Assembly: GCF_024298825.1 (NCBI RefSeq)
Contig: NZ_CP101153.1
Coordinates: 2,356,001 to 2,420,000, forward strand
Length of the DNA stretch: 64,000 nt
Direction: 5' to 3'
Origin: Haloglomus salinum
GTDB lineage: Archaea; Halobacteriota; Halobacteria; Halobacteriales; Haloarculaceae
Below are positions 1 through 64,000 of this stretch, in pieces. Each line of letters opens with the position of its first letter. Position 1 is the first letter of the stretch. The notes under the pieces were generated by a model. That model made no database searches, had not been told where the DNA came from, and worked only from the letters and a program-made list of their open reading frames with translations. The position numbers were made by a program, and so were the translations under genes.

Positions 1-906
1 GGACGGTCGCGCGGTGACCGGCGGGACCGGCAGCACCGTCAGGATGATCCACTCCGGCCGGGACTTGCTGGGGTCGATACCCAGCGTCTCGATGTCCTCG
101 TCCGGGATATCCTCGAACCAGTCCCGGATGTCGCTGGGCATCAGCTTGTTCATGTCCTCCTCGGTGAGGTCGATGGAGAGGGCCTTCTCGATCTTCTTGC
201 GCATGTCCTCCTTCGGCCGGAACTCGGCCGAGAGGATCTCGTTGATGCGCGAGACCTCGATGCCGGTCTCCTCGGAGAGCTCCTGGGGCGGCATCGGCTC
301 ACGCTCGGTCTCCTCGTCCTCGTCCAGCTGCGTCACGGGGCGGCCCTCCATCGCGGCCGCGACCATCTCGGAGTACTCCGAATGGAGCACGTCCTGGACC
401 TCGTAGTAGGTGGTCGGCTTCTCGTGCTGGATGTCGTACTGGACCTCGCCACAGTGCGGACAGCGGTCCTTCTTGCGGGCCTGCCGGATGGCGGCCTTCG
501 TCACGTCGTTCAAGTCCTCGCCGAGCTGGCGGGTCCGGGTGAGCTGCGAGCGGAACTCCTGGGCCTCGTCCTCGGTCAGACAGAGCCGGGAGCAGTCCCG
601 GCACGTGCCCCGGAGCAGCCGCCGGATGAGCTTCGAGAACCCGACGTGGATGACCGGTGCGGCCAGCTCGATGTGGCCGAAGTGGCCGTTACACGAGCCG
701 CTGTGCTTGCCGCAGGTCTTGCACTCCAGTCCGGGGTCGATGACGCCCAGCCGCGGGTCCATCAGCCCCATGTCGATGGGGAAGCCGTCGTCGTCGTACG
801 TGTCGGCGGTGATGACCTTCGTGGCCGACATCTCGCGGTACTCCTCGGGGTCCATCAGCCCGAAGCTGAGCGACCCGATCTCCTTGGGGGATTGGCCTGT
901 TGACAT
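1..906 (-). CDS. rpoA1: DNA-directed RNA polymerase subunit A' (N-terminal part, runs off the window)
   Basis: This is the N-terminal 302 residues of the RNA polymerase clamp/core subunit A', truncated by the window edge with the reading frame still open at base 1. The start ATG (904-906) gives MSTGQSPKEIGSL. A zinc-binding clamp follows, with CKTCGKHSGSC and NGHFGHIEL near residues 57-77, then CRDCSRLC and CPHCGE further on. The gene lies 21 bases after rpoB1 on the same strand, as the last visible gene of the rpoH-B2-B1-A1 operon. rpoA2 would be expected beyond the left edge. Confidence 0.95.
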   Translation of the reverse strand, partial: MSTGQSPKEIGSLSFGLMDPEEYREMSATKVITADTYDDDGFPIDMGLMDPRLGVIDPGLECKTCGKHSGSCNGHFGHIELAAPVIHVGFSKLIRRLLRGTCRDCSRLCLTEDEAQEFRSQLTRTRQLGEDLNDVTKAAIRQARKKDRCPHCGEVQYDIQHEKPTTYYEVQDVLHSEYSEMVAAAMEGRPVTQLDEDEETEREPMPPQELSEETGIEVSRINEILSAEFRPKEDMRKKIEKALSIDLTEEDMNKLMPSDIRDWFEDIPDEDIETLGIDPSKSRPEWIILTVLPVPPVTARPS

Positions 907-927
907 TGTGGGTGGGGTAGAGCGTGG

Positions 928-2754
928 TTAGACCGCGTCCGCCAGTTCGACGCGCGGGGCGATGCCGAGCGCCTTCATCTCGTCGAGGAGGAGCTTGAAC
1001 GCGTAGCTCATCTCCACCTCGTGGACGTCCGTCTCCTCGCCGCAGTTGGGGCAGTAGACACGGCGCTGCTCGACGTTCTCGACCGCCGTCATGCCACACT
1101 GGGCACAGACGTAGATCTCCTCGCGGTCGGACTCGTCCAGCAGCCGCTCCTTCAGGGCGAGGGCCGCGCCGTGCCCGATGAGCACGTCGCGCTCCATCTC
1201 CCCGACACGGAGGCCACCCTCGCGGGCACGCCCCTCCGTGGGCTGGCGGGTCAGCACCTGCACCGGGCCGCGCGAGCGGGCGTGGATCTTGTTCGAGACC
1301 ATGTGGTAGAGCTTCTGGTAGAAGATGGTCCCGACGAAGATCTCGGCCTCGATACGCTCGCCCGTGACCCCGGAGTACATGACCTCCTTCCCGGAGTCCT
1401 TGAAGCCGCGGTCGACGAGCGCCTCGCGGAGTTCGTCCTCGTCCTCGCCCGTGAAGGCGGTGCCGTCGACACGGCGCCCTTCCAGCGAGCCGACCTTGCC
1501 GCCCAGCATCTCCAGCACGTGGCCGACCGTCATCCGGGAGGGCAGCGCGTGCGGGTTGATGATGAGGTCCGGCACCACACCCTCCTGGGTGAACGGCATG
1601 TCCTCCTGCGGTGCGATGTGGCCGACGACACCCTTCTGGCCGTGCCGCGACGCGAACTTGTCGCCCATCTCCGGGATGCGCTCGTCGCGCACGGAGACCT
1701 TCGACAGCTTCGAGCCGTCCTCGCCCTCCATCAGCGTGACCGTGTCGACGACGCCGCTCTCGCCCGAGCGCATGGTGACGGAGGTCTCGCGGCGTTTCTG
1801 CGGGCTGAGTCCGCCCATGTCGTCGGGCTCTTCGAGGAACCGCGGCGGGGAGGTCTTGCCCAGGAGGACGTCGTTCTCGCCGACGTCGGTCTCGGGGTTG
1901 ACGAGGCCGTCCTCGTCGAGGTGGGTGTAGGCGTCCTCACCGCGAGCGCCGCGCACCTCGTCGTCGGGAATCTCGAAGCGGTCCTCCTGGCCGCCGGGGT
2001 AGCGTCGCTCCTCGCCCTCGTAGGTCCGGAAGAAGTGCGAGCGCGCGAGTGCGCGGTCGACGCTGCCCTTGTTCAGGACGAGCGCGTCCTCGATGTTGAA
2101 CCCCTCGTAGGACATGACCGCGACGACGAAGTTCTGTGCGGCCGGGCGCTCGTCGTAGCCGATTTGCTCGGTCGTCTGGGTCTTGACCAGCGAGAGCTGC
2201 GGGTAGTGCAGGAGGTGCTGGCGCGTGTCCGGCCGGATGCGGTAGTTCGCGCTCGGCAGGCCGAGCGACTGCTTGATCATCCCCGAGCCCATCGTGATGC
2301 GGGGCGAGGCGTTGTGCTCCGGGTAGGGAATCATCCCGGCGCCGATGCCGAAGATGAGCTGCGGGTCGATTTCGAGGTGGGTGTGTTTCTCGGTGAGGTC
2401 CGTCTCGTCGACGGCGACGTAGATGTCTTCTTCCTCCTCGGCGTCGATGAACTCGACGTAGCCCCGGTCGACGAGGTCCTCGAACTCGAGTTCGCCCTGC
2501 TTCAGCGCCTCGACCTCCTCCTGGGTGGCGAGGGGCTCGCCGTCCTCGATGACCAGCAGCGGGCGCCGGGCCCGGCCGGCGTCCGCGTTGACGATGACCT
2601 CGTTGGTGCGTCCCTTGACGGAGACGTTGACCATGTCGCTTATCTCGCCGCGCCGACGGGCCTCGCGGATGTTGTCCGCGAGTGCCCGGGGCTCGGGGTG
2701 CGTTCCGACCAGACTGCCGTTCACGTAGACCTTGGCTTCTCGTCCCTGACTCAT
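928..2754 (-). CDS. rpoB1: DNA-directed RNA polymerase subunit B' (C-terminal half of split B)
   Basis: This 608-residue catalytic subunit is the C-terminal half of bacterial beta. In haloarchaea and many methanogens subunit B is split into B'' and B'. Visible features are the hybrid-binding core with [19 protein letters not shown] (about residues 360-380), [10 protein letters not shown], and a C-terminal zinc ribbon, CAQCGM...CPNCGEE. It starts at an ATG 73 bases downstream of rpoB2 and continues into rpoA1 in one operon. Length and motifs are normal for the family. Confidence 0.97.
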
Positions 2755-2827
2755 ATCGTGGTTGTGTGCCGCGTGTGCCGTGTGTTCGGGTGCGCTGCCG
2801 CCACCGTGCTCGTGTGCTCCATCCGTG

Positions 2828-4399
2828 TCAGTCGTCCGCGGGCTGGGTGCCCGGCGTCTCGACGCCGGGGATGCCCTCGACGCCCATGGTCGCGAGCTCG
2901 CGCTTGAGCTCGATCTCGTCCTCCACGTTCTGGCTCAGCTCCATCGCCTGGGCGAAGTTCTTCACCAGCCCACAGTTCGGCCCCTCCGGCGTCTCGGAGG
3001 GACAGATGCGCCCCCACTGGGTGGCGTGCAGGTCACGCGCCTCGAAGTGGGGCTGCGAGCGGCTCAGCGGCGAGCGGAGTCGCCGCAGGTGGCTCAGGAC
3101 ACCCATGTAGTCCGTCCGGTCGACCAGCTGGCTCACGCCCGAGCGCCCACCGACCCAGTTCCCCGTCGCGATGGGGTGCTCGAGGCGCTCGGTCAACACG
3201 TCAGAGCGGACCACGGTGGAGACCGAGAGGTTCCGGTTCCGCATGTTGGCGCGCTCGAGCTGGTACTTCACGTCGCGTGCCAGCTTGTTGAGTGCCGTCC
3301 GGAACAGGTCCTTCATCAGGTCGCCGCTCACCTTGAGGCGCTTGTTCGCGTAGTGGTCCTTGTCGTCCGAGTCACGCCGCCCGAGCGCGAGTTCGAAACA
3401 CGCCTCGGCCATCCGGCAGAGGTAGTAGGACTTGTTGATGCGGACCTCCTCCTCCTCGACCCCCTCCTCGTGGAGGTGCGGCAGGAGGTAGCGGTCGATG
3501 ACGTAGTTGGCCCGCTTGAGCTGGTAGTTCTTCCCCTGGCCACTGGCGACGCGCTTGCCCAGCTTCTCGATGGCCTCCTCGGTCGTCTCGACCTCCGCCG
3601 CTTCGAGGTTCTCCAGCATGAACTTCACCACCTCCGGGTCGTCGCTGACCCGGTGGACGATCTCCTCGTCGGATTCGAGGCCGAGCGCGCGAACGAGCGT
3701 GACGAAGTTGATGCTCCCCGAGACCGACGGGAAGGATACCTCGAGCAGCCCCTCGCGGTTGCGCTCACAGAGCACCAGCGCGCGGTAGCCTCGGCGCTGG
3801 CTGAACGTCTTCGCGACCTGGATCTCGTCGCCGTACTTCGAGTCGTACTCCGCGAGAATCTTGTTCGGCGCGAGGTCCTCGCTCGTCATCAGCACACGCT
3901 CGGAGCCGTTGACGATGAAGTAGCCGCCGGGGTCGGCGGGGTCCTCGCCGATCTCGATGAGCTCCTCGTGGCTGAAGTCTGCGATGTTACACTTGTCGGA
4001 GCCGATCATTATCGGCATCCGGCCGACCTTCGTCTCGGACTGGTCGACGATGTGCTCTTCTTCCTCCTCGCCTCCGCGCACGATGGTCATCTCCATGAAC
4101 ACCGGCGCGGAGTAGGTGATGTTGCGGAGGCGGGCCTCCTGCGGGTAGAGCAGTTCCTCGGAGCCGTCGGCCTCACGCACGCGTGGTGTCGTGATGCGGA
4201 CGTTACCGAGGTCGACGCGGACGGGCTCTTGCCCCTCCTTGTCGCCGATATCGGTCTCGATGCTCTCCTTCTCGTCGACTACCTCTTGCATCCCGCTGCC
4301 GAGGAACGCGTTGAACGAGCGGAAGTGATGCTCGGCCAGGCGTTCACGGGAGAAGTACTGTCGCGATATCGTCCGACGGGTCTCTCTGTCCATACTCAT
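2828..4399 (-). CDS. rpoB2: DNA-directed RNA polymerase subunit B'' (N-terminal half of split B)
   Basis: This 523-residue subunit carries the lobe and protrusion domains that bacterial beta holds in its N-terminal half. Recognisable segments are [18 protein letters not shown] at the N terminus, [19 protein letters not shown] (about residues 160-180), and the fork-region strings [14 protein letters not shown] and [13 protein letters not shown] near the C terminus. Its ATG overlaps the rpoH stop by four bases (ATGA), so translation is probably coupled. It is the second gene of the rpo operon. Confidence 0.97.
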
Positions 4400-4623
4400 T
4401 CTACCACCAGTCGATAGACGATGGCCTGGTCAGTGGTCCGGGAGTCGCGTGTCACCTTCACCACGTCCCCCGGCTGGGCGCCGTCCGGGGTCGCGGGGTC
4501 GCGACGCTTGATCTTCGGCAGGTCGGTGCGGTCGATGTCGTACTCTTCGAGCACCCCCTCGAGGACATCCTCCTCGAGGAGCTCGTGCTCTGGAACGAGT
4601 TCGTGGTCGGTTACGTCTACCAT
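4396..4623 (-). CDS. rpoH: DNA-directed RNA polymerase subunit H (Rpb5 C-terminal-like)
   Basis: This 75-residue subunit corresponds to the C-terminal assembly domain of eukaryotic Rpb5. The family signature is clear: [13 protein letters not shown] at the N terminus, then [20 protein letters not shown] and [11 protein letters not shown] at the end. It is the first gene of the rpo operon, overlaps rpoB2 by ATGA, and sits behind a TATA-like CTTATT about 60 bases upstream on the minus strand. Confidence 0.95.
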
Positions 4624-4679
4624 GGGTGGGCGGTTGAGAACACGGTCACGAGATACTACAGCCGGTTACTAGCGGGGCG

Positions 4680-4692
4680 GCAATAAGCGTTG
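4680..4692 (-). promoter_or_regulatory. Probable TATA box of the rpo operon
   Basis: The minus strand reads CGCTTATTGCC here, an archaeal TATA-like element. A transcript start about 25 bases downstream would leave a short leader of roughly 35 bases before the rpoH ATG at 4623. The call rests on sequence and position only. Confidence 0.45.
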
Positions 4693-4991
4693 CTGAACGC
4701 GACGGCTACCGCTACGCGTCACCGGCCCGGCCCGAGCGGGCCACCGGCCGGATGCCCCCCGCGAGGGGCGGCGTATGCTCTCAGTAACGTACGTGACTAC
4801 TAAAAACATGACGACGCTGCGAACACACCCCACACCTCACCACGCGCTGATTCACGGCGCCGACCTCCGGAAGTGTGATGCGGCGGGCACGTGTCACGTA
4901 CACATCCCACCGGTGTGCCGCGGTATCACGGGACGACTCGGTCCTGTCTTGGAAAGCCTTATGTGCAAAACCGGGCTACGAGGAATTGCGT
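4693..4991. other. Intergenic region between the rpo operon and tRNA-Asp
   Basis: With the rpoH leader, about 370 bases between divergent transcription units hold no convincing gene. A small open frame from about 4775 runs into tRNA-Asp and lacks coding character. A short hairpin, GCCCC...GGGGC, is visible near 4753-4768, and AT-richer sequence lies around 4785-4815. Promoters of the rpo operon and of tRNA-Asp lie at its two ends. Confidence 0.5.
4948..4967 (+). promoter_or_regulatory. Probable tRNA-Asp promoter (BRE/TATA)
   Basis: GGAAAGCCTTATGTG contains a purine-rich BRE-like stretch followed by a CTTATG TATA-like box. It sits about 30 bases before the mature 5' end of tRNA-Asp, the usual spacing for an archaeal promoter giving a short pre-tRNA leader. 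Confidence 0.5.
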
Positions 4992-5064
4992 GCCCGGATG
5001 GTGTAGTGGCCCATCATACGACCCTGTCACGGTCGTGACGCGGGTTCAAATCCCGCTCCGGGCG
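4992..5064 (+). tRNA. tRNA-Asp (GTC)
   Basis: This is a 73-base tRNA with an acceptor stem GCCCGGA/TCCGGGC and discriminator G. The anticodon stem CGACC/GGTCG encloses loop CTGTCAC, with anticodon GTC at 5026-5028. The T arm is CGGGTTCAAATCCCG. There is no intron and no encoded CCA. A PD-(D/E)XK nuclease-like gene starts 82 bases downstream on the same strand. Confidence 0.97.
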
Positions 5065-5146
5065 CTGTCCTTTCACTGATTACCTTCGAGCGCCCAGCTC
5101 CGAGACCGACCATAGATTCGTGTATCAACGGGCGGGGAGGTGCGGT

Positions 5147-5560
5147 ATGAGTGCGAAACAGGTCGGCGACGGCTCAGAAGCAGTCGTGCTCGCCGAACTC
5201 GTCGATCGCGGCTACTCCGTAGCGATTCCGTTCGGGACAACGACCCGTACGACCTGCTCGAACAGGACCGGCACCGAGTTGTACCGGCTCCAGGTCAAGA
5301 CGGGGTGGCTCGAACGCGGTCGAGTCCGGTTCAAGACCGGGTCGAAGACGACTCGTGACGGCGAACCCACGGTAGCCGACTACACCGACCAGGAAGTCGA
5401 CGCGTTCGCTGTCCGCTGTGAGGAGTTAGGAACCCTGTACTGGGTCCCGTTCGCGCAGGTCGGCTCGAAGAGCACGTATCTCCGAGTGGAGCCAGCCGAG
5501 ACCGACCACCCGAGCATCAACGACGCCGCAGAGTTCCGCTTCGACGAGAACCTCCCATAG
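5147..5560 (+). CDS. PD-(D/E)XK nuclease-like protein with frameshifted active-site segment
   Basis: This 137-residue protein belongs, by pattern, to the small group I-intron-associated PD-(D/E)XK endonuclease type (PF11645-like) and resembles the gene at 22666-23118. The C-terminal half is normal: LYRLQVKTGW (the Q-x-K part of the active site), then EVDAFAVRC and TLYWVPF. The preceding segment reads PFGTTTRTTCSNRTGTE. In the next frame the same DNA encodes DNDPYDLLEQD, the expected catalytic segment. One base is apparently missing at about 5235 and one C is extra at about 5269, so the frame is restored but the catalytic aspartate is lost. The start at ATG 5147 follows a GGAGGTG ribosome-binding site. 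The protein is probably catalytically inactive unless the assembly is wrong here. Confidence 0.75.
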   Translation: MSAKQVGDGSEAVVLAELVDRGYSVAIPFGTTTRTTCSNRTGTELYRLQVKTGWLERGRVRFKTGSKTTRDGEPTVADYTDQEVDAFAVRCEELGTLYWVPFAQVGSKSTYLRVEPAETDHPSINDAAEFRFDENLP

Positions 5561-5620
5561 GAGGACGGAGCGCGACTGACCGAGGGTGAGACCTCGTTTA
5601 CCAGGAGTGATGCCACGGCC

Positions 5621-5632
5621 ACAATTATAAGA
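5621..5632 (+). promoter_or_regulatory. Probable TATA box upstream of the halX regulator
   Basis: ACAATTATAAGA is a strong AT-rich element in GC-rich surroundings. It lies about 32 bases before the ATG of a 25-codon ORF (5661) that overlaps the HalX gene, so the transcript probably begins almost at that small ORF. Confidence 0.5.
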
Positions 5633-5660
5633 TTCCTGAGTCTATACGGTAGGTGTGGTG

Positions 5661-5738
5661 ATGACCGACAACGCCCGGCATCGACGGGACCCGGTGACCG
5701 GCGCCCGAGGTCGAGCGGCGCGTGGGGGTGAGCGATGA
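5661..5738 (+). CDS. 25-residue upstream ORF overlapping the HalX regulator
   Basis: ATG at 5661 opens a short arginine-rich peptide, MTDNARHRRDPVTGARG and onward, ending at TGA 5736-5738. That stop overlaps the HalX start in an ATGA. The TATA-like element at 5621-5632 predicts a transcript start near this ATG. The HalX frame would then be the second cistron, possibly translated by coupling. No homologue is recognised. It may be regulatory or simply chance. Confidence 0.3.
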   Translation: MTDNARHRRDPVTGARGRAARGGER

Positions 5739-6310
5739 CCGCGAGCGACGGCGAACGGACGGTTCTGGTAGTCGACGACGAACCGGACCTGACGGACCTC
5801 TACGCCGCGTGGCTCGACGAGGGGTACGAGACCCGGGTGGCATACGGTGGGAAGGAAGCCATCGAGGCGTTCGACGAGGACGTGGACGTGGCACTCATCG
5901 ACCGGCTGATGCCGGAGATGTCCGGAGACGAGGTGCTCGAGCACATCCGGGAGACCGGCCACGACTGCCAGGTCGCGATGGTGACCGCCGTCGAGCCGGA
6001 CTTCGATATCATCGAGATGGGGTTCGACGACTACCTCGTCAAGCCCATCCTGCGCGACGAGCTGCTGGAGGCGGTCCAGAACCTGTTATCGCGGGTGGAG
6101 TACGACAACCAGCTCCGCGACCTCTACGCGCTGGTGTCGAAACGCGCCGCACTGGTGACCCAGAAGAGCGAGGAGGAGCTCTCGAACAGCCAGGAGTACC
6201 AGAAGCTGGAGGCCGAGATCGAGGAACTCCAGGCCGAACTCGACCGGACCGCCATGGAGCTGACCGACGACGACTTCGAGGTCGCCTTCCGCAAGCTCTC
6301 CGAGAACTGA
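5735..6310 (+). CDS. HalX-domain response regulator
   Basis: This 191-residue protein pairs an N-terminal receiver domain with a C-terminal HalX domain, a haloarchaeal signalling architecture. The receiver shows VLVVDDEPDLTDLY (acidic pair), ALIDRLMPEMSGDE with the probable phospho-acceptor Asp in LIDR, the T of MVTAVEP and the K of YLVKPIL. The C-terminal part is a charged coiled-coil-like region (EEELSNSQEYQKLEAEIEEL) without a recognisable DNA-binding motif. No histidine kinase is adjacent. The start is the ATG overlapping the upstream 25-codon ORF. Confidence 0.9.
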   Translation: MTASDGERTVLVVDDEPDLTDLYAAWLDEGYETRVAYGGKEAIEAFDEDVDVALIDRLMPEMSGDEVLEHIRETGHDCQVAMVTAVEPDFDIIEMGFDDYLVKPILRDELLEAVQNLLSRVEYDNQLRDLYALVSKRAALVTQKSEEELSNSQEYQKLEAEIEELQAELDRTAMELTDDDFEVAFRKLSEN

Positions 6311-6322
6311 CCGAACGCCCGC

Positions 6323-7342
6323 TTACCCGCCGCTGTCGGCGCTGACGACCGTGTTCTCCAGCCGACCGATACCTTCCACTTCGAGCGCCACGGTTGCGCC
6401 GTCCTCGAGGAACTGCCCGAGTTCGAGCCCGCAGCCCTCCCCGACTGTTCCCGACCCGAGCACGTCACCGGGATGGAGCGGTTCGCCGTCCGAGACGTGT
6501 GCAACGATGTCGGCGAAGGAGTGGTGCATCTCGCCGGGGGTCCCCTCCGACCACGTCTCGCCGTCGACCTCGGCGGTCATCGTCGCCTCGGTCGGGTCGA
6601 ACGCGTCCGCCGTGACGAGATACGGCCCGAGCGCGTTCGCGAAGTCCTTCCCCTTCGCCGGGCCGAGGTTGGCGTCCATCTCCTCGCCCTGCGTGTCGCG
6701 CGCGGAGAAGTCGTTGAAGACGGTGTAGCCCGCGATGTACCTCTCGGCCTCGTCGGGGTCGACATCGGTGCCACGTTTGCCGACCACCGCGGCGAGTTCG
6801 AGTTCGTAGTCCCAGAGGTTCGAGTAGTCGGGCCACTCGACCTCCGCTCCGGGTCCGACCACGGTGTCCGGGTTCCCCTTGTAGCAGACGGGGATGTCGA
6901 ACCAGACCTCGGGCGGCTCGCCCAGCGTGTTGCGGACGTGCTCCTCGTAGGCCATGAAATCGCGGATGGTGTTGGGCCGGGGGATGGGCGCGAGCAGTTC
7001 GACGCCGTCCTCCGTGGGCGAGAATCGGACCCGGGCACCGTCCTCGGTGCGGACGAACTCGCCGCGGTCGGTGTCCCCGGGAGCAGGCACGCCGTCGAGT
7101 GCCTCGCGTGCGGCGTCGATCGCCCGGTCACCACGCCGGAGGAACTCGCGCATCTCCGGTGGCGTCACGGCAGCAGCGCGGTCCCGGGCGGCCGGCTCGC
7201 CGTCGCGTTCCAGCAGCCACGTGTACCCGCTCGTCACGTCGACGAGCGCGCCCGCCTCCTCTGCCTCACGGGCCTCGTCGCGGACACAGACCCGGCACTC
7301 GTGGCCGACCGGCGTCGCGACCTCGATGGTGGCGAGTCTCAT
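6323..7342 (-). CDS. Fumarylacetoacetate hydrolase family protein
   Basis: This 339-residue enzyme is of the FAH type, which cleaves C-C bonds in beta-diketo acids or acylpyruvates using a divalent metal. The core shows FMAYEEHVRNTLG, CYKGNPDTVVGPGAEVEWP, the metal-site segment DYELELAAVVG, and FNDFSARDTQGEEM, with GSGTVGEGCGLELG near the end. Its ATG overlaps the preceding cyclase gene by four bases, so the two form an operon. Together they suggest degradation of an aromatic (perhaps tryptophan-derived) compound, but the substrate cannot be read from sequence. Confidence 0.88.
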   Translation of the reverse strand: MRLATIEVATPVGHECRVCVRDEAREAEEAGALVDVTSGYTWLLERDGEPAARDRAAAVTPPEMREFLRRGDRAIDAAREALDGVPAPGDTDRGEFVRTEDGARVRFSPTEDGVELLAPIPRPNTIRDFMAYEEHVRNTLGEPPEVWFDIPVCYKGNPDTVVGPGAEVEWPDYSNLWDYELELAAVVGKRGTDVDPDEAERYIAGYTVFNDFSARDTQGEEMDANLGPAKGKDFANALGPYLVTADAFDPTEATMTAEVDGETWSEGTPGEMHHSFADIVAHVSDGEPLHPGDVLGSGTVGEGCGLELGQFLEDGATVALEVEGIGRLENTVVSADSGG

Positions 7343-8187
7343 GCCCGAACACCTCCGTCGGCCGCGAGTGCGTCCCCACCATCGGGGAGCGTCTCGGGCT
7401 CGAACATCGCGACCGGCCGCACCCAGCCGGCGGAGGCGCCCTCGATGGAGATGGGGAAGCAGACCACCGGCACGTCCGTCTTCCGGGGAAGTCGGTCGAG
7501 GTTCGCCATCTTCTCTATCTGACAGTACTCCACGTCACGGCCGGCGAAGTGTGCGGGCCACAGCTCCTCGTTCTCATCCGAGTCGGCGAACCGGCGACCC
7601 ATCTCGGCGAACGGCTTGTCGAAGCCGTACGCGTCGGTACCGATGACCCGCACGCCCTGCTCGACGAGGTGTTTCGTGGCGGCGGCGCCCATCCCCGGGA
7701 ACTGCTGCAGGTACTCGGCCTCGCCCCACAACTCGTCGGCACCCGTCTGGAGGAAGACGAGTTCGCCCGCGCTCAGCTCGTGGTCCAGGGCGTCGAGCCG
7801 GGCGTCGATGTCGTCGGGCGTTATCTCGGCACCGGGGTCCATCTCCCGAACGTCGAGTACCACCGCGTTCCCGCGGCACCACTCCAGCGGGACCTCGTCG
7901 ATGGTCCGAGCGGGTCCGCCGCCGGATTCGGGACCGTAGTGCCACGGCGCGTCGAGGTGCGTGCCCGTGTGCGGGATTGCGTGGACCTCTTCCCAGGCGA
8001 GGCCCTGTTCGTCGGGGAAGTCCTCGGCGTCGACGTCGAAGCCGAGGCCCTGCAGGTTCTCGGAGAGCAGCTGCGCGCCCTGGTCGTGGTCGAAGTACTC
8101 CACGTCGGGAGGCCAGGGCTCGCTGGCCGCCCCCGGTTCCAGGCCGATACTCAGGTCGACGAGTTCGGCGTCCGCGAGCGAGAGCAT
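7339..8187 (-). CDS. Cyclase family protein (kynurenine formamidase-like)
   Basis: This 282-residue metal-dependent hydrolase of the cyclase/KynB superfamily carries the signature HTGTHLDAPWHYG (about residues 68-80), whose histidines and aspartate bind metal. Members hydrolyse N-formylkynurenine or similar amides and lactones. It is the first gene of a two-gene operon with the FAH-type hydrolase, overlapping by four bases. The true substrate is not determined. Confidence 0.85.
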   Translation of the reverse strand: MLSLADAELVDLSIGLEPGAASEPWPPDVEYFDHDQGAQLLSENLQGLGFDVDAEDFPDEQGLAWEEVHAIPHTGTHLDAPWHYGPESGGGPARTIDEVPLEWCRGNAVVLDVREMDPGAEITPDDIDARLDALDHELSAGELVFLQTGADELWGEAEYLQQFPGMGAAATKHLVEQGVRVIGTDAYGFDKPFAEMGRRFADSDENEELWPAHFAGRDVEYCQIEKMANLDRLPRKTDVPVVCFPISIEGASAGWVRPVAMFEPETLPDGGDALAADGGVRA

Positions 8188-8235
8188 CGGGTGGAGTGCG
8201 GGTGGCTGGACCGTATAGATTGGGCCCGGTCGCGG

Positions 8236-8583
8236 TCAGACCGCCCCCGCCACCAGTGCCCCCAGCCCGACGGCCGCCAGCGCGCCGACCAGGTTCACTG
8301 TCGCGTTCAGCACCGCCCGCTGCACGCGCCCGGACTCGGCCAGCCGCACCGTCTCGTACGCGAACGAGGAGAACGTCGTGAACGCGCCACAGAAGCCCGT
8401 CCCCGCCAGCAACAGCAGGTCGCTCCCGACGGGCGCAGCCACGAGCATCCCCAGCACGAACGACCCCAGCACGTTCACCGCGAGCGTGTCGTAGGTTGCC
8501 TCCTCGACGCGCTCGCCGACGAGGTGGCGCGCGAGCGCGCCGGCCACGCCCCCCAGCCCCACGAGCAGCGTCGGGTCGGTCAT
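8236..8583 (-). CDS. crcB: FluC/CrcB fluoride channel, second copy
   Basis: This 115-residue protein has four predicted membrane segments and the FluC signatures AVNVLGSFVLG and GTGFCGAFTTFSSFAYE, the pore region for fluoride export. FluC works as a dual-topology dimer. Haloarchaea often carry two adjacent genes, probably forming a heterodimer. ATG at 8581-8583 overlaps the stop of the upstream copy (ATGA), so I chose this start over longer frames. Confidence 0.9.
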   Translation of the reverse strand: MTDPTLLVGLGGVAGALARHLVGERVEEATYDTLAVNVLGSFVLGMLVAAPVGSDLLLLAGTGFCGAFTTFSSFAYETVRLAESGRVQRAVLNATVNLVGALAAVGLGALVAGAV

Positions 8584-8990
8584 GCTAGCACCCGGGCGAC
8601 GACCTGCCCGAGACCGATGGCGGCGAATCCGAGCACGTAGTTCACCGCGACGTTCGCAACCGCGAGCAGCGGAAGGCTGGCACCCGTGGCGACGCCGGGG
8701 AGCCCGGCGAGCGCGGCCGTCTCGACGGCGAACGTGGAGTAGGTCGTGAACGACGAGCAGAAGCCGGTACCGACGACGAGCCGCGTTTCCGGGCTCAGCG
8801 CACCGACGAACCGGTTCTCGTACAGGAGGATGCTCAGGAGGAAGGCGCCGGCGACGTTGGCCGCGAGCGTGCCCCACGGGAGCGCCGACGAGGGAAGGGC
8901 CTCGGCGACGGCGAACCGGAGCGCGGCCCCGACGAACCCGCCGGCGGCGATGAGGAACAGGGGTTCCAGCCGGCGGAGCCGTTCGCGCAT
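8580..8990 (-). CDS. crcB: FluC/CrcB fluoride channel, first copy
   Basis: This 136-residue FluC paralogue has four membrane segments and motifs AANVAGAFLLS and GTGFCSSFTTYSTFAVE. It starts at ATG 8988-8990 (MRERLRRLEP). The frame stays open further upstream, but the extra residues are low-complexity and overlap the divergent gene. It overlaps the second copy by four bases, so the pair should be made in equal amounts. Confidence 0.9.
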   Translation of the reverse strand: MRERLRRLEPLFLIAAGGFVGAALRFAVAEALPSSALPWGTLAANVAGAFLLSILLYENRFVGALSPETRLVVGTGFCSSFTTYSTFAVETAALAGLPGVATGASLPLLAVANVAVNYVLGFAAIGLGQVVARVLA

Positions 8991-9075
8991 GGCCGGCAGC
9001 GAGAGGCGACGGGGCTTGAAGATGTGGAATCCGGTTGCGACGAAGATTGAAGTACGATTCCGCGCCAGCCGCCCC

Positions 9076-9522
9076 GTGCGACCGAGACGACTCGCGGACG
9101 ACGACCGCGGCATCGAGGGGTTACCGGTCAGGCTGGTCATCGCGCTGGTGGTGGGCGTGGCCAGCCTCGGCGTGATGCTGAACATGGTCTCCGGGCTCTC
9201 CGGGCTCGGCGTGACCGAACTCGACGTCGCGCCAGAACCCGAAGTGACGGCGCCAGGCGAGACGAACGTGACCGTCCGCGTGGTGGACCCCGACGGTGGC
9301 GGGGTGGCGAACGCGACGGTCGTGGCCCGGAGCGGCTCCGCGCGCCTCGACGGGCCACGGGTCGCGAAGACCGACCGCAACGGGACCGCCAGCCTCCGGC
9401 TCGACCCGAACCTGGGGACGAACCAGGCCGAGGGGACCGTGGAGTTCGAGGTGAAACCCCCCGCCGGGAGTCCGTTCGCCGACCGCCGGGCGAACACCGT
9501 ACTGCTGGTGGTTCGGGGGTGA
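9076..9522 (+). CDS. Membrane-anchored protein with an Ig-like/carboxypeptidase-regulatory-like domain
   Basis: GTG 9076 gives a 148-residue protein: a short N terminus (ADDDRGIEGLPVRLV), one membrane segment (VIALVVGVASLGVMLNM), then an extracellular beta-sandwich-like domain (ETNVTVRVVDPDGGGVANAT, KTDRNGTASLRL) typical of carboxypeptidase-regulatory/big-Ig folds. It resembles haloarchaeal DUF7382 proteins. The N-terminal segment recalls secreted pilin-like leaders. Function is unknown. It is divergent from fluC. Confidence 0.7.
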   Translation: MRPRRLADDDRGIEGLPVRLVIALVVGVASLGVMLNMVSGLSGLGVTELDVAPEPEVTAPGETNVTVRVVDPDGGGVANATVVARSGSARLDGPRVAKTDRNGTASLRLDPNLGTNQAEGTVEFEVKPPAGSPFADRRANTVLLVVRG

Positions 9523-9546
9523 ACGCGCGGATACTCGGCCGAGCTA

Positions 9547-9683
9547 GCCACAGGACGGGACTGAAAGGGGCCGGCTGCCGCGGGAAGCACGACGACACAA
9601 GCACCGCAGTCGGCGCGCGAGTACTGCGAGCGCGCCGACGAGGAGCGCAGCGAGTCGCGCGACCGCAGCAGTCGGGGGCTTTC
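9547..9683 (-). repeat. Structured intergenic repeat, family B copy 1
   Basis: On the minus strand it starts GAAAGCCCCCGACTGC and ends CCCCTTTCAGTCCCGTCCTG. The same two end motifs bracket 29191-29360. An inner stem, CTGCTGCGG against CCGCGGCAG, differs in sequence from the other copy but still pairs. A module CTGCGGTGCTTGTGTCG is shared with the family A repeats. No coding potential is seen. Confidence 0.55.
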
Positions 9684-9776
9684 GAGAACTGGTGGGCATC
9701 GTCGCCGATATCGATGACGGTTCCGAACCATCTACGGACCCGAAGCCTTAGGCGCGGACGCCCCGACCCGACGGCC

Positions 9777-11030
9777 ATGACCGAGGACGCCGACGCCGAG
9801 ACGGCCGCCGACCTGGCCGAGCGGGTCCGCGAGGGCGACCTGCGCCTGTACGAACTGGAGGAGCACGCCGACGCCGCGACCGCCGCGGCCGCCCGCCGGG
9901 AGTTGCTCGCCGCCGAGACCGCGGCCGACCTCGGCGCCATCGGCGCGTACACGTTCGACGCGGCCGACGCCGAGGCCAACATCGAGAACATGGTCGGCGC
10001 TGCACAGGTGCCGATGGGTGTCGTCGGCCCCGTCCCTGTCGACGGCGAGGCGGCGTCGGGCGACGAGTACCTCCCGCTCGCGACGACCGAGGGCGCGCTC
10101 GTCGCCTCGGTCAACCGGGGCTGTGCGGCCATCCGGGCGGGCGGCGGCGCGACCGCGCGGGTGCTGAAGAACGCGATGACCCGCGCGCCCGTCTTCCGGG
10201 TGGCCGACGTGGGCGAGGCCGCCGAGGTGTCCTCGTGGGTCCGGGCGAACGTGCCGGCGCTGCGCGAGGCCGCGGAGTCGACGACGAGCCACGGCGAACT
10301 CCGGGACGTGACGCCCTACGTCGTCGGGGACAACGTCTTCCTCCGGTTCGCGTACGACACGAAGGACGCGATGGGGATGAACATGGCAACCATCGCGACC
10401 GAGGAGGCGTGCGACGTGGTGGAGGCCGAGACGCCGGCCTCGCTGGTGGCGCTCTCGGGCAACCTCTGCTCGGACAAGAAGCCGGCCGCCGTCAACAGCG
10501 TCGAGGGCCGGGGCCGCACCGTGGCGGCGGACGTCGTGATTCCCGCGGAGACGGTCCAGTCCGTCCTGAAGACGACCCCCGATGCCATCGCCGAGGCAAA
10601 CACGCGCAAGAACCTCGTCGGGAGCGCCAAAGCGGGGTCGCTCGGGTTCAACGCCCACGCCGCCAATACGGTGGCGGCGGCCTTCCTCGCCACCGGGCAG
10701 GACGCCGCGCAGGTCGTCGAGGGTTCCAACGCCATCACGACCGCGGACGTGCGCGAGGTGGAGACCGAGGACGGCACGCAGGAGGCCCTCTACGCCAGCG
10801 TCACGCTCGCGTCGCTGGAGGTGGGTACGGTCGGCGGGGGGACGAAGCTCCCGACGCAGGCCGAGGCCCTGGACGTGCTGGGGGTCCGGGGCGGCGGCGA
10901 CCCCGCCGGGTCCAACGCCGACGCGCTCGCGGAGGTAATTGCGACGGGGGCACTCGCGGGCGAACTGTCGCTGCTGGGGGCGCTGGCCTCGTCACATCTG
11001 GCGAGCGCTCACGAGGAACTTGGGAGGTAG
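9777..11030 (+). CDS. hmgA: 3-hydroxy-3-methylglutaryl-CoA reductase (class I)
   Basis: This 417-residue enzyme catalyses NADPH-dependent reduction of HMG-CoA to mevalonate, the committed step to archaeal isoprenoid lipids. Motifs are ENMVGAAQVPMGVVGP (substrate binding), TTEGALVASVNRG with the catalytic Glu, DTKDAMGMNMA (NADPH), KKPAAVNSVEGRGR with the catalytic Lys, GTVGGGTKLPTQ, and a C-terminal SSHLASAH with the catalytic His. ATG 9777 is the chosen start, with a weak CCTTAG box about 28 bases upstream. It is a single-gene unit. Confidence 0.95.
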   Translation: MTEDADAETAADLAERVREGDLRLYELEEHADAATAAAARRELLAAETAADLGAIGAYTFDAADAEANIENMVGAAQVPMGVVGPVPVDGEAASGDEYLPLATTEGALVASVNRGCAAIRAGGGATARVLKNAMTRAPVFRVADVGEAAEVSSWVRANVPALREAAESTTSHGELRDVTPYVVGDNVFLRFAYDTKDAMGMNMATIATEEACDVVEAETPASLVALSGNLCSDKKPAAVNSVEGRGRTVAADVVIPAETVQSVLKTTPDAIAEANTRKNLVGSAKAGSLGFNAHAANTVAAAFLATGQDAAQVVEGSNAITTADVREVETEDGTQEALYASVTLASLEVGTVGGGTKLPTQAEALDVLGVRGGGDPAGSNADALAEVIATGALAGELSLLGALASSHLASAHEELGR

Positions 11031-11098
11031 ATTGGATATTCTGGGTATACTTTTGCAATAGTGCGCGTTTTCTTCAATTCGGAAGTAACGGAAACATC

Positions 11099-11416
11099 TT
11101 CGAAGCCCTCACGCGCTCCGGGTCCCTGACTCGCTGCGCGCCTCGCTCGCGTTGCTCACTGCGGTGCTTGCGTCGTCAGTGTACCCGGAGCGCGTTCGCC
11201 CTTCGATTCCACCAGGAGCTGTATCTCCAGCCGAGCGATGCGCGTGGTGGTTCCAGCGGAGTGCTAGTCCCCCAACACCTCCCCGCGCTCGCGCTGTGGT
11301 GTTCCGGGGACTCGGCAGCGGTGCGCCTCGTCCCCTCCACGGAAGAGCGCGAGCGCGCTTCCTGACCACGGAACCGGCTGGCCACTACCGGGTCGGGAGT
11401 ACGAGCGATTCGAAGC
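11099..11416 (+). repeat. Structured intergenic repeat, family A copy 1
   Basis: The roughly 414-base gap after hmgA carries no gene but two structured modules. First comes a hairpin with 13-bp perfect arms at 11111-11123 and 11183-11195, flanked by CGAAGCCCTC and CGCCCTTCGA. Second comes the core GTGGTTCCAGCGGAGTGCTA, a variable stem GCGCTCGCGCT (11285-11295) pairing with AGCGCGAGCGC (11346-11356), then GCTTCCTGACCACGGAACCGG. The same layout occurs at 29.4 and 36.1 kb with different but still complementary stems. Confidence 0.7.
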
Positions 11417-11444
11417 TGGTCCGAGTCCCCGGGTACCCCTGTGT

Positions 11445-11909
11445 TCACCGGTACCGCCGTGATTCCACTGCGAGTGCGACCATCCCGACCACCAGCACGA
11501 CGATGGAGACCAGTAGTACCGTCCCGTTCCCGGCCGCGGTGCCGAGGACGATGCCGGACCAGCCGACCGCGCCGACGCCGTGCGCGCCGCCCACCAGCCG
11601 CTTCCCACGTCGGAGGTAGACCGCGGCGCCGAGCCAGAGTCCCACGGCGAGCGCGAGCGCCGAGAGCGCGACCGGGCGCACGCGGAGCGCCCCTATTTCG
11701 ACGAACGGCACCACGGGCTGGACCAGGAACAGCAGGCCCGCGAGCCCGACGAATGCCCCCGTCACGAGCGGGCCGGGGTCGAAATCCGAGAGCGTGACGC
11801 CGTCGAGTCCGTCGGGGGCGAGTCCGTCACCGAGACCCCTCTCGGGCCCGAGGTCGTCGTACTCCGTGCCGTCGTCTGCTGTCCCTTCGTGGGCGTCGTC
11901 AGGGCTCAC
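11445..11909 (-). CDS. Conserved membrane protein with acidic N terminus
   Basis: This 154-residue protein has an acidic, probably cytoplasmic, N-terminal 45 residues followed by about four hydrophobic segments (GAFVGLAGLLFLVQPVV, LSALALAVGLWLGAAVYL, GWSGIVLGTAAG, VLLVSIVVLVVGMVALAV). It starts at a GTG that overlaps the stop of the DUF5817 gene (GTGA), so the two are translationally linked. Family and function are not recognised. Confidence 0.75.
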   Translation of the reverse strand: MSPDDAHEGTADDGTEYDDLGPERGLGDGLAPDGLDGVTLSDFDPGPLVTGAFVGLAGLLFLVQPVVPFVEIGALRVRPVALSALALAVGLWLGAAVYLRRGKRLVGGAHGVGAVGWSGIVLGTAAGNGTVLLVSIVVLVVGMVALAVESRRYR

Positions 11910-12433
11910 AGCAGGCGATACCCCCCGTCGGCCGTCCGCGTCACCTCGCCGGCCCGCTCCAGTTTCGAGAGGAACCGGGCGACGTAGTCACCGGGGACGC
12001 CGTGGTCGGCGGCGAACTCGCGGACCGCGCCCTCGCTCGGCGTGTCGAGTTCGCGGAGCGCCGTCCGCACGGCCGCCTCGCGCGAGAGATTCCGCTCCCG
12101 GCCGGACTCGGCGCGCTCGCCGGCCGCCTGTACCTCGTCGGCGTCGAGTCCGGCGGCGGCGAGGAACTCGTCGTCGCTCATCCCCGACTCCATCGCTGTC
12201 TCGCCGAGGCGCTCGAACGCATCCAACTCGGCGGCCGCCTCCGCGAACCCGCCACGCTCCGCCAGCAGCCGCGACCGCGCGTCCTTGGCGGCCTCGGCCG
12301 TCTCGCAGGTGACGAACTTCTTGAGCTTCTTGTGCTGGTGGCGTTTCTGACAGCGCGGACAGGAGGTGGTGTCGGGCCGACCCTCGACGACCCACAGCGC
12401 CTCGCAGTTCGAACACCCGACGACCGCGTACAT
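11906..12433 (-). CDS. DUF5817-type zinc-ribbon/winged-helix protein
   Basis: This 175-residue protein begins MYAVVGCSNCEALWVVEG and continues SCPRCQKRHQHKKLKKF, giving a CxxC...CxxC zinc ribbon in the first 35 residues. A helical middle follows, then a winged-helix-like C terminus (AVREFAADHGVPGDYVARFL, GEVTRTADGGYRLL). The composition suggests a nucleic-acid-binding factor. The family is conserved in haloarchaea and uncharacterised. It is followed without gap by a membrane protein gene. The start is ATG 12433. Confidence 0.8.
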   Translation of the reverse strand: MYAVVGCSNCEALWVVEGRPDTTSCPRCQKRHQHKKLKKFVTCETAEAAKDARSRLLAERGGFAEAAAELDAFERLGETAMESGMSDDEFLAAAGLDADEVQAAGERAESGRERNLSREAAVRTALRELDTPSEGAVREFAADHGVPGDYVARFLSKLERAGEVTRTADGGYRLL

Positions 12434-12552
12434 GGTCGGGAGTTGGGCCCGGCCGGTCTTGAATCCGCGGACCCGGGGGGCGGCAGACGGTGGCGCTTCG
12501 GACACCGGCAGGCGGCGGCTCCCGGGGCTGGCGGCGTTCCGGCAGCGGCGGC

Positions 12553-14355
12553 TCAGTCGGTGCGCACGACGCCGGTGACCTCGAAGCGGGCGCCGCCCCA
12601 CTCGCTCTCGACGACCCGGATGTCCCAGCCGTGTGCGGTGACGATCTCCCGGACGATGGCGAGGCCGAAGCCGGTCCCGCCGTCGGCGGTCGTGTGGCCC
12701 GTCTCGAACACGCGGTCGCGGCGCCCCTCGGGGATACCGGTGCCGTCGTCGGCCACGTAGAACCCCTCGCCGTTCTCGAGTGGGCCGACGCGCACCGTCA
12801 GTGCCGCTTTCCTCCCGCTCGCCACGGCGTCGTCGGGGGCGCCGTGCTCCACGGCGTTGCGGAAGAGGTTCTCCAGTACCTGACGGAGCCGCTCGGGGTC
12901 GGCCTCGAACCGGAGGTCGCCACCGACTTCGAGGTCGCATCCCTCGCCGCCGGCATCGACCCGCGCCCAGCACTCCGAGGCGAGCGCTTCCAGCGAGACG
13001 GGTTGCGTCTCGCCGATGTCCCGGCCCTCGCGGGCCAGCGTCAGGAGGTCCTCGATCATCGCCTCCATCCGGGCCTGCTCGTCGGCGACCGCCGCGAGAT
13101 GTCGGTTCTCGCCGTCGAGTTGCTCGCGGGCGACCTGGAGCTGCGCGTTCGCGGCGTTCAGCGGGTTCCGGAGGTCGTGCGAGACGGCGCTCCCGAACCG
13201 CTCCAGGCGCTCGTTCTGCCGCTCGAGCGCCCGTCGCTGCTGCTCGGCCTCGGTCACGTCGACGAGCACGAGGCGCCGGCCGTAGCGGGTCCCTCCGAGT
13301 TCGACCGGCGTGGCCGAGGGCTGGTAGTACCGGGTCCCCTCGTCGGTCGATACCGGGAGGACGGACGGCTCCGCTGCCGGGTCGTCGTCGCTGTCTGCAT
13401 CGGAGTGGCCGGTATCGTCGGCATCCGAGCGGCCGCTCGGACTGCCACTGCCGCTCCCGTCGCCACCGCCACTGCCATCGCCGCCGATGGGCTCGGCCTC
13501 GAGGTACTCGGCGAGCTGCGGGACGGAACTGGCCAGCGGCTGGCCGGCGCTCCCCGTCAGCGACGGGAACACCGCCGCGGCCGGCTCGTTGTGGTCCCGG
13601 ACACGGTTCGCGTCGTCGAGGACGATGACCGGGTCGTCGACGTCGCTCGTGAGGCGGACGGCCGCGAACCGCTCGGTGTACAGCACCAGCGTACCGACCG
13701 CGAAGACGGCGACGCCGAGCGGCTCGTGGGTGATCTCGACGAGGAACGGCGTGGCGTAGCCGAGCAGATCCAGCCCGATGGGCAGGCCGACGAGGAACAG
13801 GAGAACCGTCAGCGGCGTGGTGTCGGCGTCCGCCCGGCGGAAGCGGTCGAGCAACGCGAACCCGCCGAACGCCGTCAGTGCGTAGGCGAGCCCCGCGACT
13901 ATCCAGTGCAGCGCCTCCGGCTCGACCGCCAGGTGTGGGAACGGCGTCGCGGCCGGCGTCGGCGTGACGTACAGCCCGTGGAGGGGATTGGTCAGCTTCA
14001 CCACCGTGATGAGGACGAACGCGCCGACCGCGACCAGCCGGTAGGTGCGGTCGCGGTGGAGGGTCCGGCCGGTGTACGCCGAGCAGAAGTAGAGCCACGG
14101 GCCCACCGTCGCCAGCCCCACGACCAGCCCGACGAGGTAGAAGGCCATCTTCAGCCCGTCGTCGGGGGCGAGGAGGAATCCGACGTGGCTGGCGGCCCAG
14201 CCACCGCTGAGGAACAGCAACCAGACCAGCCCTCGGCGCGTCTCCGGGTCCGTGATGCGCCGTGCGCGGACGACGCTGGCGAAACAGACCAGCGCGGCGG
14301 CGCCGAAGGCGGCCACGTACGCGAACAGCAGTGGGTCGATACCCCGGTCTAGCAC
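12553..14355 (-). CDS. Membrane sensor histidine kinase (7TM-PAS-HisKA-HATPase)
   Basis: This 600-residue kinase has an N-terminal seven-helix membrane region (about residues 5-225), as in histidine kinases with the 7TM N-terminal module. A PAS-like region (VDDPVIVLDDANRVRDHN) follows, interrupted by a Gly/Ser/Asp-rich low-complexity insert. Next come the H-box SAVSHDLRNPLN (phospho-acceptor His) and the ATPase N, G1 and G2 boxes LENLFRNAVEHG, VADDGTGIP and GTGFGLAIV. No response regulator is adjacent. The ligand is unknown. Confidence 0.92.
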   Translation of the reverse strand: MLDRGIDPLLFAYVAAFGAAALVCFASVVRARRITDPETRRGLVWLLFLSGGWAASHVGFLLAPDDGLKMAFYLVGLVVGLATVGPWLYFCSAYTGRTLHRDRTYRLVAVGAFVLITVVKLTNPLHGLYVTPTPAATPFPHLAVEPEALHWIVAGLAYALTAFGGFALLDRFRRADADTTPLTVLLFLVGLPIGLDLLGYATPFLVEITHEPLGVAVFAVGTLVLYTERFAAVRLTSDVDDPVIVLDDANRVRDHNEPAAAVFPSLTGSAGQPLASSVPQLAEYLEAEPIGGDGSGGGDGSGSGSPSGRSDADDTGHSDADSDDDPAAEPSVLPVSTDEGTRYYQPSATPVELGGTRYGRRLVLVDVTEAEQQRRALERQNERLERFGSAVSHDLRNPLNAANAQLQVAREQLDGENRHLAAVADEQARMEAMIEDLLTLAREGRDIGETQPVSLEALASECWARVDAGGEGCDLEVGGDLRFEADPERLRQVLENLFRNAVEHGAPDDAVASGRKAALTVRVGPLENGEGFYVADDGTGIPEGRRDRVFETGHTTADGGTGFGLAIVREIVTAHGWDIRVVESEWGGARFEVTGVVRTD

Positions 14356-14401
14356 TGCGCTGTACTTCGAATCATCGCCGGATAAACATGCGTTCTAGAT
14401 A

Positions 14402-14944
14402 CTATGACTGGAGGGCACTCAGCAGCGCCACGGCGCCGCCGAGGAGCAGGACCAGTGCGAGCGACGACCCGCCGCCGACCAGCCGGAAGACGCCGTACGA
14501 GACGCCCGCCCCGAGGGCCGCGAGCAGGCCGCTCCCCGCCGCGTGCGCCCCGACCGCGCTCGAGACGCTGGCCCGGCGGCCGACCTGTTCACCCAGTCCG
14601 ACGGCGTGTTCGGCGGTATCCCAGGCCACCAGTCCGGCGCCCGCGGCGACGAGCAGCGCGACCGGTCCGGCGCCGAAGGCCCCTGCCAGCAGCGTCCCCA
14701 CCAGCAGCGTGAGTCCCCCGCCGCCGACGAGGTCCCGGCGCCCGTGATGGGTGCCGACGGCGAGCAGTCCGAGCCCCAGCGCGCCCGCGAGGGCTGCCGG
14801 ACCCCCGGTCAGCAGCACGAGCGCCGAGACGACCCCGGGGACCAGCACGATGGCCAGCGCCGCGCGTCCCGGCCGGTCATCGAACGGCTCCGCCTCGTCG
14901 ACTCCCGCCGACCCGCGTCGGGCGTCGACGCTCACGTCGACCAC
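14402..14944 (-). CDS. DUF7519-like small membrane protein
   Basis: This 180-residue protein has an acidic N-terminal 25 residues followed by six or so Ala/Gly/Leu-rich membrane segments (AIVLVPGVVSALVLLTG, ALGLGLLAVGTHHG, GGLTLLVGTLLAG and others). Its start overlaps the stop of the DUF58 gene by 13 bases. It is the last gene of the DUF4129-DUF7269-DUF58 operon, a setting where haloarchaeal DUF7519 proteins occur. Its role is presumably structural within a membrane complex (inference). Confidence 0.7.
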   Translation of the reverse strand: MVDVSVDARRGSAGVDEAEPFDDRPGRAALAIVLVPGVVSALVLLTGGPAALAGALGLGLLAVGTHHGRRDLVGGGGLTLLVGTLLAGAFGAGPVALLVAAGAGLVAWDTAEHAVGLGEQVGRRASVSSAVGAHAAGSGLLAALGAGVSYGVFRLVGGGSSLALVLLLGGAVALLSALQS

Positions 14945-16368
14945 CGCTGGTCGGCCCGCACGAGGGCGGTCGCGAGCGGTTCGTCCTCCCAGTCGACCAC
15001 GCGGACGCCGGCGCTCCGCAGGGTCGAGAGCCGGCGGTCGCGCTCAACGGCCGCAAGCGCGTGCCCGGCGGTATCACGCGCCGTCGGGTCGGGACTCACG
15101 ACGGTCACCCGGTGGCCGTGGGCGTCGAGCCGGCGCGCGAGGTCGACGGGCCGGTCGTCGGCCAGCGGACTGAACAGCAGGACCTGTGCGTCCATCGGGA
15201 GCCGGCGCTCGACCCGTCGACGGGCGATGGTGGAGAGGAACGTCCGGTCGGGCGGGGTGGGGTCGAACGCCGGGTGCGTCCCGAGCAGTTCCCGGGCGCG
15301 GGCCCGATGCTCGCCGCCCGTTCCGGGGGCGAGCCAGCACGCCGTCGGCCCCCACGCCGCGATGCCGGCCCGGTCCCCGGCGTCCAGCAGCGAGGTGAAC
15401 GCTGTCCCCGCCGCCGTCACACTCCGTTCGAGCGCCGTCGGCGCATCCGGTGCCGGCGCGCGGTAGGTCTCCTCGCGCGTATCGAGCAGGCAGACGACGG
15501 TCGCGGCCCGCTCCTCGCGGAACTGTCGGGTGGCGAACTCGCCGGTCCGTGCGACCCGGGCCCAGTCGACGCGCGAGAGCGGGTCCCCCGGACGGTAGCT
15601 CCTGACGGAGTGGAACTCCGCGCCCGCGCCGCCGAAGTCGGTCGTGACGCGACCGGAGAAGCCGGTCGTCTGCGGCCGGAGCGGGACGGCCTGCCCCTCG
15701 CCGAGGCGCGGGGCGCACGCGAGCCGGCCCGTCGTGCTCGTCGAAGCCTCGTCACCCGCGGCGGTCGTTCCTTCCTCCGTCTCCGTCGCCGTCTCTCCTC
15801 CCGTTTCTTCGCTCGGTGACTCCGGGGACGCGGCGGGCACCGCCAGCTCCCGCTCGACGGCACCGGTGAACCCCCGCAGCAGGACCGTCGCCGGGCCGAA
15901 GCGGTGGCGCCCACGACTCGCCCGGACCGCGTAGGAGAAGGTCGCGCGCTTGCCGGGGCGCAGCGCGGTGGCGTGCCGGGGTGACCCCTCGGCGACCGTC
16001 AGCCCGTCGGGAACGCCGTCGACGACCCGCACGTCGGGGAGCAACGCGTCGCCGGTGTTCGCGACGGTGACGGTCACCCGGACGGCCTCGCCGGGCTCGG
16101 CCCGTTCCCGCTCGACCTCCCGGTCGACGGCGACCGACGAGGCCGGCGGCCCGGCGGTGTGCGCGGCCGCGCCGAACAGGACGCCGGCCGCGCCGGCCAG
16201 CGCCAGCGACGGCCGCGACAGTAACACGCCCAGCGCACCCGCCAGCAGGGCGAACGCCGTCACCCCACGCCATCGCCGGGTCGTCCGGTCGATGGGGTCC
16301 CCCGGACTCGCCCGCTGGCCGGGCGCACGTGGGTCGCCGAGATGCGGGTCCGGGACCGGGCTACTCAC
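14932..16368 (-). CDS. DUF58 domain-containing membrane protein
   Basis: GTG 16366-16368 gives 478 residues. Two membrane segments near residues 35-75 are followed by a beta-rich repeat region (EAVRVTVTVANTGDALLPDV). The DUF58 signature is FHSVRSYRPGDPLSRVDW, then a von Willebrand-like tail (ATVVCLLDTREETYR, DAQVLLFSPLAD). DUF58 proteins usually work with a MoxR AAA+ ATPase. None is next to this operon. It overlaps both neighbours. The frame stays open about 100 codons upstream, but those residues overlap DUF7269 and look non-coding. Confidence 0.87.
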   Translation of the reverse strand: MSSPVPDPHLGDPRAPGQRASPGDPIDRTTRRWRGVTAFALLAGALGVLLSRPSLALAGAAGVLFGAAAHTAGPPASSVAVDREVERERAEPGEAVRVTVTVANTGDALLPDVRVVDGVPDGLTVAEGSPRHATALRPGKRATFSYAVRASRGRHRFGPATVLLRGFTGAVERELAVPAASPESPSEETGGETATETEEGTTAAGDEASTSTTGRLACAPRLGEGQAVPLRPQTTGFSGRVTTDFGGAGAEFHSVRSYRPGDPLSRVDWARVARTGEFATRQFREERAATVVCLLDTREETYRAPAPDAPTALERSVTAAGTAFTSLLDAGDRAGIAAWGPTACWLAPGTGGEHRARARELLGTHPAFDPTPPDRTFLSTIARRRVERRLPMDAQVLLFSPLADDRPVDLARRLDAHGHRVTVVSPDPTARDTAGHALAAVERDRRLSTLRSAGVRVVDWEDEPLATALVRADQRWST

Positions 16369-17038
16369 GCTCGACACCTCCGTCGGCCGCTGCGGAATCG
16401 ACGCTCTCCGGCGGGTCGGCGGCGTCACGCCCCGTATCCGCTTCGTGCGTGCCGACGCCGGGCGGTGGCACCTCGCGCTCGGCGTGGGCCGCGATGGCTG
16501 CCACGGCGCGCCGGGCCCGCCGGGTGAAGGCGAGGTCCGACCCGAAGACATCGCGCAGGCGCGCGCCGAACGACAGCTCCCGGTCGGCGGCGGGGACGAA
16601 GAAGCTCGCTGCCCGTTCGTCGGCGGTCCACGTCCCCGAGCGGAGATGCCGACGGGCACCGTCCTCGTCCAGCCCACGGGCGACCAGCACGTCGACGGCG
16701 ACGTTCTCCAGTCGCTCGCGGATGGCCGCCCGCTCCTCGTCGCGCCGCCTGACGCGCAGGTCGGGCAGGTCCGTCAGGCGGTCGTCGAAGTCGTCGCCGG
16801 GAACGGGTGCACGGAACCGCCGTTCGACCGCACCCGGCTCGGCGGCGCGCCCCCCTCCGACGAGGCGGGCACTGACCGCGATACCTCCCTGTAGCAGCGC
16901 CAGCGACGCCAGCACCGTCACGACCACACGGTCGGTCCGGAGGCCGACCAGCGACGCGAGCCCCGGCTCCACAAGCACCGCGACCCCCGCGAGGACGGCG
17001 GCAGCGCCCACGACCGACAGATAGCCGCGTACGTTCAT
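16361..17038 (-). CDS. DUF7269-like membrane protein
   Basis: This 225-residue protein has two membrane segments (YLSVVGAAAVLAGVAVLV, VVVTVLASLALLQGGIAV). A cytoplasmic helical region follows, with RRRDEERAAIRERLENVAVD, GTWTADERAASFF and FTRRARRAVAAIAAHAE. It lies between DUF4129 and DUF58 genes and overlaps both (4 and 8 bases), a conserved haloarchaeal arrangement. Function is unknown; it probably belongs to the same membrane assembly as DUF58. Confidence 0.75.
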   Translation of the reverse strand: MNVRGYLSVVGAAAVLAGVAVLVEPGLASLVGLRTDRVVVTVLASLALLQGGIAVSARLVGGGRAAEPGAVERRFRAPVPGDDFDDRLTDLPDLRVRRRDEERAAIRERLENVAVDVLVARGLDEDGARRHLRSGTWTADERAASFFVPAADRELSFGARLRDVFGSDLAFTRRARRAVAAIAAHAEREVPPPGVGTHEADTGRDAADPPESVDSAAADGGVERE

Positions 17039-18078
17039 CCTCCGTCCCTCGTGCCCGCGTCACCGGGCGTCCGGTCGCCGGCATCCGTCGGCGCGTCAGC
17101 CGCCGGGTGCTCCCCGGACGGCGCCTGCTCGTCGGTCGCAACCTGCTGGCCGGCCGCCGCCTGTTCGGCCGGCAGTCCGTCGCCGTACGTGCGCTCGATG
17201 CGGCGGAGTGCGGCCGTTGCGCGCTCGGCGCGCTCCGCGGTCGCGGGCGCGTCGCCGTAGCGGACCGCCTCGAAGAGCCGGGTCAACTCGGCCACGTCGT
17301 CCCGGTCCATCCCGGCGGCGACGGCGGCGTCGGCGAACTCCGCGGGCGTGCTCGCGTCGGGCCGCTCGATGTCGAGGTGGGCCGTCATCTCGTGCCAGGA
17401 GCGGTAGACCGCGTTCTCGAGGTCGTCGGCCGCATCGAGGCGGTCGGCGGCACGGCCGGCCGCCTCCGCGACGCTCTCCACGTCCGACTCGGACGGTGGC
17501 TCGGGCGTGTCGGGCGTCGCGAGGGTGACCCGCTGGTCGCCGCTCGTCCGGACGATGACCGCGACGGCTCCGAGGAGGACGAGCCCGAGTGCCGCCAGCA
17601 GCGCCGTCGGCGGGTCGACAGCCTGCGAGACCGTGTCGGCGGCGCTCCCGCCTCCACCGGTCGGGAGCGACGGCTCCCCCGACTGCGGGCCGGAACCGGC
17701 GCCCAGCTCCGAGGGACGCAGTAGCGACAGGAGCCCGTAGAGTACCAGTGCGACGACGACGCCGACGGTGGCGGCGGTGACCAGCTGTCCGGCGCCGTAC
17801 TCCCGGTAGAGCTCGTAGGTGCCGTATATCCCGACGAGCAGGACGACGACACTCAGGAGCGTGCGGGCCCAGTCCGGCAGGAACCCCTCGGGCGGGTCGA
17901 GTTGCTCGACACCGCCGCCGAGGCTGAACCGCGAGTCCGAGCCGACGCCGGACCCGTCCCCCTCGCCAGTACCGACACCGTCGGCCCCGGTCGCCGTGTC
18001 CAGCGTGGCGGCGATGCCCCCCAGCGCCAGCACGGCGAGGAGCGCCAGCAGCCCGCTCGCGACCTGCTCGCGGTTCAC
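17035..18078 (-). CDS. DUF4129 domain-containing membrane protein
   Basis: This 347-residue protein has an N-terminal membrane helix, a central pair of helices (TLLSVVVLLVGIYGTYELY, VGVVVALVLYGLLSLL) and a fourth near residue 180. The C-terminal DUF4129 segment includes AVYRSWHEMTAHLDI and AELTRLFEAVRYGDAP. DUF4129 often sits with transglutaminase-like, MoxR and DUF58 genes. It is first in a four-gene operon reading leftward with overlapping junctions. Confidence 0.85.
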   Translation of the reverse strand: MNREQVASGLLALLAVLALGGIAATLDTATGADGVGTGEGDGSGVGSDSRFSLGGGVEQLDPPEGFLPDWARTLLSVVVLLVGIYGTYELYREYGAGQLVTAATVGVVVALVLYGLLSLLRPSELGAGSGPQSGEPSLPTGGGGSAADTVSQAVDPPTALLAALGLVLLGAVAVIVRTSGDQRVTLATPDTPEPPSESDVESVAEAAGRAADRLDAADDLENAVYRSWHEMTAHLDIERPDASTPAEFADAAVAAGMDRDDVAELTRLFEAVRYGDAPATAERAERATAALRRIERTYGDGLPAEQAAAGQQVATDEQAPSGEHPAADAPTDAGDRTPGDAGTRDGG

Positions 18079-18148
18079 GGCTTCCGGTAGTCCACCGCGG
18101 CGTTTAGACGTTCGGGCGGCCGCGTCGGATGGGGCGCGTGGGGACGAC

Positions 18149-18793
18149 TCAGCTTCCGCTCTGCCCGGCGGCCCGGCGCTCCAGCCACTGCGTCACCCGG
18201 TCGACGAGCGACTCGAACCACGCGCTCCCGAACAGCGCCACGACGAGCGCGCCGAGGGTGTCGAAGACGAGGTCGACGAGGCTGTCCTCGAGCCCGTACT
18301 GGATGAGGACGGGGTCGAACCCGAGTGCCTCTGCCAGTTCACGGGCACCCAACTCCAGCACCTCCCAGAGGACGCCCGCGGCGAGCGTGAACAGGACGAT
18401 GAACACGGCGAGAAAGCGCGGCGGGACGTGGACAGCGTCGGAGTGGCGGTCGAGTGCCCGGACCGTCGTGTAGCCGACGCCGGCCACCAGCGTCGCCGAC
18501 AGTGTGTGGGTGGCGTGGTCGTACCACCAGACCCCGTCGTAGAGGCCGAGCATCCCGAGGCTGTGACAGAACAGCGCCACCGTGAGCGCCAGCACCAGCC
18601 AGGAGTCGAGGTGGAGGTCGAGGTCGCGGGCCAGCACGGCCGGCAGGAACGTCGCCGCTAGCGCGAACGCGGCGTTGACGACGACACTCAGGGTCCGCGT
18701 CACCGTTCCCGCGAGCAGGATGCCGCCGATAGCGACCTGGAGCAGCCGGCTCATCTGCCGGGCACTGGGTCGGAGTGCGACGAGGCGGGCCAC
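18149..18793 (-). CDS. DUF2238-like integral membrane protein
   Basis: This 214-residue protein has about six membrane helices. The segment WWYDHATHTLSATLVAGVGY (about residues 88-107) and WEVLELGARELAE match the YjdF/DUF2238 family pattern, in which conserved His/Asp/Glu residues lie in the membrane. Function is unknown. It is upstream of, but 70 bases away from, the DUF4129 operon, so co-transcription is possible. Confidence 0.75.
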   Translation of the reverse strand: MARLVALRPSARQMSRLLQVAIGGILLAGTVTRTLSVVVNAAFALAATFLPAVLARDLDLHLDSWLVLALTVALFCHSLGMLGLYDGVWWYDHATHTLSATLVAGVGYTTVRALDRHSDAVHVPPRFLAVFIVLFTLAAGVLWEVLELGARELAEALGFDPVLIQYGLEDSLVDLVFDTLGALVVALFGSAWFESLVDRVTQWLERRAAGQSGS

Positions 18794-18902
18794 TTGCGTC
18801 CGTAGCCCGGGCGGCGACTTAATCCCCGGGCGGGCGCGTCGGCTAGCGGGGTTCTGTCCTTCAGTGCCCGATACGTGTATATTTCCGCGTCACGAACAAC
18901 CG

Positions 18903-19523
18903 ATGATGATGGCCACCACGCACGTGCTGGTCGCGGCCGGGGTCGCGAGCCTGACGGCCCTCGTCGCGCCCGAGTACGCCCCCGCAGCGGCCGCTGCCGC
19001 GGGCCTGGGCGGCCTGTTCCCCGACCTGGATATCTACGCCGGCCACCGGCGAACCCTCCACTTCCCGGTGTACGCGAGCGGGACGGCGCTCGCCGCGCTG
19101 GCCCTGGCCGTGACGACCACCTCGGCCGTGACGGTCGCGGTCGCCGCGTTCCTCGTCGGGGCCGCCCTCCACGCCGCGATGGACGCCCTCGGCGGCGGCC
19201 TCGAACTCCGGCCCTGGGAGGGCCGCTCCGAGCGGGCCGTCTACAGCCACTACCACGGCCGCTGGCTGTCCCCCCGGCGCTGGGTCCGCTACGATGGCGC
19301 CCCCGAGGACCTCCTCGTCGCCGCCATGGCGGCCGTCCCGACGGCGCTGCTGGTCGACGGGGCGCTCCCGGTCGTCGCCGCGATTCTGGGCGTCTCGACG
19401 GTCTACGTCACGCTCCGGCGGCGGCTGGCCGCGCTGTGGGCCCGCCTCGCCGACGCCCTCGTCCCGCGGCTCCCGCCGACCCTCAAGCACCGCGTCCCGG
19501 AACGGTTCGTCGACGCGGACTGA
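18903..19523 (+). CDS. YdjM-like membrane-bound metal-dependent hydrolase
   Basis: This 206-residue protein matches the LexA-regulated YdjM/membrane-bound hydrolase family. It has the early His of ATTHVLVAAG, GGLFPDLDIYAGHRRTLHFP (Asp/His cluster) and HAAMDALGGGLELRPWEG. The conserved histidines and aspartates suggest a metal site at the membrane face. The start is ATG 18903, with a TATA-like GTGTATATTT about 28 bases before it, so it is probably leaderless. It is divergent from the DUF2238 gene. Confidence 0.82.
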   Translation: MMMATTHVLVAAGVASLTALVAPEYAPAAAAAAGLGGLFPDLDIYAGHRRTLHFPVYASGTALAALALAVTTTSAVTVAVAAFLVGAALHAAMDALGGGLELRPWEGRSERAVYSHYHGRWLSPRRWVRYDGAPEDLLVAAMAAVPTALLVDGALPVVAAILGVSTVYVTLRRRLAALWARLADALVPRLPPTLKHRVPERFVDAD

Positions 19524-19560
19524 CCGCTGCGCTCCACGTGAGCACGGGGCCCGGCACCCC

Positions 19561-19570
19561 GATTTATCCC
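19561..19570 (+). promoter_or_regulatory. Probable TATA box of the alpha/beta hydrolase gene
   Basis: GATTTATCCC lies 25-30 bases before ATG 19594, which fits a leaderless transcript. The identical GATTTATCC also precedes the gene at 32304 at the same distance. Confidence 0.5.
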
Positions 19571-19593
19571 GCCGCCCGTCGAACCCCACGAGC

Positions 19594-20508
19594 ATGCAGT
19601 ACGAGCGCGAGGCCGCTGATTTCGAGTCCGAGGGTGAGCTGTGCGCCGCGTGGCTCTACCGACCGGAGACGCCGGCGATGGCCGACGGCGAGGACCCGCC
19701 GGTCGTGGTGATGGCCCACGGGTTCGCCGGCACGCGGGAGATGGCCCTGCCGCAGTTCGCCGAGCGATTCGCCGAGCGCGGGTTCGCGGTGCTGCTGTTC
19801 GACTACCGCTCGTTCGGCGACAGTGCCGGCGAGCCCCGCAATCTCGTCTCCCCGGACCGCCACGTCGCCGACTGGCGGGCCGCCGTCGACCACGTCCGCT
19901 CGCTGGATGGCGTCGACCCCGACCGGGTGGCGGTGTGGGGCTCGTCGTTCTCCGGCGGCCACGCGCTCGTGACGGCCGCCCGGGAGAACGTCGCCGCCTG
20001 CGTCGGGCAGGTCCCGTTCCTGGACGGGATGCGGACGCTCCCGTACCTCGTCGAGCAGAACGGGCTCTCGTTCGGCATCGACGCCACCGTCGCCGCGCTC
20101 GACGACTTCGCGCGCAAGTACACCTTCCGCGAGCCGCGCTACATCCCCGTCGTCGGACAGCCGGGCGAGCTGGCCGCGCTCAGCACGCCCGGCTCCGAGG
20201 CAGGCTACCGCGAGATGGTCCCCGACGACCTGCGGGAGGAGGAGTGGAACCGCTGTGCCGCGCGCATCCTGCTGACCGTGGCGACCTACCGACCGCTCGA
20301 ACACGCCGGCCGGGTGGACTGCCCGGCACTCCTCGTCGAGGCCCGCGAGGACCAGCTCGTCCCCGGGAGCGCCGTCGACGCCACGGTCCAGCGTCTGGGC
20401 GATGTCGAGCGCGTCCGCATCGACGGCGACCACTTCGACCCCTACACGGACGCCTTCGAGCCGGTCGTCGAGCGCGAGGCGACGTTCCTCGAACGACACC
20501 TCGCCTGA
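19594..20508 (+). CDS. Alpha/beta hydrolase
   Basis: This 304-residue serine hydrolase carries VVVMAHGFAGTREMALP (oxyanion region), the nucleophile elbow in VAVWGSSFSGGHAL (GxSxxG-like), the acid in LLVEAREDQLVP, and the His of RIDGDHFDPYTDAF. The order and length fit the dienelactone hydrolase/S9-like alpha/beta hydrolases. No signal peptide is seen, so it is cytoplasmic. The substrate is unknown and it appears monocistronic. Confidence 0.87.
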   Translation: MQYEREAADFESEGELCAAWLYRPETPAMADGEDPPVVVMAHGFAGTREMALPQFAERFAERGFAVLLFDYRSFGDSAGEPRNLVSPDRHVADWRAAVDHVRSLDGVDPDRVAVWGSSFSGGHALVTAARENVAACVGQVPFLDGMRTLPYLVEQNGLSFGIDATVAALDDFARKYTFREPRYIPVVGQPGELAALSTPGSEAGYREMVPDDLREEEWNRCAARILLTVATYRPLEHAGRVDCPALLVEAREDQLVPGSAVDATVQRLGDVERVRIDGDHFDPYTDAFEPVVEREATFLERHLA

Positions 20509-20548
20509 TTCCCTCCGGTCGAGCCCGTGTTGCCGGTCGGAGTCCGGC

Positions 20549-20923
20549 TCAGAACTCCTCTTCGCCCCCTTCCTCGAACCCTCCCTCTTCTTCGAAGCCG
20601 CCTTCCTCCTCGAACTCGCCCTCTTCCTCCTCGTCGCCGCCGAGTGCGCTGGCGATGGTACCGAGGATGCCCTCGTCCTCCGCTTCCTCCCCCTCCTCTT
20701 CGTACTCCTCCTCGAACTCGTCCTCGAACTCGTCGTCGTGGTCCGAGTGGTGGTGGCGGTGGCGGTGGTGCCCGCCGTGGCTCTCGGTCAGTGCCTCCAG
20801 CTCACCGGGGTCGAGCCAGACGCCACCACAGCTCGGACAGTAGTCGATCGTCACGCCGTGTTCGTCGCGCTGTGCCATCGATTCCCCACAGGACAGGCAG
20901 GATAACCCCTGGCGTGTCGTCAT
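20549..20923 (-). CDS. TFIIB-type zinc-ribbon protein with acidic tail
   Basis: This 124-residue protein has one zinc ribbon, CLSCGESMAQRDEHGV...YCPSCGGVWLD, matching the zf-TFIIB small-protein family. Then come a histidine-rich stretch (HGGHHRHRHHHSDHDD) and a long Glu/Gly tail. The His run could bind metal ions (inference). ATG 20923 sits about 27 bases after an ATTTAA box, so it is probably leaderless. The tail is repetitive (FEEEGG repeats). Confidence 0.8.
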   Translation of the reverse strand: MTTRQGLSCLSCGESMAQRDEHGVTIDYCPSCGGVWLDPGELEALTESHGGHHRHRHHHSDHDDEFEDEFEEEYEEEGEEAEDEGILGTIASALGGDEEEEGEFEEEGGFEEEGGFEEGGEEEF

Positions 20924-21055
20924 GACAGAGCGATATTCCGCATTCCTGTTAAATGTTGACGCTGAGCAGGGCTGGACCCCACACTCGGGCGCGTCGGGGG
21001 CAGCGGTGCGACCGAGGTCCGGCTTCAGTCGAAGCGGGGGACGGTCGCTACGCGC

Positions 21056-21373
21056 TCACTCCGGCTGGTGTCCATGACCCAGCGCCACCGTCGTGGCGTG
21101 GAGCGCCAGCAGTGCCGGGAGGGTTCCGACGGTGGCGATCGGGTCCGCCGACAGGACTGCGGTGTGGGCCGCTGCCGGGGCCGGGAGCGCCCCCGCAGTG
21201 TGGAGCAGTGCGGCCGGGTAGAGGACCGGCAGGACGACGGCGACCCAGAAGGCGACGCGACGGAGGGACGCGACCACGAGATCGGCGCCGGCGCGCAGTT
21301 CGGCCGCGACGCGACGGAGTACCGGCCGGCGGGCGACCGGGTCCGGGACGGAGGGGGAGGGCGTATCGGACAT
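21056..21373 (-). CDS. Small membrane protein, unknown
   Basis: The frame from ATG 21373 gives 105 residues: a Ser/Pro-rich N terminus, a basic amphipathic stretch (RRVAAELRAGADLVVASLRR), then two or three hydrophobic segments (VAFWVAVVLPVLYPAALL, VGTLPALLALHATTVAL). No family is recognised. Competing frames on both strands lack such a pattern, so the gene is plausible but not certain. Confidence 0.5.
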   Translation of the reverse strand: MSDTPSPSVPDPVARRPVLRRVAAELRAGADLVVASLRRVAFWVAVVLPVLYPAALLHTAGALPAPAAAHTAVLSADPIATVGTLPALLALHATTVALGHGHQPE

Positions 21374-21451
21374 GGTCGACCGTGCGGACGGCTCCACCAT
21401 CAACCACCCGTAGGGACAAACATCCGCTTGAGCCATCCGGGTGCCGGGTCT

Positions 21452-21494
21452 GCAGGCCATCGAGAGCCCGGCAGCTGGCAGGCCATCGAGAGCC
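21452..21494. repeat. Short tandem direct repeat
   Basis: GCAGGCCATCGAGAGCC occurs at 21452-21468 and again at 21478-21494, 26 bases apart, in the gap between two minus-strand genes. It may be a local duplication. No function is apparent. Confidence 0.5.
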
Positions 21495-21518
21495 GGCGGG
21501 GAGCGAGTCAGCCGGGGC

Positions 21519-21899
21519 TCACTCGACGCCGGACTGGAGGTTCTCGAGGAGTTTGCCGACGAACAGGCCCATCCGTGGCGAGAGGTCGTCATCGCCGCGG
21601 GGCTGTTCCGGGAGCGCACGCAGTGATTCGACGAAACCGCCGTCGTGTTCCATCGCCGCCAGCATGTCGCGAACGTCGACGACCAGCCCCTGGTCGCTCG
21701 TGTCGAGGTCGGGGTAGCGCTCGCGCTCCCAGTCGGAGTAGTCGATGGTCCACGCGGGGCCGCCGACGGCCTCGATGACCGCCGCGGCGTCGCCGACGAG
21801 AAGCGGGCCGTCGTCGCTCTGGACGTACACCTGCCCGTCCTCGATACGCGTCCGGTAGCGAACACCCTTGTCGGCGCCCCGACGCCCACGCCCGTCCAT
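21519..21899 (-). CDS. Conserved hypothetical haloarchaeal protein
   Basis: ATG 21899 gives 126 residues with coherent protein-like sequence: RYRTRIEDGQVYVQSDDGPLLVGDA, a segment AAVIEAVGGPAWTIDYSDWE, then LVVDVRDMLAAMEHDGGFVE and RMGLFVGKLLENLQSG. It is acidic and soluble with no recognised domain. A GTG six codons upstream is an alternative start. A weak TATA-like GTTGATG about 28 bases upstream favours ATG 21899. Confidence 0.6.
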   Translation of the reverse strand: MDGRGRRGADKGVRYRTRIEDGQVYVQSDDGPLLVGDAAAVIEAVGGPAWTIDYSDWERERYPDLDTSDQGLVVDVRDMLAAMEHDGGFVESLRALPEQPRGDDDLSPRMGLFVGKLLENLQSGVE

Positions 21900-21959
21900 G
21901 CCGTGCCACTTGGGCACACGGACACATCAACGTTCGCAGTGGCCCAGCCCCCGAAGCGC

Positions 21960-22595
21960 TCACCGGCTGTCGACGGCCGGGTGTGCCGCGACGTCGTCGA
22001 CCAGCCTCGAGAACGCTGCCACGGCGCGGTCACCGACCGCGCTCGGATCGAGGTGGTAGTGACCGGCGTGGCCGCCGACCCGGATTCGGTCGGCCATCGT
22101 CTTGCAGAACCGGAGCGTCCGCCGTGGTTCGGCGAACTGCAGCAGGACCGTCAGCGAGTCCAGGCAGACGACGACGCGGCCGTCGCCCCACGTGTCGAGT
22201 CGGTCGCTGATGGCCATCCAGAGGCCGACCAGATCGGGCGCCGGCCCGATCCGCTCGACGGTCGCGCTCGCGTCGCTCCCCGGAACCGGGAGCCGCTCGG
22301 TCTCACCGTCCGCGACGCCGGGCGCGAGGACCGCCACGCGCTCGGGCGGGGACGTGGTCGCCCGCTCGCGCCACGCCGCGAGGCGTGCATCGGGGCTGCT
22401 CGCGAGGCTCACGAGGACGACCCCTTCGGGTGCCGCCGTCTCGCATAGCAGGCCACCGCATGGTGCGCCCGCCCGCTCGCCCATCGACGGGCTCAGGAGC
22501 AGGACGTTCGCCGCGTGTGCCACGTCGCCCTGGACAGGCTCCGGAGTCGGCTCGTCGGCGGTCGGGGCGCGTGCGGCGTGCCAGCCCTGTGCCAT
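21960..22595 (-). CDS. DUF7504 family protein (degenerate RecA/KaiC-like ATPase)
   Basis: This 211-residue protein has the outline of a RecA-fold ATPase without a good Walker A. The P-loop position reads LLLSPSMGERAGAPCGGLL, the Walker B-like strand VVVCLDSLTVLLQFAE is retained, and AGHYHLDPSAVGD follows. It resembles haloarchaeal DUF7504 regulators. A strong ATTTTATGC box at 22622-22632 would place the transcript start near 22600, so ATG 22595 was preferred to the ATG at 22625 inside that box. Confidence 0.7.
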   Translation of the reverse strand: MAQGWHAARAPTADEPTPEPVQGDVAHAANVLLLSPSMGERAGAPCGGLLCETAAPEGVVLVSLASSPDARLAAWRERATTSPPERVAVLAPGVADGETERLPVPGSDASATVERIGPAPDLVGLWMAISDRLDTWGDGRVVVCLDSLTVLLQFAEPRRTLRFCKTMADRIRVGGHAGHYHLDPSAVGDRAVAAFSRLVDDVAAHPAVDSR

Positions 22596-22665
22596 CTCGT
22601 CGGGGCGTAGCGGGCTGCTACGCATAAAATCGTGTCAGACGGCCGGCAGACGTCGGGAACGGCTT

Positions 22666-23118
22666 CTACAGGTTGTCCAATCTTGCATCGATTAGATACT
22701 CCTCGTGCCAATTGATTCCGACCGATTGATTGTTCGCAGGAGGTGTCAGACGGATTTCCATCTTCCCCGCGGCTGCGTCTTCGACTGGAACCAGATATAC
22801 GTCGTCGACGACCGGGTTGTATACCGCGAATAAATCAGAATCCCCGTGGTATGCGCGGCGTTCGTACCCGCTAGCGGTCCTTCGGGTACTCACCGTCTCG
22901 AATTGGACTGTATCCGGACCACCGTAGGCCGTCTTGCACTGGAGTCGGTAGAACTCCCCATCCACCTCAATTGCGAGGTCGTATGGCTCGTTATCGTATT
23001 CAGGGACCAGGACCGGAACGTCTCTCACCACCAGTTCCGCCTTGATTATCGCCTCAGATGCTTGCCCGCGTTTCTGCGGTTCATCAAGCCGGTTGAATCG
23101 ATTAGTCTCATCGGACAT
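22666..23118 (-). CDS. Small PD-(D/E)XK nuclease (intron-endonuclease-like)
   Basis: This 150-residue protein contains an intact PD-(D/E)XK core: an N-terminal helix (KRGQASEAIIKAELVVR), then EYDNEPYDLAIEVDGE with the catalytic Asp and FYRLQCKTAYG (Q-x-K). DLFAVYNPVVDDVYLVP follows. This matches the group I-intron-associated PD-(D/E)XK endonuclease type. The gene is more AT-rich than its surroundings, which suggests acquisition. It begins 89 bases downstream of tRNA-Asn on the same strand. The gene at 5147-5560 is its frameshifted relative next to tRNA-Asp. Confidence 0.85.
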   Translation of the reverse strand: MSDETNRFNRLDEPQKRGQASEAIIKAELVVRDVPVLVPEYDNEPYDLAIEVDGEFYRLQCKTAYGGPDTVQFETVSTRRTASGYERRAYHGDSDLFAVYNPVVDDVYLVPVEDAAAGKMEIRLTPPANNQSVGINWHEEYLIDARLDNL

Positions 23119-23207
23119 ACGGGAAGTGGTTCCCGATGTCAGAAGAGATTATGTCCGGACAGGCAGACGGTGTTCGTCGCTGTGTAGATAGTTCGGAAGG
23201 AGAAGGA

Positions 23208-23311
23208 CGCCACCTCCAGGGCTCGAACCTGGGACCACCTCGTGTCTGCGGCCCGTGGGCAACCCCACGCACCTTAACAGCGAGGTGCTCTACCAACTGA
23301 GCTAAGGCGGC
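23208..23311 (-). tRNA. tRNA-Asn (GTT) with a 31-base intron
   Basis: Minus strand: acceptor GCCGCCT pairs with AGGTGGC (one G-T), discriminator G. The D arm is GCTCAGTTGGTAGAGC, the anticodon stem CCTCG/CGAGG, and the loop CTGTTA|A with anticodon GTT at 23276-23278. The T arm is CCAGGTTCGAGCCCTGG. An intron occupies about 23244-23274, between positions 37 and 38, the canonical archaeal site cut by the splicing endonuclease. The spliced tRNA is 73 bases. cca is divergent just upstream. Confidence 0.95.
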
Positions 23312-23452
23312 GCGCACTCCCCGATAGATTGGTCCGATAAAAACCGCTTTCGCTTCGCCGGCACCGTGTGGCTCGGCCGCACGATACCGTCCCCCACCGT
23401 CTCCGGCGGCGGGACCGCCACCCTTTCGACCGGACCCCGACAACCCCAGCGC

Positions 23453-24859
23453 ATGAGCGACGACGCTGCCGGCAGCGACGACCCGTTCGAGCGGGTCGTG
23501 GCCCGCGTCCGCGAGCGGGTGGTGCCCGACGACGACGAGCGGGCCGAGATGGAGGCCGCCGCGGCCGAGGTCGTCGACCGGGCCGCGGCGGCCGTCGCGG
23601 AGCTGGACGTCGAGGCGGACGTGGTCCGGGTCGGCTCCACGGCACGGGGGACGTGGCTCTCGGGCGACCGCGACCTCGACGTGTTCGTCCGGTTCCCGCC
23701 GGCCCTCGACCGCGCCGCCCTCGAACGCTACGGACTGGAGGTCGGCCACGCCGTCCTGCCCGACGGCCACGAGGAGTACGCGGAACACCCGTACGTGAAG
23801 GGCGAGGTCGACGGCTTCGACGTGGACCTGGTCCCGTGCTACCGGCTGGACGACGCCACCGACATCCGGTCGGCCGTCGACCGGACGCCGTTCCACACGG
23901 AGTACCTCCGCGAGCGGCTGGACGACGACCTCGCGGCCGATGTCGTCGTCGCGAAGGCGTTCCTGAAGGGGATCGGCGCGTACGGCTCCGACCTCCGGAC
24001 GCAGGGGTTCTCGGGCTACCTCACGGAACTGCTCGTACTGGCGTACGGCGGCTTCCGGGGACTCTGCGAGGCGGCAGCCGACGACTGGCACCCGCCCGTC
24101 GAGTTCGACCCCGAGAACCACGGCCGCGTCTCCTTCGATGACCCGCTCGTCGTCATCGACCCGACGGACCCCGAGCGGAACGTGGCCGCCGTCTGCTCGG
24201 CCGCGGCGGTCGGGCGGCTCATCCACTACGCCCGCGACCTCCTCACGGACCCGCGCGAGTCGCTGTTCGAACCCCGGGCGCCCGCGCCCATCGACGCCGC
24301 GGCGGTCCGGGACGCCGTCGCCGACCGCGGCACGCATCCGGTCGCGGTCCGGTTCCGTGCGCCGGACGTGGTCGAGGACCAGCTCTACCCGCAGCTGGAC
24401 CGCTCGCTGGCCGGCTTCCGGGGCGAGCTGGAACGGCGCGGCTTCGAGCCCGTCCGCGCCGACCGGTTCGCGCAGGCCGACGGGGATGTCGGGGCCGGAG
24501 AGGCGCCGACCGCCGCACTGCTCGTGGAGTGCGCCGTGGCCGAGTTGCCGGCGGTCGAGCGTCACGAGGGTCCGCCCGTGGCCGTCCGCCAGCACGCCGA
24601 GGGGTTCTACGGGAAGTACGCCGACGACGAGGGCGTGTACGGGCCGTTCCTCGACGGCGACCGCTACGTCGTCGAGCGCCCGCGCGACGTGCGGACACCC
24701 GCGGGACTGGCCGAGACGGAGCTGTTCGACTGCTCGCTCGGGCCACACGTCGAGTCGTCACTGGAGGACGGGTACGACGTACTGGCCGGGGCGGCCGTCG
24801 CGGAGCTGGCCGAGCCGTTCGGGACGGAGCTGGCGGCGTACTTCGACCCCGTACCGTAG
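23453..24859 (+). CDS. cca: CCA tRNA nucleotidyltransferase (archaeal class I)
   Basis: This 468-residue enzyme adds or repairs the 3' CCA of tRNAs. The nucleotidyltransferase signature is VGSTARGTWLSGDRDLDVFV (metal-binding Asp pair), with a third acidic residue in DVDLVPCYRL. The helical middle includes KAFLKGIGAYGSDLRTQGFSGY and YLTELLVLAYGGF, typical of the archaeal class. ATG 23453 was chosen; upstream residues overlap the tRNA promoter area. None of the three tRNAs in this window encodes its own CCA. Confidence 0.95.
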   Translation: MSDDAAGSDDPFERVVARVRERVVPDDDERAEMEAAAAEVVDRAAAAVAELDVEADVVRVGSTARGTWLSGDRDLDVFVRFPPALDRAALERYGLEVGHAVLPDGHEEYAEHPYVKGEVDGFDVDLVPCYRLDDATDIRSAVDRTPFHTEYLRERLDDDLAADVVVAKAFLKGIGAYGSDLRTQGFSGYLTELLVLAYGGFRGLCEAAADDWHPPVEFDPENHGRVSFDDPLVVIDPTDPERNVAAVCSAAAVGRLIHYARDLLTDPRESLFEPRAPAPIDAAAVRDAVADRGTHPVAVRFRAPDVVEDQLYPQLDRSLAGFRGELERRGFEPVRADRFAQADGDVGAGEAPTAALLVECAVAELPAVERHEGPPVAVRQHAEGFYGKYADDEGVYGPFLDGDRYVVERPRDVRTPAGLAETELFDCSLGPHVESSLEDGYDVLAGAAVAELAEPFGTELAAYFDPVP

Positions 24860-24943
24860 TACGTGAATGTCTCATATATGTCAATATGCCCAATAATTAT
24901 TCACTAATCTCGGATGCAAGATTGGGGAGAAAATACTAACAGC

Positions 24944-25018
24944 GTTATAGACACCTCCGAGTTCCTCGCGCTCTCTCACCGAGACGACGAACACCATCGG
25001 GACACCCACGAAGCCCTC
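24944..25018 (+). pseudogene. Possible PIN-domain (VapC-like) toxin N-terminal remnant
   Basis: The frame reads VIDTSEFLALSHRDDEHH and onward, which looks like the first strand and helix of a PIN nuclease (IDTS with the first catalytic Asp, then a DEHH segment). It then runs into the repeat-like sequence CGAAGCCCTCGCGCTC and loses sense. The rest of a PIN domain is absent. The fragment is short, so the call is tentative. Confidence 0.3.
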
Positions 25019-25330
25019 GCGCTCTGCGAGTCCACCAGGACCGCACGCTGGTCAGTCGTGCTGTGTACGCCTCATACCTCCCCAACCGCCTGCGATACTC
25101 GCCGTGCTCACTTCGTTACGCGCGGCTGCGCTTCTCGGCCCTCGCACGGTGTAGAGGCGGCTGGCCTGCGGCACAGCCGCCAGCGCGCGCCCGTTCGACT
25201 GACGGGCTACACGCACCAGCCGAGCAGTGAGGCGGCCGGCCGGTTCCGAGACCAGAAAGCGCGCGAGCGCCACTCGCGCCGAACCACGAGCCGGGCGGGG
25301 GCTTTCAACAAGACTCCGTCGTCGTTGTCG
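24990..25330 (-). repeat. Mosaic of family A structured repeat modules (copy 2, partial)
   Basis: The roughly 640-base gap between cca and uspA holds repeat modules rather than genes. On the plus strand near 25003-25035, CGAAGCCCTCGCGCTC is followed by TCCACCAGGACC, as in the 5' module of copies 1 and 4. On the minus strand near 25235-25305 a shortened core reads GTGGTTCGGCGCGAGTGGCG...GCTTTCTGGTCTCGGAACCGG, with a hairpin GCGCGAG/CTCGCGC. The modules are in opposite orientations, so this is a rearranged or decayed copy. Confidence 0.5.
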
Positions 25331-25497
25331 TCGTCATAGAGAGAGCGAGCGGGAGGCTTTCGACAGGGCCCGGTCGTCAGTATTCGTGCTGTGATCCGAG
25401 CAGACAAGAGCTATCGACGTGGCTCCATCGGGACCCGCAACCCTAGCCCGAATCATTCGCGTCCAGATTGAAGTACGGGGCCGCGGAACCCCCGCGT

Positions 25498-26457
25498 ATG
25501 TACGACCATATCTGCCTCCCGTCGGACGGGAGCGCCCACGCCACGAACGCGGCCGAGCACGCGCTGGCCCTCGCGCGGGCCTTCGACGCCACCGTCCACG
25601 TTCTCGGTGTCGCCGATATCGACCGTGCGGCCGGGCTGTTCGATGCGGGCGGCGTGGATGCCGAGTTCGTCGAGCGTGTCGAACAGGAGGCCGAGGACGC
25701 TGTCGAGCGGACGGCCTCGCTGGCGGCGAGCGAGGCCCACGTCGAGACGGCCACTGTCCGGGGAGACCCGGGCGAGGCCATCGTCGACTACATCGACGAG
25801 CAGGGGCTCGACGCCGTCGTCATGGGGACCCACGGTCGGCGGGGACTCCGTCGGTTCATCGCCGGGAGCGTCACCGAACACGTCGTCCGGGTGGCCGAGG
25901 TCCCCGTGTTCACCGTCCGGCGGCCGGACGACACCGACGAGGGCGACGAGTCGACCGGCGCGGCCGGCGACCTCCCGGCGTACGAACGGGTGCTGGTGCC
26001 GACCGACGGCAGCGACACGGCCGACCGCGCGGTGGACCACGCGCTCGCCATCGCCGAGGCGTTCGACGGGGAGCTCCACGCGCTCAGCGTGGTGGACGTG
26101 GGAGCCGTCGCGTCGAGTTCCGACATCGTTCCCTCGGACAGGGTCATCGAATCGCTGACAGAGCGCGGCGAGCGCGCCGTGGGGTCGGTAGCCGACCGGG
26201 CCGAGGACCGGGGCGTCGAGCACGCCACCGAGGTCGTCCAGGACTTCCCCGGGAGCGGCATCCTCGGCTACGTCCGCGACGAGGGGATTGACATCGTCGT
26301 GATGGGCACGCACGGCCGGACCGGCCTCGGCCGGGCGCTGCTCGGGAGCACCGCCGAGCGGGTCATCCGCCGCTCGGATGTGCCGGTCTGTGCGGTTCCC
26401 GCCGAGGGGCGCAAGGAGGCGCTGGAGGAGGAAGAGGCGGAGGACGGGCTGCTGTGA
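25498..26457 (+). CDS. Tandem universal stress protein (two UspA domains)
   Basis: This 319-residue protein has two UspA domains, about residues 1-145 and 160-310. Each ends with the ATP-binding signature: MGTHGRRGLRRFIAGSVTEH in the first and MGTHGRTGLGRALLGSTAER in the second. An acidic linker (DDTDEGDESTG) joins them and an acidic tail ends the protein. Such tandem proteins form pseudo-dimers. ATG 25498 was chosen. It overlaps thpR by four bases, so the two are co-transcribed. Confidence 0.9.
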   Translation: MYDHICLPSDGSAHATNAAEHALALARAFDATVHVLGVADIDRAAGLFDAGGVDAEFVERVEQEAEDAVERTASLAASEAHVETATVRGDPGEAIVDYIDEQGLDAVVMGTHGRRGLRRFIAGSVTEHVVRVAEVPVFTVRRPDDTDEGDESTGAAGDLPAYERVLVPTDGSDTADRAVDHALAIAEAFDGELHALSVVDVGAVASSSDIVPSDRVIESLTERGERAVGSVADRAEDRGVEHATEVVQDFPGSGILGYVRDEGIDIVVMGTHGRTGLGRALLGSTAERVIRRSDVPVCAVPAEGRKEALEEEEAEDGLL

Positions 26458-27014
26458 GCGCGAAACGGCTGTTCGTGAGTGTCGACCTCGACGGCCTGAC
26501 CGACGCCGTCCGCGAGGCACAGGCGCCGTTCCGTGACCAGCCGGGGATAGCCCCCACGGACCCCGAACAGGTCCACGTGACGCTGAAGTTCCTCGGCGAC
26601 ACAGACCCCGACCGGCTGGACGAGTTGCGCGAGGCACTCCCCACGGCCGTCGCAGACGCCGGCGTTGGGGCCTTCACCGCCGATATCGGTGGCTACGGGG
26701 TCTTCCCCTCCCTCGACTACATCAGCGTCGTCTGGCTCGGTGTCCGGCGGGGGAGCGGGGAACTGACCGCGCTCCACGAGGCCATCGAGGCCCGGACGAC
26801 CGACCTCGGCTTCGACCCGGAGGACCACGAGTTCACCCCCCACGCTACCATCGCCCGGATGCGCGACGCCCGCCGGAAGGAACACGTCCAGGAGGTAGTC
26901 CGCGAGCGGACGCCCGATATCGGCACGCAGCGCATCGAGGAGGTTCGTCTCACAGAGAGCCTGCTGACCGACGAGGGGCCCGTCTACGAGACGCTGGCGG
27001 CGGTTTCTCTGTAA
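26454..27014 (+). CDS. thpR: RNA 2',3'-cyclic phosphodiesterase / 2'-5' RNA ligase
   Basis: This 186-residue 2H phosphoesterase has the two catalytic HxT motifs HVTLKFLGDTD (about residue 42) and HATIARMRDARR (about residue 126). ThpR hydrolyses 2',3'-cyclic phosphates to 2'-phosphates and can ligate tRNA half-molecules in vitro. The GTG start overlaps the uspA stop (GTGA). Within 7 kb lie an intron-containing tRNA, cca and a second 2H protein at 29686-30180. Confidence 0.9.
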   Translation: MSAKRLFVSVDLDGLTDAVREAQAPFRDQPGIAPTDPEQVHVTLKFLGDTDPDRLDELREALPTAVADAGVGAFTADIGGYGVFPSLDYISVVWLGVRRGSGELTALHEAIEARTTDLGFDPEDHEFTPHATIARMRDARRKEHVQEVVRERTPDIGTQRIEEVRLTESLLTDEGPVYETLAAVSL

Positions 27015-27077
27015 TCGCCAGCCGACGGCACGGCGTCGCCGTTTAGGCCCGCCGAAAACATCAACTCCGTGACAGTT

Positions 27078-27944
27078 ATGCGTGGCGGCACGTTACCCTC
27101 CGATATGGCCGACGTGACGCTCGCCGCGCTGGTGCTCGTCTTCGTCGCCGGGCTCATCACGGCTCTTGCGACGGGGCTGGGCGCGTTCCCGTTCTTCGTG
27201 CTCGATGAGGTGAGCGACCGGCTCAACGTCGTGCTCTGGGGACTGGCCTCCGGTATCATGCTCGCAGCCTCCCTGTTCGGGCTCGTTCGCGAGGGGCTCG
27301 CCGAGGCCGACCGCGGACCCCAGCTATTCTCGCTCGGCACGTACAGCGGTGAGGTCGCGGTCGTGGTGGGCCTGCTCGCGGGTGTCCTCCTCGTCGTCGT
27401 GGCCCACGAGGTCGTCGAGGGTGCCGAGGTGAACCCGCGCCAGTACGAGGAGGCCGACTTCCGGAAACTGGTGCTCATCCTGGGTATCCTTACGGTCCAC
27501 TCGTTCCCGGAGGGGGTCGCTATCGGCGTCTCCTTCGCCGACCTCAACATCGAGGGGATGACCCTGCTCGGCTTCACCGTCCCGCTGCTCGCGGTGTTCA
27601 TGACCGTCGCTATCTCCATCCACAACATCCCGGAGGGCGTGGCCATCTCCATCCCGCTGCGGACGATGGGCGTCTCGAACTGGAAGATGGTCTGGTGGGC
27701 GGTGTTCTCCTCGCTTCCCCAGCCTATCGGCGCGGTGCTGGCGTTCTACTTCGTCCGCCTCGCCCGGGCGTTCCTGCCGGTCGGCTTCGGCTTCGCCGCC
27801 GGCGCGATGATCTACCTCGTTCTGACGGAGTTCGTCCCGGAGGCGCTGGAGGAGGGCGCCGGGTTACCGGGTAACGGCTACCGGGAACTCGTCGCCGGAA
27901 TCGTCGTCGGGGTCGCGGTGATGGTGCCGCTCGCGTTCATCTGA
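27078..27944 (+). CDS. ZIP family metal transporter
   Basis: From ATG 27078 the protein is 288 residues (279 if ATG 27105 is used). About eight membrane helices are visible, with the two metal-binding motifs LTVHSFPEGVAIGVSF and SIHNIPEGVAISIP characteristic of the GufA/ZupT branch, which imports zinc and other divalent cations. A GTTTAGG element about 35 bases upstream supports a start close to 27078. No regulator is adjacent. Confidence 0.88.
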   Translation: MRGGTLPSDMADVTLAALVLVFVAGLITALATGLGAFPFFVLDEVSDRLNVVLWGLASGIMLAASLFGLVREGLAEADRGPQLFSLGTYSGEVAVVVGLLAGVLLVVVAHEVVEGAEVNPRQYEEADFRKLVLILGILTVHSFPEGVAIGVSFADLNIEGMTLLGFTVPLLAVFMTVAISIHNIPEGVAISIPLRTMGVSNWKMVWWAVFSSLPQPIGAVLAFYFVRLARAFLPVGFGFAAGAMIYLVLTEFVPEALEEGAGLPGNGYRELVAGIVVGVAVMVPLAFI

Positions 27945-28011
27945 GAGCGGGCACGACTGCCGGGAGCGAGTGCGGGAGCCGAAAAGGGATGCCGCGCCGA
28001 GCAGCGCCGGC

Positions 28012-28245
28012 TCAGAACTGCGGGCCGCGGATGTCGTTCCGGGTGGAGGACCGGCCATCGGAACGGTTCCGCATCCGGAACCACTTCGCGATGCCGAGGA
28101 CGCCGCCGGTGGCGCTCAGCCCGACCAGCAGCGGCCCCAGCGTGTTCGCCGGGAGCTGCGCGTAGATGTACGACCCCGTCCCCAGCCCGAAGAGCGCCAC
28201 CGCCAGCGTCGCGGCGACGATGAACGCGTCGAGTGCTCGCCCCAT
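28012..28245 (-). CDS. Small two-helix membrane protein
   Basis: This 77-residue protein has two membrane segments, AFIVAATLAVALFGLGTGSYI and TLGPLLVGLSATGGVLGIA, then a basic, polar tail (WFRMRNRSDGRSSTRNDI). No family is recognised. It is downstream of, and on the same strand as, the DUF6663 gene 55 bases away, so they may be one operon. Confidence 0.6.
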   Translation of the reverse strand: MGRALDAFIVAATLAVALFGLGTGSYIYAQLPANTLGPLLVGLSATGGVLGIAKWFRMRNRSDGRSSTRNDIRGPQF

Positions 28246-28300
28246 ACGAGGACGAACGGTAGCCCACGCTATTCCCGTTCTGCCGGGTATACGGCCCGGT

Positions 28301-29092
28301 TTAAGACACGTCCTCGCCGGCGTCCGCGTCGGTGTCGGAATCCGGCGTCGTCGGTTCGGGTGTGTGCTCCGTCGGCGCGTTCGCGTTCGTCGCGTCCTCG
28401 AACAGCGGTTCGGCAGGACGCGTCAGGTCGTACGTGTCCCGGACCGTCTCCGCGACCATGCCGCCCTTCTCGACGACGATGTAGACGACGACGTACGGGT
28501 CGTCGGGGTCGAGGACGAACGCCTCGAACGGCGGGTCCTCGCCCTGTGCGAGGCGGTCGACCAGCGGGTCCAGTGGCTTCACGCCGTCGCGGAACTCGGC
28601 GAACAGGTCCCGCTGTCCGGGCTGGTCGGCGAACGTGTAGACGACGCCGGCGGGGTCGCCGTCGGTGGTGTAGGTCACCCGGGAGTTCATCGCCTGTCCG
28701 TCGCGGCGGGCGGTCTCCCAGCAGGACTGTGCGGCCTCGAACACGGGGTCGGCGTCGGCCACGAACGCGAACAGGGAGCGCTCCAGCACGTCGAGCGACT
28801 CGACGACGGGGTCGTCGCCGGTCCAGTCGAACTCGGCGTCGACGCGGTAGCCCGGGCGGAGACCGCGGACCCGCTCGTCGAGGGCGCCGTGGCCCTCGTG
28901 GGGCACGTACGTCGGGTCGCCGGCTGGGTCGATGAACAGCCACTCCTCGCGGTCGCGCGTGCTCTCGAGGACCCGGTACGGCCCGTCGAGCAGGGGCTCG
29001 TCCGGGTCCTCCCGTTCGGTCGTCGTCTCCGGGCGCCTCCCGGCCGCCTCTGCGGGGTCGTCGGGCGCGTCCGGTACGCTCGGTTCCGTCAC
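28301..29092 (-). CDS. DUF6663-like haloarchaeal protein
   Basis: GTG 29092 gives 263 residues. The sequence shows a beta-rich N-terminal part (GPYRVLESTRDREEWLFIDP, GYRVDAEFDWTGDDPVVESL), a helical middle (LFAFVADADPVFEAAQSCWE), and an alpha/beta stretch with MNSRVTYTTDGDPAGVVYTF and DDPYVVVYIVVEKGGMVAET. Disordered acidic ends flank it. It resembles the conserved, uncharacterised DUF6663 family. Upstream extension to 29293 enters repeat sequence and was rejected. Confidence 0.72.
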   Translation of the reverse strand: MTEPSVPDAPDDPAEAAGRRPETTTEREDPDEPLLDGPYRVLESTRDREEWLFIDPAGDPTYVPHEGHGALDERVRGLRPGYRVDAEFDWTGDDPVVESLDVLERSLFAFVADADPVFEAAQSCWETARRDGQAMNSRVTYTTDGDPAGVVYTFADQPGQRDLFAEFRDGVKPLDPLVDRLAQGEDPPFEAFVLDPDDPYVVVYIVVEKGGMVAETVRDTYDLTRPAEPLFEDATNANAPTEHTPEPTTPDSDTDADAGEDVS

Positions 29093-29190
29093 TGCGCAGT
29101 GCTTGGTCGTGCGTGGACAAAGGCGCCCCGGGTTGGGTCCGAAGGCTGTCCCGGTGAGGTTCGTGTCCGCCGCGACGACGGAACCGCGTA

Positions 29191-29360
29191 GAAAGCCCCC
29201 GGCCGCTGAGGGCCCCGCGGCTCGCTGTGCGCGCTCGCTTCGCTCGCGTGCTTGCTTCGCCGGGGTGGTTCGATGAGCGAAGCTCATCGTCATCCCAGAA
29301 ATCTCCGATTTCTGGAGAGACCGCTCAGCGGGTGGCCCCTTTCAGTCCCACCCTGTGGCC
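29191..29360 (+). repeat. Structured intergenic repeat, family B copy 2
   Basis: It starts GAAAGCCCCCGGCCGCTGAG and ends CTCAGCGGGTGGCCCCTTTC followed by AGTCCCACCCTGTGG. The arms CCGCTGAG and CTCAGCGG pair, and the inner part has further hairpins (GATGAGC...GCTCATC, GAAATC...GATTTC). The ends match the copy at 9547-9683, whose stem has a different sequence. It lies directly before a family A copy. Confidence 0.6.
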
Positions 29361-29367
29361 CGTCGCA

Positions 29368-29550
29368 CCTGAGCGTTCGCGCGTGGTGGTTCCGGCGGAG
29401 TGCTCGTGCCCCCACACCTCCCCGCGCCAGCGCCGTGGTGGCTCACCACGCTCGCGTTGCTCGCGGGTTCGCCAGGGTGGCGCTGGCGCGCTTCCTGGTC
29501 CCGGAACCGGCCGGCCGAGCAACCGTCACCCGGACGGGAGCGTCAGAGCT
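29368..29550 (+). repeat. Structured intergenic repeat, family A copy 3
   Basis: The core reads GTGGTTCCGGCGGAGTGCTC then GTGCCCCCACACCTCCCC. A stem GCGCCAGCGCC (29424-29434) pairs with GGCGCTGGCGC (29479-29489), followed by GCTTCCTGGTCCCGGAACCGG. Conserved blocks are nearly identical to copies 1 and 4, while the stem arms differ in both halves and remain complementary. No gene is seen between 29093 and 29685. Confidence 0.7.
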
Positions 29551-29685
29551 TCGCAGCCGTCCCCGTTGTCGTCGCTGTCATAGCGGTGTTGGGGGATATC
29601 CTCCATAAATACGACATTCTATACATAAAATCTACACTTTTATGTAAAATTCGAGGGTAACTCAATTACGGGAGAAATATGACTA

Positions 29686-30180
29686 CTACGTCAGCGAGAT
29701 GCTCTCGACCACGTTCTCGTGGTAGGCGTCCCACACGTCGATACGCTCGATATCCCACTCTATCGGCCCCGCTTCCCGTCCGCGCAGTTGCCCTGCATCC
29801 CCACCGCGAGCGATGGTCACGTGGGGTTCGTACTCGTCGCCCTCCAGCACCTGGCCGAAGGGGTCGACGATGTCGCAGCAGGCCTCGTGGACGTTCATCA
29901 GGCCGGGCGAGTGGACATCGAGATAGGCAACCGGCGCCGCGCCGCTGGGCGGGGCCTCGAACGTGTCGACGCCCTCGACCCGGGCCGGAATCGGCCCCGT
30001 CCCGTCCAGCAGGTCCCGGACCTGGCCGATGAGCCGGCGGTAGTCCTCGGCCTCGCCGAGGCGCTTCAGCACCATCGTGTGGTGTTCACGGGGCTCGGCG
30101 GTCAGACACTCGGTCGCGAGCCCGGCCGCGAGCCGGGCGACCTCGGAGGGAACCGGGACGTTGAGGCTGTACGCGGGCAC
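29686..30180 (-). CDS. 2'-5' RNA ligase family protein (2H phosphoesterase)
   Basis: This 164-residue protein carries two HxT motifs of the 2H superfamily: HHTMVLKRLG (about residue 33) and HVTIARGGDAG (about residue 119), separated by the usual spacing. It is distinct in sequence from the ThpR at 26454. The substrate is probably a cyclic or 2'-5' phosphodiester in RNA or a nucleotide. It starts with GTG 30180 and is a single-gene unit. Confidence 0.82.
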   Translation of the reverse strand: MPAYSLNVPVPSEVARLAAGLATECLTAEPREHHTMVLKRLGEAEDYRRLIGQVRDLLDGTGPIPARVEGVDTFEAPPSGAAPVAYLDVHSPGLMNVHEACCDIVDPFGQVLEGDEYEPHVTIARGGDAGQLRGREAGPIEWDIERIDVWDAYHENVVESISLT

Positions 30181-30319
30181 TGGAAGGCGGTACGAGTCGA
30201 GGCGGAAAGAGGGTGTCGAGAACGGTCGGTCCGGAGCCGCGGCGAGCGAACCGCCGGTGAGCGAACCACCGGCGGGGAGCCCTGACGCGTGGAGGGGTCG
30301 CTGTGGGTGGTCGTCGTGC

Positions 30320-30514
30320 TCAGATGTAGTCGAGGAAGTAGAGGACGATGAGGACGACGATGACGAGTCCGATGAGGTTGGTGAGCGGCCCGAGGAGGGG
30401 GGCGAGCGCGAACTCGATGAGGTCGAAGAGGAGGTTGACGACGATGTAGACGATGACCAGCGCGAGGATTATCTTCAGCAAGTCCTCCACGTCGAGGTCG
30501 GCTCTGTCGAGCAT
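30320..30514 (-). CDS. Small membrane protein (64 residues)
   Basis: ATG 30514 gives MLDRADLDVEDLLKIILAL, then two membrane segments (ALVIVYIVVNLLFDLI and NLIGLVIVVLIVLYFLDYI). The acidic amphipathic N terminus with VEDLLK resembles other short haloarchaeal membrane proteins. Function is unknown. A similarly sized membrane gene follows upstream at 30599-30781 on the same strand. Confidence 0.65.
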   Translation of the reverse strand: MLDRADLDVEDLLKIILALVIVYIVVNLLFDLIEFALAPLLGPLTNLIGLVIVVLIVLYFLDYI

Positions 30515-30598
30515 GACGGGCGGGACTGCGACCGGATACCGCAAAAGCGTGCTGGCCGTATCGACCGGCCCGAGAGCGACCCCCACGACGAACGGGCG

Positions 30599-30781
30599 TC
30601 AGTCGTCGTCACGGCGGAGCAGGAGCAACACGAGACTGGCGAGGACGACCGCCGTGACAAGCGGCGTGAACGGACCGAGCGCGACGTTCAACAGCCACGA
30701 ACCGAGCCACAGCAGCCCGAGCGCGACCCCTACGGCCAGCGCGAACCCGAGCAGCCGCGTCCCGAGCGACCCGTCGGCCAT
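30599..30781 (-). CDS. Small membrane protein (60 residues)
   Basis: ATG 30781 gives 60 residues with two hydrophobic segments (LLGFALAVGVALGLLWLGSWL and LVTAVVLASLVLLLL) and a charged end, RRDDD. It lies divergent from the secreted-type protein at 30896 and upstream of another short membrane gene. No family is recognised. Confidence 0.6.
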   Translation of the reverse strand: MADGSLGTRLLGFALAVGVALGLLWLGSWLLNVALGPFTPLVTAVVLASLVLLLLRRDDD

Positions 30782-30895
30782 GCCCCCGATTCGCCGGGGG
30801 CACGCAAAAGCGCCGTGGCCCGCGAGTCGTGGCGGGCCCGTGAGGACCGTGCGAACGCCGACGGGCTTAACCCGGAGGCGACGAACCTCCGGTCG

Positions 30896-31675
30896 ATGAC
30901 CAGGAGGGACTGGCGCGCAGTGCTGGCCGTGTGCGCGCTCCTGACCGCGAGTCTCGCCGCCGTACCGGCCGGCGCCGTCCACGATACGGGTCGGCAGCTC
31001 ACCGTGCAGGTCCACGAGAGCGGCGCCGCGACGGTCACGTTCGAGCGCTCGTACAACCTCTCGGTCCCCGCCGAGCGTGACCGGTTCGACCGGCTGGCGA
31101 ACAACACGACGGCGCTGCGCGAGCGGCGCGCCGCGTTCGGCCAGCAACTGCGCGCCGCCGCCGCCAACGGGACCGACCGGACCCCTCGCGAGATGCGCAT
31201 CGAGAACGTCACCGTGGCGACCCGGACCGTGAACGGGACGGGTGTCGTCGAGTTCCGGGCGCGCTGGGTCGCCCTCGCCGGCATCTACGGGTCACAGGTC
31301 GTCGTCAACGAGCCGTTCGGGACGAGTTTCGACCCGAACGGGACGCTGGTGGTCCGTGGCCCCGAGGGGTACGTCCGCGAGCAGATGAGCCCGCCCCCGG
31401 ACCGAGCTCTGAAGAACAGCGGGTTCTGGGGCGAAGGAACCGACCTCGAGGGCTTCTCCGCGCGGTTCGTCGACCCCGATGCGACCACCACCGGGGAGGA
31501 GTCGACGCCGCCACAGCCCAGCGGCTTCGGACGCCTCGTCGGCGCGAGCGGCCTCGCCCTTCTCCCCGCGCTGCTGGTCCTGCTTGGGGCGAAGCGCCGT
31601 GACCTGCTTGGCGGCGACCGCGGTGGCGACGGGAGTGGGAACGACGGGAGCGGCAGCCGCGATGGTGACGGGTAG
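30896..31675 (+). CDS. Secreted, C-terminally anchored protein (DUF7345-like)
   Basis: This 259-residue protein has an N-terminal signal peptide ([20 protein letters not shown]). An extracellular beta-rich domain with many N-glycosylation sequons follows ([42 protein letters not shown]). A C-terminal membrane helix ([18 protein letters not shown]) and a Gly/Asp tail end the protein. It resembles DUF7345 haloarchaeal surface proteins. ATG 30896 follows a CTTAACC box about 30 bases upstream. Confidence 0.72.
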
Positions 31676-31728
31676 CAGTTCCACCGTGGTCACGGCCCGT
31701 TCAAGTACCCCCACGACCGAGAGCCGGT

Positions 31729-32268
31729 ATGGCGAACTCGAACGCGAAGGGTGACCGCCGGGAGCGCGAACTCGTCAACCGGCTGGACGAGCGCGGTTTC
31801 GCGGTGATGCGGGCCCCCGCCTCGGGCAGCGCGACCGAGCGCGAGCTCCCGGACGTGCTGGCTGGCGACGGCGAGGTCTTCTACGCCGTCGAGGCGAAAT
31901 CGTCCGCGGGCGACCCCATCTATCTCGACGGGCAGGAGATCGAGAACCTCGTCTACTTCGCGCAGAACTTCGGTGCCGCCCCGAAGGTCGGCGTGCGCTT
32001 CGACCGCGAGGACTGGTACTTCTTCCACCCCGCGGACCTCTACGTCACGGACGGCGGGAACTACCGCGTGAAGAAGGAGGTCGCACTCGCCGAGGGCGAG
32101 GACATGGACGAGCTGACTGGCCACTCCGAGCGGACCGGACTCGACGACTACGCCGACACCGAGGACGAGGAGGACGACGACGAGGACGGGACGGGCGTCC
32201 GCGACGTGCTGCTGGCGTTCGAGCAGGGCGCCATCACGCTGGAGGAGGCCACGGCGATGCTGGAGTGA
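31729..32268 (+). CDS. hjc: Archaeal Holliday junction resolvase Hjc
   Basis: This 179-residue protein is built on the Hjc nuclease fold, which cuts four-way DNA junctions in recombination. The catalytic residues are [12 protein letters not shown] (Glu), RELPDVLAG (Asp) and YAVEAKSS (E-x-K). The core ends near residue 125. A haloarchaeal acidic extension ([12 protein letters not shown]) and a helical tail follow. Length and motifs are normal. Confidence 0.93.
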
Positions 32269-32303
32269 GGAGATTTATCCCGTCGCGGGGCGCCCGCTCC
32301 GGC

Positions 32304-32984
32304 GTGGCCGAGTCGATTCATCGCCGGAACCGCCGCCGGGGGATGCTGTTGCTACTCTGCTCGCTCTGTCTGCTCGCGCAGCCGGTCGTCGGCAACGGGC
32401 CCGGCCCCGACTCCCAGACCGTCTACACGGGCCAGCCCGTCGACCCGGAGACGGAGGCCACGGACGGAGTGCTGGCGCTTCACCCCGGCGTCAACGGCGA
32501 TTTCATCATCACCGGCACGGTCCGGCGCGCGGCGAACGGCACGTTCGAGCGCCCGGCGGAGAACGTCAGCGGCAACCTCCGGGCGCTGACCGACGCCGAG
32601 TTCTACTGGGACAACGGCGGTCAGCAGTACTACGCGGTGAACGCCACGGTGAGCGATGGCATCTTCCGGCTGCGTGCCGAGGCCGTGCCGGCCCGGCAGG
32701 TGGCCGAGGGGCTCGAGGTGCCCGTCGCCGAGGTCTCCGAGCCGGTGGCCCGTGCGGCCCGGTCGAGCAACCACCGCGCGGTGGTCGACCGCGGCCGGAC
32801 CGCCCCCGTCGACTCGGACCCGACTCTCGTGGCGACGGGCGAGGGCTACGTGTTCGTCACGCGCTCGCTGGAACCCGCGCGTGACCCGTACCGGGCCGCG
32901 AAGCTGGGGCTCTACGCGCTCGCGGGGTCGGGGATGGTCGCCGGGGTCCTGCTGCCGATTCTGACGCGGCTCCGACGGACCTGA
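32304..32984 (+). CDS. Secreted/membrane-anchored protein, unknown
   Basis: GTG 32304 gives 226 residues: a basic start, a signal segment (GMLLLLCSLCLLAQPVVG), an extracellular region with N-glycosylation sequons (AANGTFERPAENVSGNL, YAVNATVSDG), and a C-terminal membrane helix (LGLYALAGSGMVAGVLLPIL). GATTTATCC at 32271-32280 lies about 25-30 bases before this GTG and supports it over the GTG at 32265 that overlaps hjc. Function is unknown. Confidence 0.68.
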   Translation: MAESIHRRNRRRGMLLLLCSLCLLAQPVVGNGPGPDSQTVYTGQPVDPETEATDGVLALHPGVNGDFIITGTVRRAANGTFERPAENVSGNLRALTDAEFYWDNGGQQYYAVNATVSDGIFRLRAEAVPARQVAEGLEVPVAEVSEPVARAARSSNHRAVVDRGRTAPVDSDPTLVATGEGYVFVTRSLEPARDPYRAAKLGLYALAGSGMVAGVLLPILTRLRRT

Positions 32985-32996
32985 GTCCGACGCCGG

Positions 32997-34631
32997 TCAG
33001 AACGTCTCGCGGAGGTGTCGAACACGCTCGTCGACCGACCGGTGTGCGGCATCGAGCAGGACCCGTCCGAAGAACAGGTCGTACGGGGCACGGAGGACCG
33101 ACCGAACGGTGCGCACGCGGCTGGTGGACGGTGAGATACGCCCGCTCCCGTCGGCGACGGCCGCGCCAGCGCCCCTGGCCTGAAGCGCCTCCAGCCGACG
33201 CAGCGCCCGGACCGTCGCGTCCGGCCCGACCGCCCGGGCGGCGTGTTCGTCGGCGGCCTGCTCGGCCGCCGCGTAGTCGTAGAACGCCAGCAGCGCGTTC
33301 CGGCCGCCGAAGCCGAGGCCGGCGAGCGCCGCCGCCGCGGCCGCCGTCAGATCGCGTCCGTCGAGGTGATGGGCCTCGTGGGCGACGACGGCGCGGAGTT
33401 CGTCCGCTGCCAGCGTCTCGACCACGGGCCGGTCGACGAGGACGCCGCGCCACAGGCCCGCGACGGCCACCGGGCGTACGAGCGGCCGGTCCGTCGAGAC
33501 GACGCGAACGGGAACCGGGAACGCGTCGGGGACGCCGTCGCCGGTGTCGCGGGCGGCCGCGTCGAGCGGCTCCGACCGGGCGAACGCCGCGAGTCGCCCG
33601 CCGACGCTCCCGGCGAGGTGTGCGCCCCAGCCGACGGCGAGGAACGCCAGCGGCGCCACGAGCAACAGCGTGAACCCGGCCACCGCCGGGTCGCCACCCA
33701 GCGCCGTCCGGAGGGCTGCGCGGGACGGGACCACCGGCACCGGGCGGCCGGTGACGACGGCGAGAAAACCGAGGCCGACGCTGCCCGCGAGGACGAGCGT
33801 CAGAGCGCCGTAGCCGGCCGCTGCCAGCGCACGGTACCGGCGGGCGACGGGCGCCAGCCGCGCGGCCCGGAAGCGCCGGAGCGCGAGGTGACAGTACGCG
33901 ACGAACAGCGCCGCGAGCACGAGCGCGAGCGCGCCAGCCAGCCCGACCGCGAGCGTAGGCGACCGTGCGTCCCGCAGGAGCGCGCCCCCGACGAGGAGGT
34001 TCGTCGCGGCGACGAGCGGCGCGAGCAGCCCCGACAGTGGCACGTCGAGCGCGGTCACGCGCCGGCCCGTCCCCGCGAGCAGGTACGCGCCTGCCCCGAT
34101 AGCGGTCAGGACCGTGACGGGCGCGGCCGCCACGGTTGGCGGGAGTGTTCCCCGGAGCGTGCCGAACAGCGCCAGCGCCGTCGCCGCGTAGGGCGCCAGC
34201 GTGGCCGCGGTCAGCCCGCGGTCGACGACGTGGACGCCCGGCGTGTCCGGGAGTGGGCCGACGAGCAGATGGCCGACGGGGAGCAGCGTCAGCACGACGC
34301 CGCCCCAGAGTGCCGGGAGGAAGGTCCACGGGGGCGCTCCCAGGGCCAGCCCCGCGGCGACGGCCAGGAGGAGGCCGACGGCCCCCGGCGCGTACTCGCG
34401 GGGGAGCGCGACGCTGACCCGAAGGTCGCCCGTGGCCGCGTCGAGTTCCGCGGTCGTCCGGTAGGGACCGCGCCGGGCGACCCAGCGGCTCGTGGCGGGG
34501 GTCTCGGCCGCTTCGTCCCGGTCGTCGTCCCCGCCCTCGCTGTCGGCGGTGAAGCGCGCGTCGTCCTCGAACGCCGCCCGCACGAGCGCGGCGGGCCGGT
34601 CGAGCGCGCGGGTCTCGTGGTAGGCCTGCAT
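32997..34631 (-). CDS. M48-type membrane zinc metallopeptidase
   Basis: This 544-residue protein has about eight to ten membrane helices. The zinc motif HEAHHLDGRD (HExxH) lies near residue 413, and the downstream acidic ligand region is AAAEQAADEHAAR. This is the layout of HtpX/BlaR-type M48 peptidases with the active site at the membrane. An acidic soluble segment (EGGDDDRDEAAETP) lies near the N terminus. It converges with the gene ending at 32984. The target is unknown. Confidence 0.82.
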   Translation of the reverse strand: MQAYHETRALDRPAALVRAAFEDDARFTADSEGGDDDRDEAAETPATSRWVARRGPYRTTAELDAATGDLRVSVALPREYAPGAVGLLLAVAAGLALGAPPWTFLPALWGGVVLTLLPVGHLLVGPLPDTPGVHVVDRGLTAATLAPYAATALALFGTLRGTLPPTVAAAPVTVLTAIGAGAYLLAGTGRRVTALDVPLSGLLAPLVAATNLLVGGALLRDARSPTLAVGLAGALALVLAALFVAYCHLALRRFRAARLAPVARRYRALAAAGYGALTLVLAGSVGLGFLAVVTGRPVPVVPSRAALRTALGGDPAVAGFTLLLVAPLAFLAVGWGAHLAGSVGGRLAAFARSEPLDAAARDTGDGVPDAFPVPVRVVSTDRPLVRPVAVAGLWRGVLVDRPVVETLAADELRAVVAHEAHHLDGRDLTAAAAAALAGLGFGGRNALLAFYDYAAAEQAADEHAARAVGPDATVRALRRLEALQARGAGAAVADGSGRISPSTSRVRTVRSVLRAPYDLFFGRVLLDAAHRSVDERVRHLRETF

Positions 34632-34697
34632 GGATGGTCGGTGGGCAGGTGGGCGTGGACGCGGGGAGCGTCGGGGGGAGCGACGGCGGGAGCCGCC

Positions 34698-35177
34698 TCA
34701 GGGCGGCGGGAGGAAGCCGGGCATCCGCAGCAGTGCCTCGGTCATCGCGCCGTCGTCGCCCGCCGTGGGGTGGCCGGCCTCGTCCGGCAGGAGCGCGAGC
34801 AGCTGCGCCGTCGAGAGCAGGTAGACCGAGGGGTTCTCGGCGTCGACCATCTCCTCGTAGGCGAGGTAGACGACCCGCGACTCCGGTTCGAAGTTCGACC
34901 GGACGACGTCGTCCAGTCGTTCGGGCGGGCGGACCCGGCGCTGTCGGTTCTCACCGCCGTCGTACACCTTGTACCGGCCCACGTCGACGTACTCCGGGGC
35001 CTCCAGCGGTCGCCGCGAGAGGACGACGTAGTCGGAGTGGCGCTCGTAGTTCCAGTGGACGCTCTCGCCGTCCAGCGGATGCTCGAACGCGATGGTCTCG
35101 CGGACGGCGGGCGGGAGCGGGACGTACCGGTTCGCCCCGACCGTCTCCTGCACCGCCAGCGTCCAGTCCCGGCTCAT
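34698..35177 (-). CDS. Conserved hypothetical haloarchaeal protein
   Basis: This 159-residue acidic soluble protein begins MSRDWTLAVQETVGANRYVP and continues LPPAVRETIAFEHPL, SDYVVLSRRPLE, RVVYLAYEEMVDAENPSVYL and LLALLPDEAGH. The N-terminal part faintly recalls AbrB-like swapped-hairpin patterns, but no motif is decisive. It is 66 bases upstream of the M48 peptidase gene on the same strand, possibly co-transcribed. Confidence 0.65.
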   Translation of the reverse strand: MSRDWTLAVQETVGANRYVPLPPAVRETIAFEHPLDGESVHWNYERHSDYVVLSRRPLEAPEYVDVGRYKVYDGGENRQRRVRPPERLDDVVRSNFEPESRVVYLAYEEMVDAENPSVYLLSTAQLLALLPDEAGHPTAGDDGAMTEALLRMPGFLPPP

Positions 35178-35325
35178 GTAATCACTTCCGCGCGTGCAAC
35201 ACCTGAACCTGCCGCGCTTGTCACGGTGTGACTCGTTTCACGGGTGTAACTCTTTCCTCGGTGACGGGGCGTTTTCTTGTATGAAGTTTGATATTTTGTA
35301 AGTGGGTCGGGTGTGTGGGTTGGGT

Positions 35326-35814
35326 ATGGAGTTCACAGAACTGGTGCGGGACGACGAGGCGGTCTCGCCGGTCATCGGCGTCATCCTGATGGTCGCGATT
35401 ACGGTGATTCTGGCGGCGGTTATCGGGACGTTCGTGCTAGGGCTGGGGAGTGAAATCGAAGGGGGCCAGCCACCGCAGGCGACATTCACGTTCGACTTCG
35501 AGTCGGGGACCACCACATCGCCAGATTGTGACACCGATTTCACCGGCGGATCCTCAAGTGACACAGACGGGACCCTGACCGTCACTCATGACGGTGGAGA
35601 CGGTATCGCCCCGGCACAGCTAACCCTCCGAGACGATGACGGGAACAGCAACACGTTCGACGGCAGCAGCGGATGTGGGTTGAGCAGCGAGGTAAGTGCC
35701 GGTACCAGCGTCACAGTCAATTCGGAGACGAGCGACACCGTCCGCGTCACCTGGGAGTCCTCGAACGGCGGTGACACGGCCACCCTCGGCAAGTGGACTG
35801 GACCGGACGCCTAA
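35326..35814 (+). CDS. Type IV pilin-like protein (archaellin/pilin N-terminal)
   Basis: This 162-residue protein carries a class III signal: an acidic N terminus, then RDDEAVSPVIGVILMVAITV with a hydrophobic helix, the usual substrate of prepilin peptidase in haloarchaeal adhesion pili. The mature part is beta-rich, Thr/Ser/Asp-rich and contains four Cys. It is noticeably less GC-rich than its neighbours and has no pilus assembly genes nearby, so it is a stand-alone, perhaps transferred, pilin. ATG 35326 follows a TATTTTG box. Confidence 0.85.
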   Translation: MEFTELVRDDEAVSPVIGVILMVAITVILAAVIGTFVLGLGSEIEGGQPPQATFTFDFESGTTTSPDCDTDFTGGSSSDTDGTLTVTHDGGDGIAPAQLTLRDDDGNSNTFDGSSGCGLSSEVSAGTSVTVNSETSDTVRVTWESSNGGDTATLGKWTGPDA

Positions 35815-35909
35815 ACGCAGTACACTATTCACCTCAATTATTGGATAGACAGACGGTTTCAGATTTTATGGCCCAAATTATGGGCTAATACTGCGCACTC
35901 GAATCAAAT

Positions 35910-36377
35910 ACCTACGAAGCCCTCACGCTCTCGACTCGGGGGCCTCGCTGCGCGCCTCGCAGTCCGGGCATGCGGCGCTCGCTTCGCTCGCGCCGTTCCG
36001 GGCATGTGCTGCGGTGCTTGCGTCGGCCGCCGTCGTCGAGAGCGTTCGCCCTTCGAGTCCACCAGGAGGTTGTGTTTAGAGTCGAGCGACGCAAATAGTG
36101 GTTCCAGCGAAGTGCTAGTGCCCCCACACCGCCCCGCGCGGGCGCCGGAACTCGGCGGGCCCTCACCCGCAAGGGGTTCGGGCACCGCCTGCGGGGAGGC
36201 GCCCGCGCGCTTCCTGGTCCCGGAACCGGCTGTCCGAGCAACCGCCATCCGGCCGGGAGCGCGTGGCGGAGCGAAGCGGAACCCGCGCGACCTGGGGAAG
36301 GGCAGGGGCGCCGCGCCCGTGACACGGCCGACACCCCTGGCGGAATCGAAGGGCGAGCGCGCGAGGGCTTCGTAGGT
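35910..36377 (+). repeat. Family A structured repeat copy 4, bounded by inverted repeats (MITE-like)
   Basis: The gap after the pilin gene (35815-36485) carries this element and no gene. ACCTACGAAGCCCTC (35910-35924) recurs inverted at 36363-36377, a perfect 15-bp terminal inverted repeat. Inside are an 11-bp hairpin (35925-35935 with 36035-36045), the core GTGGTTCCAGCGAAGTGCTA, a stem GCGCGGGCGCC (36136-36146) with GGCGCCCGCGC (36198-36208), and GCTTCCTGGTCCCGGAACCGG. No target-site duplication is obvious. Confidence 0.65.
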
Positions 36378-36485
36378 CGTTTTGCTGTCCGAGCCGCTGT
36401 CGTCGTGGAGCGCGAGGGGCCCATCAGCGGTGCCGACCACACTCGCAAAATCGCAGAACTAGAACTCTCAGAGCCAGTACCAGCC

Positions 36486-37868
36486 CTACACTAGCCGGTC
36501 ACGGAAACGGAAGGCCACACCTGCAACCACCAGCACCACGACCCCACCGACCACGACAGGCAACCCACCCAGACGCTGGACCACGCCATCCACAGCCCCA
36601 CCGGGCGCGAAGAACGACCCTCGACCCGCAGCCGCATCCAGCGTGCTCGCGCACGCCTCCTGCTGGTCGAGGCTGAACGCCGTATCACCACTCAGATTGT
36701 ACGTCCCCGCGGCGCCCTGGTCGGCGATGGTGGGGCCGCCGTCCTCGTTCCCGTTGGAGACCCGCGCCACGTCGTACACCAGCCACGGGGCGTACACCTC
36801 CCAGACCACCTCGCCCTCGGGCGTGACTTCCAGCACGCGGTTGTGCCGGGAGTCGCCGACCAGCGTGTTCCCGTTCTCCAGACGGTCGGCGTCGCGGGGC
36901 CACTGGAAGGACTCGGCGCTGCCGAGGGTCCACGTCCGGCGCCAGGCGCCGCCCTCGCCGGCGGTCCCGGCCGTCGCGTTCGCGCCCTCGCGGAGTTCGT
37001 ACTCGACGAGGCGGTCGTTCTCCGAGTCCGCGACGAGGAACGTCGGCCGGCCGGAGTCGCTCTCCAGGTACATCGGGTTGTGCTGGGCGTGGAGCGTGGA
37101 CCACTGCTGGTCGCGGCCGAGGCGGGCCTCGATCTCCCCGGACGAGCGGTCCACGAGGATGACCTGGTCGAGGTTGCGCGGGGAGGCGAGGAACGCCTCG
37201 CCGCCGCGGACGGGGTCGATGTCGTTGACGTGGGTCCAGTCGTCGCTGTAGTTGCCGCCGACGCTCGGCGGGTAGTGGTCGTCGAAGTGCCACTCCCACT
37301 CCACCTCGCCGGAGGTGCGGTTGAAGATGGCGAGGCTGTCACCGTTCGTGCCGTTGGCGGGGTCCGGGTCACGCATGTTCGCGACGGCGATGCGGTGCTC
37401 GTCCAGCAGGTCGGCGTCGTGGGTGTCGTGGAAGTCGGCGGTCACGGACCAGACGGCCGACTGGTTCTCGGGGTCGAACCTGACGAACTTCGTCTTCCCC
37501 TCGCCCTCGACGCGGGTCGTCGCCGTGAGGAACAGGTCGCCGTCGGGGAGCGGGTCGATGTCGTACGACCAGACGACGCCCTCGGGTTCGTGGACCCACC
37601 GGACGTTCCCGCGGGGCCCGAACGCCACGAGGCGGGCGGTCGTCTTCTTCACCTCCGGGCGGAAACGCGCGCCCTGCACGCTGACGACGGTGATACCGTC
37701 GGCAGGGTCGGTCATCGTGCCGGTGCAGGCGCCCAGTTCGGGCGTCGGCTCGGCAGTCGCGGTCGCGTTGGTCGTGCCGGTCCCCGTGGCGCCGTCCTGC
37801 GCGACCACGGGCGCCACCGGCCCGAGGACGAGACAGACCGCGAGCACGGCGACGGCGAGTCGGGACAT
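36486..37868 (-). CDS. Arylsulfotransferase (ASST)-like secreted protein
   Basis: This 460-residue protein has a signal peptide (AVAVLAVCLVLGPVAPVVAQ) followed by a beta-propeller-like region. The visible blade motifs are VWSYDIDPLPDGDLFLTAT, THVNDIDPVRGGEAFLAS, TLHAQHNPMYLES and WPRDADRLENGNTLVGDS, typical of ASST/PQQ-like propellers. A C-terminal membrane anchor (VVVGGVVVLVVAGVAF) holds it outside the cell. Sulfotransferase activity is not proven; haloarchaeal members may only share the fold. Confidence 0.8.
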   Translation of the reverse strand: MSRLAVAVLAVCLVLGPVAPVVAQDGATGTGTTNATATAEPTPELGACTGTMTDPADGITVVSVQGARFRPEVKKTTARLVAFGPRGNVRWVHEPEGVVWSYDIDPLPDGDLFLTATTRVEGEGKTKFVRFDPENQSAVWSVTADFHDTHDADLLDEHRIAVANMRDPDPANGTNGDSLAIFNRTSGEVEWEWHFDDHYPPSVGGNYSDDWTHVNDIDPVRGGEAFLASPRNLDQVILVDRSSGEIEARLGRDQQWSTLHAQHNPMYLESDSGRPTFLVADSENDRLVEYELREGANATAGTAGEGGAWRRTWTLGSAESFQWPRDADRLENGNTLVGDSRHNRVLEVTPEGEVVWEVYAPWLVYDVARVSNGNEDGGPTIADQGAAGTYNLSGDTAFSLDQQEACASTLDAAAGRGSFFAPGGAVDGVVQRLGGLPVVVGGVVVLVVAGVAFRFRDRLV

Positions 37869-37947
37869 GCCACCTCCTCGCGGGGTGTTGGCAATCAGTC
37901 TTTCCTCACGCGGTCGGAGACGTGCCCCGCGGAGGAGAGGCCCGTTC

Positions 37948-38781
37948 TCAGTCGGCCGCCGGACCCGACCCGCCGGCGTACTCGCGTGTGATATCGACCA
38001 GCGCCTTGCGGTACTCCGAGTCGTCCGTGTCGGCCGCGAGCGTGCGGAAGTGCGTCTTGAACGCAGACAGCGACACCTCCGGCGCGTCGGCCGCGGCGGC
38101 CTCGGCGAGGTCGTAGAGCCGGTGGTCCCGCGAGAGGAGGTCGTGGCGCTCGCAGAGCGCGAGGGCGAACGCCGCGTTCACCGCGGTTATCTCGGGGTCG
38201 GCCGCCGGCGTGAGCCGCTGCCAGCCGCCGCCGTCGCGGGTCGTCCCCGCTGGTCCGGACGCCGTGGCCGCGGGCGCCCCGTCCGGCCGCCACCCGCCAC
38301 GGTCGCCGGCCTCCGCCGGGCGGTCCGCGACCGCGGCCGCGAGCGAGGACTCGAGGAACGACACCAGTTTGTCCGCCGGCGCGACGTCGAGCGTGATGTC
38401 GTCGGCGTAGATGTCCTTCATGTGGTTGGCGATCTGGTAGCAGTGGGTGAGTTTGCGGCGCTCGACCGAGCGCCCGGCCAGCGCGAGGAACAGCGCCTCC
38501 TCCATCGACTGCGTGTGGGAGGGGTGGGCCTCCTCGTAGCGGAGCATGTGCGAGAACTCGTGGAGGGCGAGTTCTCGGGCCATCGCTCCGCGGGCGGCCT
38601 GCTCGCTCATCACGAGGACGTGGCGCTCCTCGTCGTCGTAGTGGCCGGTCAGCGTCCGTTCGTCCGGGTCGGCGCGGACCTCGACCTCGACCGGCCAGTC
38701 GAGGTCGTGTTCCGTCTCGAAGAGGTCGCGGGCCGAGAGGAAGGGGTCGGCCGGCCCACGACCCTGTACGCGTAGGTCCAT
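37948..38781 (-). CDS. DUF5781-like protein with HExxH zinc motif
   Basis: This 277-residue protein has a metallopeptidase-like motif, LALHEFSHMLRYEEAHPSH (HEFSH near residue 73), followed by MEEALFLALAG, suggesting a gluzincin fold. The rest is helical with a Gly/Ala-rich linker near residues 165-195. It belongs by appearance to the haloarchaeal DUF5781 family, whose activity is unknown. ATG 38781 was chosen. It converges with nothing and is divergent from the J-domain gene. Confidence 0.78.
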   Translation of the reverse strand: MDLRVQGRGPADPFLSARDLFETEHDLDWPVEVEVRADPDERTLTGHYDDEERHVLVMSEQAARGAMARELALHEFSHMLRYEEAHPSHTQSMEEALFLALAGRSVERRKLTHCYQIANHMKDIYADDITLDVAPADKLVSFLESSLAAAVADRPAEAGDRGGWRPDGAPAATASGPAGTTRDGGGWQRLTPAADPEITAVNAAFALALCERHDLLSRDHRLYDLAEAAAADAPEVSLSAFKTHFRTLAADTDDSEYRKALVDITREYAGGSGPAAD

Positions 38782-38934
38782 GTCACCCACACAACGGGTC
38801 CGTACCGTTTGAGGCTTATCCCCACGGCCGACGTGACCGGATGACGGCACCCGGCCGTGCGGCCGCGACCTCGTCAGACGGCTGTCGTCGCCCCGGGCGA
38901 GGGGTTTACAACGACGGGAGACGTTCACACGGGC

Positions 38935-39906
38935 GTGGACACCGGATGGCTCCTCGTCGGGGTGGCCGGCCTCGCCGGCGGTCTCGCGCTTGTGCTCGTC
39001 GGAGCCGGCATCGCGGCCGCGCCGCTGCTGCTCCCCGTCGGACTCCTCCTCGCCGCCGGCGCCTACCTCGCGTGGGCCGCCGGGAGCGCCCGTATCGTCG
39101 CGACCGTCTACGAGGAGGTCGGCGATTCGGGACGGAGCGCCGCGGCGGACGGCCGGACCGGTCGCCCCGAGGACCGGGCGGACCCGGACGGTAACTGGCG
39201 GAGCACCGCGGCCGACGGCGGTGCGGCCAGCGGCCGAGCCGCGTCGGACCAGCGGTCCGACGGTGGTCGGGCGGACGCCAGCGCTGGTCCCGGCGCTGGC
39301 ACCGGTACCGGCACGTCCGACGACGGGCCCACGCCCGGTGAACGCCTCGGCGACGCCGGCGGCGAGAAGAGGCGGGCGGGTGGCCGAACCGCCGGCGGAG
39401 GTGACGGGGCCGGCGCCGGACTCGGCCCGGGCGGGGAACGTATCTGGGACGCCGACGAGCGCGACCGCGTCGGCGGCTGGGACGACTGGGACGCCGACTG
39501 GGAGTGGGCCGACCGCCACTGGCGCTCGTTCCAGCAGGAGTACGACCGGGCGGACGACGGGACGAGGCGCGGTACCCGGTCGCCTGGCGCCGGGAGCCGC
39601 CGTGAGCGACACGGCGGCACCGCCGGCCGGGCCGGTGCCCGACAGCGCGGCCGGCAGAACCAGCAGCGCCGCGACCGCCAGCGACACACCGGGCCGGGTG
39701 ACCGTGGCCGCGCGCGCCGCGAGCGACGACCCGACCGCCGGGCGGAACAGGCCCGCGAACTGCTCGACGTGACCGCCGATGCAGACTCCGAAACCATCCG
39801 CGAGGCGTACCGCGCCCGGGTGAAGGAGGTCCATCCCGACCGCGGCGGGGACCCGGAGCGCTTCAAGCGGGTCCAGTGGGCGTACGAGTACCTCACCGAG
39901 GACTAG
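38935..39906 (+). CDS. Membrane-anchored J-domain protein
   Basis: GTG 38935 gives 323 residues. The N terminus has two membrane helices (LLVGVAGLAGGLALVLVGAG and LLLPVGLLLAAGAYLAWAAG). A long Gly/Asp/Arg-rich low-complexity linker follows. The C-terminal 60 residues form a J domain (ARELLDVTADADSETIREAY, KEVHPDRGGDPERF with the HPD that stimulates Hsp70/DnaK). A GTTTACA box about 28 bases upstream supports this leaderless GTG. It probably recruits DnaK to the membrane (inference). Confidence 0.82.
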   Translation: MDTGWLLVGVAGLAGGLALVLVGAGIAAAPLLLPVGLLLAAGAYLAWAAGSARIVATVYEEVGDSGRSAAADGRTGRPEDRADPDGNWRSTAADGGAASGRAASDQRSDGGRADASAGPGAGTGTGTSDDGPTPGERLGDAGGEKRRAGGRTAGGGDGAGAGLGPGGERIWDADERDRVGGWDDWDADWEWADRHWRSFQQEYDRADDGTRRGTRSPGAGSRRERHGGTAGRAGARQRGRQNQQRRDRQRHTGPGDRGRARRERRPDRRAEQARELLDVTADADSETIREAYRARVKEVHPDRGGDPERFKRVQWAYEYLTED

Positions 39907-40065
39907 CTCGGGACGGCGCAGGCAGCGGTATCGCCCCGGGACGGCGCGGGTCACCTTCGGGACGGGTGCCGCCTGGAGAACGTGTGTTGCCGTCGCACGG
40001 CCCGAGACCCGGGCGCACGGCGAAACACTACCCTTTTCACGGTGCTACCGGTACCCCTCTCCATA

Positions 40066-42252
40066 ATGGGCCGACGCAAGAAGATCGTACAGGAGTGCGA
40101 GAAACTGATGGACAAGCCGGAGCAGATCCGGAACATCGCCATCGCCGCACACGTCGATCACGGCAAGACAACGCTGACTGACAACCTTCTCGCGGGCGCC
40201 GGGATGATCGGCCAGGAGAGCGCCGGCCAGCAGCTCGCGATGGACACCGAGGAGGACGAACAGGAACGTGGTATCACCATCGACGCGGCTAACGTGTCGA
40301 TGACCCACGAGTACGAGGGGAACAACCACCTCATCAACCTCATCGACACGCCGGGTCACGTCGACTTCGGTGGCGACGTGACCCGTGCGATGCGTGCCGT
40401 CGACGGCGCGCTCGTGGTGGTCGACGCTGTCGAGGGTGCCATGCCCCAGACGGAGACGGTGCTGCGGCAGGCGCTCCGCGAGGGCGTCAAGCCCGCGCTG
40501 TTCATCAACAAGGTCGACCGACTCATCTCCGAGCTCCAGGAGGGGCCCGAGGAGATGCAGCAGCGCCTCACGAAGGTCATCCGCGACGTGAACGAGCTCA
40601 TCCGTGGGATGACCGAGGAGATGGACGACGTGGACGACTGGACTGTCTCCGTCGAGGGGGGTACCGTCGGCTTCGGGTCCGCCCTCTACAAATGGGGCGT
40701 CTCCATGCCGTCGATGCAGCGGACCGGGATGGACTTCGGCGACATCATCGACCTGGAGCGAGCGGACAAGCGCCAGGAGCTCCACGAGCGGACGCCGCTC
40801 TCGGACGTCGTCCTCGACATGGTCTGTGAGCACTTCCCGGACCCCATCGACGCCCAGCCCCGGCGTATCCCGCGGGTCTGGCGTGGTGACGACACCTCCG
40901 ATGTCGCCGAGCAGATGCGTCTGGTCGACGACGACGGCGAGGTCGTCCTGATGGTCACCGACATCGGTGTCGACCCCCACGCCGGCGAGATCGCCGCGGG
41001 CCGTGTCTTCTCCGGTACCATCGAGAAGGGCCAGGAGCTGTACGTCTCCGGGACCGTGGGCAAGAACCGCGTCCAGAGCGTCGGCATCTACATGGGTGGC
41101 GAGCGTGAGGAGGTCGAGCACGTCCCCGCCGGCAACATCGCGGCCGTCACCGGCCTGAAGGACGCCATCGCCGGCTCGACGGTGTCCTCCATCGAGATGA
41201 CCCCGTTCGAGTCCATCGAACACATCTCGGAGCCGGTCATCACGAAGTCCGTCGAGGCCAAGAACATGGACGACCTCCCGAAGCTCATCGAGACGCTCCG
41301 GCAGGTCTCCAAGGAGGACCCCACCATCCGCATCGAGATCAACGAGGACACCGGCGAGCACCTCATCTCCGGACAGGGTGAGCTCCACCTCGAGGTCATC
41401 ACCCAGCGTATCGAGCGCAACCAGGGCATCCCGGTCACGACGGGTGAGCCCATCGTCGTCTACCGCGAGGCACCCACGCAGGCCACCCCCGAGGTCGAGG
41501 GTATCTCGCCGAACCGCCACAACCGGTTCTACGTCTCGCTGGAGCCGCTCGACCAGGATATCATCGACGTGCTGAAGAAGGGTGAGGCGACGATGGACAT
41601 GCCCGAGCTGGAGCGCCGCGAGGCGCTGCAGGAGGCCGGCATGGACAAGGAGACCTCCCAGAACGTGGAGCACATCTTCAAGTCCAACATCTTCATCGAC
41701 GACACGAAGGGTGTCCAGCAGCTCAACGAGACGATGGAACTCGTCCTCGAAGGGTGGGAGGAGGCACTCGAGGACGGCCCGCTGGCCGCCGAGCCCGTCG
41801 AGGGCGCCCTCATCCGGCTCCACGACGCCCGGCTCCACGAGGACGCCATCCACCGTGGTCCGGCGCAGGTCATCCCGGCCGTCCGGAACGCGGTCCACCG
41901 AGCGCTCATCCACGCCGAGGTGCGGCTGCTCGAGCCCATCCAGAACGTCCGCATCGACGTGCCCAACGAACACATGGGCGCCGCCTCCGGCGAGATCCAG
42001 GGACGCCGTGGCCGCGTCGACGACATGTACCAGGAGGGCGACCTCATGGTCGTCGAGGGCATCGCACCGGTCGACGAGATGATCGGCTTCTCCAGCGACA
42101 TCCGCTCGGCCACCGAGGGTCGAGCGTCCTGGAACACGGAGAACGCTGGCTTCCGCGTCCTCGCGGACAACCTCCAGCCGGAGATCATCGAGGAGATCCG
42201 CGAGCGGAAGGGCATGAAGCTGGAGCTGCCCGAGGGCGTCGACTACTTCTAA
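40066..42252 (+). CDS. fusA: Elongation factor 2 (aEF-2)
   Basis: This 728-residue translocase GTPase drives tRNA-mRNA movement on the ribosome. G motifs are [27 protein letters not shown] and NKVDRL. The diphthamide site lies in [19 protein letters not shown] near residue 600, as expected for archaeal and eukaryotic EF-2. ATG 40066 was chosen because the frame upstream is non-coding. Many haloarchaea have this gene directly after rps12-rps7 downstream of the rpo operon; here it stands 35 kb from rpoH. Confidence 0.97.
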
Positions 42253-42400
42253 ACTCGAGCTTTTTCCCGCTCGGGTTTCCTCGGCGCTCGCCTCCGGCGA
42301 GCGCCTGCGGAACCACTCACGGAAAAAACGTTCAGAAAAAGGCCGCTCTCCGTTCGCTTCGCTCACTCCGAGCGGTGAAACGCGCGCCGAAGGCGCGCGT
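42253..42400 (+). terminator. T-tract and hairpins downstream of EF-2
   Basis: Nine bases after the stop codon comes a TTTTT tract (42261-42265), a plausible archaeal terminator. Two perfect hairpins with three-base loops follow: GGCGCTCGCC/GGCGAGCGCC at 42283-42305 and CGCGCGCC/GGCGCGCG at 42381-42399. The gap up to the next, convergent gene contains nothing else recognisable. Confidence 0.4.
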
Positions 42401-42435
42401 ATGCAAGACGAATAATTCTGCCTCACCGAGCCTCG

Positions 42436-42885
42436 CTACCAGCTCCCCTCGCCTTCCTCGGGCGGCCAGTCGAGCGCGTCGAGTTGCTCCAGCATCTCCA
42501 GCGAGTCGCGGGTCGCCCGGATGCCGGTGATGTGGCCGTCCGCGACCTCGTAGAGCGCCCACTCCTCGTAGGAGAGGCTGTTGCCCGTCGGCGCAATGCC
42601 CGCGAAGTTGCCGTCGTGGGTGGCGGTCACGTGCCAGCGGACGAACACCCGGTCGCCGTCCGGGGCGGCGAACAGGTCTTGGATGGTCGCCGTGGCGTCC
42701 GGGAACGACTCGAAGAAGGCCATCTCGGCGTCGAGTTGCTCGGCGCGGGAGCGCGTGTCGGGTTCGGCGTTCGGGACCGCGAGTTCCTCGGCGTACCGTT
42801 CCGCCATCGCCTCGCGGTCGTGGTCGTTCCAGGCCTCGGTGAGCCGCTCTCTCACCGTCGTGGGTGTCGCTGTGGATGCGTCCAT
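42436..42885 (-). CDS. SnoaL-like ester cyclase family protein
   Basis: This 149-residue alpha+beta-barrel protein fits the SnoaL/polyketide cyclase-like (NTF2-like) family: RLTEAWNDHDREAMAERYAE at the N terminus, AFFESFPDATATIQDLFA, VFVRWHVTATHDGNFAGI and ISGIRATRD-like strands. Such proteins isomerise, cyclise or bind small molecules. The substrate is unknown. ATG 42885 was chosen; the longer open frame upstream is non-coding in character. Confidence 0.78.
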   Translation of the reverse strand: MDASTATPTTVRERLTEAWNDHDREAMAERYAEELAVPNAEPDTRSRAEQLDAEMAFFESFPDATATIQDLFAAPDGDRVFVRWHVTATHDGNFAGIAPTGNSLSYEEWALYEVADGHITGIRATRDSLEMLEQLDALDWPPEEGEGSW

Positions 42886-42976
42886 GGTGGTGTGTCGGGC
42901 CGCCTGCCCCCTCGGGGCGAGAATCCCTGGCTCAGGTGCGCGTGACGGGGGCAAAGCGTTTGCCCCGGTCACGGGG

Positions 42977-43876
42977 TCAGTCCCCGGACCAGTCCGTCGG
43001 CACGTACTGCTTGAACCGTGGCCCGGGGGAGAGCGCCGTCGGCCGGAACGCCGGCTCGCCGTCACGCCGGAACCCGCGAATGATCGCCTGTGCCGGACCA
43101 GTCAGGTAGCCGACGTAGGCCATCGCGAGCGGGTAGGCCACGTTGTGGCGAGCCGGGTTGACCGGGATGAGTCCGTACCCGTTGCGCAGGAGCGGCGGCG
43201 GGTCCGCGATGCCGCGGTCGACGTGGGCGACGAGGTCCACGTCCGGGCGGAGCGTGAGGAAGGTCCCGCGGTCGGTCAGGGTGTAGGCGTCGACCTCGTC
43301 GGCCGTCGTCAGGGTGTCGCCCATGCCCTGTCCGGTCTCGCGGTACCACGTGCCGGCCGGGTCGACGCCGGCGGCGTCCCAGACACGGCGCTCCCGGACG
43401 TGGGTGCCGGAGTCGTCGCCGCGGGAGAGGAACGGCGTCTCGGCGCCGGCGATTGCGCGGAACGCCGCTGTGACGGGGCGGCCGGCCGCATCGGCCGGGT
43501 CACCGGGTGGACCGACGAGCAGGAAGTCGTTGCGCATGAGCGCCCGCCGGTTGACGCCGTGACCGTCGCGGAGGAACCGGTCCTCGAGCGGGCGGGCGTG
43601 GACGAGTACCACGTCGCAGTCCCCGTCCCGGGCGGTGCGCAGCGCCGCGCCGGTCCCCTCGACGAGCGTCCGCACCTCGACCCCGAACGCGTCGCGAAAG
43701 CCCGAGTTGAGCCGCCCCAGCAGGCCGCTGTCATGTGCCGTCGTCGCCGTCGCGAGCGTCAGCCGACCGGCAGCGAGCGACGGCGACCCGGAATCCCCCT
43801 CACCGTCCGCGACATACCCCGAGAGCGACGCCGCCCCGCCGACGCCGAGCACCCGGAGGTAGTCGCGCCGGTCCAT
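42977..43876 (-). CDS. TupA-like tungstate/molybdate-binding protein lacking its lipobox cysteine
   Basis: This 299-residue substrate-binding protein has a Tat signal (RRDYLRVLGVGGAA), TTAHDSGLLGRLNSGF (oxyanion-binding Thr/Ser), DVVLVHARPLEDRF and FLSRGDDSGTHVRERRVW. That combination is typical of TupA tungstate-binding proteins. At residue 21, where a lipobox LSGC is expected, it reads LSGY (codon TAT at 43814-43816; TGT would be Cys), so lipid anchoring is probably lost. No permease or ATPase gene is adjacent. Confidence 0.83.
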   Translation of the reverse strand: MDRRDYLRVLGVGGAASLSGYVADGEGDSGSPSLAAGRLTLATATTAHDSGLLGRLNSGFRDAFGVEVRTLVEGTGAALRTARDGDCDVVLVHARPLEDRFLRDGHGVNRRALMRNDFLLVGPPGDPADAAGRPVTAAFRAIAGAETPFLSRGDDSGTHVRERRVWDAAGVDPAGTWYRETGQGMGDTLTTADEVDAYTLTDRGTFLTLRPDVDLVAHVDRGIADPPPLLRNGYGLIPVNPARHNVAYPLAMAYVGYLTGPAQAIIRGFRRDGEPAFRPTALSPGPRFKQYVPTDWSGD

Positions 43877-43937
43877 GTCGGGTAATGGCTCGGCGTTGCA
43901 TTAGTCATTTTTCGGAATCGATTCAGGTTTCGCATGG

Positions 43938-44162
43938 TCAGAACGGGAGGTACTGCTCGTACAGCTCGTCGAGTTGCTCGTTGTACTCGCGGCCGGACGC
44001 CTCGTCGACGCCCCAGGGATGCCGGGAGAAGTAGAACGCGGCCGCGGCGGCGACCCCGACGCTGGTGGCAGCCCGTGGTGCGACGATGCTCATCGGGAAG
44101 GCGACGAGCCCCGCGATGAGTCCGGCGAGCAGGATATCGACGATCTGGTGGGCGGTTGACAT
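43938..44162 (-). CDS. Small membrane protein (74 residues)
   Basis: ATG 44162 gives MSTAHQIVDILLAGLIAGLV, then FPMSIVAPRAATSVGVAAAAAF (two membrane segments) and an acidic, Tyr-rich tail (NEQLDELYEQYLPF). A strong ACTTATATCG element lies about 85 bases upstream on this strand. No family is recognised. It is upstream of the TupA-like gene on the same strand. Confidence 0.6.
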   Translation of the reverse strand: MSTAHQIVDILLAGLIAGLVAFPMSIVAPRAATSVGVAAAAAFYFSRHPWGVDEASGREYNEQLDELYEQYLPF

Positions 44163-44333
44163 GGGGTCGGCTTCGGGTCGAACCGGCAACGGGATTGCGG
44201 TTTGCCGTCTCGCTGGCGAGCGATTTCCTATCGAAACCGCGATATAAGTCCATAATTCGACGCATTAATGGCCAAATATCGGGTGGGACTATTTATCCAC
44301 CGGCAGCGGAAGGACCGAGCGGACGCCCCCGGC

Positions 44334-44585
44334 TCACGCGACCCATCGCAGGAGTAGCACCGCGAGCACGACCACCACCAGTGTCCCGGCGAGACCGACG
44401 CCGGGGTCGGGACTGGCGGCGCCGGAGACGGCGGCCGTGGTCGTGGTCGGGGAGGGCGTCGGTGGGAGCGTCACGTTCGTCTCGAACGGTGCGGAGGGCT
44501 TGAAGCCGACGCGAGCGGGCGCGGCTGTCGGGCACGATAGCCTGCCCGGGAGCGGGCACGGCGAGACTGCCGGGTTCCGGGGGGC
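44334..44585 (-). pseudogene. Orphan C-terminal anchor fragment of a surface glycoprotein
   Basis: A minus-strand frame without ATG or good start ends in FETNVTLPPTPSPTTTTAA, a short Gly/Pro spacer and a membrane segment (GLAGTLVVVVLAVLLLRW) just before a TGA. A Thr/Pro-rich O-glycosylation-like linker plus terminal helix is the standard C terminus of haloarchaeal surface proteins. The frame is closed upstream by TAA at 44586-44588, so only the anchor remains. It could instead be a very short gene starting at an internal GTG. Confidence 0.4.
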
Positions 44586-44649
44586 TTATGCCCGGCCGTG
44601 CCGGGTATCCGGCCATGCAACCGAGTCGTCACGCACGTGAGGTGATGGC

Positions 44650-45180
44650 GTGAGCGAGTCCGAGCCGGTCCGGGCCTACACCGTCCGCCTGGAGCTGCAG
44701 GACGAGCCCGGCGAGCTGCTGCGGGCGCTCGAACCCATCGCCGACAACGGCGGGAACCTGCTCTCCATCTTCCACGAGCGCGGGAACATCACCCCCCGGG
44801 GCCACATCCCCGTCGAGGTGGACCTGGAGGCGACGCCCGAGCGGTTCGAGGAGATCGTCGCCGCGCTCCGCGAGAACGGCGTCAACGTCGTCCGCGCGGG
44901 CGCCGAGGAGTACGCCGAGGAGCTCGTCGTGCTGCTCGTCGGGCATCTCGTCGACACGGACCTCTCGGATACCCTGTCGCGCATCGAGGACTGCGGCGGC
45001 GCGAGCATCGACGACGTGGCGCTGTCGGCGCCGGACGGCACGGACGAGCTCTCCTCCGCTCGCATCCGCATGGACACGCACGCGGGCGCCGCCAGCGCCG
45101 CGCTCGCGACCGTCCGCGAGGTGGCCGAGGAGAAGGGCCTCGATGTGGTGGAGCCGCTCGCCGGGGGTGGTGACGCGTGA
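44650..45180 (+). CDS. ACT-domain amino-acid-binding protein
   Basis: This 176-residue protein starts with GTG 44650. An ACT domain occupies the N-terminal half (YTVRLELQDEPGELLRALEP, GGNLLSIFHERGNITPRG), with a second alpha/beta half (VVLLVGHLVDTDLSDTLSRI). It overlaps the homoserine dehydrogenase gene by four bases (GTGA), so it is probably its regulatory partner, sensing threonine or a related amino acid (inference). This pair is common in haloarchaea beside the EF-1alpha locus. Confidence 0.85.
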   Translation: MSESEPVRAYTVRLELQDEPGELLRALEPIADNGGNLLSIFHERGNITPRGHIPVEVDLEATPERFEEIVAALRENGVNVVRAGAEEYAEELVVLLVGHLVDTDLSDTLSRIEDCGGASIDDVALSAPDGTDELSSARIRMDTHAGAASAALATVREVAEEKGLDVVEPLAGGGDA

Positions 45181-46127
45181 AGCTCGCAATCCTCGGCGCG
45201 GGCGCGGTCGGGCGCTCGGTCGCGGAGCTGGCGGGCGAGTACGGCCACACGGTGACGGCGCTCGCGGATTCGTCGGGTGCCGCCATCGACCCCGACGGGC
45301 TGGACGTGGACGCGGTGCTGGAGCGGAAGGACGAGACCGGCACGGTCGGTGACGACACCGTCGACGCCGCGCTCGACACCTCCTACGACGCGCTGGTCGA
45401 GGCGACGCCGACGACGCTGGACGACGCCCAGCCGGGCTTCAGCCACGTCGAGGCCGCCCTCGAACGCGACCGGCACGTCGTCCTCGCGAACAAGGGCCCG
45501 GTCGCCGAGCGGTACGACGAGGTCCGGGCGCTCGAAGCCGAGTCGCGCGGCCGCGTGCTGTTCGAGGCGACCGTCGCAGGCGCCATCCCCACGCTCTCGA
45601 CGGTCCGCTCGCTCGGCCCCGAGCGTGTCACCGCGGTGCGCGGTGTCCTCAACGGGACCGCCAACTTCGTCCTCTCGCGGATGGCCGCCGAGGGGCTGGA
45701 CTACGAGCACGTCCTCGCCGAAGCACAGGACCTCGGGGTGGCCGAGGCCGACCCCTCCTTCGACGTGGAGGGGACCGACGCGGCACTGAAATGTGTCATC
45801 CTCGCGAACGTGCTGTACGACGGCGGCTACACGCTCGACGACGCCGAGGTGGCCGGCATCCGTGATATCCCGGGGAGTGCGCTCGAACTCGCCGCCGAGG
45901 ACGGCCGTACCGTCCGGCTCATCGCCGAGGTGGCCGACGGTGACGTGCGGGTCGGGCCGCGGCTCGTCCCCGAGCACGGGACGCTGGCGGTGGGCGGCAC
46001 GACGAACATCGTCCAGCTGGAGACCGAGCACGCGGGGCGGCTCAACATCTCCGGCGCGGGCGCGGGTGGTCCGGAGACCGCGAGCGCGGTGCTGGCGGAC
46101 GTGGGGCTGCTGGAGCCGCTGGAGTAG
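45177..46127 (+). CDS. hom: Homoserine dehydrogenase
   Basis: This 316-residue enzyme reduces aspartate semialdehyde to homoserine for threonine and methionine synthesis. It has an N-terminal Rossmann motif (LAILGAGAVGRSVAELAG), VVLANKGPVAERYDE, and the catalytic-domain strings VLNGTANFVLSRM, AEADPSFDVEGTDAALK and NVLYDGGYTLDD. It lacks the C-terminal ACT domain of longer forms; that function seems supplied by the preceding overlapping ACT gene. The start is GTG 45177. Confidence 0.94.
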   Translation: MKLAILGAGAVGRSVAELAGEYGHTVTALADSSGAAIDPDGLDVDAVLERKDETGTVGDDTVDAALDTSYDALVEATPTTLDDAQPGFSHVEAALERDRHVVLANKGPVAERYDEVRALEAESRGRVLFEATVAGAIPTLSTVRSLGPERVTAVRGVLNGTANFVLSRMAAEGLDYEHVLAEAQDLGVAEADPSFDVEGTDAALKCVILANVLYDGGYTLDDAEVAGIRDIPGSALELAAEDGRTVRLIAEVADGDVRVGPRLVPEHGTLAVGGTTNIVQLETEHAGRLNISGAGAGGPETASAVLADVGLLEPLE

Positions 46128-46167
46128 CCGGGCGGACACTTTTCATTCCGGGGTCGGACGCGCCGCT

Positions 46168-46354
46168 ATGTCCACCCGTGCCTGCCCGGACTGTGACGTG
46201 GCCCTCCAGCGTGTCGACTACTCCGCCGGCCCGCAACGAGAGCGTCCGCATCGACGACTCCGGCTCCGACAGCCTTGGGGTAGTGGGCGGGAGCGCCTCC
46301 CTCGATGCGTGTCTCCGTGGTGAATGCGGGCCGGTCCGGTTCTACGCCAACTGA
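46168..46354 (+). pseudogene. Frameshifted small zinc-finger gene
   Basis: From ATG 46168 the frame reads MSTRACPDCDVALQRVDY, the start of a small CxxC zinc-finger protein. After about 46232 sense continues in the next frame: NESVRIDDSGSDSLGVVGGS and then [14 protein letters not shown] with a TGA at 46352-46354. An indel near 46231-46235 breaks the gene, and the second zinc knuckle is CxxxxC instead of CxxC, so it is decayed. A TATA-like ACTTTTCAT lies about 28 bases upstream of the ATG. Confidence 0.6.
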
Positions 46355-46446
46355 CGGCAGCCTGGCCCCACCGAATGCGGGACCCGTGTGAACGGCACGC
46401 ACGGCCCGCGAAACGGGCGGATTCGTGGGATTCCGGCCCGTGGTAT

Positions 46447-46461
46447 CGAAATCTTCTTACG
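46447..46461 (+). promoter_or_regulatory. Probable BRE/TATA of the EF-1alpha-S10 operon
   Basis: CGAAATCTTCTTACG has a purine-rich BRE followed by an AT-rich TATA-like stretch. The expected transcript start is near 46485, leaving a leader of about 30 bases before ATG 46516. That is unusual among the leaderless genes here but reasonable for a highly translated mRNA. Confidence 0.45.
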
Positions 46462-46515
46462 GGCGTCGGGGTAACGTTCTCCGCACATAGCGCCACGCGA
46501 GGCGCGACATCAACC

Positions 46516-47781
46516 ATGAGCGACAAACCGCACCAGAACCTGGCCGTCATCGGCCACGTCGACCACGGGAAGAGTACGATGGTCGGGCGGCTCCTGTTCG
46601 AAACAGGGAGCGTCCCCGAGCACGTCATCGAGCAGTATCGAGAGGAGGCCGAAGAGAAGGGCAAGGGCGGCTTCGAGTTCGCCTACGTGATGGACAACCT
46701 CGCAGAGGAGCGCGAGCGTGGTGTCACCATCGACATCGCCCACCAGGAGTTCGACACGGACACCTACTACTTCACGATCGTCGACTGTCCGGGTCACCGC
46801 GACTTCGTGAAGAACATGATCACGGGCGCGAGCCAGGCCGACAACGCCGTGCTCGTGGTCGCCGCCGACGACGGCGTCCAGCCCCAGACCCAGGAGCACG
46901 TCTTCCTCGCGAAGACCCTGGGCATCGACGAGCTCATCATCGCGGTCAACAAGATGGACCTCGTCGATTACCAGGAGAGCCGCTACGACGAGACCGTCGA
47001 GGAGGTCAAGAAGCTCCTCAAGCAGGTCCGCTTCGACACGGACGACGCGAGCTTCATCCCGACCTCGGCCTTCGAGGGCGACAACGTCTCCGAGGAGTCG
47101 GAGAACACGCCCTGGTACGACGGTGAGACCCTGCTGGAGGCGCTGAACAACCTGCCGGAGCCCCAGCCGCCGACGGACGCGCCGCTGCGGCTGCCCATCC
47201 AGGACGTCTACACCATCTCCGGCATCGGTACCGTGCCGGTCGGCCGCATCGAGACCGGTGTCATGAGTCCGGGCGACAACGTCAGCTTCCAGCCCAGCGA
47301 CGTCGGCGGTGAGGTCAAGACCGTCGAGATGCACCACGAGGAGGTCGACCAGGCTGGCCCCGGTGACAACGTCGGGTTCAACGTCCGCGGCGTCGGGAAG
47401 GACGACATCCGCCGTGGCGACGTCTGTGGCCCCGCCGACGACCCGCCGAGCGTCGCCGAGACGTTCCAGGCCCAGATCGTCGTGATGCAGCACCCGTCGG
47501 TCATCACCGCGGGCTACACGCCGGTCTTCCACGCCCACACGGCGCAGGTCGCGTGTACCATCGAGTCCATCGACAAGAAGCTCGACCCCTCGTCGGGCGA
47601 GGTCGCCGAGGAGAACCCGGACTTCATCCAGTCCGGCGACGCGGCGGTCGTCACCGTCCGCCCGCAGAAGCCTCTCAGCATCGAGCCGTCCTCCGAGATC
47701 CCGGAGCTCGGCTCCTTCGCCATCCGCGACATGGGCCAGACCATCGCCGCCGGGAAGGTCCTGAGCGTCAACGAGCGATAG
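46516..47781 (+). CDS. tuf: Elongation factor 1-alpha (aEF-1A)
   Basis: This 421-residue GTPase delivers aminoacyl-tRNA to the ribosome. G motifs are [28 protein letters not shown] and AVNKMDLVD. The tRNA-binding domains follow with [18 protein letters not shown] and [19 protein letters not shown]. It is followed one base later by rps10, the conserved archaeal order, and preceded by ACT-hom. ATG 46516 is supported by the normal N terminus [14 protein letters not shown]. Confidence 0.97.
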
Positions 47782-47782
47782 A

Positions 47783-48091
47783 ATGCAGCAGGCACGCGTC
47801 CGTCTGGCGGGGACCAGCCCCGAGGACCTCGACGACATCTGCGACGACGTCCGTGAGATCGCCGACAACACGGGCGTCCAGCTGAGCGGCCCGGTGCCGC
47901 TCCCGACGAAGAACCTGGAGATTCCCTCGCGGAAGTCCCCGGACGGCGAGGGGACCGCCACGTGGGAGCACTGGGAGATGCGCGTCCACAAGCGGCTGAT
48001 CGACATCGACGCCGACGAACGCGCGCTCCGGCAGCTCATGCGCATCCAGGTTCCGAACGACGTCTCCATCGAGATCGTCCTCGAGGACTGA
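47783..48091 (+). CDS. rps10: 30S ribosomal protein S10
   Basis: This 102-residue small-subunit protein shows the archaeal S10 pattern: [20 protein letters not shown], the loop [20 protein letters not shown], and the C-terminal strand [19 protein letters not shown] with [13 protein letters not shown]. It starts one base after the EF-1alpha stop and is surely co-transcribed with it. A tandem set of hairpins begins immediately after its stop codon. Confidence 0.96.
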
Positions 48092-48200
48092 GTGAACGCT
48101 TCGCGTTCACGAGGGTCGGCGAACTCCGTTCGCCGGAACTGAGCGGATGCATCGCATCCGCGAAGGCCGGAAGGCGCGTCGCACCTTCCGGAACTGAGCG
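48092..48200 (+). other. Array of four hairpins directly after rps10
   Basis: Four near-perfect hairpins follow in 110 bases: GTGAACGC-TTC-GCGTTCAC (48092-48110), GGCGAAC-TCC-GTTCGCC (48118-48134), GCGGATGC-ATC-GCATCCGC (48143-48161), and CCGGAAGG...CCTTCCGG (48167-48191). The second and fourth are each followed by GGAACTGAGCG (48135-48145, 48190-48200). All of the first three have three-base loops. The first begins at the base after the stop codon. Confidence 0.7.
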
Positions 48201-48295
48201 CCCGACCTGCGGGTGCACGGTCGAGGGACGCGGTGTGTCTCTCGGGACCGCCGGGCCTCGGCCGACGACATCAAACCGCGAGGCCGGACCACCCG

Positions 48296-48323
48296 GCACC
48301 GTGACGGCCACGGTGCGGCTTTT
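48296..48323 (+). terminator. Hairpin followed by TTTT
   Basis: GCACCGTG (48296-48303) pairs with CACGGTGC (48309-48316), and CGGCTTTT follows at once. This is terminator-like and about 200 bases beyond rps10. No gene is seen between 48092 and 48442 apart from the hairpin array. Confidence 0.4.
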
Positions 48324-48460
48324 GCTCTCGCTCGTTCACGGGCCGCTGCATCCTCACCATCGCGACCCGCGGGTGCGCCCAGCACGCATACACCCCCACT
48401 TCAAACAGCGAACTATCCGGCTGCACCGACACGGAGGGGGCGATGGTAGGGCCGGGTGCT

Positions 48461-48682
48461 ATGGACGAGGCACTCGAAGCCGCGGAGGCCGTGGAGGGGA
48501 CTGAACTGGAGGGCATTCTGGTGACGCTCCTCCGGGTCATCGGTGCCATCATGGTCCTCGCCGGCCTCGGGCTGTGGCTGTTTACCAGCATGAGTATCCT
48601 CTGGACGCCCGCGCTGCTCATCATCGTCGGCATCGTGTTCATCACCATCCCCGGCCTCGCGTTCGAGTTGCTCGGCGCGTAG
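48461..48682 (+). CDS. Small two-helix membrane protein
   Basis: From ATG 48461 there are 73 residues: an acidic helix (MDEALEAAEAVEGTELEG) and two membrane segments (TLLRVIGAIMVLAGLGLWLF and TPALLIIVGIVFITIPGLAF). ATG 48443 six codons upstream is also possible and has a GGAGG a few bases before it. No family is recognised. Confidence 0.65.
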   Translation: MDEALEAAEAVEGTELEGILVTLLRVIGAIMVLAGLGLWLFTSMSILWTPALLIIVGIVFITIPGLAFELLGA

Positions 48683-48730
48683 TCGGGGAAACGGAATCCT
48701 CAAGTGAACCGCTCGACTTCTTCGGATTGC

Positions 48731-48802
48731 GGGCTCGTAGATCAGCGGCAGATCGCTTCCTTCGCAAGGAAGAGGCCCGGGGTTCAAATCCCCGCGAGTC
48801 CA
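48731..48802 (+). tRNA. tRNA-Ala (CGC)
   Basis: This is a 72-base tRNA with acceptor GGGCTCG/CGAGTCC (one G-T pair) and discriminator A. The anticodon stem CTTCC/GGAAG encloses loop TTCGCAA, anticodon CGC. The T arm is CGGGGTTCAAATCCCCG. It has no intron and no encoded CCA. It reads the GCG codon, frequent in GC-rich genomes. Unlike the other two tRNAs here it has no nuclease gene downstream. Confidence 0.95.
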
Positions 48803-48957
48803 TTCCGTTCGGTCGTTCCTTCGCGAGAGTTGTTCCCGACAGTGGCACCGCCGCGTGCTCCCTCGACCACCGGAGCCGAGCAGCGGGACACGGGCCGAGA
48901 GCCCCCACGCCCTGCGTCCGGAGACAACTATTTGCGGCGTCTACCGGGATACGGCGT

Positions 48958-49281
48958 ATGGGTAACGAAGACGAGTCCCGACCAGGGGAAGCCAGAGACC
49001 CGCCACCCGTTCTCGAGGACGTGTCGACGCCGGGCGAGCGGGTTCCGGCGACGGAAGCGGCGGCCAGGGAGGCCGGGCACGAAGGGCCGTTCGAACGGCA
49101 CCCTGTGTACGAAATCCGTGAGGCATCGGACCCGCCTGTAGACGTGCCAGTGCCGGGGATTCGCTGTGAGAACTGCGGACGGAAGGGGACCGAGCCGGCC
49201 GACTTCGAGGAGACGGAGTGCAGGTCGATAGACCCCGGAGCCCTCGCGAAGAGCGAGACGGATTCCTCCGAGGGCGAGTGA
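48958..49281 (+). CDS. Acidic small protein with one CxxC knuckle
   Basis: ATG 48958 gives 107 residues: a Pro/Glu-rich disordered N terminus, HPVYEIREASDPPVDVP, then GIRCENCGRKGTEPADFEE and an acidic Ser-rich tail. A single CxxC knuckle would need a partner to bind zinc. ACTATTT about 28 bases upstream gives a leaderless start. No family is recognised. Confidence 0.6.
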   Translation: MGNEDESRPGEARDPPPVLEDVSTPGERVPATEAAAREAGHEGPFERHPVYEIREASDPPVDVPVPGIRCENCGRKGTEPADFEETECRSIDPGALAKSETDSSEGE

Positions 49282-49312
49282 CGCCGCGTGGTGACTGCAA
49301 CGGGCGGCGTCC

Positions 49313-49443
49313 GCCCGCGGCGAATGCGTGGCCTCGGGAGCACGCGCTTTCGCGTACGACCACCAGCAGGGGGGAGCGCCGGGAGCCGAGGGACTTCGGC
49401 CCGTCCTCGGAGGGGCCCGTCGGCAAGCCGGGTCGCCGCGGGC
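49313..49443. ncRNA. Candidate structured RNA, strand unknown
   Basis: A 131-base segment is closed by a perfect 10-bp helix, GCCCGCGGCG (49313-49322) with CGCCGCGGGC (49434-49443). Inside are two stems: GTGG/CCAC capped by ACGCG-CTTT-CGCGT (49328-49363), and CCGAGG-G-AC/GTCCTCGG (49386-49410) extended by CGGG/CCCG. It matches none of SRP RNA, RNase P RNA or tRNA that I can recall. High GC makes chance folding easy, so this is a candidate only. It could also be a two-way terminator between convergent genes. Confidence 0.35.
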
Positions 49444-49486
49444 CCGCACTTGTGGCCACCGTTCTAAGAGGAGACGACGAGAGGAG

Positions 49487-50149
49487 TCAGTCCCCGCTGG
49501 AGCGGGCCTTGTCGAACCGACTCGCCGGCAGGAGTAGCTCCTCGAGTCCCGGCAGATGCTTCACGTTGAACACGACCTGCATCTCGTCGGAGACGGGGGC
49601 ACTCACGCAGGAGAGCCGGATGCCGCGGTCGATCCACTCCTGCGGGAGGATGTGGCTGGAGTGCATCGGCATCTCGCCGTCGATGACGGCGACGGCACAG
49701 TTGGTACAGGCGCCGCCACGGCAGGCGAAGGGCCATGCGTGGCCTGCTTCCTCGGCCGCTTCGAGCAGCGGCGTCCCCGGGTCGGCGACGAAGGTCCCGT
49801 AGTCGTCCCCGTCGAGGTCCGTGTCGGCGGCCTTCTCGAACAGGTCCGCGTCGGTCAGCTCCCAGCCCTGGTCGGCGAGCGCCTGGTAGTCGAGGTACTC
49901 GACGGTGACACCGGCCGCATCCGGTTCGTCGGGCTCGGTGCCCTCGTCCTCCGGCGCCGGCGTCGCTCCGTTCTCGCTGGGGTCGTACCCGTTCTCGATG
50001 CGCTCGTAGGCCCGACGGATGCGCTGGAACTCGGCCGCGGAGCCGCCGTGGTCCGGGTGCGCCTCGAACACGCGTTCTCGGTACGCCTGCTCGATGGTTT
50101 CGTCGTCGGCCTCGGGGTCGACCCCGAGCACGTCGAACGGAGATGCCAC
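49487..50149 (-). CDS. 2Fe-2S ferredoxin with an N-terminal J domain
   Basis: This 220-residue fusion has residues 1-55 as a J domain (DVLGVDPEADDETIEQAYRE, EAHPDHGGSAAEF with HPD) and residues 95-220 as a plant-type ferredoxin. The cluster ligands are CRGGACTNC and a later Cys in RLSCVSAP. An acidic linker joins them and the ferredoxin has the acidic halophilic insert. It may carry electrons while recruiting DnaK for cluster assembly (inference). GTG 50149 follows a TTTTACC box at the leaderless distance. Confidence 0.87.
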   Translation of the reverse strand: MASPFDVLGVDPEADDETIEQAYRERVFEAHPDHGGSAAEFQRIRRAYERIENGYDPSENGATPAPEDEGTEPDEPDAAGVTVEYLDYQALADQGWELTDADLFEKAADTDLDGDDYGTFVADPGTPLLEAAEEAGHAWPFACRGGACTNCAVAVIDGEMPMHSSHILPQEWIDRGIRLSCVSAPVSDEMQVVFNVKHLPGLEELLLPASRFDKARSSGD

Positions 50150-50245
50150 GTTCGAGCGTAGGCAGTCGGGCCGGTAAAACCTGCTTCTCGCGGTAACCGG
50201 GCCGAGTCCGTCGTCAGCGTATGAATCACCTTACAGAACCGGTCT

Positions 50246-50255
50246 GTTTATATGA
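50246..50255 (+). promoter_or_regulatory. Probable TATA box of the SCP-2-like gene
   Basis: GTTTATATGA is a good archaeal TATA match about 30 bases before ATG 50284, giving a leaderless or near-leaderless transcript. Confidence 0.55.
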
Positions 50256-50283
50256 CTGTATCTCATCGGTGCGAACAGTTGGC

Positions 50284-50997
50284 ATGAGTTTGTATCCCAC
50301 GGGGCAGTGGTTGGAATCCTTCGGGCGCGCACTCGACCGAAGCCGCAGGCTCGACACGATCGCCTCGGGCTGGGGTGTGGGATTCAACGGGGACGTGATG
50401 CTGGTCATCGACGACATTCCGCTGGCCGAGACCACGCTCGGTGACCTGCCCGACCCGGTGCTGGCGGACCTGCCGGAGAACATCCGGGCCGGCGTCAGCG
50501 ATGTCTCGCTCGAGGAGGCCCCCGAGCGGTTCGGGGAGACGTTGCGCCCCTCGCTGCCCGCGAACGTACAGGACCTGCTCTATCAGATCGAGACGAAGGT
50601 ACACGACGGGACGATCTACGCCTATGTCGGGCTCGAGGAGGGTCAGTGCACCGGAACCGAGGTCCTCGACGACCCGACCGAGAAGGACGTGGGCTACGTC
50701 GTGAAGGGCCCGTACCAGACCTGGCGGCGCATCGTCGACGGCCGCCCGGTCACCTCGGCGTGGCTGAACGGCGACCTGGTCATCGAGGGGAACAAGGTGC
50801 GGCTCCTCCGGCACGGCTCGGTCCTCCAGGTCGTGGGTGACGTCGCCGCCGACGTGGAGACGACCCATCTCTTCCCCGGCGAGGCCGCCACCCCCGGCGA
50901 ACTCGTGCTCGACGAGGCCGTCCGCCAGCCCATCGCCGTCGGCCTCCTGGCCGAACAGCAGGCCAGCCTCGTCACGAATACGCTCAGCCCGTTCTGA
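50284..50997 (+). CDS. SCP-2-like sterol-carrier-fold protein
   Basis: This 237-residue protein resembles SCP-2/alkyl-sulfatase-dimer-like lipid-binding domains: GWGVGFNGDVMLVIDDIPL, FGETLRPSLPANVQDLLYQI, YVVKGPYQTWRRIVDGR and AWLNGDLVIEGNKVRLLRHG. The last motif (dG.l...Gd...ll) is characteristic of the fold. It is probably a soluble carrier or regulator; no catalytic residues are apparent. It is a single-gene unit with its own promoter. Confidence 0.72.
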   Translation: MSLYPTGQWLESFGRALDRSRRLDTIASGWGVGFNGDVMLVIDDIPLAETTLGDLPDPVLADLPENIRAGVSDVSLEEAPERFGETLRPSLPANVQDLLYQIETKVHDGTIYAYVGLEEGQCTGTEVLDDPTEKDVGYVVKGPYQTWRRIVDGRPVTSAWLNGDLVIEGNKVRLLRHGSVLQVVGDVAADVETTHLFPGEAATPGELVLDEAVRQPIAVGLLAEQQASLVTNTLSPF

Positions 50998-51081
50998 CGC
51001 GTTCGGCCCGGAACGCCTTCGAGTCGTCCCGCCGCCCGTTCGACCCGTACCGTTACGTGACCGTCACCCGAGGGTCCAGCC

Positions 51082-51804
51082 ATGCCAGCCAAGGTGACCG
51101 CCGCACCGACCGGATACGAGGAGGGGCTCCGCTGGGCCCATGGCGTCGAGTGGCTCGTCCATCCCGAGGAGACGATGGAGCGTGCCAGCACGGCGCTCGC
51201 GACCGACGAGGGCGTCTACCTCGTGGACCCGCTCGACGCGCCCGGCGTCGACGACCTGCTCGCCGAGTTCGGCGAGGTCGCGGGTGTCGTCCTCCTGTCG
51301 AACCACCACACCCGCGACGCGGGGCTGTTCGCGCGGCGCCACGACGTGCCCGTCTACGTGGGCGGGGGCGTCCCCGACGAGGAACTTCCCGACCTCACGG
51401 TTCCCATCGAGCGCGTCGGCGCGGGCGAGCGACTGGGAGATTACGAGTTCGTCGAGGTCGCGACCGGGACGGCGCTGGGCGCGCCCTGGTACGAGTACGC
51501 GCTCTGGAACGGTGAGACGCTGCGTGTCAGCGAGTGTGTCGGGACGGCCGAGTACATGCGTGTGGGCGACGAGCCACTGGGCGTGATGACGATGCGCCGG
51601 CGCCACCCGCCGACGGCGCTCCGGGGCCTCGAACCGGAGCGAATCTGCTCCGGCCACGGTCGGGGGCTCGACGAGAACGCCGCCGCGGCGCTGGAGGCGG
51701 CCATCGCGAACGCCGAGGACGACTTCGCGAAGGCGCTGCTGACGAACGGTCTCGACCAGGCCCGGACGGTGCTAGCGGCGCTCCGGTCGGACCTGCGGGA
51801 CTGA
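51082..51804 (+). CDS. Metallo-beta-lactamase-fold-like protein lacking the canonical metal motif
   Basis: This 240-residue protein has the strand order of MBL proteins: [40 protein letters not shown] and [20 protein letters not shown]. The usual HxHxDH is reduced to NHHTRD, so the site is altered. The gene lies upstream of cobT, same direction, 118 bases away. It could be a hydrolase with one metal or a non-enzymatic relative. Confidence 0.7.
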
Positions 51805-51868
51805 CCGACCAGTCGCTCCCCGGCGGACCCGGACTCGTCCGTCGGTCGGGCGACGGCTTCAAGTTCAC

Positions 51869-51882
51869 TTGTCCGAAGACAA
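51869..51882. promoter_or_regulatory. Short inverted repeat upstream of cobT
   Basis: TTGTC-CGAA-GACAA lies 40 bases before the cobT start in locally AT-richer sequence. It could be an operator of the cobalamin operon. Evidence is a five-base dyad only. Confidence 0.3.
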
Positions 51883-51922
51883 CCACAGTGACTCGACAGC
51901 GACACCCGGCTGGAGGTGCCCG

Positions 51923-52954
51923 ATGACCCGGTTCGTCCTCGTTGCGGGGGGCACCGCCACCGCCGAGATCGAGGGCATCAGCGCCGCCGGGGCCGACCCG
52001 GCGCTGATGGCCCACACGCCCAGTGCGGACGCCGAGATCGTCCTCCACGGCGAGCCGACCGCGGCGCCTGTCGTCCCGGTCAGCCCCGCCGGCTGTCCGA
52101 CCCCTGCCGTCGTGACACGGGCGGTCCGCGAACTCCTCGACTTCGACGCGGCCGTCGTCGACGCCGGGCTGTCGGCTCCGACGGGTGCCGAGACGACGGC
52201 ACTCGCCGACGGGCCCGGCGCCGACATCCGGACCGCCGAGGCGGTGCCCGACGCCGGTGAAATCGTCGAGCGAGCCCGGAACCACGGCCGCACCCTCGCG
52301 GCCGAGACAGACGACCTGTGGCTCGCCGAGACCATCCCCGGCGGGACGACGACGGCGCTCGGGACGCTGGCGGCGCTGGGGGAGCCAGCGACCGTCTCCT
52401 CCTCGCTGCCGGCGAACCCGCTCGACCTGAAGCGGCGGGTGGTCCGCGAGGGACTCGACGCGAGCAGCATCGACACCGGTGCCCACGCTGACGCCCCCGT
52501 GGCGGCCGTGCGGGCGATGGGCGACCCGACGCTGGCGGCGACGCTCGGCCTCGTGCAGGGCGCCGCCGACGCCGGAGCGACCGTGACGCTCGCGGGCGGG
52601 ACCCAGCAGGCGACGGCGGCGTTGCTCGCCCGCCACGCCGGCGTCGAACACGACCTGACGGTGGCCACCACGGCGTTCGTGGCGGGCGACGAGAGCGCCG
52701 ACTTCCGCGCCCTGGCGGCCGCCGCGGACGCCGACGTCCGGGTCTCGGACCCCTCGTTCGACGGGCGCGACCACCCCGCGATGCGGGCCTACGCCGACGG
52801 CGAAGCGAAGGAGGGCGTCGGGATGGGCGGCGCGCTGGCCCTCGCGGCCGATGCCGGAGTCGGAACAGGAGCCGTCCACGAGCAGATACGGGCCGTCTAC
52901 GACCGACTGCTGGCCGGGACCGAGCGAGAGCCCACGGCCGGGGGCGAGCGCTGA
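51923..52954 (+). CDS. cobT: Nicotinate mononucleotide-dependent phosphoribosyltransferase CobT
   Basis: This 343-residue enzyme of the archaeal CobT/UPF0284 type activates the lower-ligand base as alpha-ribotide for cobalamin. Motifs are [51 protein letters not shown] and [20 protein letters not shown]. Its stop overlaps the cbiA start by one base (TGATG). First gene of a cobT-cbiA-cbiP operon. Confidence 0.92.
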
Positions 52955-54252
52955 TGCGGGGCCTGGTGCTCGGCGGCACCGCCTCGGGCGTCGGCAAGAC
53001 GGTCGCCACGCTGGCCGTCTGCCGCGCCCTCGAAGCCGAGGACGTGGATGTTCGCGCGGGCAAGGCCGGCCCGGATTTCATCGACCCGAGCCACCACCGC
53101 GCGGTCACCGGCCATCCATCGCGGACGCTGGACCCGTGGCTGGAGGGCGCGGACGGCGTCCGCCGCAACTTCCACCGCGACGCGGGCGAGTTCCGCGTCG
53201 TCGAGGGCGTGATGGGGCTGTACGACGGCACCGTCTCCTCGACGGCGGACGTGGCTGCGGCACTGGACCTGCCGGTCGTGCTCGTGGTCGATGCGGCGGC
53301 GGGGATGGAGAGCGTCGCTGCGACGGCACTGGGCTTCCGCGAGTACGCCGCCGAGGCCGGCCACGACATCGACGTGGTCGGCGTCCTCGCACAGCAGGCC
53401 CACGGCGGCCGCCACGCGGACGGAATCCGCGAGGCGCTCCCGGACGGCCTGACCTGGTTCGGCCGGGTGCCGCCGAACGGCGACCTCGAAATCCCCGAGC
53501 GCCACCTCGGCCTCCACATGGGCGCGGAGGACCCGCTCCCGGACGATGCGCTCGACGCGGCCGCCGAACACGTGCGGGCCGACCGGCTGCTCGCCGCCGC
53601 GCGCGAGGCCCGACAGCCCGACGAACCGGCACCCGAGCACTCCTGGACGGGCGCCCGGGTCGCGGTCGCGCGGGACGCCGCGTTCCGCTTCTGTTACCCC
53701 GCGACCCGCGAGCGCCTCCGGTCCCGCGCGGACGTGACGACGTTCTCGCCGGTCGCGGGCGACCCCGTCCCCGACTGCGACGGGGTCTACCTCCCCGGCG
53801 GCTACCCTGAACTCCACGCCCCCGCTCTCGCGTCGTCCGGAACGCTCGACGACCTCGGCGAGCGCGCGGCCGACGGCCTCCCCGTTCTCGGGGAGTGTGG
53901 CGGCCTGATGGCGCTGGCGGAGTCGCTGGAGACCGACGACGGGACCCACGCGATGGCGGGCGTCCTCCCCGCCGAGGTACGAATGTGTGACCGTTACCAG
54001 GCGCTCGACCACGTCGAGCTGCGGGCCCGCGACGGGACGCTCACCGCACCCGCCGGAGCGACCGTGCACGGCCACGAGTTCCACTACTCCGAGGCGACGC
54101 TCGGTCGGGACGCCCGGTTCGCGTTCGACGTGGTCCGCGGCGACGGCCTCGACGGTGGCCACGACGGCCTGACCGAACACCGGACGCTCGGGACGTACGC
54201 CCACGTCCACGCGTCGAGCGGCGCGTTCGACCGGTTCGTGGAGGGCCTCTGA
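52954..54252 (+). CDS. cbiA: Cobyrinate a,c-diamide synthase
   Basis: This 432-residue glutamine amidotransferase amidates the a and c carboxylates of cobyrinate. The N-terminal ATPase half starts LVLGGTASGVGKTVATLA (P-loop) with KAGPDFIDPSHH and VEGVMGLYDG. The C-terminal class I GATase half has YLPGGYPELHAP, the nucleophile region LPVLGECGGLMALAE, and the His in VHGHEFHYSE. It is mid-operon between cobT and cbiP. Confidence 0.93.
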   Translation: MRGLVLGGTASGVGKTVATLAVCRALEAEDVDVRAGKAGPDFIDPSHHRAVTGHPSRTLDPWLEGADGVRRNFHRDAGEFRVVEGVMGLYDGTVSSTADVAAALDLPVVLVVDAAAGMESVAATALGFREYAAEAGHDIDVVGVLAQQAHGGRHADGIREALPDGLTWFGRVPPNGDLEIPERHLGLHMGAEDPLPDDALDAAAEHVRADRLLAAAREARQPDEPAPEHSWTGARVAVARDAAFRFCYPATRERLRSRADVTTFSPVAGDPVPDCDGVYLPGGYPELHAPALASSGTLDDLGERAADGLPVLGECGGLMALAESLETDDGTHAMAGVLPAEVRMCDRYQALDHVELRARDGTLTAPAGATVHGHEFHYSEATLGRDARFAFDVVRGDGLDGGHDGLTEHRTLGTYAHVHASSGAFDRFVEGL

Positions 54253-54255
54253 GCG

Positions 54256-55938
54256 ATGAGTGGCGCGAGCGACCCGGATGGGCCCGACGCCCCGACCCTG
54301 CTCGTCGCCGGCACGGCCAGCCACGTCGGCAAGTCGACGGTCGTCGCGGGGCTCTGCCGGGCACTCGCCGATGCCGGCGTCGACGTCGCGCCGTTCAAGG
54401 CCCAGAACATGAGCAACAACGCCCACGTCGCGCTGCGGCCGGCGGCGGTTCGGGGTGACGACGGGGCGGCCGACCGAGCGGGCGACGGGACGACGAACGG
54501 CCGGGTGGACGAAGAAGCGACGGACGACGACCCCGAGCGTGGCGCGAGCGGCCAGTGGGGGGAGATCGGCGTCTCCCAGCACACGCAGGCCCGGGGCGCC
54601 CGCGTCGCGCCGACGACGGACCTGAATCCGGTGCTGCTGAAGCCCCGCGGCGACGGCGAGAGCCAGGTCGTCGTCGACGGCGTCGCCGTCGGCCACTACA
54701 GCGCCGGAACGTACTACGACGACCACTGGGAGGAGGCCCGCGACGCGGCGGTCGCGGCCCACCGGCGGCTCGCCGCCAAGCACGACATCGTGGTCGCGGA
54801 GGGTGCCGGCAGCATCGCCGAGATCAACCTCCACGACCGCGACCTCGCCAACATCGAGACCGCACGCTTCGCCGACGCGTCGGTCCTGCTCGTCGCGGAC
54901 ATCGAGCGCGGCGGCGTGTTCGCCTCGCTCGTCGGGACGCTGGAGTTGCTCCCCGACGATGTCCGGGAACGGGTGGTCGGCGTCGTCGTCAACAAGTTCC
55001 GCGGCGACCGCTCGCTGCTCGCGCCGGGGCTCGATGCCTTCGAGGACCGCACCGGCGTCACCGTCCTCGGTGTCCTCCCGTACGAGGACCCGGGGCTGCC
55101 GGACGAGGACAGCCTCTCGCTCCCCGCCCGCGGCGAGCGGGCGGTCAGGGGCGCCGACGACGGCGTGCCCGACGAGGCGGCCGTGACGGTCGCCGTCGTC
55201 CGGCTCCCGCGCGTCTCCAACGCCACCGACGCCGACCCGCTGGCGCGGGTGCCGGGCGTCCGGGTCGCGTTCCGGCCGCCGGACGCGTCGCTGGCCGACG
55301 CCGACGCGGTCGTCCTCCCCGGGACGAAGAACGCCGTCGACGACCTGCTCGCGTGTCGTGAGGCGGGCCTCGGCGACGAGTTGCGGGCGTTCGATGGCCC
55401 CATCGTCGGCATCTGCGGCGGCTACCAGCTGCTGGGCGAGCGACTCGAACGGGTCGAGCACGAGAGCACGCGTACCGAGGGGTGTGTCGCGGGGTTCGGC
55501 CTCCTGTCCGCCGTCACACGGTTCGCACCGACCAAGCGGGTCACCCGGGCCGACCACACGATGACACCCGCCGGGCCGCTGGCCGACGTGGTGGCCGCCG
55601 CCGACACCGCCGGAGCGACGGCCGGGGACGATACTGGGGCCCCGACGGTCACCGGCTACGAGATCCACGCCGGGACGACGACGGCCACGGGCCCGGTCGC
55701 CCGACCGCTTGGACCGGACAGTGCCGCCGAGGGGTCCGTTCTCGGCACGTACTGTCACGGGCTGTTCCGGTCGCCCGCAGTCCGTCGGGCGTTCCTGACC
55801 CCGCTGTTCGACGGCGACCCCCCCTCGGCGACGGCGGCTGGCTCGCCCCTGGACGACGCGGCGGCGCTGGTCCGCTCGGGCATCGACCTCTGTGCGGTGC
55901 CGGCGCTCGACGAGTCACTGCCAGCATCGGGCCCGTAG
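54256..55938 (+). CDS. cbiP: Cobyric acid synthase
   Basis: This 560-residue amidotransferase adds the b, d, e and g amides to form cobyric acid. The ATPase half has [51 protein letters not shown] and [19 protein letters not shown]. The GATase half has [29 protein letters not shown] with the catalytic Cys, and GTYCHGLF with the His. An acidic low-complexity insert (about residues 75-100) is a halophilic addition. It is the last cobalamin gene in this operon. Confidence 0.95.
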
Positions 55939-55996
55939 CCGACACGACGGCCGGCGCTGGCACCAGCCTTAACCCCGCCCACGGAGAGGTGAGAGT

Positions 55997-56242
55997 ATGC
56001 GAGCGGAGGACCGGAGCTGGGGCGTCAAGCTCCTGATGGTCATCGTACTGGCCGCAGTCGCGTGGCTCGGCGGCGGCGCGGTCAGAGCGGGCCTCCTGTT
56101 CCTGGGGAACGACGCCGACTTCGCCAGCGACGTGGGTGCCATGTCCGCGGTCGCGCTGTTCCTCCTGCTGGTGCTCGGCTACTGGCTCTACGACTACGTC
56201 CCCTGGTCGCAGGGCGAGCCCCGGAGCGGCCGGACCCGGTGA
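55997..56242 (+). CDS. Small two-helix membrane protein
   Basis: This 81-residue protein has membrane segments LLMVIVLAAVAWLGGGAVRA and AMSAVALFLLLVLGYWLYDY separated by a short acidic loop, with a polar basic tail. It lies 58 bases after cbiP on the same strand and could be co-transcribed. No family is recognised. Confidence 0.62.
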   Translation: MRAEDRSWGVKLLMVIVLAAVAWLGGGAVRAGLLFLGNDADFASDVGAMSAVALFLLLVLGYWLYDYVPWSQGEPRSGRTR

Positions 56243-56247
56243 GGTCG

Positions 56248-56385
56248 TCAGAACAGCCGTAGCGCCGGCGCCACGCAGTTCTCGCGCACCACCGCGCGGT
56301 CGTCCCTGTCCCTCCTCCGCCCGAGTGCCGTGTCGCCGTACCGCCCACAGTCTGCCCCGAGGAGCACCGCGACGGCGTCAGTCAT
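56248..56385 (-). CDS. Short ORF (45 residues), doubtful
   Basis: ATG 56385 opens MTDAVAVLLGADCGRYGDTA followed by an Arg-rich stretch and VRENCVAPALRLF. It overlaps the end of another short frame by eight bases (ATGACTGA). The two may be fragments of one frameshifted gene or chance frames. No domain is recognisable. Confidence 0.25.
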   Translation of the reverse strand: MTDAVAVLLGADCGRYGDTALGRRRDRDDRAVVRENCVAPALRLF

Positions 56386-56503
56386 CCGCACCTCTCGGAG
56401 CGCGGCGACCAGCCATCGTCGGGTCCGTCGATGCCGTCCCCACGCGCTCGCCGCCGCGGTCGACGAACGCCGCGATGCGGCGCAGGTCCTGTTCGGAGAC
56501 CAT
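56378..56503 (-). CDS. Short ORF (41 residues), doubtful
   Basis: ATG 56503 opens MVSEQDLRRIAAFVDRGGER, a plausible amphipathic helix, then low-quality sequence to a TGA that overlaps the next short frame. AGCGCGGTCC and a TATA-like CTATATCCC lie upstream. It could be the N terminus of a frameshifted gene with the frame at 56248-56385. Confidence 0.25.
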   Translation of the reverse strand: MVSEQDLRRIAAFVDRGGERVGTASTDPTMAGRRAPRGADD

Positions 56504-56684
56504 ACGCCCGCTCCGGCGACCCGACGGAGAACGGTTGCTATGAGCGGTACGGACCGCGCTATATCCCTCGGGACCGGTCGACAGCGGCGATGGGCGGGCG
56601 CAGTGGCGACCCAGTTGGCGGGAAGTTCCGGCATGACGGGCGACCCGCCGGAAACTAATTGCGCCTCCTGCCCGTAGGGTCCCC

Positions 56685-57134
56685 GTGAACGTCACCGGTA
56701 GCTGGTCGGCCGCCGAAGCGAACTCCTTTCTCGCCGAGACGACCGTCCCCATCCGTGTCGCCTGCCGGACGCCCGGTGGGGGCCTCTGGATGCTCTCGCT
56801 CTGGTTCCTCCCGTGTGACGGGTCGCTCTGGTGTGCCACCGGGGCCGACGCCGACGTGGTTCGTTACCTCGACCACGATGACGGCGTCAGCTTCGAGGTG
56901 TCGACCAACGACCCACCCTACCGGGGAGTCCGCGGCGCCGGGACGGCGACGGTCGAGCCCGACCACGACAAGAGCCTGCTCCGAGCCCTGTTCGACCGCT
57001 ATCTCGGCGGCACCGACAACGGCCTGGGCGACCGGCTGCTCCGCGCGGACCGCGACGAGGTCCGAATCCGCATCGACCCCGACCGGCTGTACACCTGGGA
57101 TTTCACCGAGCGGATGCACGACGCCGTCGAGTAG
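56685..57134 (+). CDS. Pyridoxamine 5'-phosphate oxidase-like (flavin-binding split-barrel) protein
   Basis: This 149-residue protein starts with GTG 56685. The PNPOx-like split barrel is seen in EANSFLAETTVPIRVACRTP, WMLSLWFLPCDGSLWCATG, YLDHDDGVSFEVSTNDPPYR and GVRGAGTATVEPDHDKSLL. Such proteins bind FMN, F420 or heme; the cofactor cannot be told here. A CTAATTG box lies about 30 bases upstream. It is a single-gene unit. Confidence 0.8.
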   Translation: MNVTGSWSAAEANSFLAETTVPIRVACRTPGGGLWMLSLWFLPCDGSLWCATGADADVVRYLDHDDGVSFEVSTNDPPYRGVRGAGTATVEPDHDKSLLRALFDRYLGGTDNGLGDRLLRADRDEVRIRIDPDRLYTWDFTERMHDAVE

Positions 57135-57248
57135 CGCCCACGACCCACGTGACCGTCACTGGACGTGCCCGTTCGGTGGGTAACGGCCCGCTGTCGCCGG
57201 TTCGTGCCGTTCGGGGGCGACTTATACCAGCCCCCCATGCAAGGGGAA

Positions 57249-57455
57249 ATGAATATCCTACTAGGTCTACTAGCGATATCGCCGGCGTGGAGGACACCCG
57301 CTGCCATGTACGTCGGGTCCCGTTTACGGACCCGACATACGTCCCCACCATCCCACCACCACACCGTGCTCCGGCGCCGGCACCATCTCTCTACTTTCCC
57401 GACGAACGGCGAGCGACGGCTCAGACGCTCTCCGGCCCGCGGTGGACCTCGATAG
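57249..57455 (+). CDS. Possible leaderless 68-residue ORF or small RNA
   Basis: ACTTATACC at 57219-57227 is a good TATA 25-29 bases before ATG 57249, which opens MNILLGLLAISPAWRTPAAM and then an Arg/His-rich tail of poor protein quality. It overlaps the convergent SRPBCC gene. A strong stem-loop (9-bp GTCGGGTCC/GGACCCGAC at 57312-57336, loop CGTTTAC) lies within. The transcript may be a small RNA instead of an mRNA. The segment is AT-richer than its surroundings. Confidence 0.3.
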   Translation: MNILLGLLAISPAWRTPAAMYVGSRLRTRHTSPPSHHHTVLRRRHHLSTFPTNGERRLRRSPARGGPR

Positions 57456-57945
57456 CCACGTCACGGCGCTCGCCCTCCAGGTCCTCGGCGATGCCGGCGA
57501 CGATGCGCTCGGACTCGCTCACCACGAGCGGCCTGATACGGTCGAACAACCGGTCCAGCGTCCAGCCACCGAGCGGCACGGCCCCGAGCGTGTCCGGGTC
57601 GAACTGGATGCGGAGCCGGACCCGGGTCGCGTGGTCGTGGTCGTCGGGCGGCTCGACGTTCGGAAGCGGTTCGATACCCCAGTAGCCGCGCGCCTTCAGC
57701 CCCTCCGTGGTCCGCCAGTCCACGCGCTCGGGCGGGTCCGTCCCCGTGACGGTGGTGTGGGAGGTGTAGGAGAGCCGCCACCAGGAGACCACGATCTCGT
57801 AGTCGGTCCCGGGGCTGCCGTCCCCGTACTGGCGAATCTCGTCCAGATGCGGCGAGTACTTCGAGTAGCCACGCATCCCGGTGACGAACTCGTACAGCTC
57901 CTCGGGCGGTGCGTAGAGAACTGCGCTGACGTCGAGCCCGTCCAC
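57421..57945 (-). CDS. SRPBCC (START-like) family protein
   Basis: GTG 57945 gives 174 residues with the helix-grip pattern of the polyketide-cyclase/ribosome-association-toxin branch: DVSAVLYAPPEELYEFVTGM, GYSKYSPHLDEIRQYGDGSP, YEIVVSWWRLSYTSHTTVTG and VRLRIQFDPDTLGAVPLG. Such proteins bind hydrophobic ligands. A GTTATGCG box about 25 bases upstream supports this leaderless GTG over longer starts. Confidence 0.8.
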   Translation of the reverse strand: MDGLDVSAVLYAPPEELYEFVTGMRGYSKYSPHLDEIRQYGDGSPGTDYEIVVSWWRLSYTSHTTVTGTDPPERVDWRTTEGLKARGYWGIEPLPNVEPPDDHDHATRVRLRIQFDPDTLGAVPLGGWTLDRLFDRIRPLVVSESERIVAGIAEDLEGERRDVAIEVHRGPESV

Positions 57946-58030
57946 ACCGTAACAAGGCGGGGGAGCCGCATAACGATGCCCCCGTGGCGTGCGGTTCGAC
58001 GGGCACCACACGACTCCATATCAATCATCA

Positions 58031-58040
58031 CAAATAATGT
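58031..58040 (+). promoter_or_regulatory. Probable TATA of the membrane gene at 58093
   Basis: CAAATAATGT lies in an AT-rich patch and predicts a transcript start near 58060, so that the 22-bp palindrome at 58064-58085 would fall at the very start of the mRNA. Confidence 0.4.
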
Positions 58041-58063
58041 CGAACGTGTTCGGCGGAACCACC

Positions 58064-58085
58064 AGTGTGGTGGCGCCACCACACT
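58064..58085. promoter_or_regulatory. Perfect 22-bp palindrome, candidate operator or mRNA hairpin
   Basis: The sequence AGTGTGGTGGC is followed immediately by its exact reverse complement, GCCACCACACT. It ends seven bases before ATG 58093 and lies about 120 bases from the divergent SRPBCC start. A repressor site or a leader hairpin that hides the start codon are both possible. Confidence 0.55.
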
Positions 58086-58092
58086 CGTCGTG

Positions 58093-58557
58093 ATGACGGA
58101 GGGGTCGCGGTCGCTCGCACGAATCGGTGCCACTCTCGAGCGTGGGCGCCCGCTCGTCCTGGCCGGGACGGCGTGCGTGCTGGGTGCCCACCTGCTCGCC
58201 GGGTGGCCGGGAATCTCGGTTCCACACGGCCCGCTCGCAGTGGTGAACCGACTCCTGGCGAGCTACTACCTGACCGACCTGGGTGTGGACCTGCTCCGGC
58301 ACGGGCCGGAGTGGTTCCTGGCCGAGCGAGCAGCCGACGCCGCCGCGTACCTCCCTCACGCGTCGCTCGTCGCGCTGTCGGCGCTGGGAGCAGCCGTGGC
58401 GCTCCCCGCGTGGATGGCGTGGGTAGAGCCCGCTTGCGGAGCGGCCTGCGTCTACCGCGAACTGGTCGCGCTGGACCTGCTGCTGGGCGGCGAACTACTC
58501 CGGAAGGCAGTCCCCGGTGGCGTGGTCGTCTCCCTGCGGAGTGGCGACGGCGAGTAA
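58093..58557 (+). CDS. Conserved membrane protein, unknown
   Basis: This 154-residue protein has about four hydrophobic segments: PLVLAGTACVLGAHLLAGWP, LAVVNRLLASYYLTDLGVDL, ASLVALSALGAAVALPAWMA and [20 protein letters not shown]. No family is recognised. ATG 58093 is directly behind the perfect palindrome at 58064-58085. It converges with the ABC permease gene. Confidence 0.65.
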   Translation: MTEGSRSLARIGATLERGRPLVLAGTACVLGAHLLAGWPGISVPHGPLAVVNRLLASYYLTDLGVDLLRHGPEWFLAERAADAAAYLPHASLVALSALGAAVALPAWMAWVEPACGAACVYRELVALDLLLGGELLRKAVPGGVVVSLRSGDGE

Positions 58558-58569
58558 CGCCGCCCCGGG

Positions 58570-59751
58570 TCAGTCGCGGAGTGCGTCGACGGGCTCCTCG
58601 TTGGCGGCCCTGTACGCGGGGTAGAGGCCGGATGCGAGGCTGATGAACACGCCGAACGCGAACGCGACCACGAGGTAGACGCCGTTGCTCGGGTGGAGGA
58701 CCACGTCCAGCCCGATGGGACTGAACTGGTAGAGGGCGCCGACGGCGACGGCCGTCAGCACGACGCCACCGAAGCCACCGACGATGCCGAGCAGCGTCGC
58801 CTCCACGACGAGCGTCCGGAGCACGTCGTCCTTCTGCACCCCGACAGCCCGGAGGACGCCGATCTCCCCGCGACGCTCGGTCGTGGACATCAGCATCACG
58901 TTGAAGATGGCGACACCGGCGACGACGAGCGAGACGGCACCCAGGGCGACGAGGAAGCCGTTCAGGAGGCCGAAGAACTCGTTGATGCGGTCGAGGATGC
59001 TCGACAGCTCGAAGACGCTCACCCGGCGCTCGCGGGCGTTGAGCCGGTCGCGGACCGTCGAGGCGACGTAGGAGGCGTCCTCGCCGGAGTCGGCCTGGAC
59101 GACGATCTGACTGGGGGCGTCCTGCGCGAACGCGTCGCGGGGCAGGACGACAGCGTTCGACGGCTGGATGGGCGTGATGTCGTCGCTCTCGGCCAGCACC
59201 GCGATGACGCGGAAGCGCTGCCCCTCGATCTCGACGGCGCTCCCGGGCTGGAGTCCCAGGCGGCCGGCGACCGAGGAGCCGACCAGCGCGCCCTGGCGGT
59301 GGAACTCCGGCACCGTCCCCGCCCGGGCCGTGAACAGCGCCCGTGGCCGGTCGAGGCCGTACAGTTGCGCGAACGTCTGCCCGCTCGGGCCGTTCACCAC
59401 CGCGCCGTCGGTCACCAGCGGGACCGCCGTCCCCCGGCCCTCCGCGATGCGTTCGACCGCCGCCACGTCCCGTGGCGAGAGGGTCTCCGCGCCGGTATCC
59501 TCGTTCGGACTGACGATGACCTGGTTGCCGAGGCCGCCGAGTTCGTTCGTCGCCGAGAGCTGGAGGACGTTCCCGAAGATGCCCAGCGTCGCGATGGCCA
59601 GCACGCCGATGACGATGCCCAGCGCCGCCAGCCCGGAACGGAGCCGGTTGCGCGAGAGGTTCCGCCGGGCCATCAGCACCGACGGGAAGCGCTCGAGGAG
59701 GCCGAGTCGCCCCTCTGCGTCGGGGCCGGGTGACGAGTCGCTATCGGACAT
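58570..59751 (-). CDS. ABC transporter permease (FtsX/MacB family)
   Basis: This 393-residue protein has the MacB/FtsX layout: an N-terminal helix after RNLSRNRLRSGLAALGIVIG, a large extracellular domain (residues about 55-255), and three C-terminal helices (AVSLVVAGVAIFNVMLMS, GIVGGFGGVVLTAVAVGAL, FAFGVFISLASGLYPAYRAA). It begins inside the end of the ATPase gene (11-base overlap) and ends the operon. It probably works mechanically on extracytoplasmic lipoproteins or exported molecules. Confidence 0.9.
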   Translation of the reverse strand: MSDSDSSPGPDAEGRLGLLERFPSVLMARRNLSRNRLRSGLAALGIVIGVLAIATLGIFGNVLQLSATNELGGLGNQVIVSPNEDTGAETLSPRDVAAVERIAEGRGTAVPLVTDGAVVNGPSGQTFAQLYGLDRPRALFTARAGTVPEFHRQGALVGSSVAGRLGLQPGSAVEIEGQRFRVIAVLAESDDITPIQPSNAVVLPRDAFAQDAPSQIVVQADSGEDASYVASTVRDRLNARERRVSVFELSSILDRINEFFGLLNGFLVALGAVSLVVAGVAIFNVMLMSTTERRGEIGVLRAVGVQKDDVLRTLVVEATLLGIVGGFGGVVLTAVAVGALYQFSPIGLDVVLHPSNGVYLVVAFAFGVFISLASGLYPAYRAANEEPVDALRD

Positions 59752-60514
59752 CGCGTATCACCCCGTCGACGAGTTCCACGACGCGGTCGGCGAACTCGTT
59801 GACCAGCGGGTCGTGCGTGACGGTGACGACGGCGACCCCCTCCTCGCAGACGGCGGCGAACTCCTCGAGGATGGTGGTGCCGGTCTCCTGGTCGAGGTTC
59901 CCCGTCGGCTCGTCGGCCAGCACCACGGCCGGCTCGTTGATGAGCGAGCGCGCGATGGCGACGCGCTGTTTCTGCCCGCCCGAGAGCTGCGTGGGCCGGT
60001 GGTCGAGGCGGTCGCCCAGCCCCACCCGCCGGAGGAGGTCCTCCGCGCGCGCCTCCGCGCCGGGGTCGCGCTGGTAGACGGTCGGGAGCGTGACGTTCTC
60101 GACAGCGGTGAGCGCGTCGATGAGGTAGAACTGCTGGAAGACGAAGCCGATGTACTCGCGCCGGGCGTCCGTGCGCTGGGTGTCGTCGTAGGTCGCGGCG
60201 TCGACGCCGTCCAGCAGCACCTCGCCCGACGTGGGCGTGTCAAGCAGGCCGAGCATGTTCAGCATCGTCGACTTGCCCGACCCGGAGGGGCCGATGACGG
60301 AGACGAACTCGCCGCGCTCGACGGCGAAGTCGACGCCCTTCAGCGCTCGCACCGTCTCCGCGCCCGACTCGTACGCCTTCACCACGTTCGTCAGTTCCAG
60401 CGGGGTCTCGGTGTCGGCTCCGAGCGAGGCGTCGGCGCCGCCCGCCTCGGCCCCGTCCGCACCGCCCGCCTCGGCCCCGTCTGCGCCCGCCGCCACGCCG
60501 ATGTCCTCGCTCAT
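59741..60514 (-). CDS. ABC transporter ATP-binding protein (MacB/LolD type)
   Basis: This 257-residue ATPase carries Walker A GPSGSGKST, Q-loop region EYIGFVFQQFYLID, signature LSGGQKQRVAIAR, and Walker B VVLADEPTGNLD followed by the switch His of VTHDPL. The N-terminal 35 residues are an Ala/Gly/Asp low-complexity extension with an internal repeat (GADGAEAG). It overlaps both neighbours, so the three genes form one unit. Confidence 0.93.
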   Translation of the reverse strand: MSEDIGVAAGADGAEAGGADGAEAGGADASLGADTETPLELTNVVKAYESGAETVRALKGVDFAVERGEFVSVIGPSGSGKSTMLNMLGLLDTPTSGEVLLDGVDAATYDDTQRTDARREYIGFVFQQFYLIDALTAVENVTLPTVYQRDPGAEARAEDLLRRVGLGDRLDHRPTQLSGGQKQRVAIARSLINEPAVVLADEPTGNLDQETGTTILEEFAAVCEEGVAVVTVTHDPLVNEFADRVVELVDGVIRDVR

Positions 60515-62154
60515 CGCCGGCGGAGGTAGACGAGCGGTGCGCCGACGACCAGTAGCGCGGCCGCGACACCGAGCCCGGTCAAGGGCGCGATGCCGAGCGA
60601 GAGCAGGCCACCGCGCTTCCGCTCGGGCGGTTCGAGGTCCCGGTCGAACGGGAGCGTCGCCTCCCGGGTGCGCTCCTCGCCGTCCACGACGTAGGTGACC
60701 CGGACGGGGAGCTCCGTGGCGTTCGCGGCGTCCACGTCCGCCGTGAGTTCGAAGGGGGCGAACTCGCTGCCGTCGACGGTGCCGACGAAGTACGTCCGGC
60801 CCGGGTAGGCGGGCTCGACGAACTCGTTGCTGCCCATCTGGACGACCACGCCGTCGACCGGGGCGGTGCCGATGTTGCCGGCGTTGCCGCTGATACGAAG
60901 TGTGCCGTCGTCGTCGAAGGCCAGCGAGACATCCGTCACGCGGATGTCGCCGGCGGGCTGGCGGAACTCGAAGCTCCCCCGTGCGCGTCCCTGCCGGGCG
61001 CGAGCGTCCGCGTCGCGAACGTCGGCGTCGCGGGACCCGGCGGGCCCTGTCCCAGCGACCGTGTAGTTCGCGGCCGCGACGACTGTCGCCGAGCCCTCGA
61101 CGGTCGAGAGGTCGACCTGGACGGTACCGGTCTCCCCGGGTGCGAGGCGGCCGACGTACTGCCGGGGGAGTCGACGGTCGCCCGCCCGCGGCCGGACGAC
61201 GACGGTCTCCAGGGGCGCGTTGCCGAAGTTCGTCACCGCGACCTGCACGCGCTCGGCGGTGTCCTCGCCGCCGCCCTCCTCCTGGAGCGCACCGCCGCCA
61301 CCGCCGCCGAGACCGGCCGCGCCGCCAAGCAGAGCGGCGACGTTCGCGTTCCCGCCGCCCTCCTCCGGCGGCGGCACGCGCGAAATCGCGACGCCCACGT
61401 CCTCGCGGAGCGGCGGCGCGTCGACGGTGACGCGCCGACGGGTCACGTCGCGCTCGCCGGTGGCGGTGGTGTAGGCCGTCGCGACGACGAGCGTCTGTTC
61501 GCCCGCCGTCGGGCGCATCGAGAGATTGACCGAGGTGGTCGCGCCCGACGCGAGCGTCGGGACCGTGGCGCGCTTGCGGACGCCCCGGTCGCCCTCGAGC
61601 GTCACCTCGAGGTCGCTCACGGCGTCGGCGTTCGGGTTCGACAGTTCGACCGCGACCCGGCTTTCGACGCCGGCGACCGGGTCGGGGACGGTCACGTCCA
61701 TCCCGGGCGGCGAGTCACGGACCACCAGCGTCACCGGGCGCTCGATGCGGACGGTCTCGTTGGCGGTCGAGGAGTTGGCGACGGCGACGAGGGTGAGGTC
61801 CTTCTGCCCCCGGGCCTCGAAGGAGGTGACGAGGTCGACGGTGAGGCTGTCGCCCTGTGAGAGCGACCCCGGGCCGACGGCGCGGGCGAGGGTCGTCGAA
61901 TCGTTGCGGAGGAGGACACGCTCGATTTCGGCGGTGGCGGCGCTGCCAGCCGAGAGCTGGACGGTCGCGGAGACGGTGACGGGCTCACCCGTCGTCGGGG
62001 CAGCCGGCGCAGCCGCGACGCTCGAGAACTGCAGGCGGGCGTCCGGCACCGCGGCGGCCGTACCGAGGGTCGACGCTGCCGGTGCGAGCACCAGGCAGGC
62101 GACGACCAGGACGAGTCCTGCACGGGCGGGCGAAATCGCGGGCTGGCGGCGCAT
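60511..62154 (-). CDS. Secreted CARDB/S-layer-like protein of the ABC operon
   Basis: This 547-residue protein has a signal peptide (ARAGLVLVVACLVLAPAAST). Several extracellular Ig-like repeats follow (EPVTVSATVQLSAGSAAT, ESRVAVELSNPNADAVSDLE, VQVAVTNFGNAPLETVVV, GNAGNIGTAPVDGVVVQM), with Gly/Glu-rich interruptions. A C-terminal helix (APLTGLGVAAALLVVGAPLV) ends the protein. It is the first gene of the operon and overlaps the ATPase gene by four bases. It is likely the extracytoplasmic partner of the MacB-like transporter, similar to COG1361 proteins. Confidence 0.85.
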   Translation of the reverse strand: MRRQPAISPARAGLVLVVACLVLAPAASTLGTAAAVPDARLQFSSVAAAPAAPTTGEPVTVSATVQLSAGSAATAEIERVLLRNDSTTLARAVGPGSLSQGDSLTVDLVTSFEARGQKDLTLVAVANSSTANETVRIERPVTLVVRDSPPGMDVTVPDPVAGVESRVAVELSNPNADAVSDLEVTLEGDRGVRKRATVPTLASGATTSVNLSMRPTAGEQTLVVATAYTTATGERDVTRRRVTVDAPPLREDVGVAISRVPPPEEGGGNANVAALLGGAAGLGGGGGGALQEEGGGEDTAERVQVAVTNFGNAPLETVVVRPRAGDRRLPRQYVGRLAPGETGTVQVDLSTVEGSATVVAAANYTVAGTGPAGSRDADVRDADARARQGRARGSFEFRQPAGDIRVTDVSLAFDDDGTLRISGNAGNIGTAPVDGVVVQMGSNEFVEPAYPGRTYFVGTVDGSEFAPFELTADVDAANATELPVRVTYVVDGEERTREATLPFDRDLEPPERKRGGLLSLGIAPLTGLGVAAALLVVGAPLVYLRRR

Positions 62155-62287
62155 CTGGTTGCCAGAAGTAGGGGGCGGACGCGCAAAAGGGTTCGCGTGG
62201 CGGTCCCGACGACCCGACGCCGGCGTCGGATTTCCGGTGACTCCACCGAACGAGTGGGCCGCTCACGATGCGCCGGCGGGATATCCT

Positions 62288-63292
62288 TCACTCCGCTTGC
62301 GAGCGCAGGCGCGCGAGCGCAGGGTGGTCGAATTCGAATCCGACAGCCGGGCGCGGCTCCGCCGCGGATGCCCCGGACGCCCCGAACCGGGCGTCGAACC
62401 GCCCTCCCAGAACCGCCGGCGGGTGGCCGTCGGCCGTCCCCGGGACCCGGACGGTGATGCCGGTGTCGTACGGGCGGTCGGGGAGCGCGGCCAGCGAGAC
62501 CTCGACCCGCTCGACCACCTCACCGGCGGCATCGAGGACGGTCCGGAGGTCGTCGACGGCCGACCGGACGGCCTCGGAGCCGGTCAGGTCGGCCAGCGCG
62601 TCCAGGTCGGTGATTCCGACCCCGACCAGTTCGGCCAGCGTGTCCGCCTGGCCGTAGTTCATGCCGGCGTCGACGAGCGCGTCGTGGTACGCCTCCGTGG
62701 TCGTGTCGTGGGTCGCCGTCGCCGCCAGGGCGGCCTCGATGTCGATATCGCCGCTGAACGAGTCGAAGACCGCTGCAAGGAGTCCCCGGTGGGAGACGCG
62801 GAGCCTCGCGGCCGGGCCATCGAGGCCACACGCATCGAGCGCCGACGCCGCGAGCGACAGCAGCTCGGCGTCGGCATCGGGGCCGCCCCCGGTGTGGATA
62901 GCCGCCGTGCGGTGGAACTCGCGGCGGTCGTCGGCACGGACGCCGGCTGCCCGCCAGCAGGGTCCCGTCGCCCGCCACCGCCCCGACTGCTTCGGGTCGG
63001 CGTCGTCACCCGCCGTGACCGCTCGGGCGAGTGCCATCGTCAGCTCCGGGGCCAGAACCGTCTCCTCCTCGGTGTCGTCAGTGTCCTCGTCACCGTCGTG
63101 GGCCAAGCGCTCGCCCGACTCGTCCGCCGGGTCGGCGACTGAGAGGAGCCCCCCGTGGCCGTGGTCGGCGTACCGGCTCGCGGGGGCCAGCGTCGGGTAG
63201 TCGACCGGCTGGTACTCCTGCCGACGCAGGGTCGTCTCTAGGCACTGCCGGACGGGGCGCGTGGTCGGCTCGGTCGTGTCTAGGTTGGTCAT
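62288..63292 (-). CDS. Class II aminoacyl-tRNA synthetase-like protein (HisRS/HisZ paralogue)
   Basis: This 334-residue protein keeps the catalytic-core outline of histidyl-tRNA synthetase: motif 1-like EYQPVDYPTLAPASRYADHG, motif 2-like GPCWRAAGVRADDRREFHRT, DAELLSLAASALDACGL with RLRVSHRGLLAAVF, and motif 3-like GGRFDARFG...RPAVGFEF. It stops right after motif 3, so the anticodon-binding domain is missing, as in HisZ. No his genes adjoin. Its role may be regulatory or a histidine/ATP-dependent side reaction. ATG 63292 was chosen. Confidence 0.75.
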   Translation of the reverse strand: MTNLDTTEPTTRPVRQCLETTLRRQEYQPVDYPTLAPASRYADHGHGGLLSVADPADESGERLAHDGDEDTDDTEEETVLAPELTMALARAVTAGDDADPKQSGRWRATGPCWRAAGVRADDRREFHRTAAIHTGGGPDADAELLSLAASALDACGLDGPAARLRVSHRGLLAAVFDSFSGDIDIEAALAATATHDTTTEAYHDALVDAGMNYGQADTLAELVGVGITDLDALADLTGSEAVRSAVDDLRTVLDAAGEVVERVEVSLAALPDRPYDTGITVRVPGTADGHPPAVLGGRFDARFGASGASAAEPRPAVGFEFDHPALARLRSQAE

Positions 63293-63467
63293 AGGTGTGT
63301 GGCGACCGGTCGCCCGCCGGGCGGCCCCGGTGGCGGCCGTCGTCCTGAAACGCTCCGCGAGACATAAAAAGGAATACCCGAACCCGTTCGCCCCGGCTTC
63401 CCGCCCACTGGGCGCCGGCTTCCCGGTATATCCGGAGGCGGGGTCGATGGACGGATGTGAGCCAAGC

Positions 63468-63971
63468 ATGACGACACGGCGAACCCTCATCCGGAGTCTG
63501 GGCGCAGCGACGGCCGTCGGCCTCGCCGGCTGTACGTCCGGCGACGGTGGCGACGGCGATACCGGCGGTGACGGCGGCGGCGGTGGCGATGGCGGGAGCG
63601 ACGGTGGCGACGGCGGCAGCGGCGGCGACGGCTGGACGCAGACCGACACCGTCGACATGACCGACGAGCTGGCCTTCGACCCCCCGAAGGTCGAGGTGGA
63701 GGCGGGCACGACGCTCACCTTCGAGAACGTCGGCAGCATCGGCCACACGGTGACCGCATACGAGGACAAGATCCCCGACGGCGCCACGTACTTCGCGTCT
63801 GGCGGGTACGACTCCGAGTCGGCGGCAGTCGAGGCGTACAACAACGAACAGGGCGGCAACATCCCGAAAGGCGAGACCTACGAGGTCACGCTCGAGACGA
63901 CCGGGACGTACGAGTACTACTGCGTCCCGCACGAGATGAACGGGATGGTCGGCGAGATAAAGGTGATCTGA
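63468..63971 (+). CDS. Halocyanin (blue copper protein), Tat lipoprotein
   Basis: This 167-residue type 1 copper electron carrier has a Tat-lipoprotein signal (TTRRTLIRSLGAATAVGLAGC). A Gly/Asp low-complexity spacer (about residues 25-57) follows, then a plastocyanin fold. The copper ligands are His in NVGSIGHTVTAY, Cys and His in YYCVPHEM, and Met in NGMVGEI. It should be membrane-anchored outside the cell. ATG 63468 was chosen; an ATG seven codons upstream is possible. Confidence 0.92.
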   Translation: MTTRRTLIRSLGAATAVGLAGCTSGDGGDGDTGGDGGGGGDGGSDGGDGGSGGDGWTQTDTVDMTDELAFDPPKVEVEAGTTLTFENVGSIGHTVTAYEDKIPDGATYFASGGYDSESAAVEAYNNEQGGNIPKGETYEVTLETTGTYEYYCVPHEMNGMVGEIKVI

Positions 63972-63972
63972 T

Positions 63973-64000
63973 ATGTCCACCGATGAGCGCCGTGACCCGA
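63973..64000 (+). CDS. Start of a downstream gene, cut by the window edge
   Basis: ATG 63973, one base after the halocyanin stop, opens MSTDERRDP before the window ends. The spacing suggests an operon with halocyanin. Too little remains to identify it. Confidence 0.4.

Follow-up and report, generated by a model that had tools for sequence, protein, structure and literature searches.

A double frameshift in a tRNA-Asp-linked PDDEXK_5 gene of Haloglomus salinum: a probable decayed homing endonuclease whose relatives are associated with altered tRNA alleles

A nuclease gene of Haloglomus salinum lies just downstream of a tRNA-Asp gene, and its reading frame is open, with the catalytic segment replaced. 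This raises the question of how the active site was lost and why such a gene stands beside tRNA-Asp. In this study, we analysed the window, which is the whole stretch of 64,000 nucleotides (NZ_CP101153.1, positions 2,356,001 to 2,420,000) within a 4.19 Mb single-contig genome (G000). The features of the locus are as follows.

4992..5065, + strand: tRNA-Asp (GTC), with G-C at anticodon-stem pair 28-42 (window 5020, 5034); ARAGORN, allele compared across the taxonomic family
5076..5616, + strand: exchangeable cassette, unaligned between G000 and the sister species G001 and absent in G003; blastn and four-species alignment
5147..5560, + strand: nuclease gene of PF11645 (PDDEXK_5) and of the Asp1 subtype, catalytically dead as sequenced; Pfam and alignment of 20 members
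5234..5236, + strand: first indel, a GGG run one G short of the family reading; sequence and alignment
5237..5269, + strand: 11 out-of-frame codons in place of DNDxYDL, which holds the catalytic Asp; sequence and alignment
5268..5269, + strand: second indel, CC, one C above the family reading; sequence and alignment

The frame runs from stop to stop over 5039-5560, with a likely start ATG at 5147 and the stop codon at 5558-5560, giving 137 amino acids. As sequenced, the protein contains PFG-TTTRTTCSNRT-GTELYRLQVK. The original prediction stated that a nuclease linked to tRNA-Asp lacks one base after TTCGG and has one extra C 33 bases later, and that the shifted frame gives DNDPYDLLEQD followed by GTELYRLQVK. 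We found the linkage as described, and both indels, 33 bases apart, were evident in the sequence and in the family alignment. The shifted frame reads DNDPYDLLEQD at 5236-5268 and matches the consensus block. The alignment of 20 family members gave the consensus PFGDNDxYDLxVDx(n)LxRVQCKTGW, with no length change across the block. Exactly 11 consecutive codons of the window gene differ from it (TTTRTTCSNRT vs DNDxYDLxVDx), and the remainder fits, so the frame is otherwise intact as had been claimed. The catalytic Asp belongs to the YD of the motif, which aligns with YDL of PDB 2ost. Thr stands at this position in the window protein, in agreement with the predicted loss, and QVK is retained; the catalytic Asp and QxK are both present in nearly all intact relatives. 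Since the shifted frame restores all conserved residues of the block (D-N-D-x-Y-D-L) and the protein matches PF11645 with a Pfam E-value of 1.2e-34, a chance resemblance is not credible. The double shift had been proposed for comparison with close homologues, and they do not share it: no intact relative has it, and the copy in G001 carries different indels. Because the shift is not conserved among homologues, programmed frameshifting was rejected.

We next consider the family to which the gene belongs. The window protein and the Asp1 reference (L012) share 55% identity. Used as a query, it found no relatives in the scan of genome contigs and nothing in PDB by phmmer, and NCBIfam held no matching model; the family profile does match PDB 2ost (7.7e-11) over the catalytic block. 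We take 2ost to be I-Ssp6803I. I-Ssp6803I is encoded within a group I intron of tRNA-fMet, and it is presumably the endonuclease with specificity for the anticodon region of tRNA-fMet. Such an endonuclease is known from a title cited in PMC3984707, and I-Ssp6803I is included among the PD-(D/E)XK homing endonucleases (PMC3943268). The genes studied here resemble it in their Pfam assignment to PF11645 and profile match to 2ost, in the catalytic block YD...QxK, and in the link to a tRNA anticodon. Unlike it, they are free-standing beside tRNA genes that are uninterrupted or carry archaeal introns, and the resident tRNAs are altered. The window gene lies 81 bases 3' of an uninterrupted tRNA-Asp, as read from the gene calls, and also differs from I-Ssp6803I in lacking the catalytic Asp.

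The site was compared among the genomes of four species of the genus. Haloglomus halophilum (G001), the sister species, is collinear with G000 at ~92.7% identity. By blastn, the flanks of the cassette are ~95% identical upstream and ~91% downstream, and the two tRNA-Asp-linked nucleases are of different types with ~42% amino acid identity. G002 has an intact gene of the G001 type. G003 has no gene, and the distance from the tRNA to the promoter motif of the next gene is ~140 bp, compared to 530-560 in occupied loci. These results demonstrate that one site in one genus is empty (G003) or occupied by Asp1 (G000) or Asp2 (G001, G002) between conserved flanks.

The original prediction offered decay, domestication or two nearby sequencing errors as explanations of the double shift. 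From the sequence comparisons, real decay of a selfish nuclease is most likely. If short homopolymers had instead been misread or misassembled at two nearby places, an intact gene would only look dead. The lesions do consist of a shortened G run and an extra C beside a C, and the shifted codons fit the family perfectly, which implies that the lesion is either very recent or not real. We regard errors as unlikely, yet a chance to be reckoned with. Frame changes between G000 and G001 were counted by DNA alignment over ~273 kb of coding alignment. They were seen in 16 ORFs one way and 17 the other, mostly at ORF ends, and at most ~7 over the 273 kb were internal when the alignment was read by eye. 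In contrast, the three PF11645 copies of G000 (~1.2 kb), two of which are frameshifted, hold 3 indels (p ~5e-6 by a rough hand-computed Poisson estimate). This is far above the rate of frame changes between the two genomes and favours real decay. The G001 copy also argues against errors, since, compared with the intact G002 copy, it is missing two single bases within these same catalytic codons; these indels sit on a different nuclease allele from that of the window. Under domestication, the protein would have been retained after losing its catalytic core, either to regulate by binding DNA or to shield against incoming copies. The restored frame of the window gene would suit this, as would other full-length or in-frame copies lacking the active site (G122, G174, G233). 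However, at least as many damaged copies carry stops or uncompensated shifts. The shifted block also still reads as intact codons, indicating a lesion too recent to reveal selection on the new sequence. We consider domestication very improbable.

Homing endonucleases are expected to become inactive when no unoccupied site is left (PMC3984707). In this study, we found that ~16 of 81 distinct Asp-linked copies were damaged. Stops or uncompensated shifts were found in G001, G220, G276, G350, G380, G394, and G328. The copies that were damaged and remained in frame were the window gene, G122 (D to G), G174 (K to E), G233, and G242. We cannot explain why the frame was kept in these few, and offer nothing beyond chance. 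The Asp2 remnants of G233 (L318) and G242 (L327) have in-frame internal deletions, and G233 lost residues ~16-69 including the active site.

The change in the anticodon stem of the linked tRNA was missed by the original prediction, and we consider it more important than the frameshift itself. We read 116 tRNA-Asp loci in the taxonomic family, and the association was examined across species, one genome each, in 392 genomes of the order. In the taxonomic family, pair 28-42 was A-U in 10/10 Asp2 carriers, which represent six genera and three tRNA backbones. The A-U stem, CAACC/GGTTG, replaces CGACC/GGTCG. In the order, A-U was found in 64/68 Asp2 carriers (Fisher p 4e-34 in 392 genomes). After stratification by genus, p was 2.6e-12 overall and 8e-10 against non-carriers. 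Among the four remaining carriers, pair 29 was changed to G-C in G286 and G231, pairs 27 and 28 were changed in G234, and G302 had no adjacent tRNA-Asp. Wherever several tRNA-Asp copies of a genome were read, they had the same state at pair 28. Asp1 carriers were non-A-U (G-C) in 25/26 cases; in the one exception, G380, the copy is interrupted by an in-frame stop. Asp1-type genes occurred in two A-U genomes, G380 and G081, and both copies are broken (a stop in the former; D to G plus a split in the latter). In one genus that is mostly A-U (g28), the Asp1 genomes were G-C in 4/4 cases. The Asp1 association looks strong in the whole sample and gave p 0.02 against non-carriers alone, so the reciprocity of Asp1 and Asp2 is suggestive only. 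A-U was also present in 57/298 genomes without a recognised Asp1 or Asp2 nuclease. A search for remnants in A-U non-carriers gave one clear case, G242, and most of the others searched closely had none. A third tRNA-Asp-linked subtype (L027 type: L335, L338, L346, L347, L349, L357, L361) always occurred with the G-C allele, between two tRNA-Asp copies.

Other nuclease subtypes each pair with their own tRNA. The intact relative named in the original prediction is a second PF11645 gene in the window, and it adjoins an intron-bearing tRNA-Asn.

22666..23118, - strand: second PF11645 nuclease (Asn type, L003), open frame, motif intact; Pfam
23205..23312, - strand: tRNA-Asn (GTT) with a 31-nt intron, adjoining the Asn-type nuclease; ARAGORN with introns allowed, missed by the default scan

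The tRNA-Asn was intron-bearing at 11/15 Asn-type genes, and four lacked the intron; overall, a tRNA-Asn intron was found in 19/142 genomes of the taxonomic family. Wherever a Lys-type gene had an adjacent tRNA-Lys(TTT), the tRNA carried an intron, which occurs in only ~8/142 genomes of the family. The third PDDEXK_5 gene of the Haloglomus salinum genome, L225 (G000:C1:1202090-1202644), sits upstream of an intron-bearing tRNA-Lys(TTT) and has a frameshift just past the catalytic QVK. In a small sample, Pro-type carriers mostly had an unusual tRNA-Pro arm, with one exception with the common arm (G118), and the CGGGC/GCCCG arm was found in about half of the non-carriers read. Five tRNA-Pro-linked proteins (L023, L026, L029, L031, L033) are tandem two-domain proteins without the catalytic Lys in domain 2 (LGVET in place of VQVKT, for example).

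These findings suggest that the window gene is a decayed free-standing PD-(D/E)XK homing endonuclease of the PDDEXK_5, I-Ssp6803I family, whose intact relatives home into tRNA genes while the resident allele is resistant. We give this reading a probability of about 0.68. In cells with a sensitive allele, the intact protein would cut the corresponding tRNA gene within the anticodon arm. The break would then be repaired from the copy that carries the nuclease, and the resistant tRNA allele and the nuclease would be transferred together. The resident tRNA-Asp may be protected by the compensatory anticodon-stem pair in the Asp2 subtype, and probably tRNA-Pro likewise. An intron in the anticodon loop may protect the resident tRNA-Lys genes and many tRNA-Asn genes. 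After the site has been filled, the nuclease would come under relaxed selection and the gene would decay, the double frameshift of the window being one such lesion. In intronless homing, a free-standing endonuclease cuts the neighbouring gene in a rival allele (PMC3984707). The genes described here share with T4 SegF-type intronless homing a free-standing gene beside its presumed target, occupied and empty alleles, and a resident that is presumably uncut. They differ from it in the chromosomal archaeal locus, the PD-(D/E)XK nuclease, and the presumed tRNA-gene target, and resistance would come from compensatory stem pairs or introns. The LAGLIDADG endonucleases of Haloferax (PMC5867893) are also free-standing homing-endonuclease-like genes of haloarchaea, but they belong to an unrelated nuclease family and have no tRNA link. 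According to the Randau-Soll proposal, as cited in PMC4390854, disrupted tRNA genes protect against mobile elements. Our proposal agrees that introns shield the tRNA gene, whereas the gene would here be threatened by a specific, linked nuclease instead of an integrase, and base-pair changes would serve as well.

The association with tRNA alleles could also be explained without DNA homing. The enzyme might be an anticodon nuclease that cuts tRNA instead of DNA, with the carrier's own tRNA resistant. The altered pairs preserve the tRNA structure and all copies read per genome share the allele, as this would require. However, introns accompany the Lys copies and most of the Asn copies. Being absent from the mature tRNA, an intron could shield the gene only, which speaks for DNA as the target. 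Among relatives of solved structure, the nearest is a DNA homing endonuclease, and the gene keeps strictly to the locus of its matching tRNA. An anticodon nuclease therefore appears quite improbable. Equally improbable, in our judgment, is the absence of any functional link, with the tRNA allele hitch-hiking on DNA that arrives at a tRNA integration hot spot. Such an origin is consistent with tRNA genes being common integration sites and with A-U occurring without a recognised nuclease. On the other hand, both strands of the stem are changed and the rest of the tRNA keeps the sequence of its lineage (three backbones). Moreover, the same nuclease subtype is accompanied by different stem changes in three genomes from two other lineages. 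Homing into DNA remains our preferred reading.

Searches of the open-access literature turned up neither tRNA-linked PDDEXK_5 genes of haloarchaea nor the link to tRNA alleles; provisionally, both appear to be novel. PDDEXK_5 may further represent a broad class of free-standing homing endonucleases that target tRNA genes in archaea, bacteria, and phages and drive compensatory stem evolution and the spread of tRNA introns, with Asp1 and Asp2 as rivals that attack each other's resistant allele. This wider proposal is tentative, at somewhat less than even odds. If true, it would explain the repeated switching of an essential tRNA between two paired anticodon-stem states. It would also give a concrete selective reason for the long-debated, puzzling archaeal tRNA introns, and for hundreds of unannotated nucleases, the target could be predicted from the neighbouring tRNA gene. 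Among bacterial relatives, the fetched locus contained a tRNA gene in 21/23 cases, often within tens of bases. Among viral relatives, this was so in 50/75 cases, often directly adjoining, and part of this adjacency is expected from viral tRNA arrays. The viral PDDEXK_5 genes (L486-L560, IMG/VR) often lie directly between tRNA genes in such arrays.
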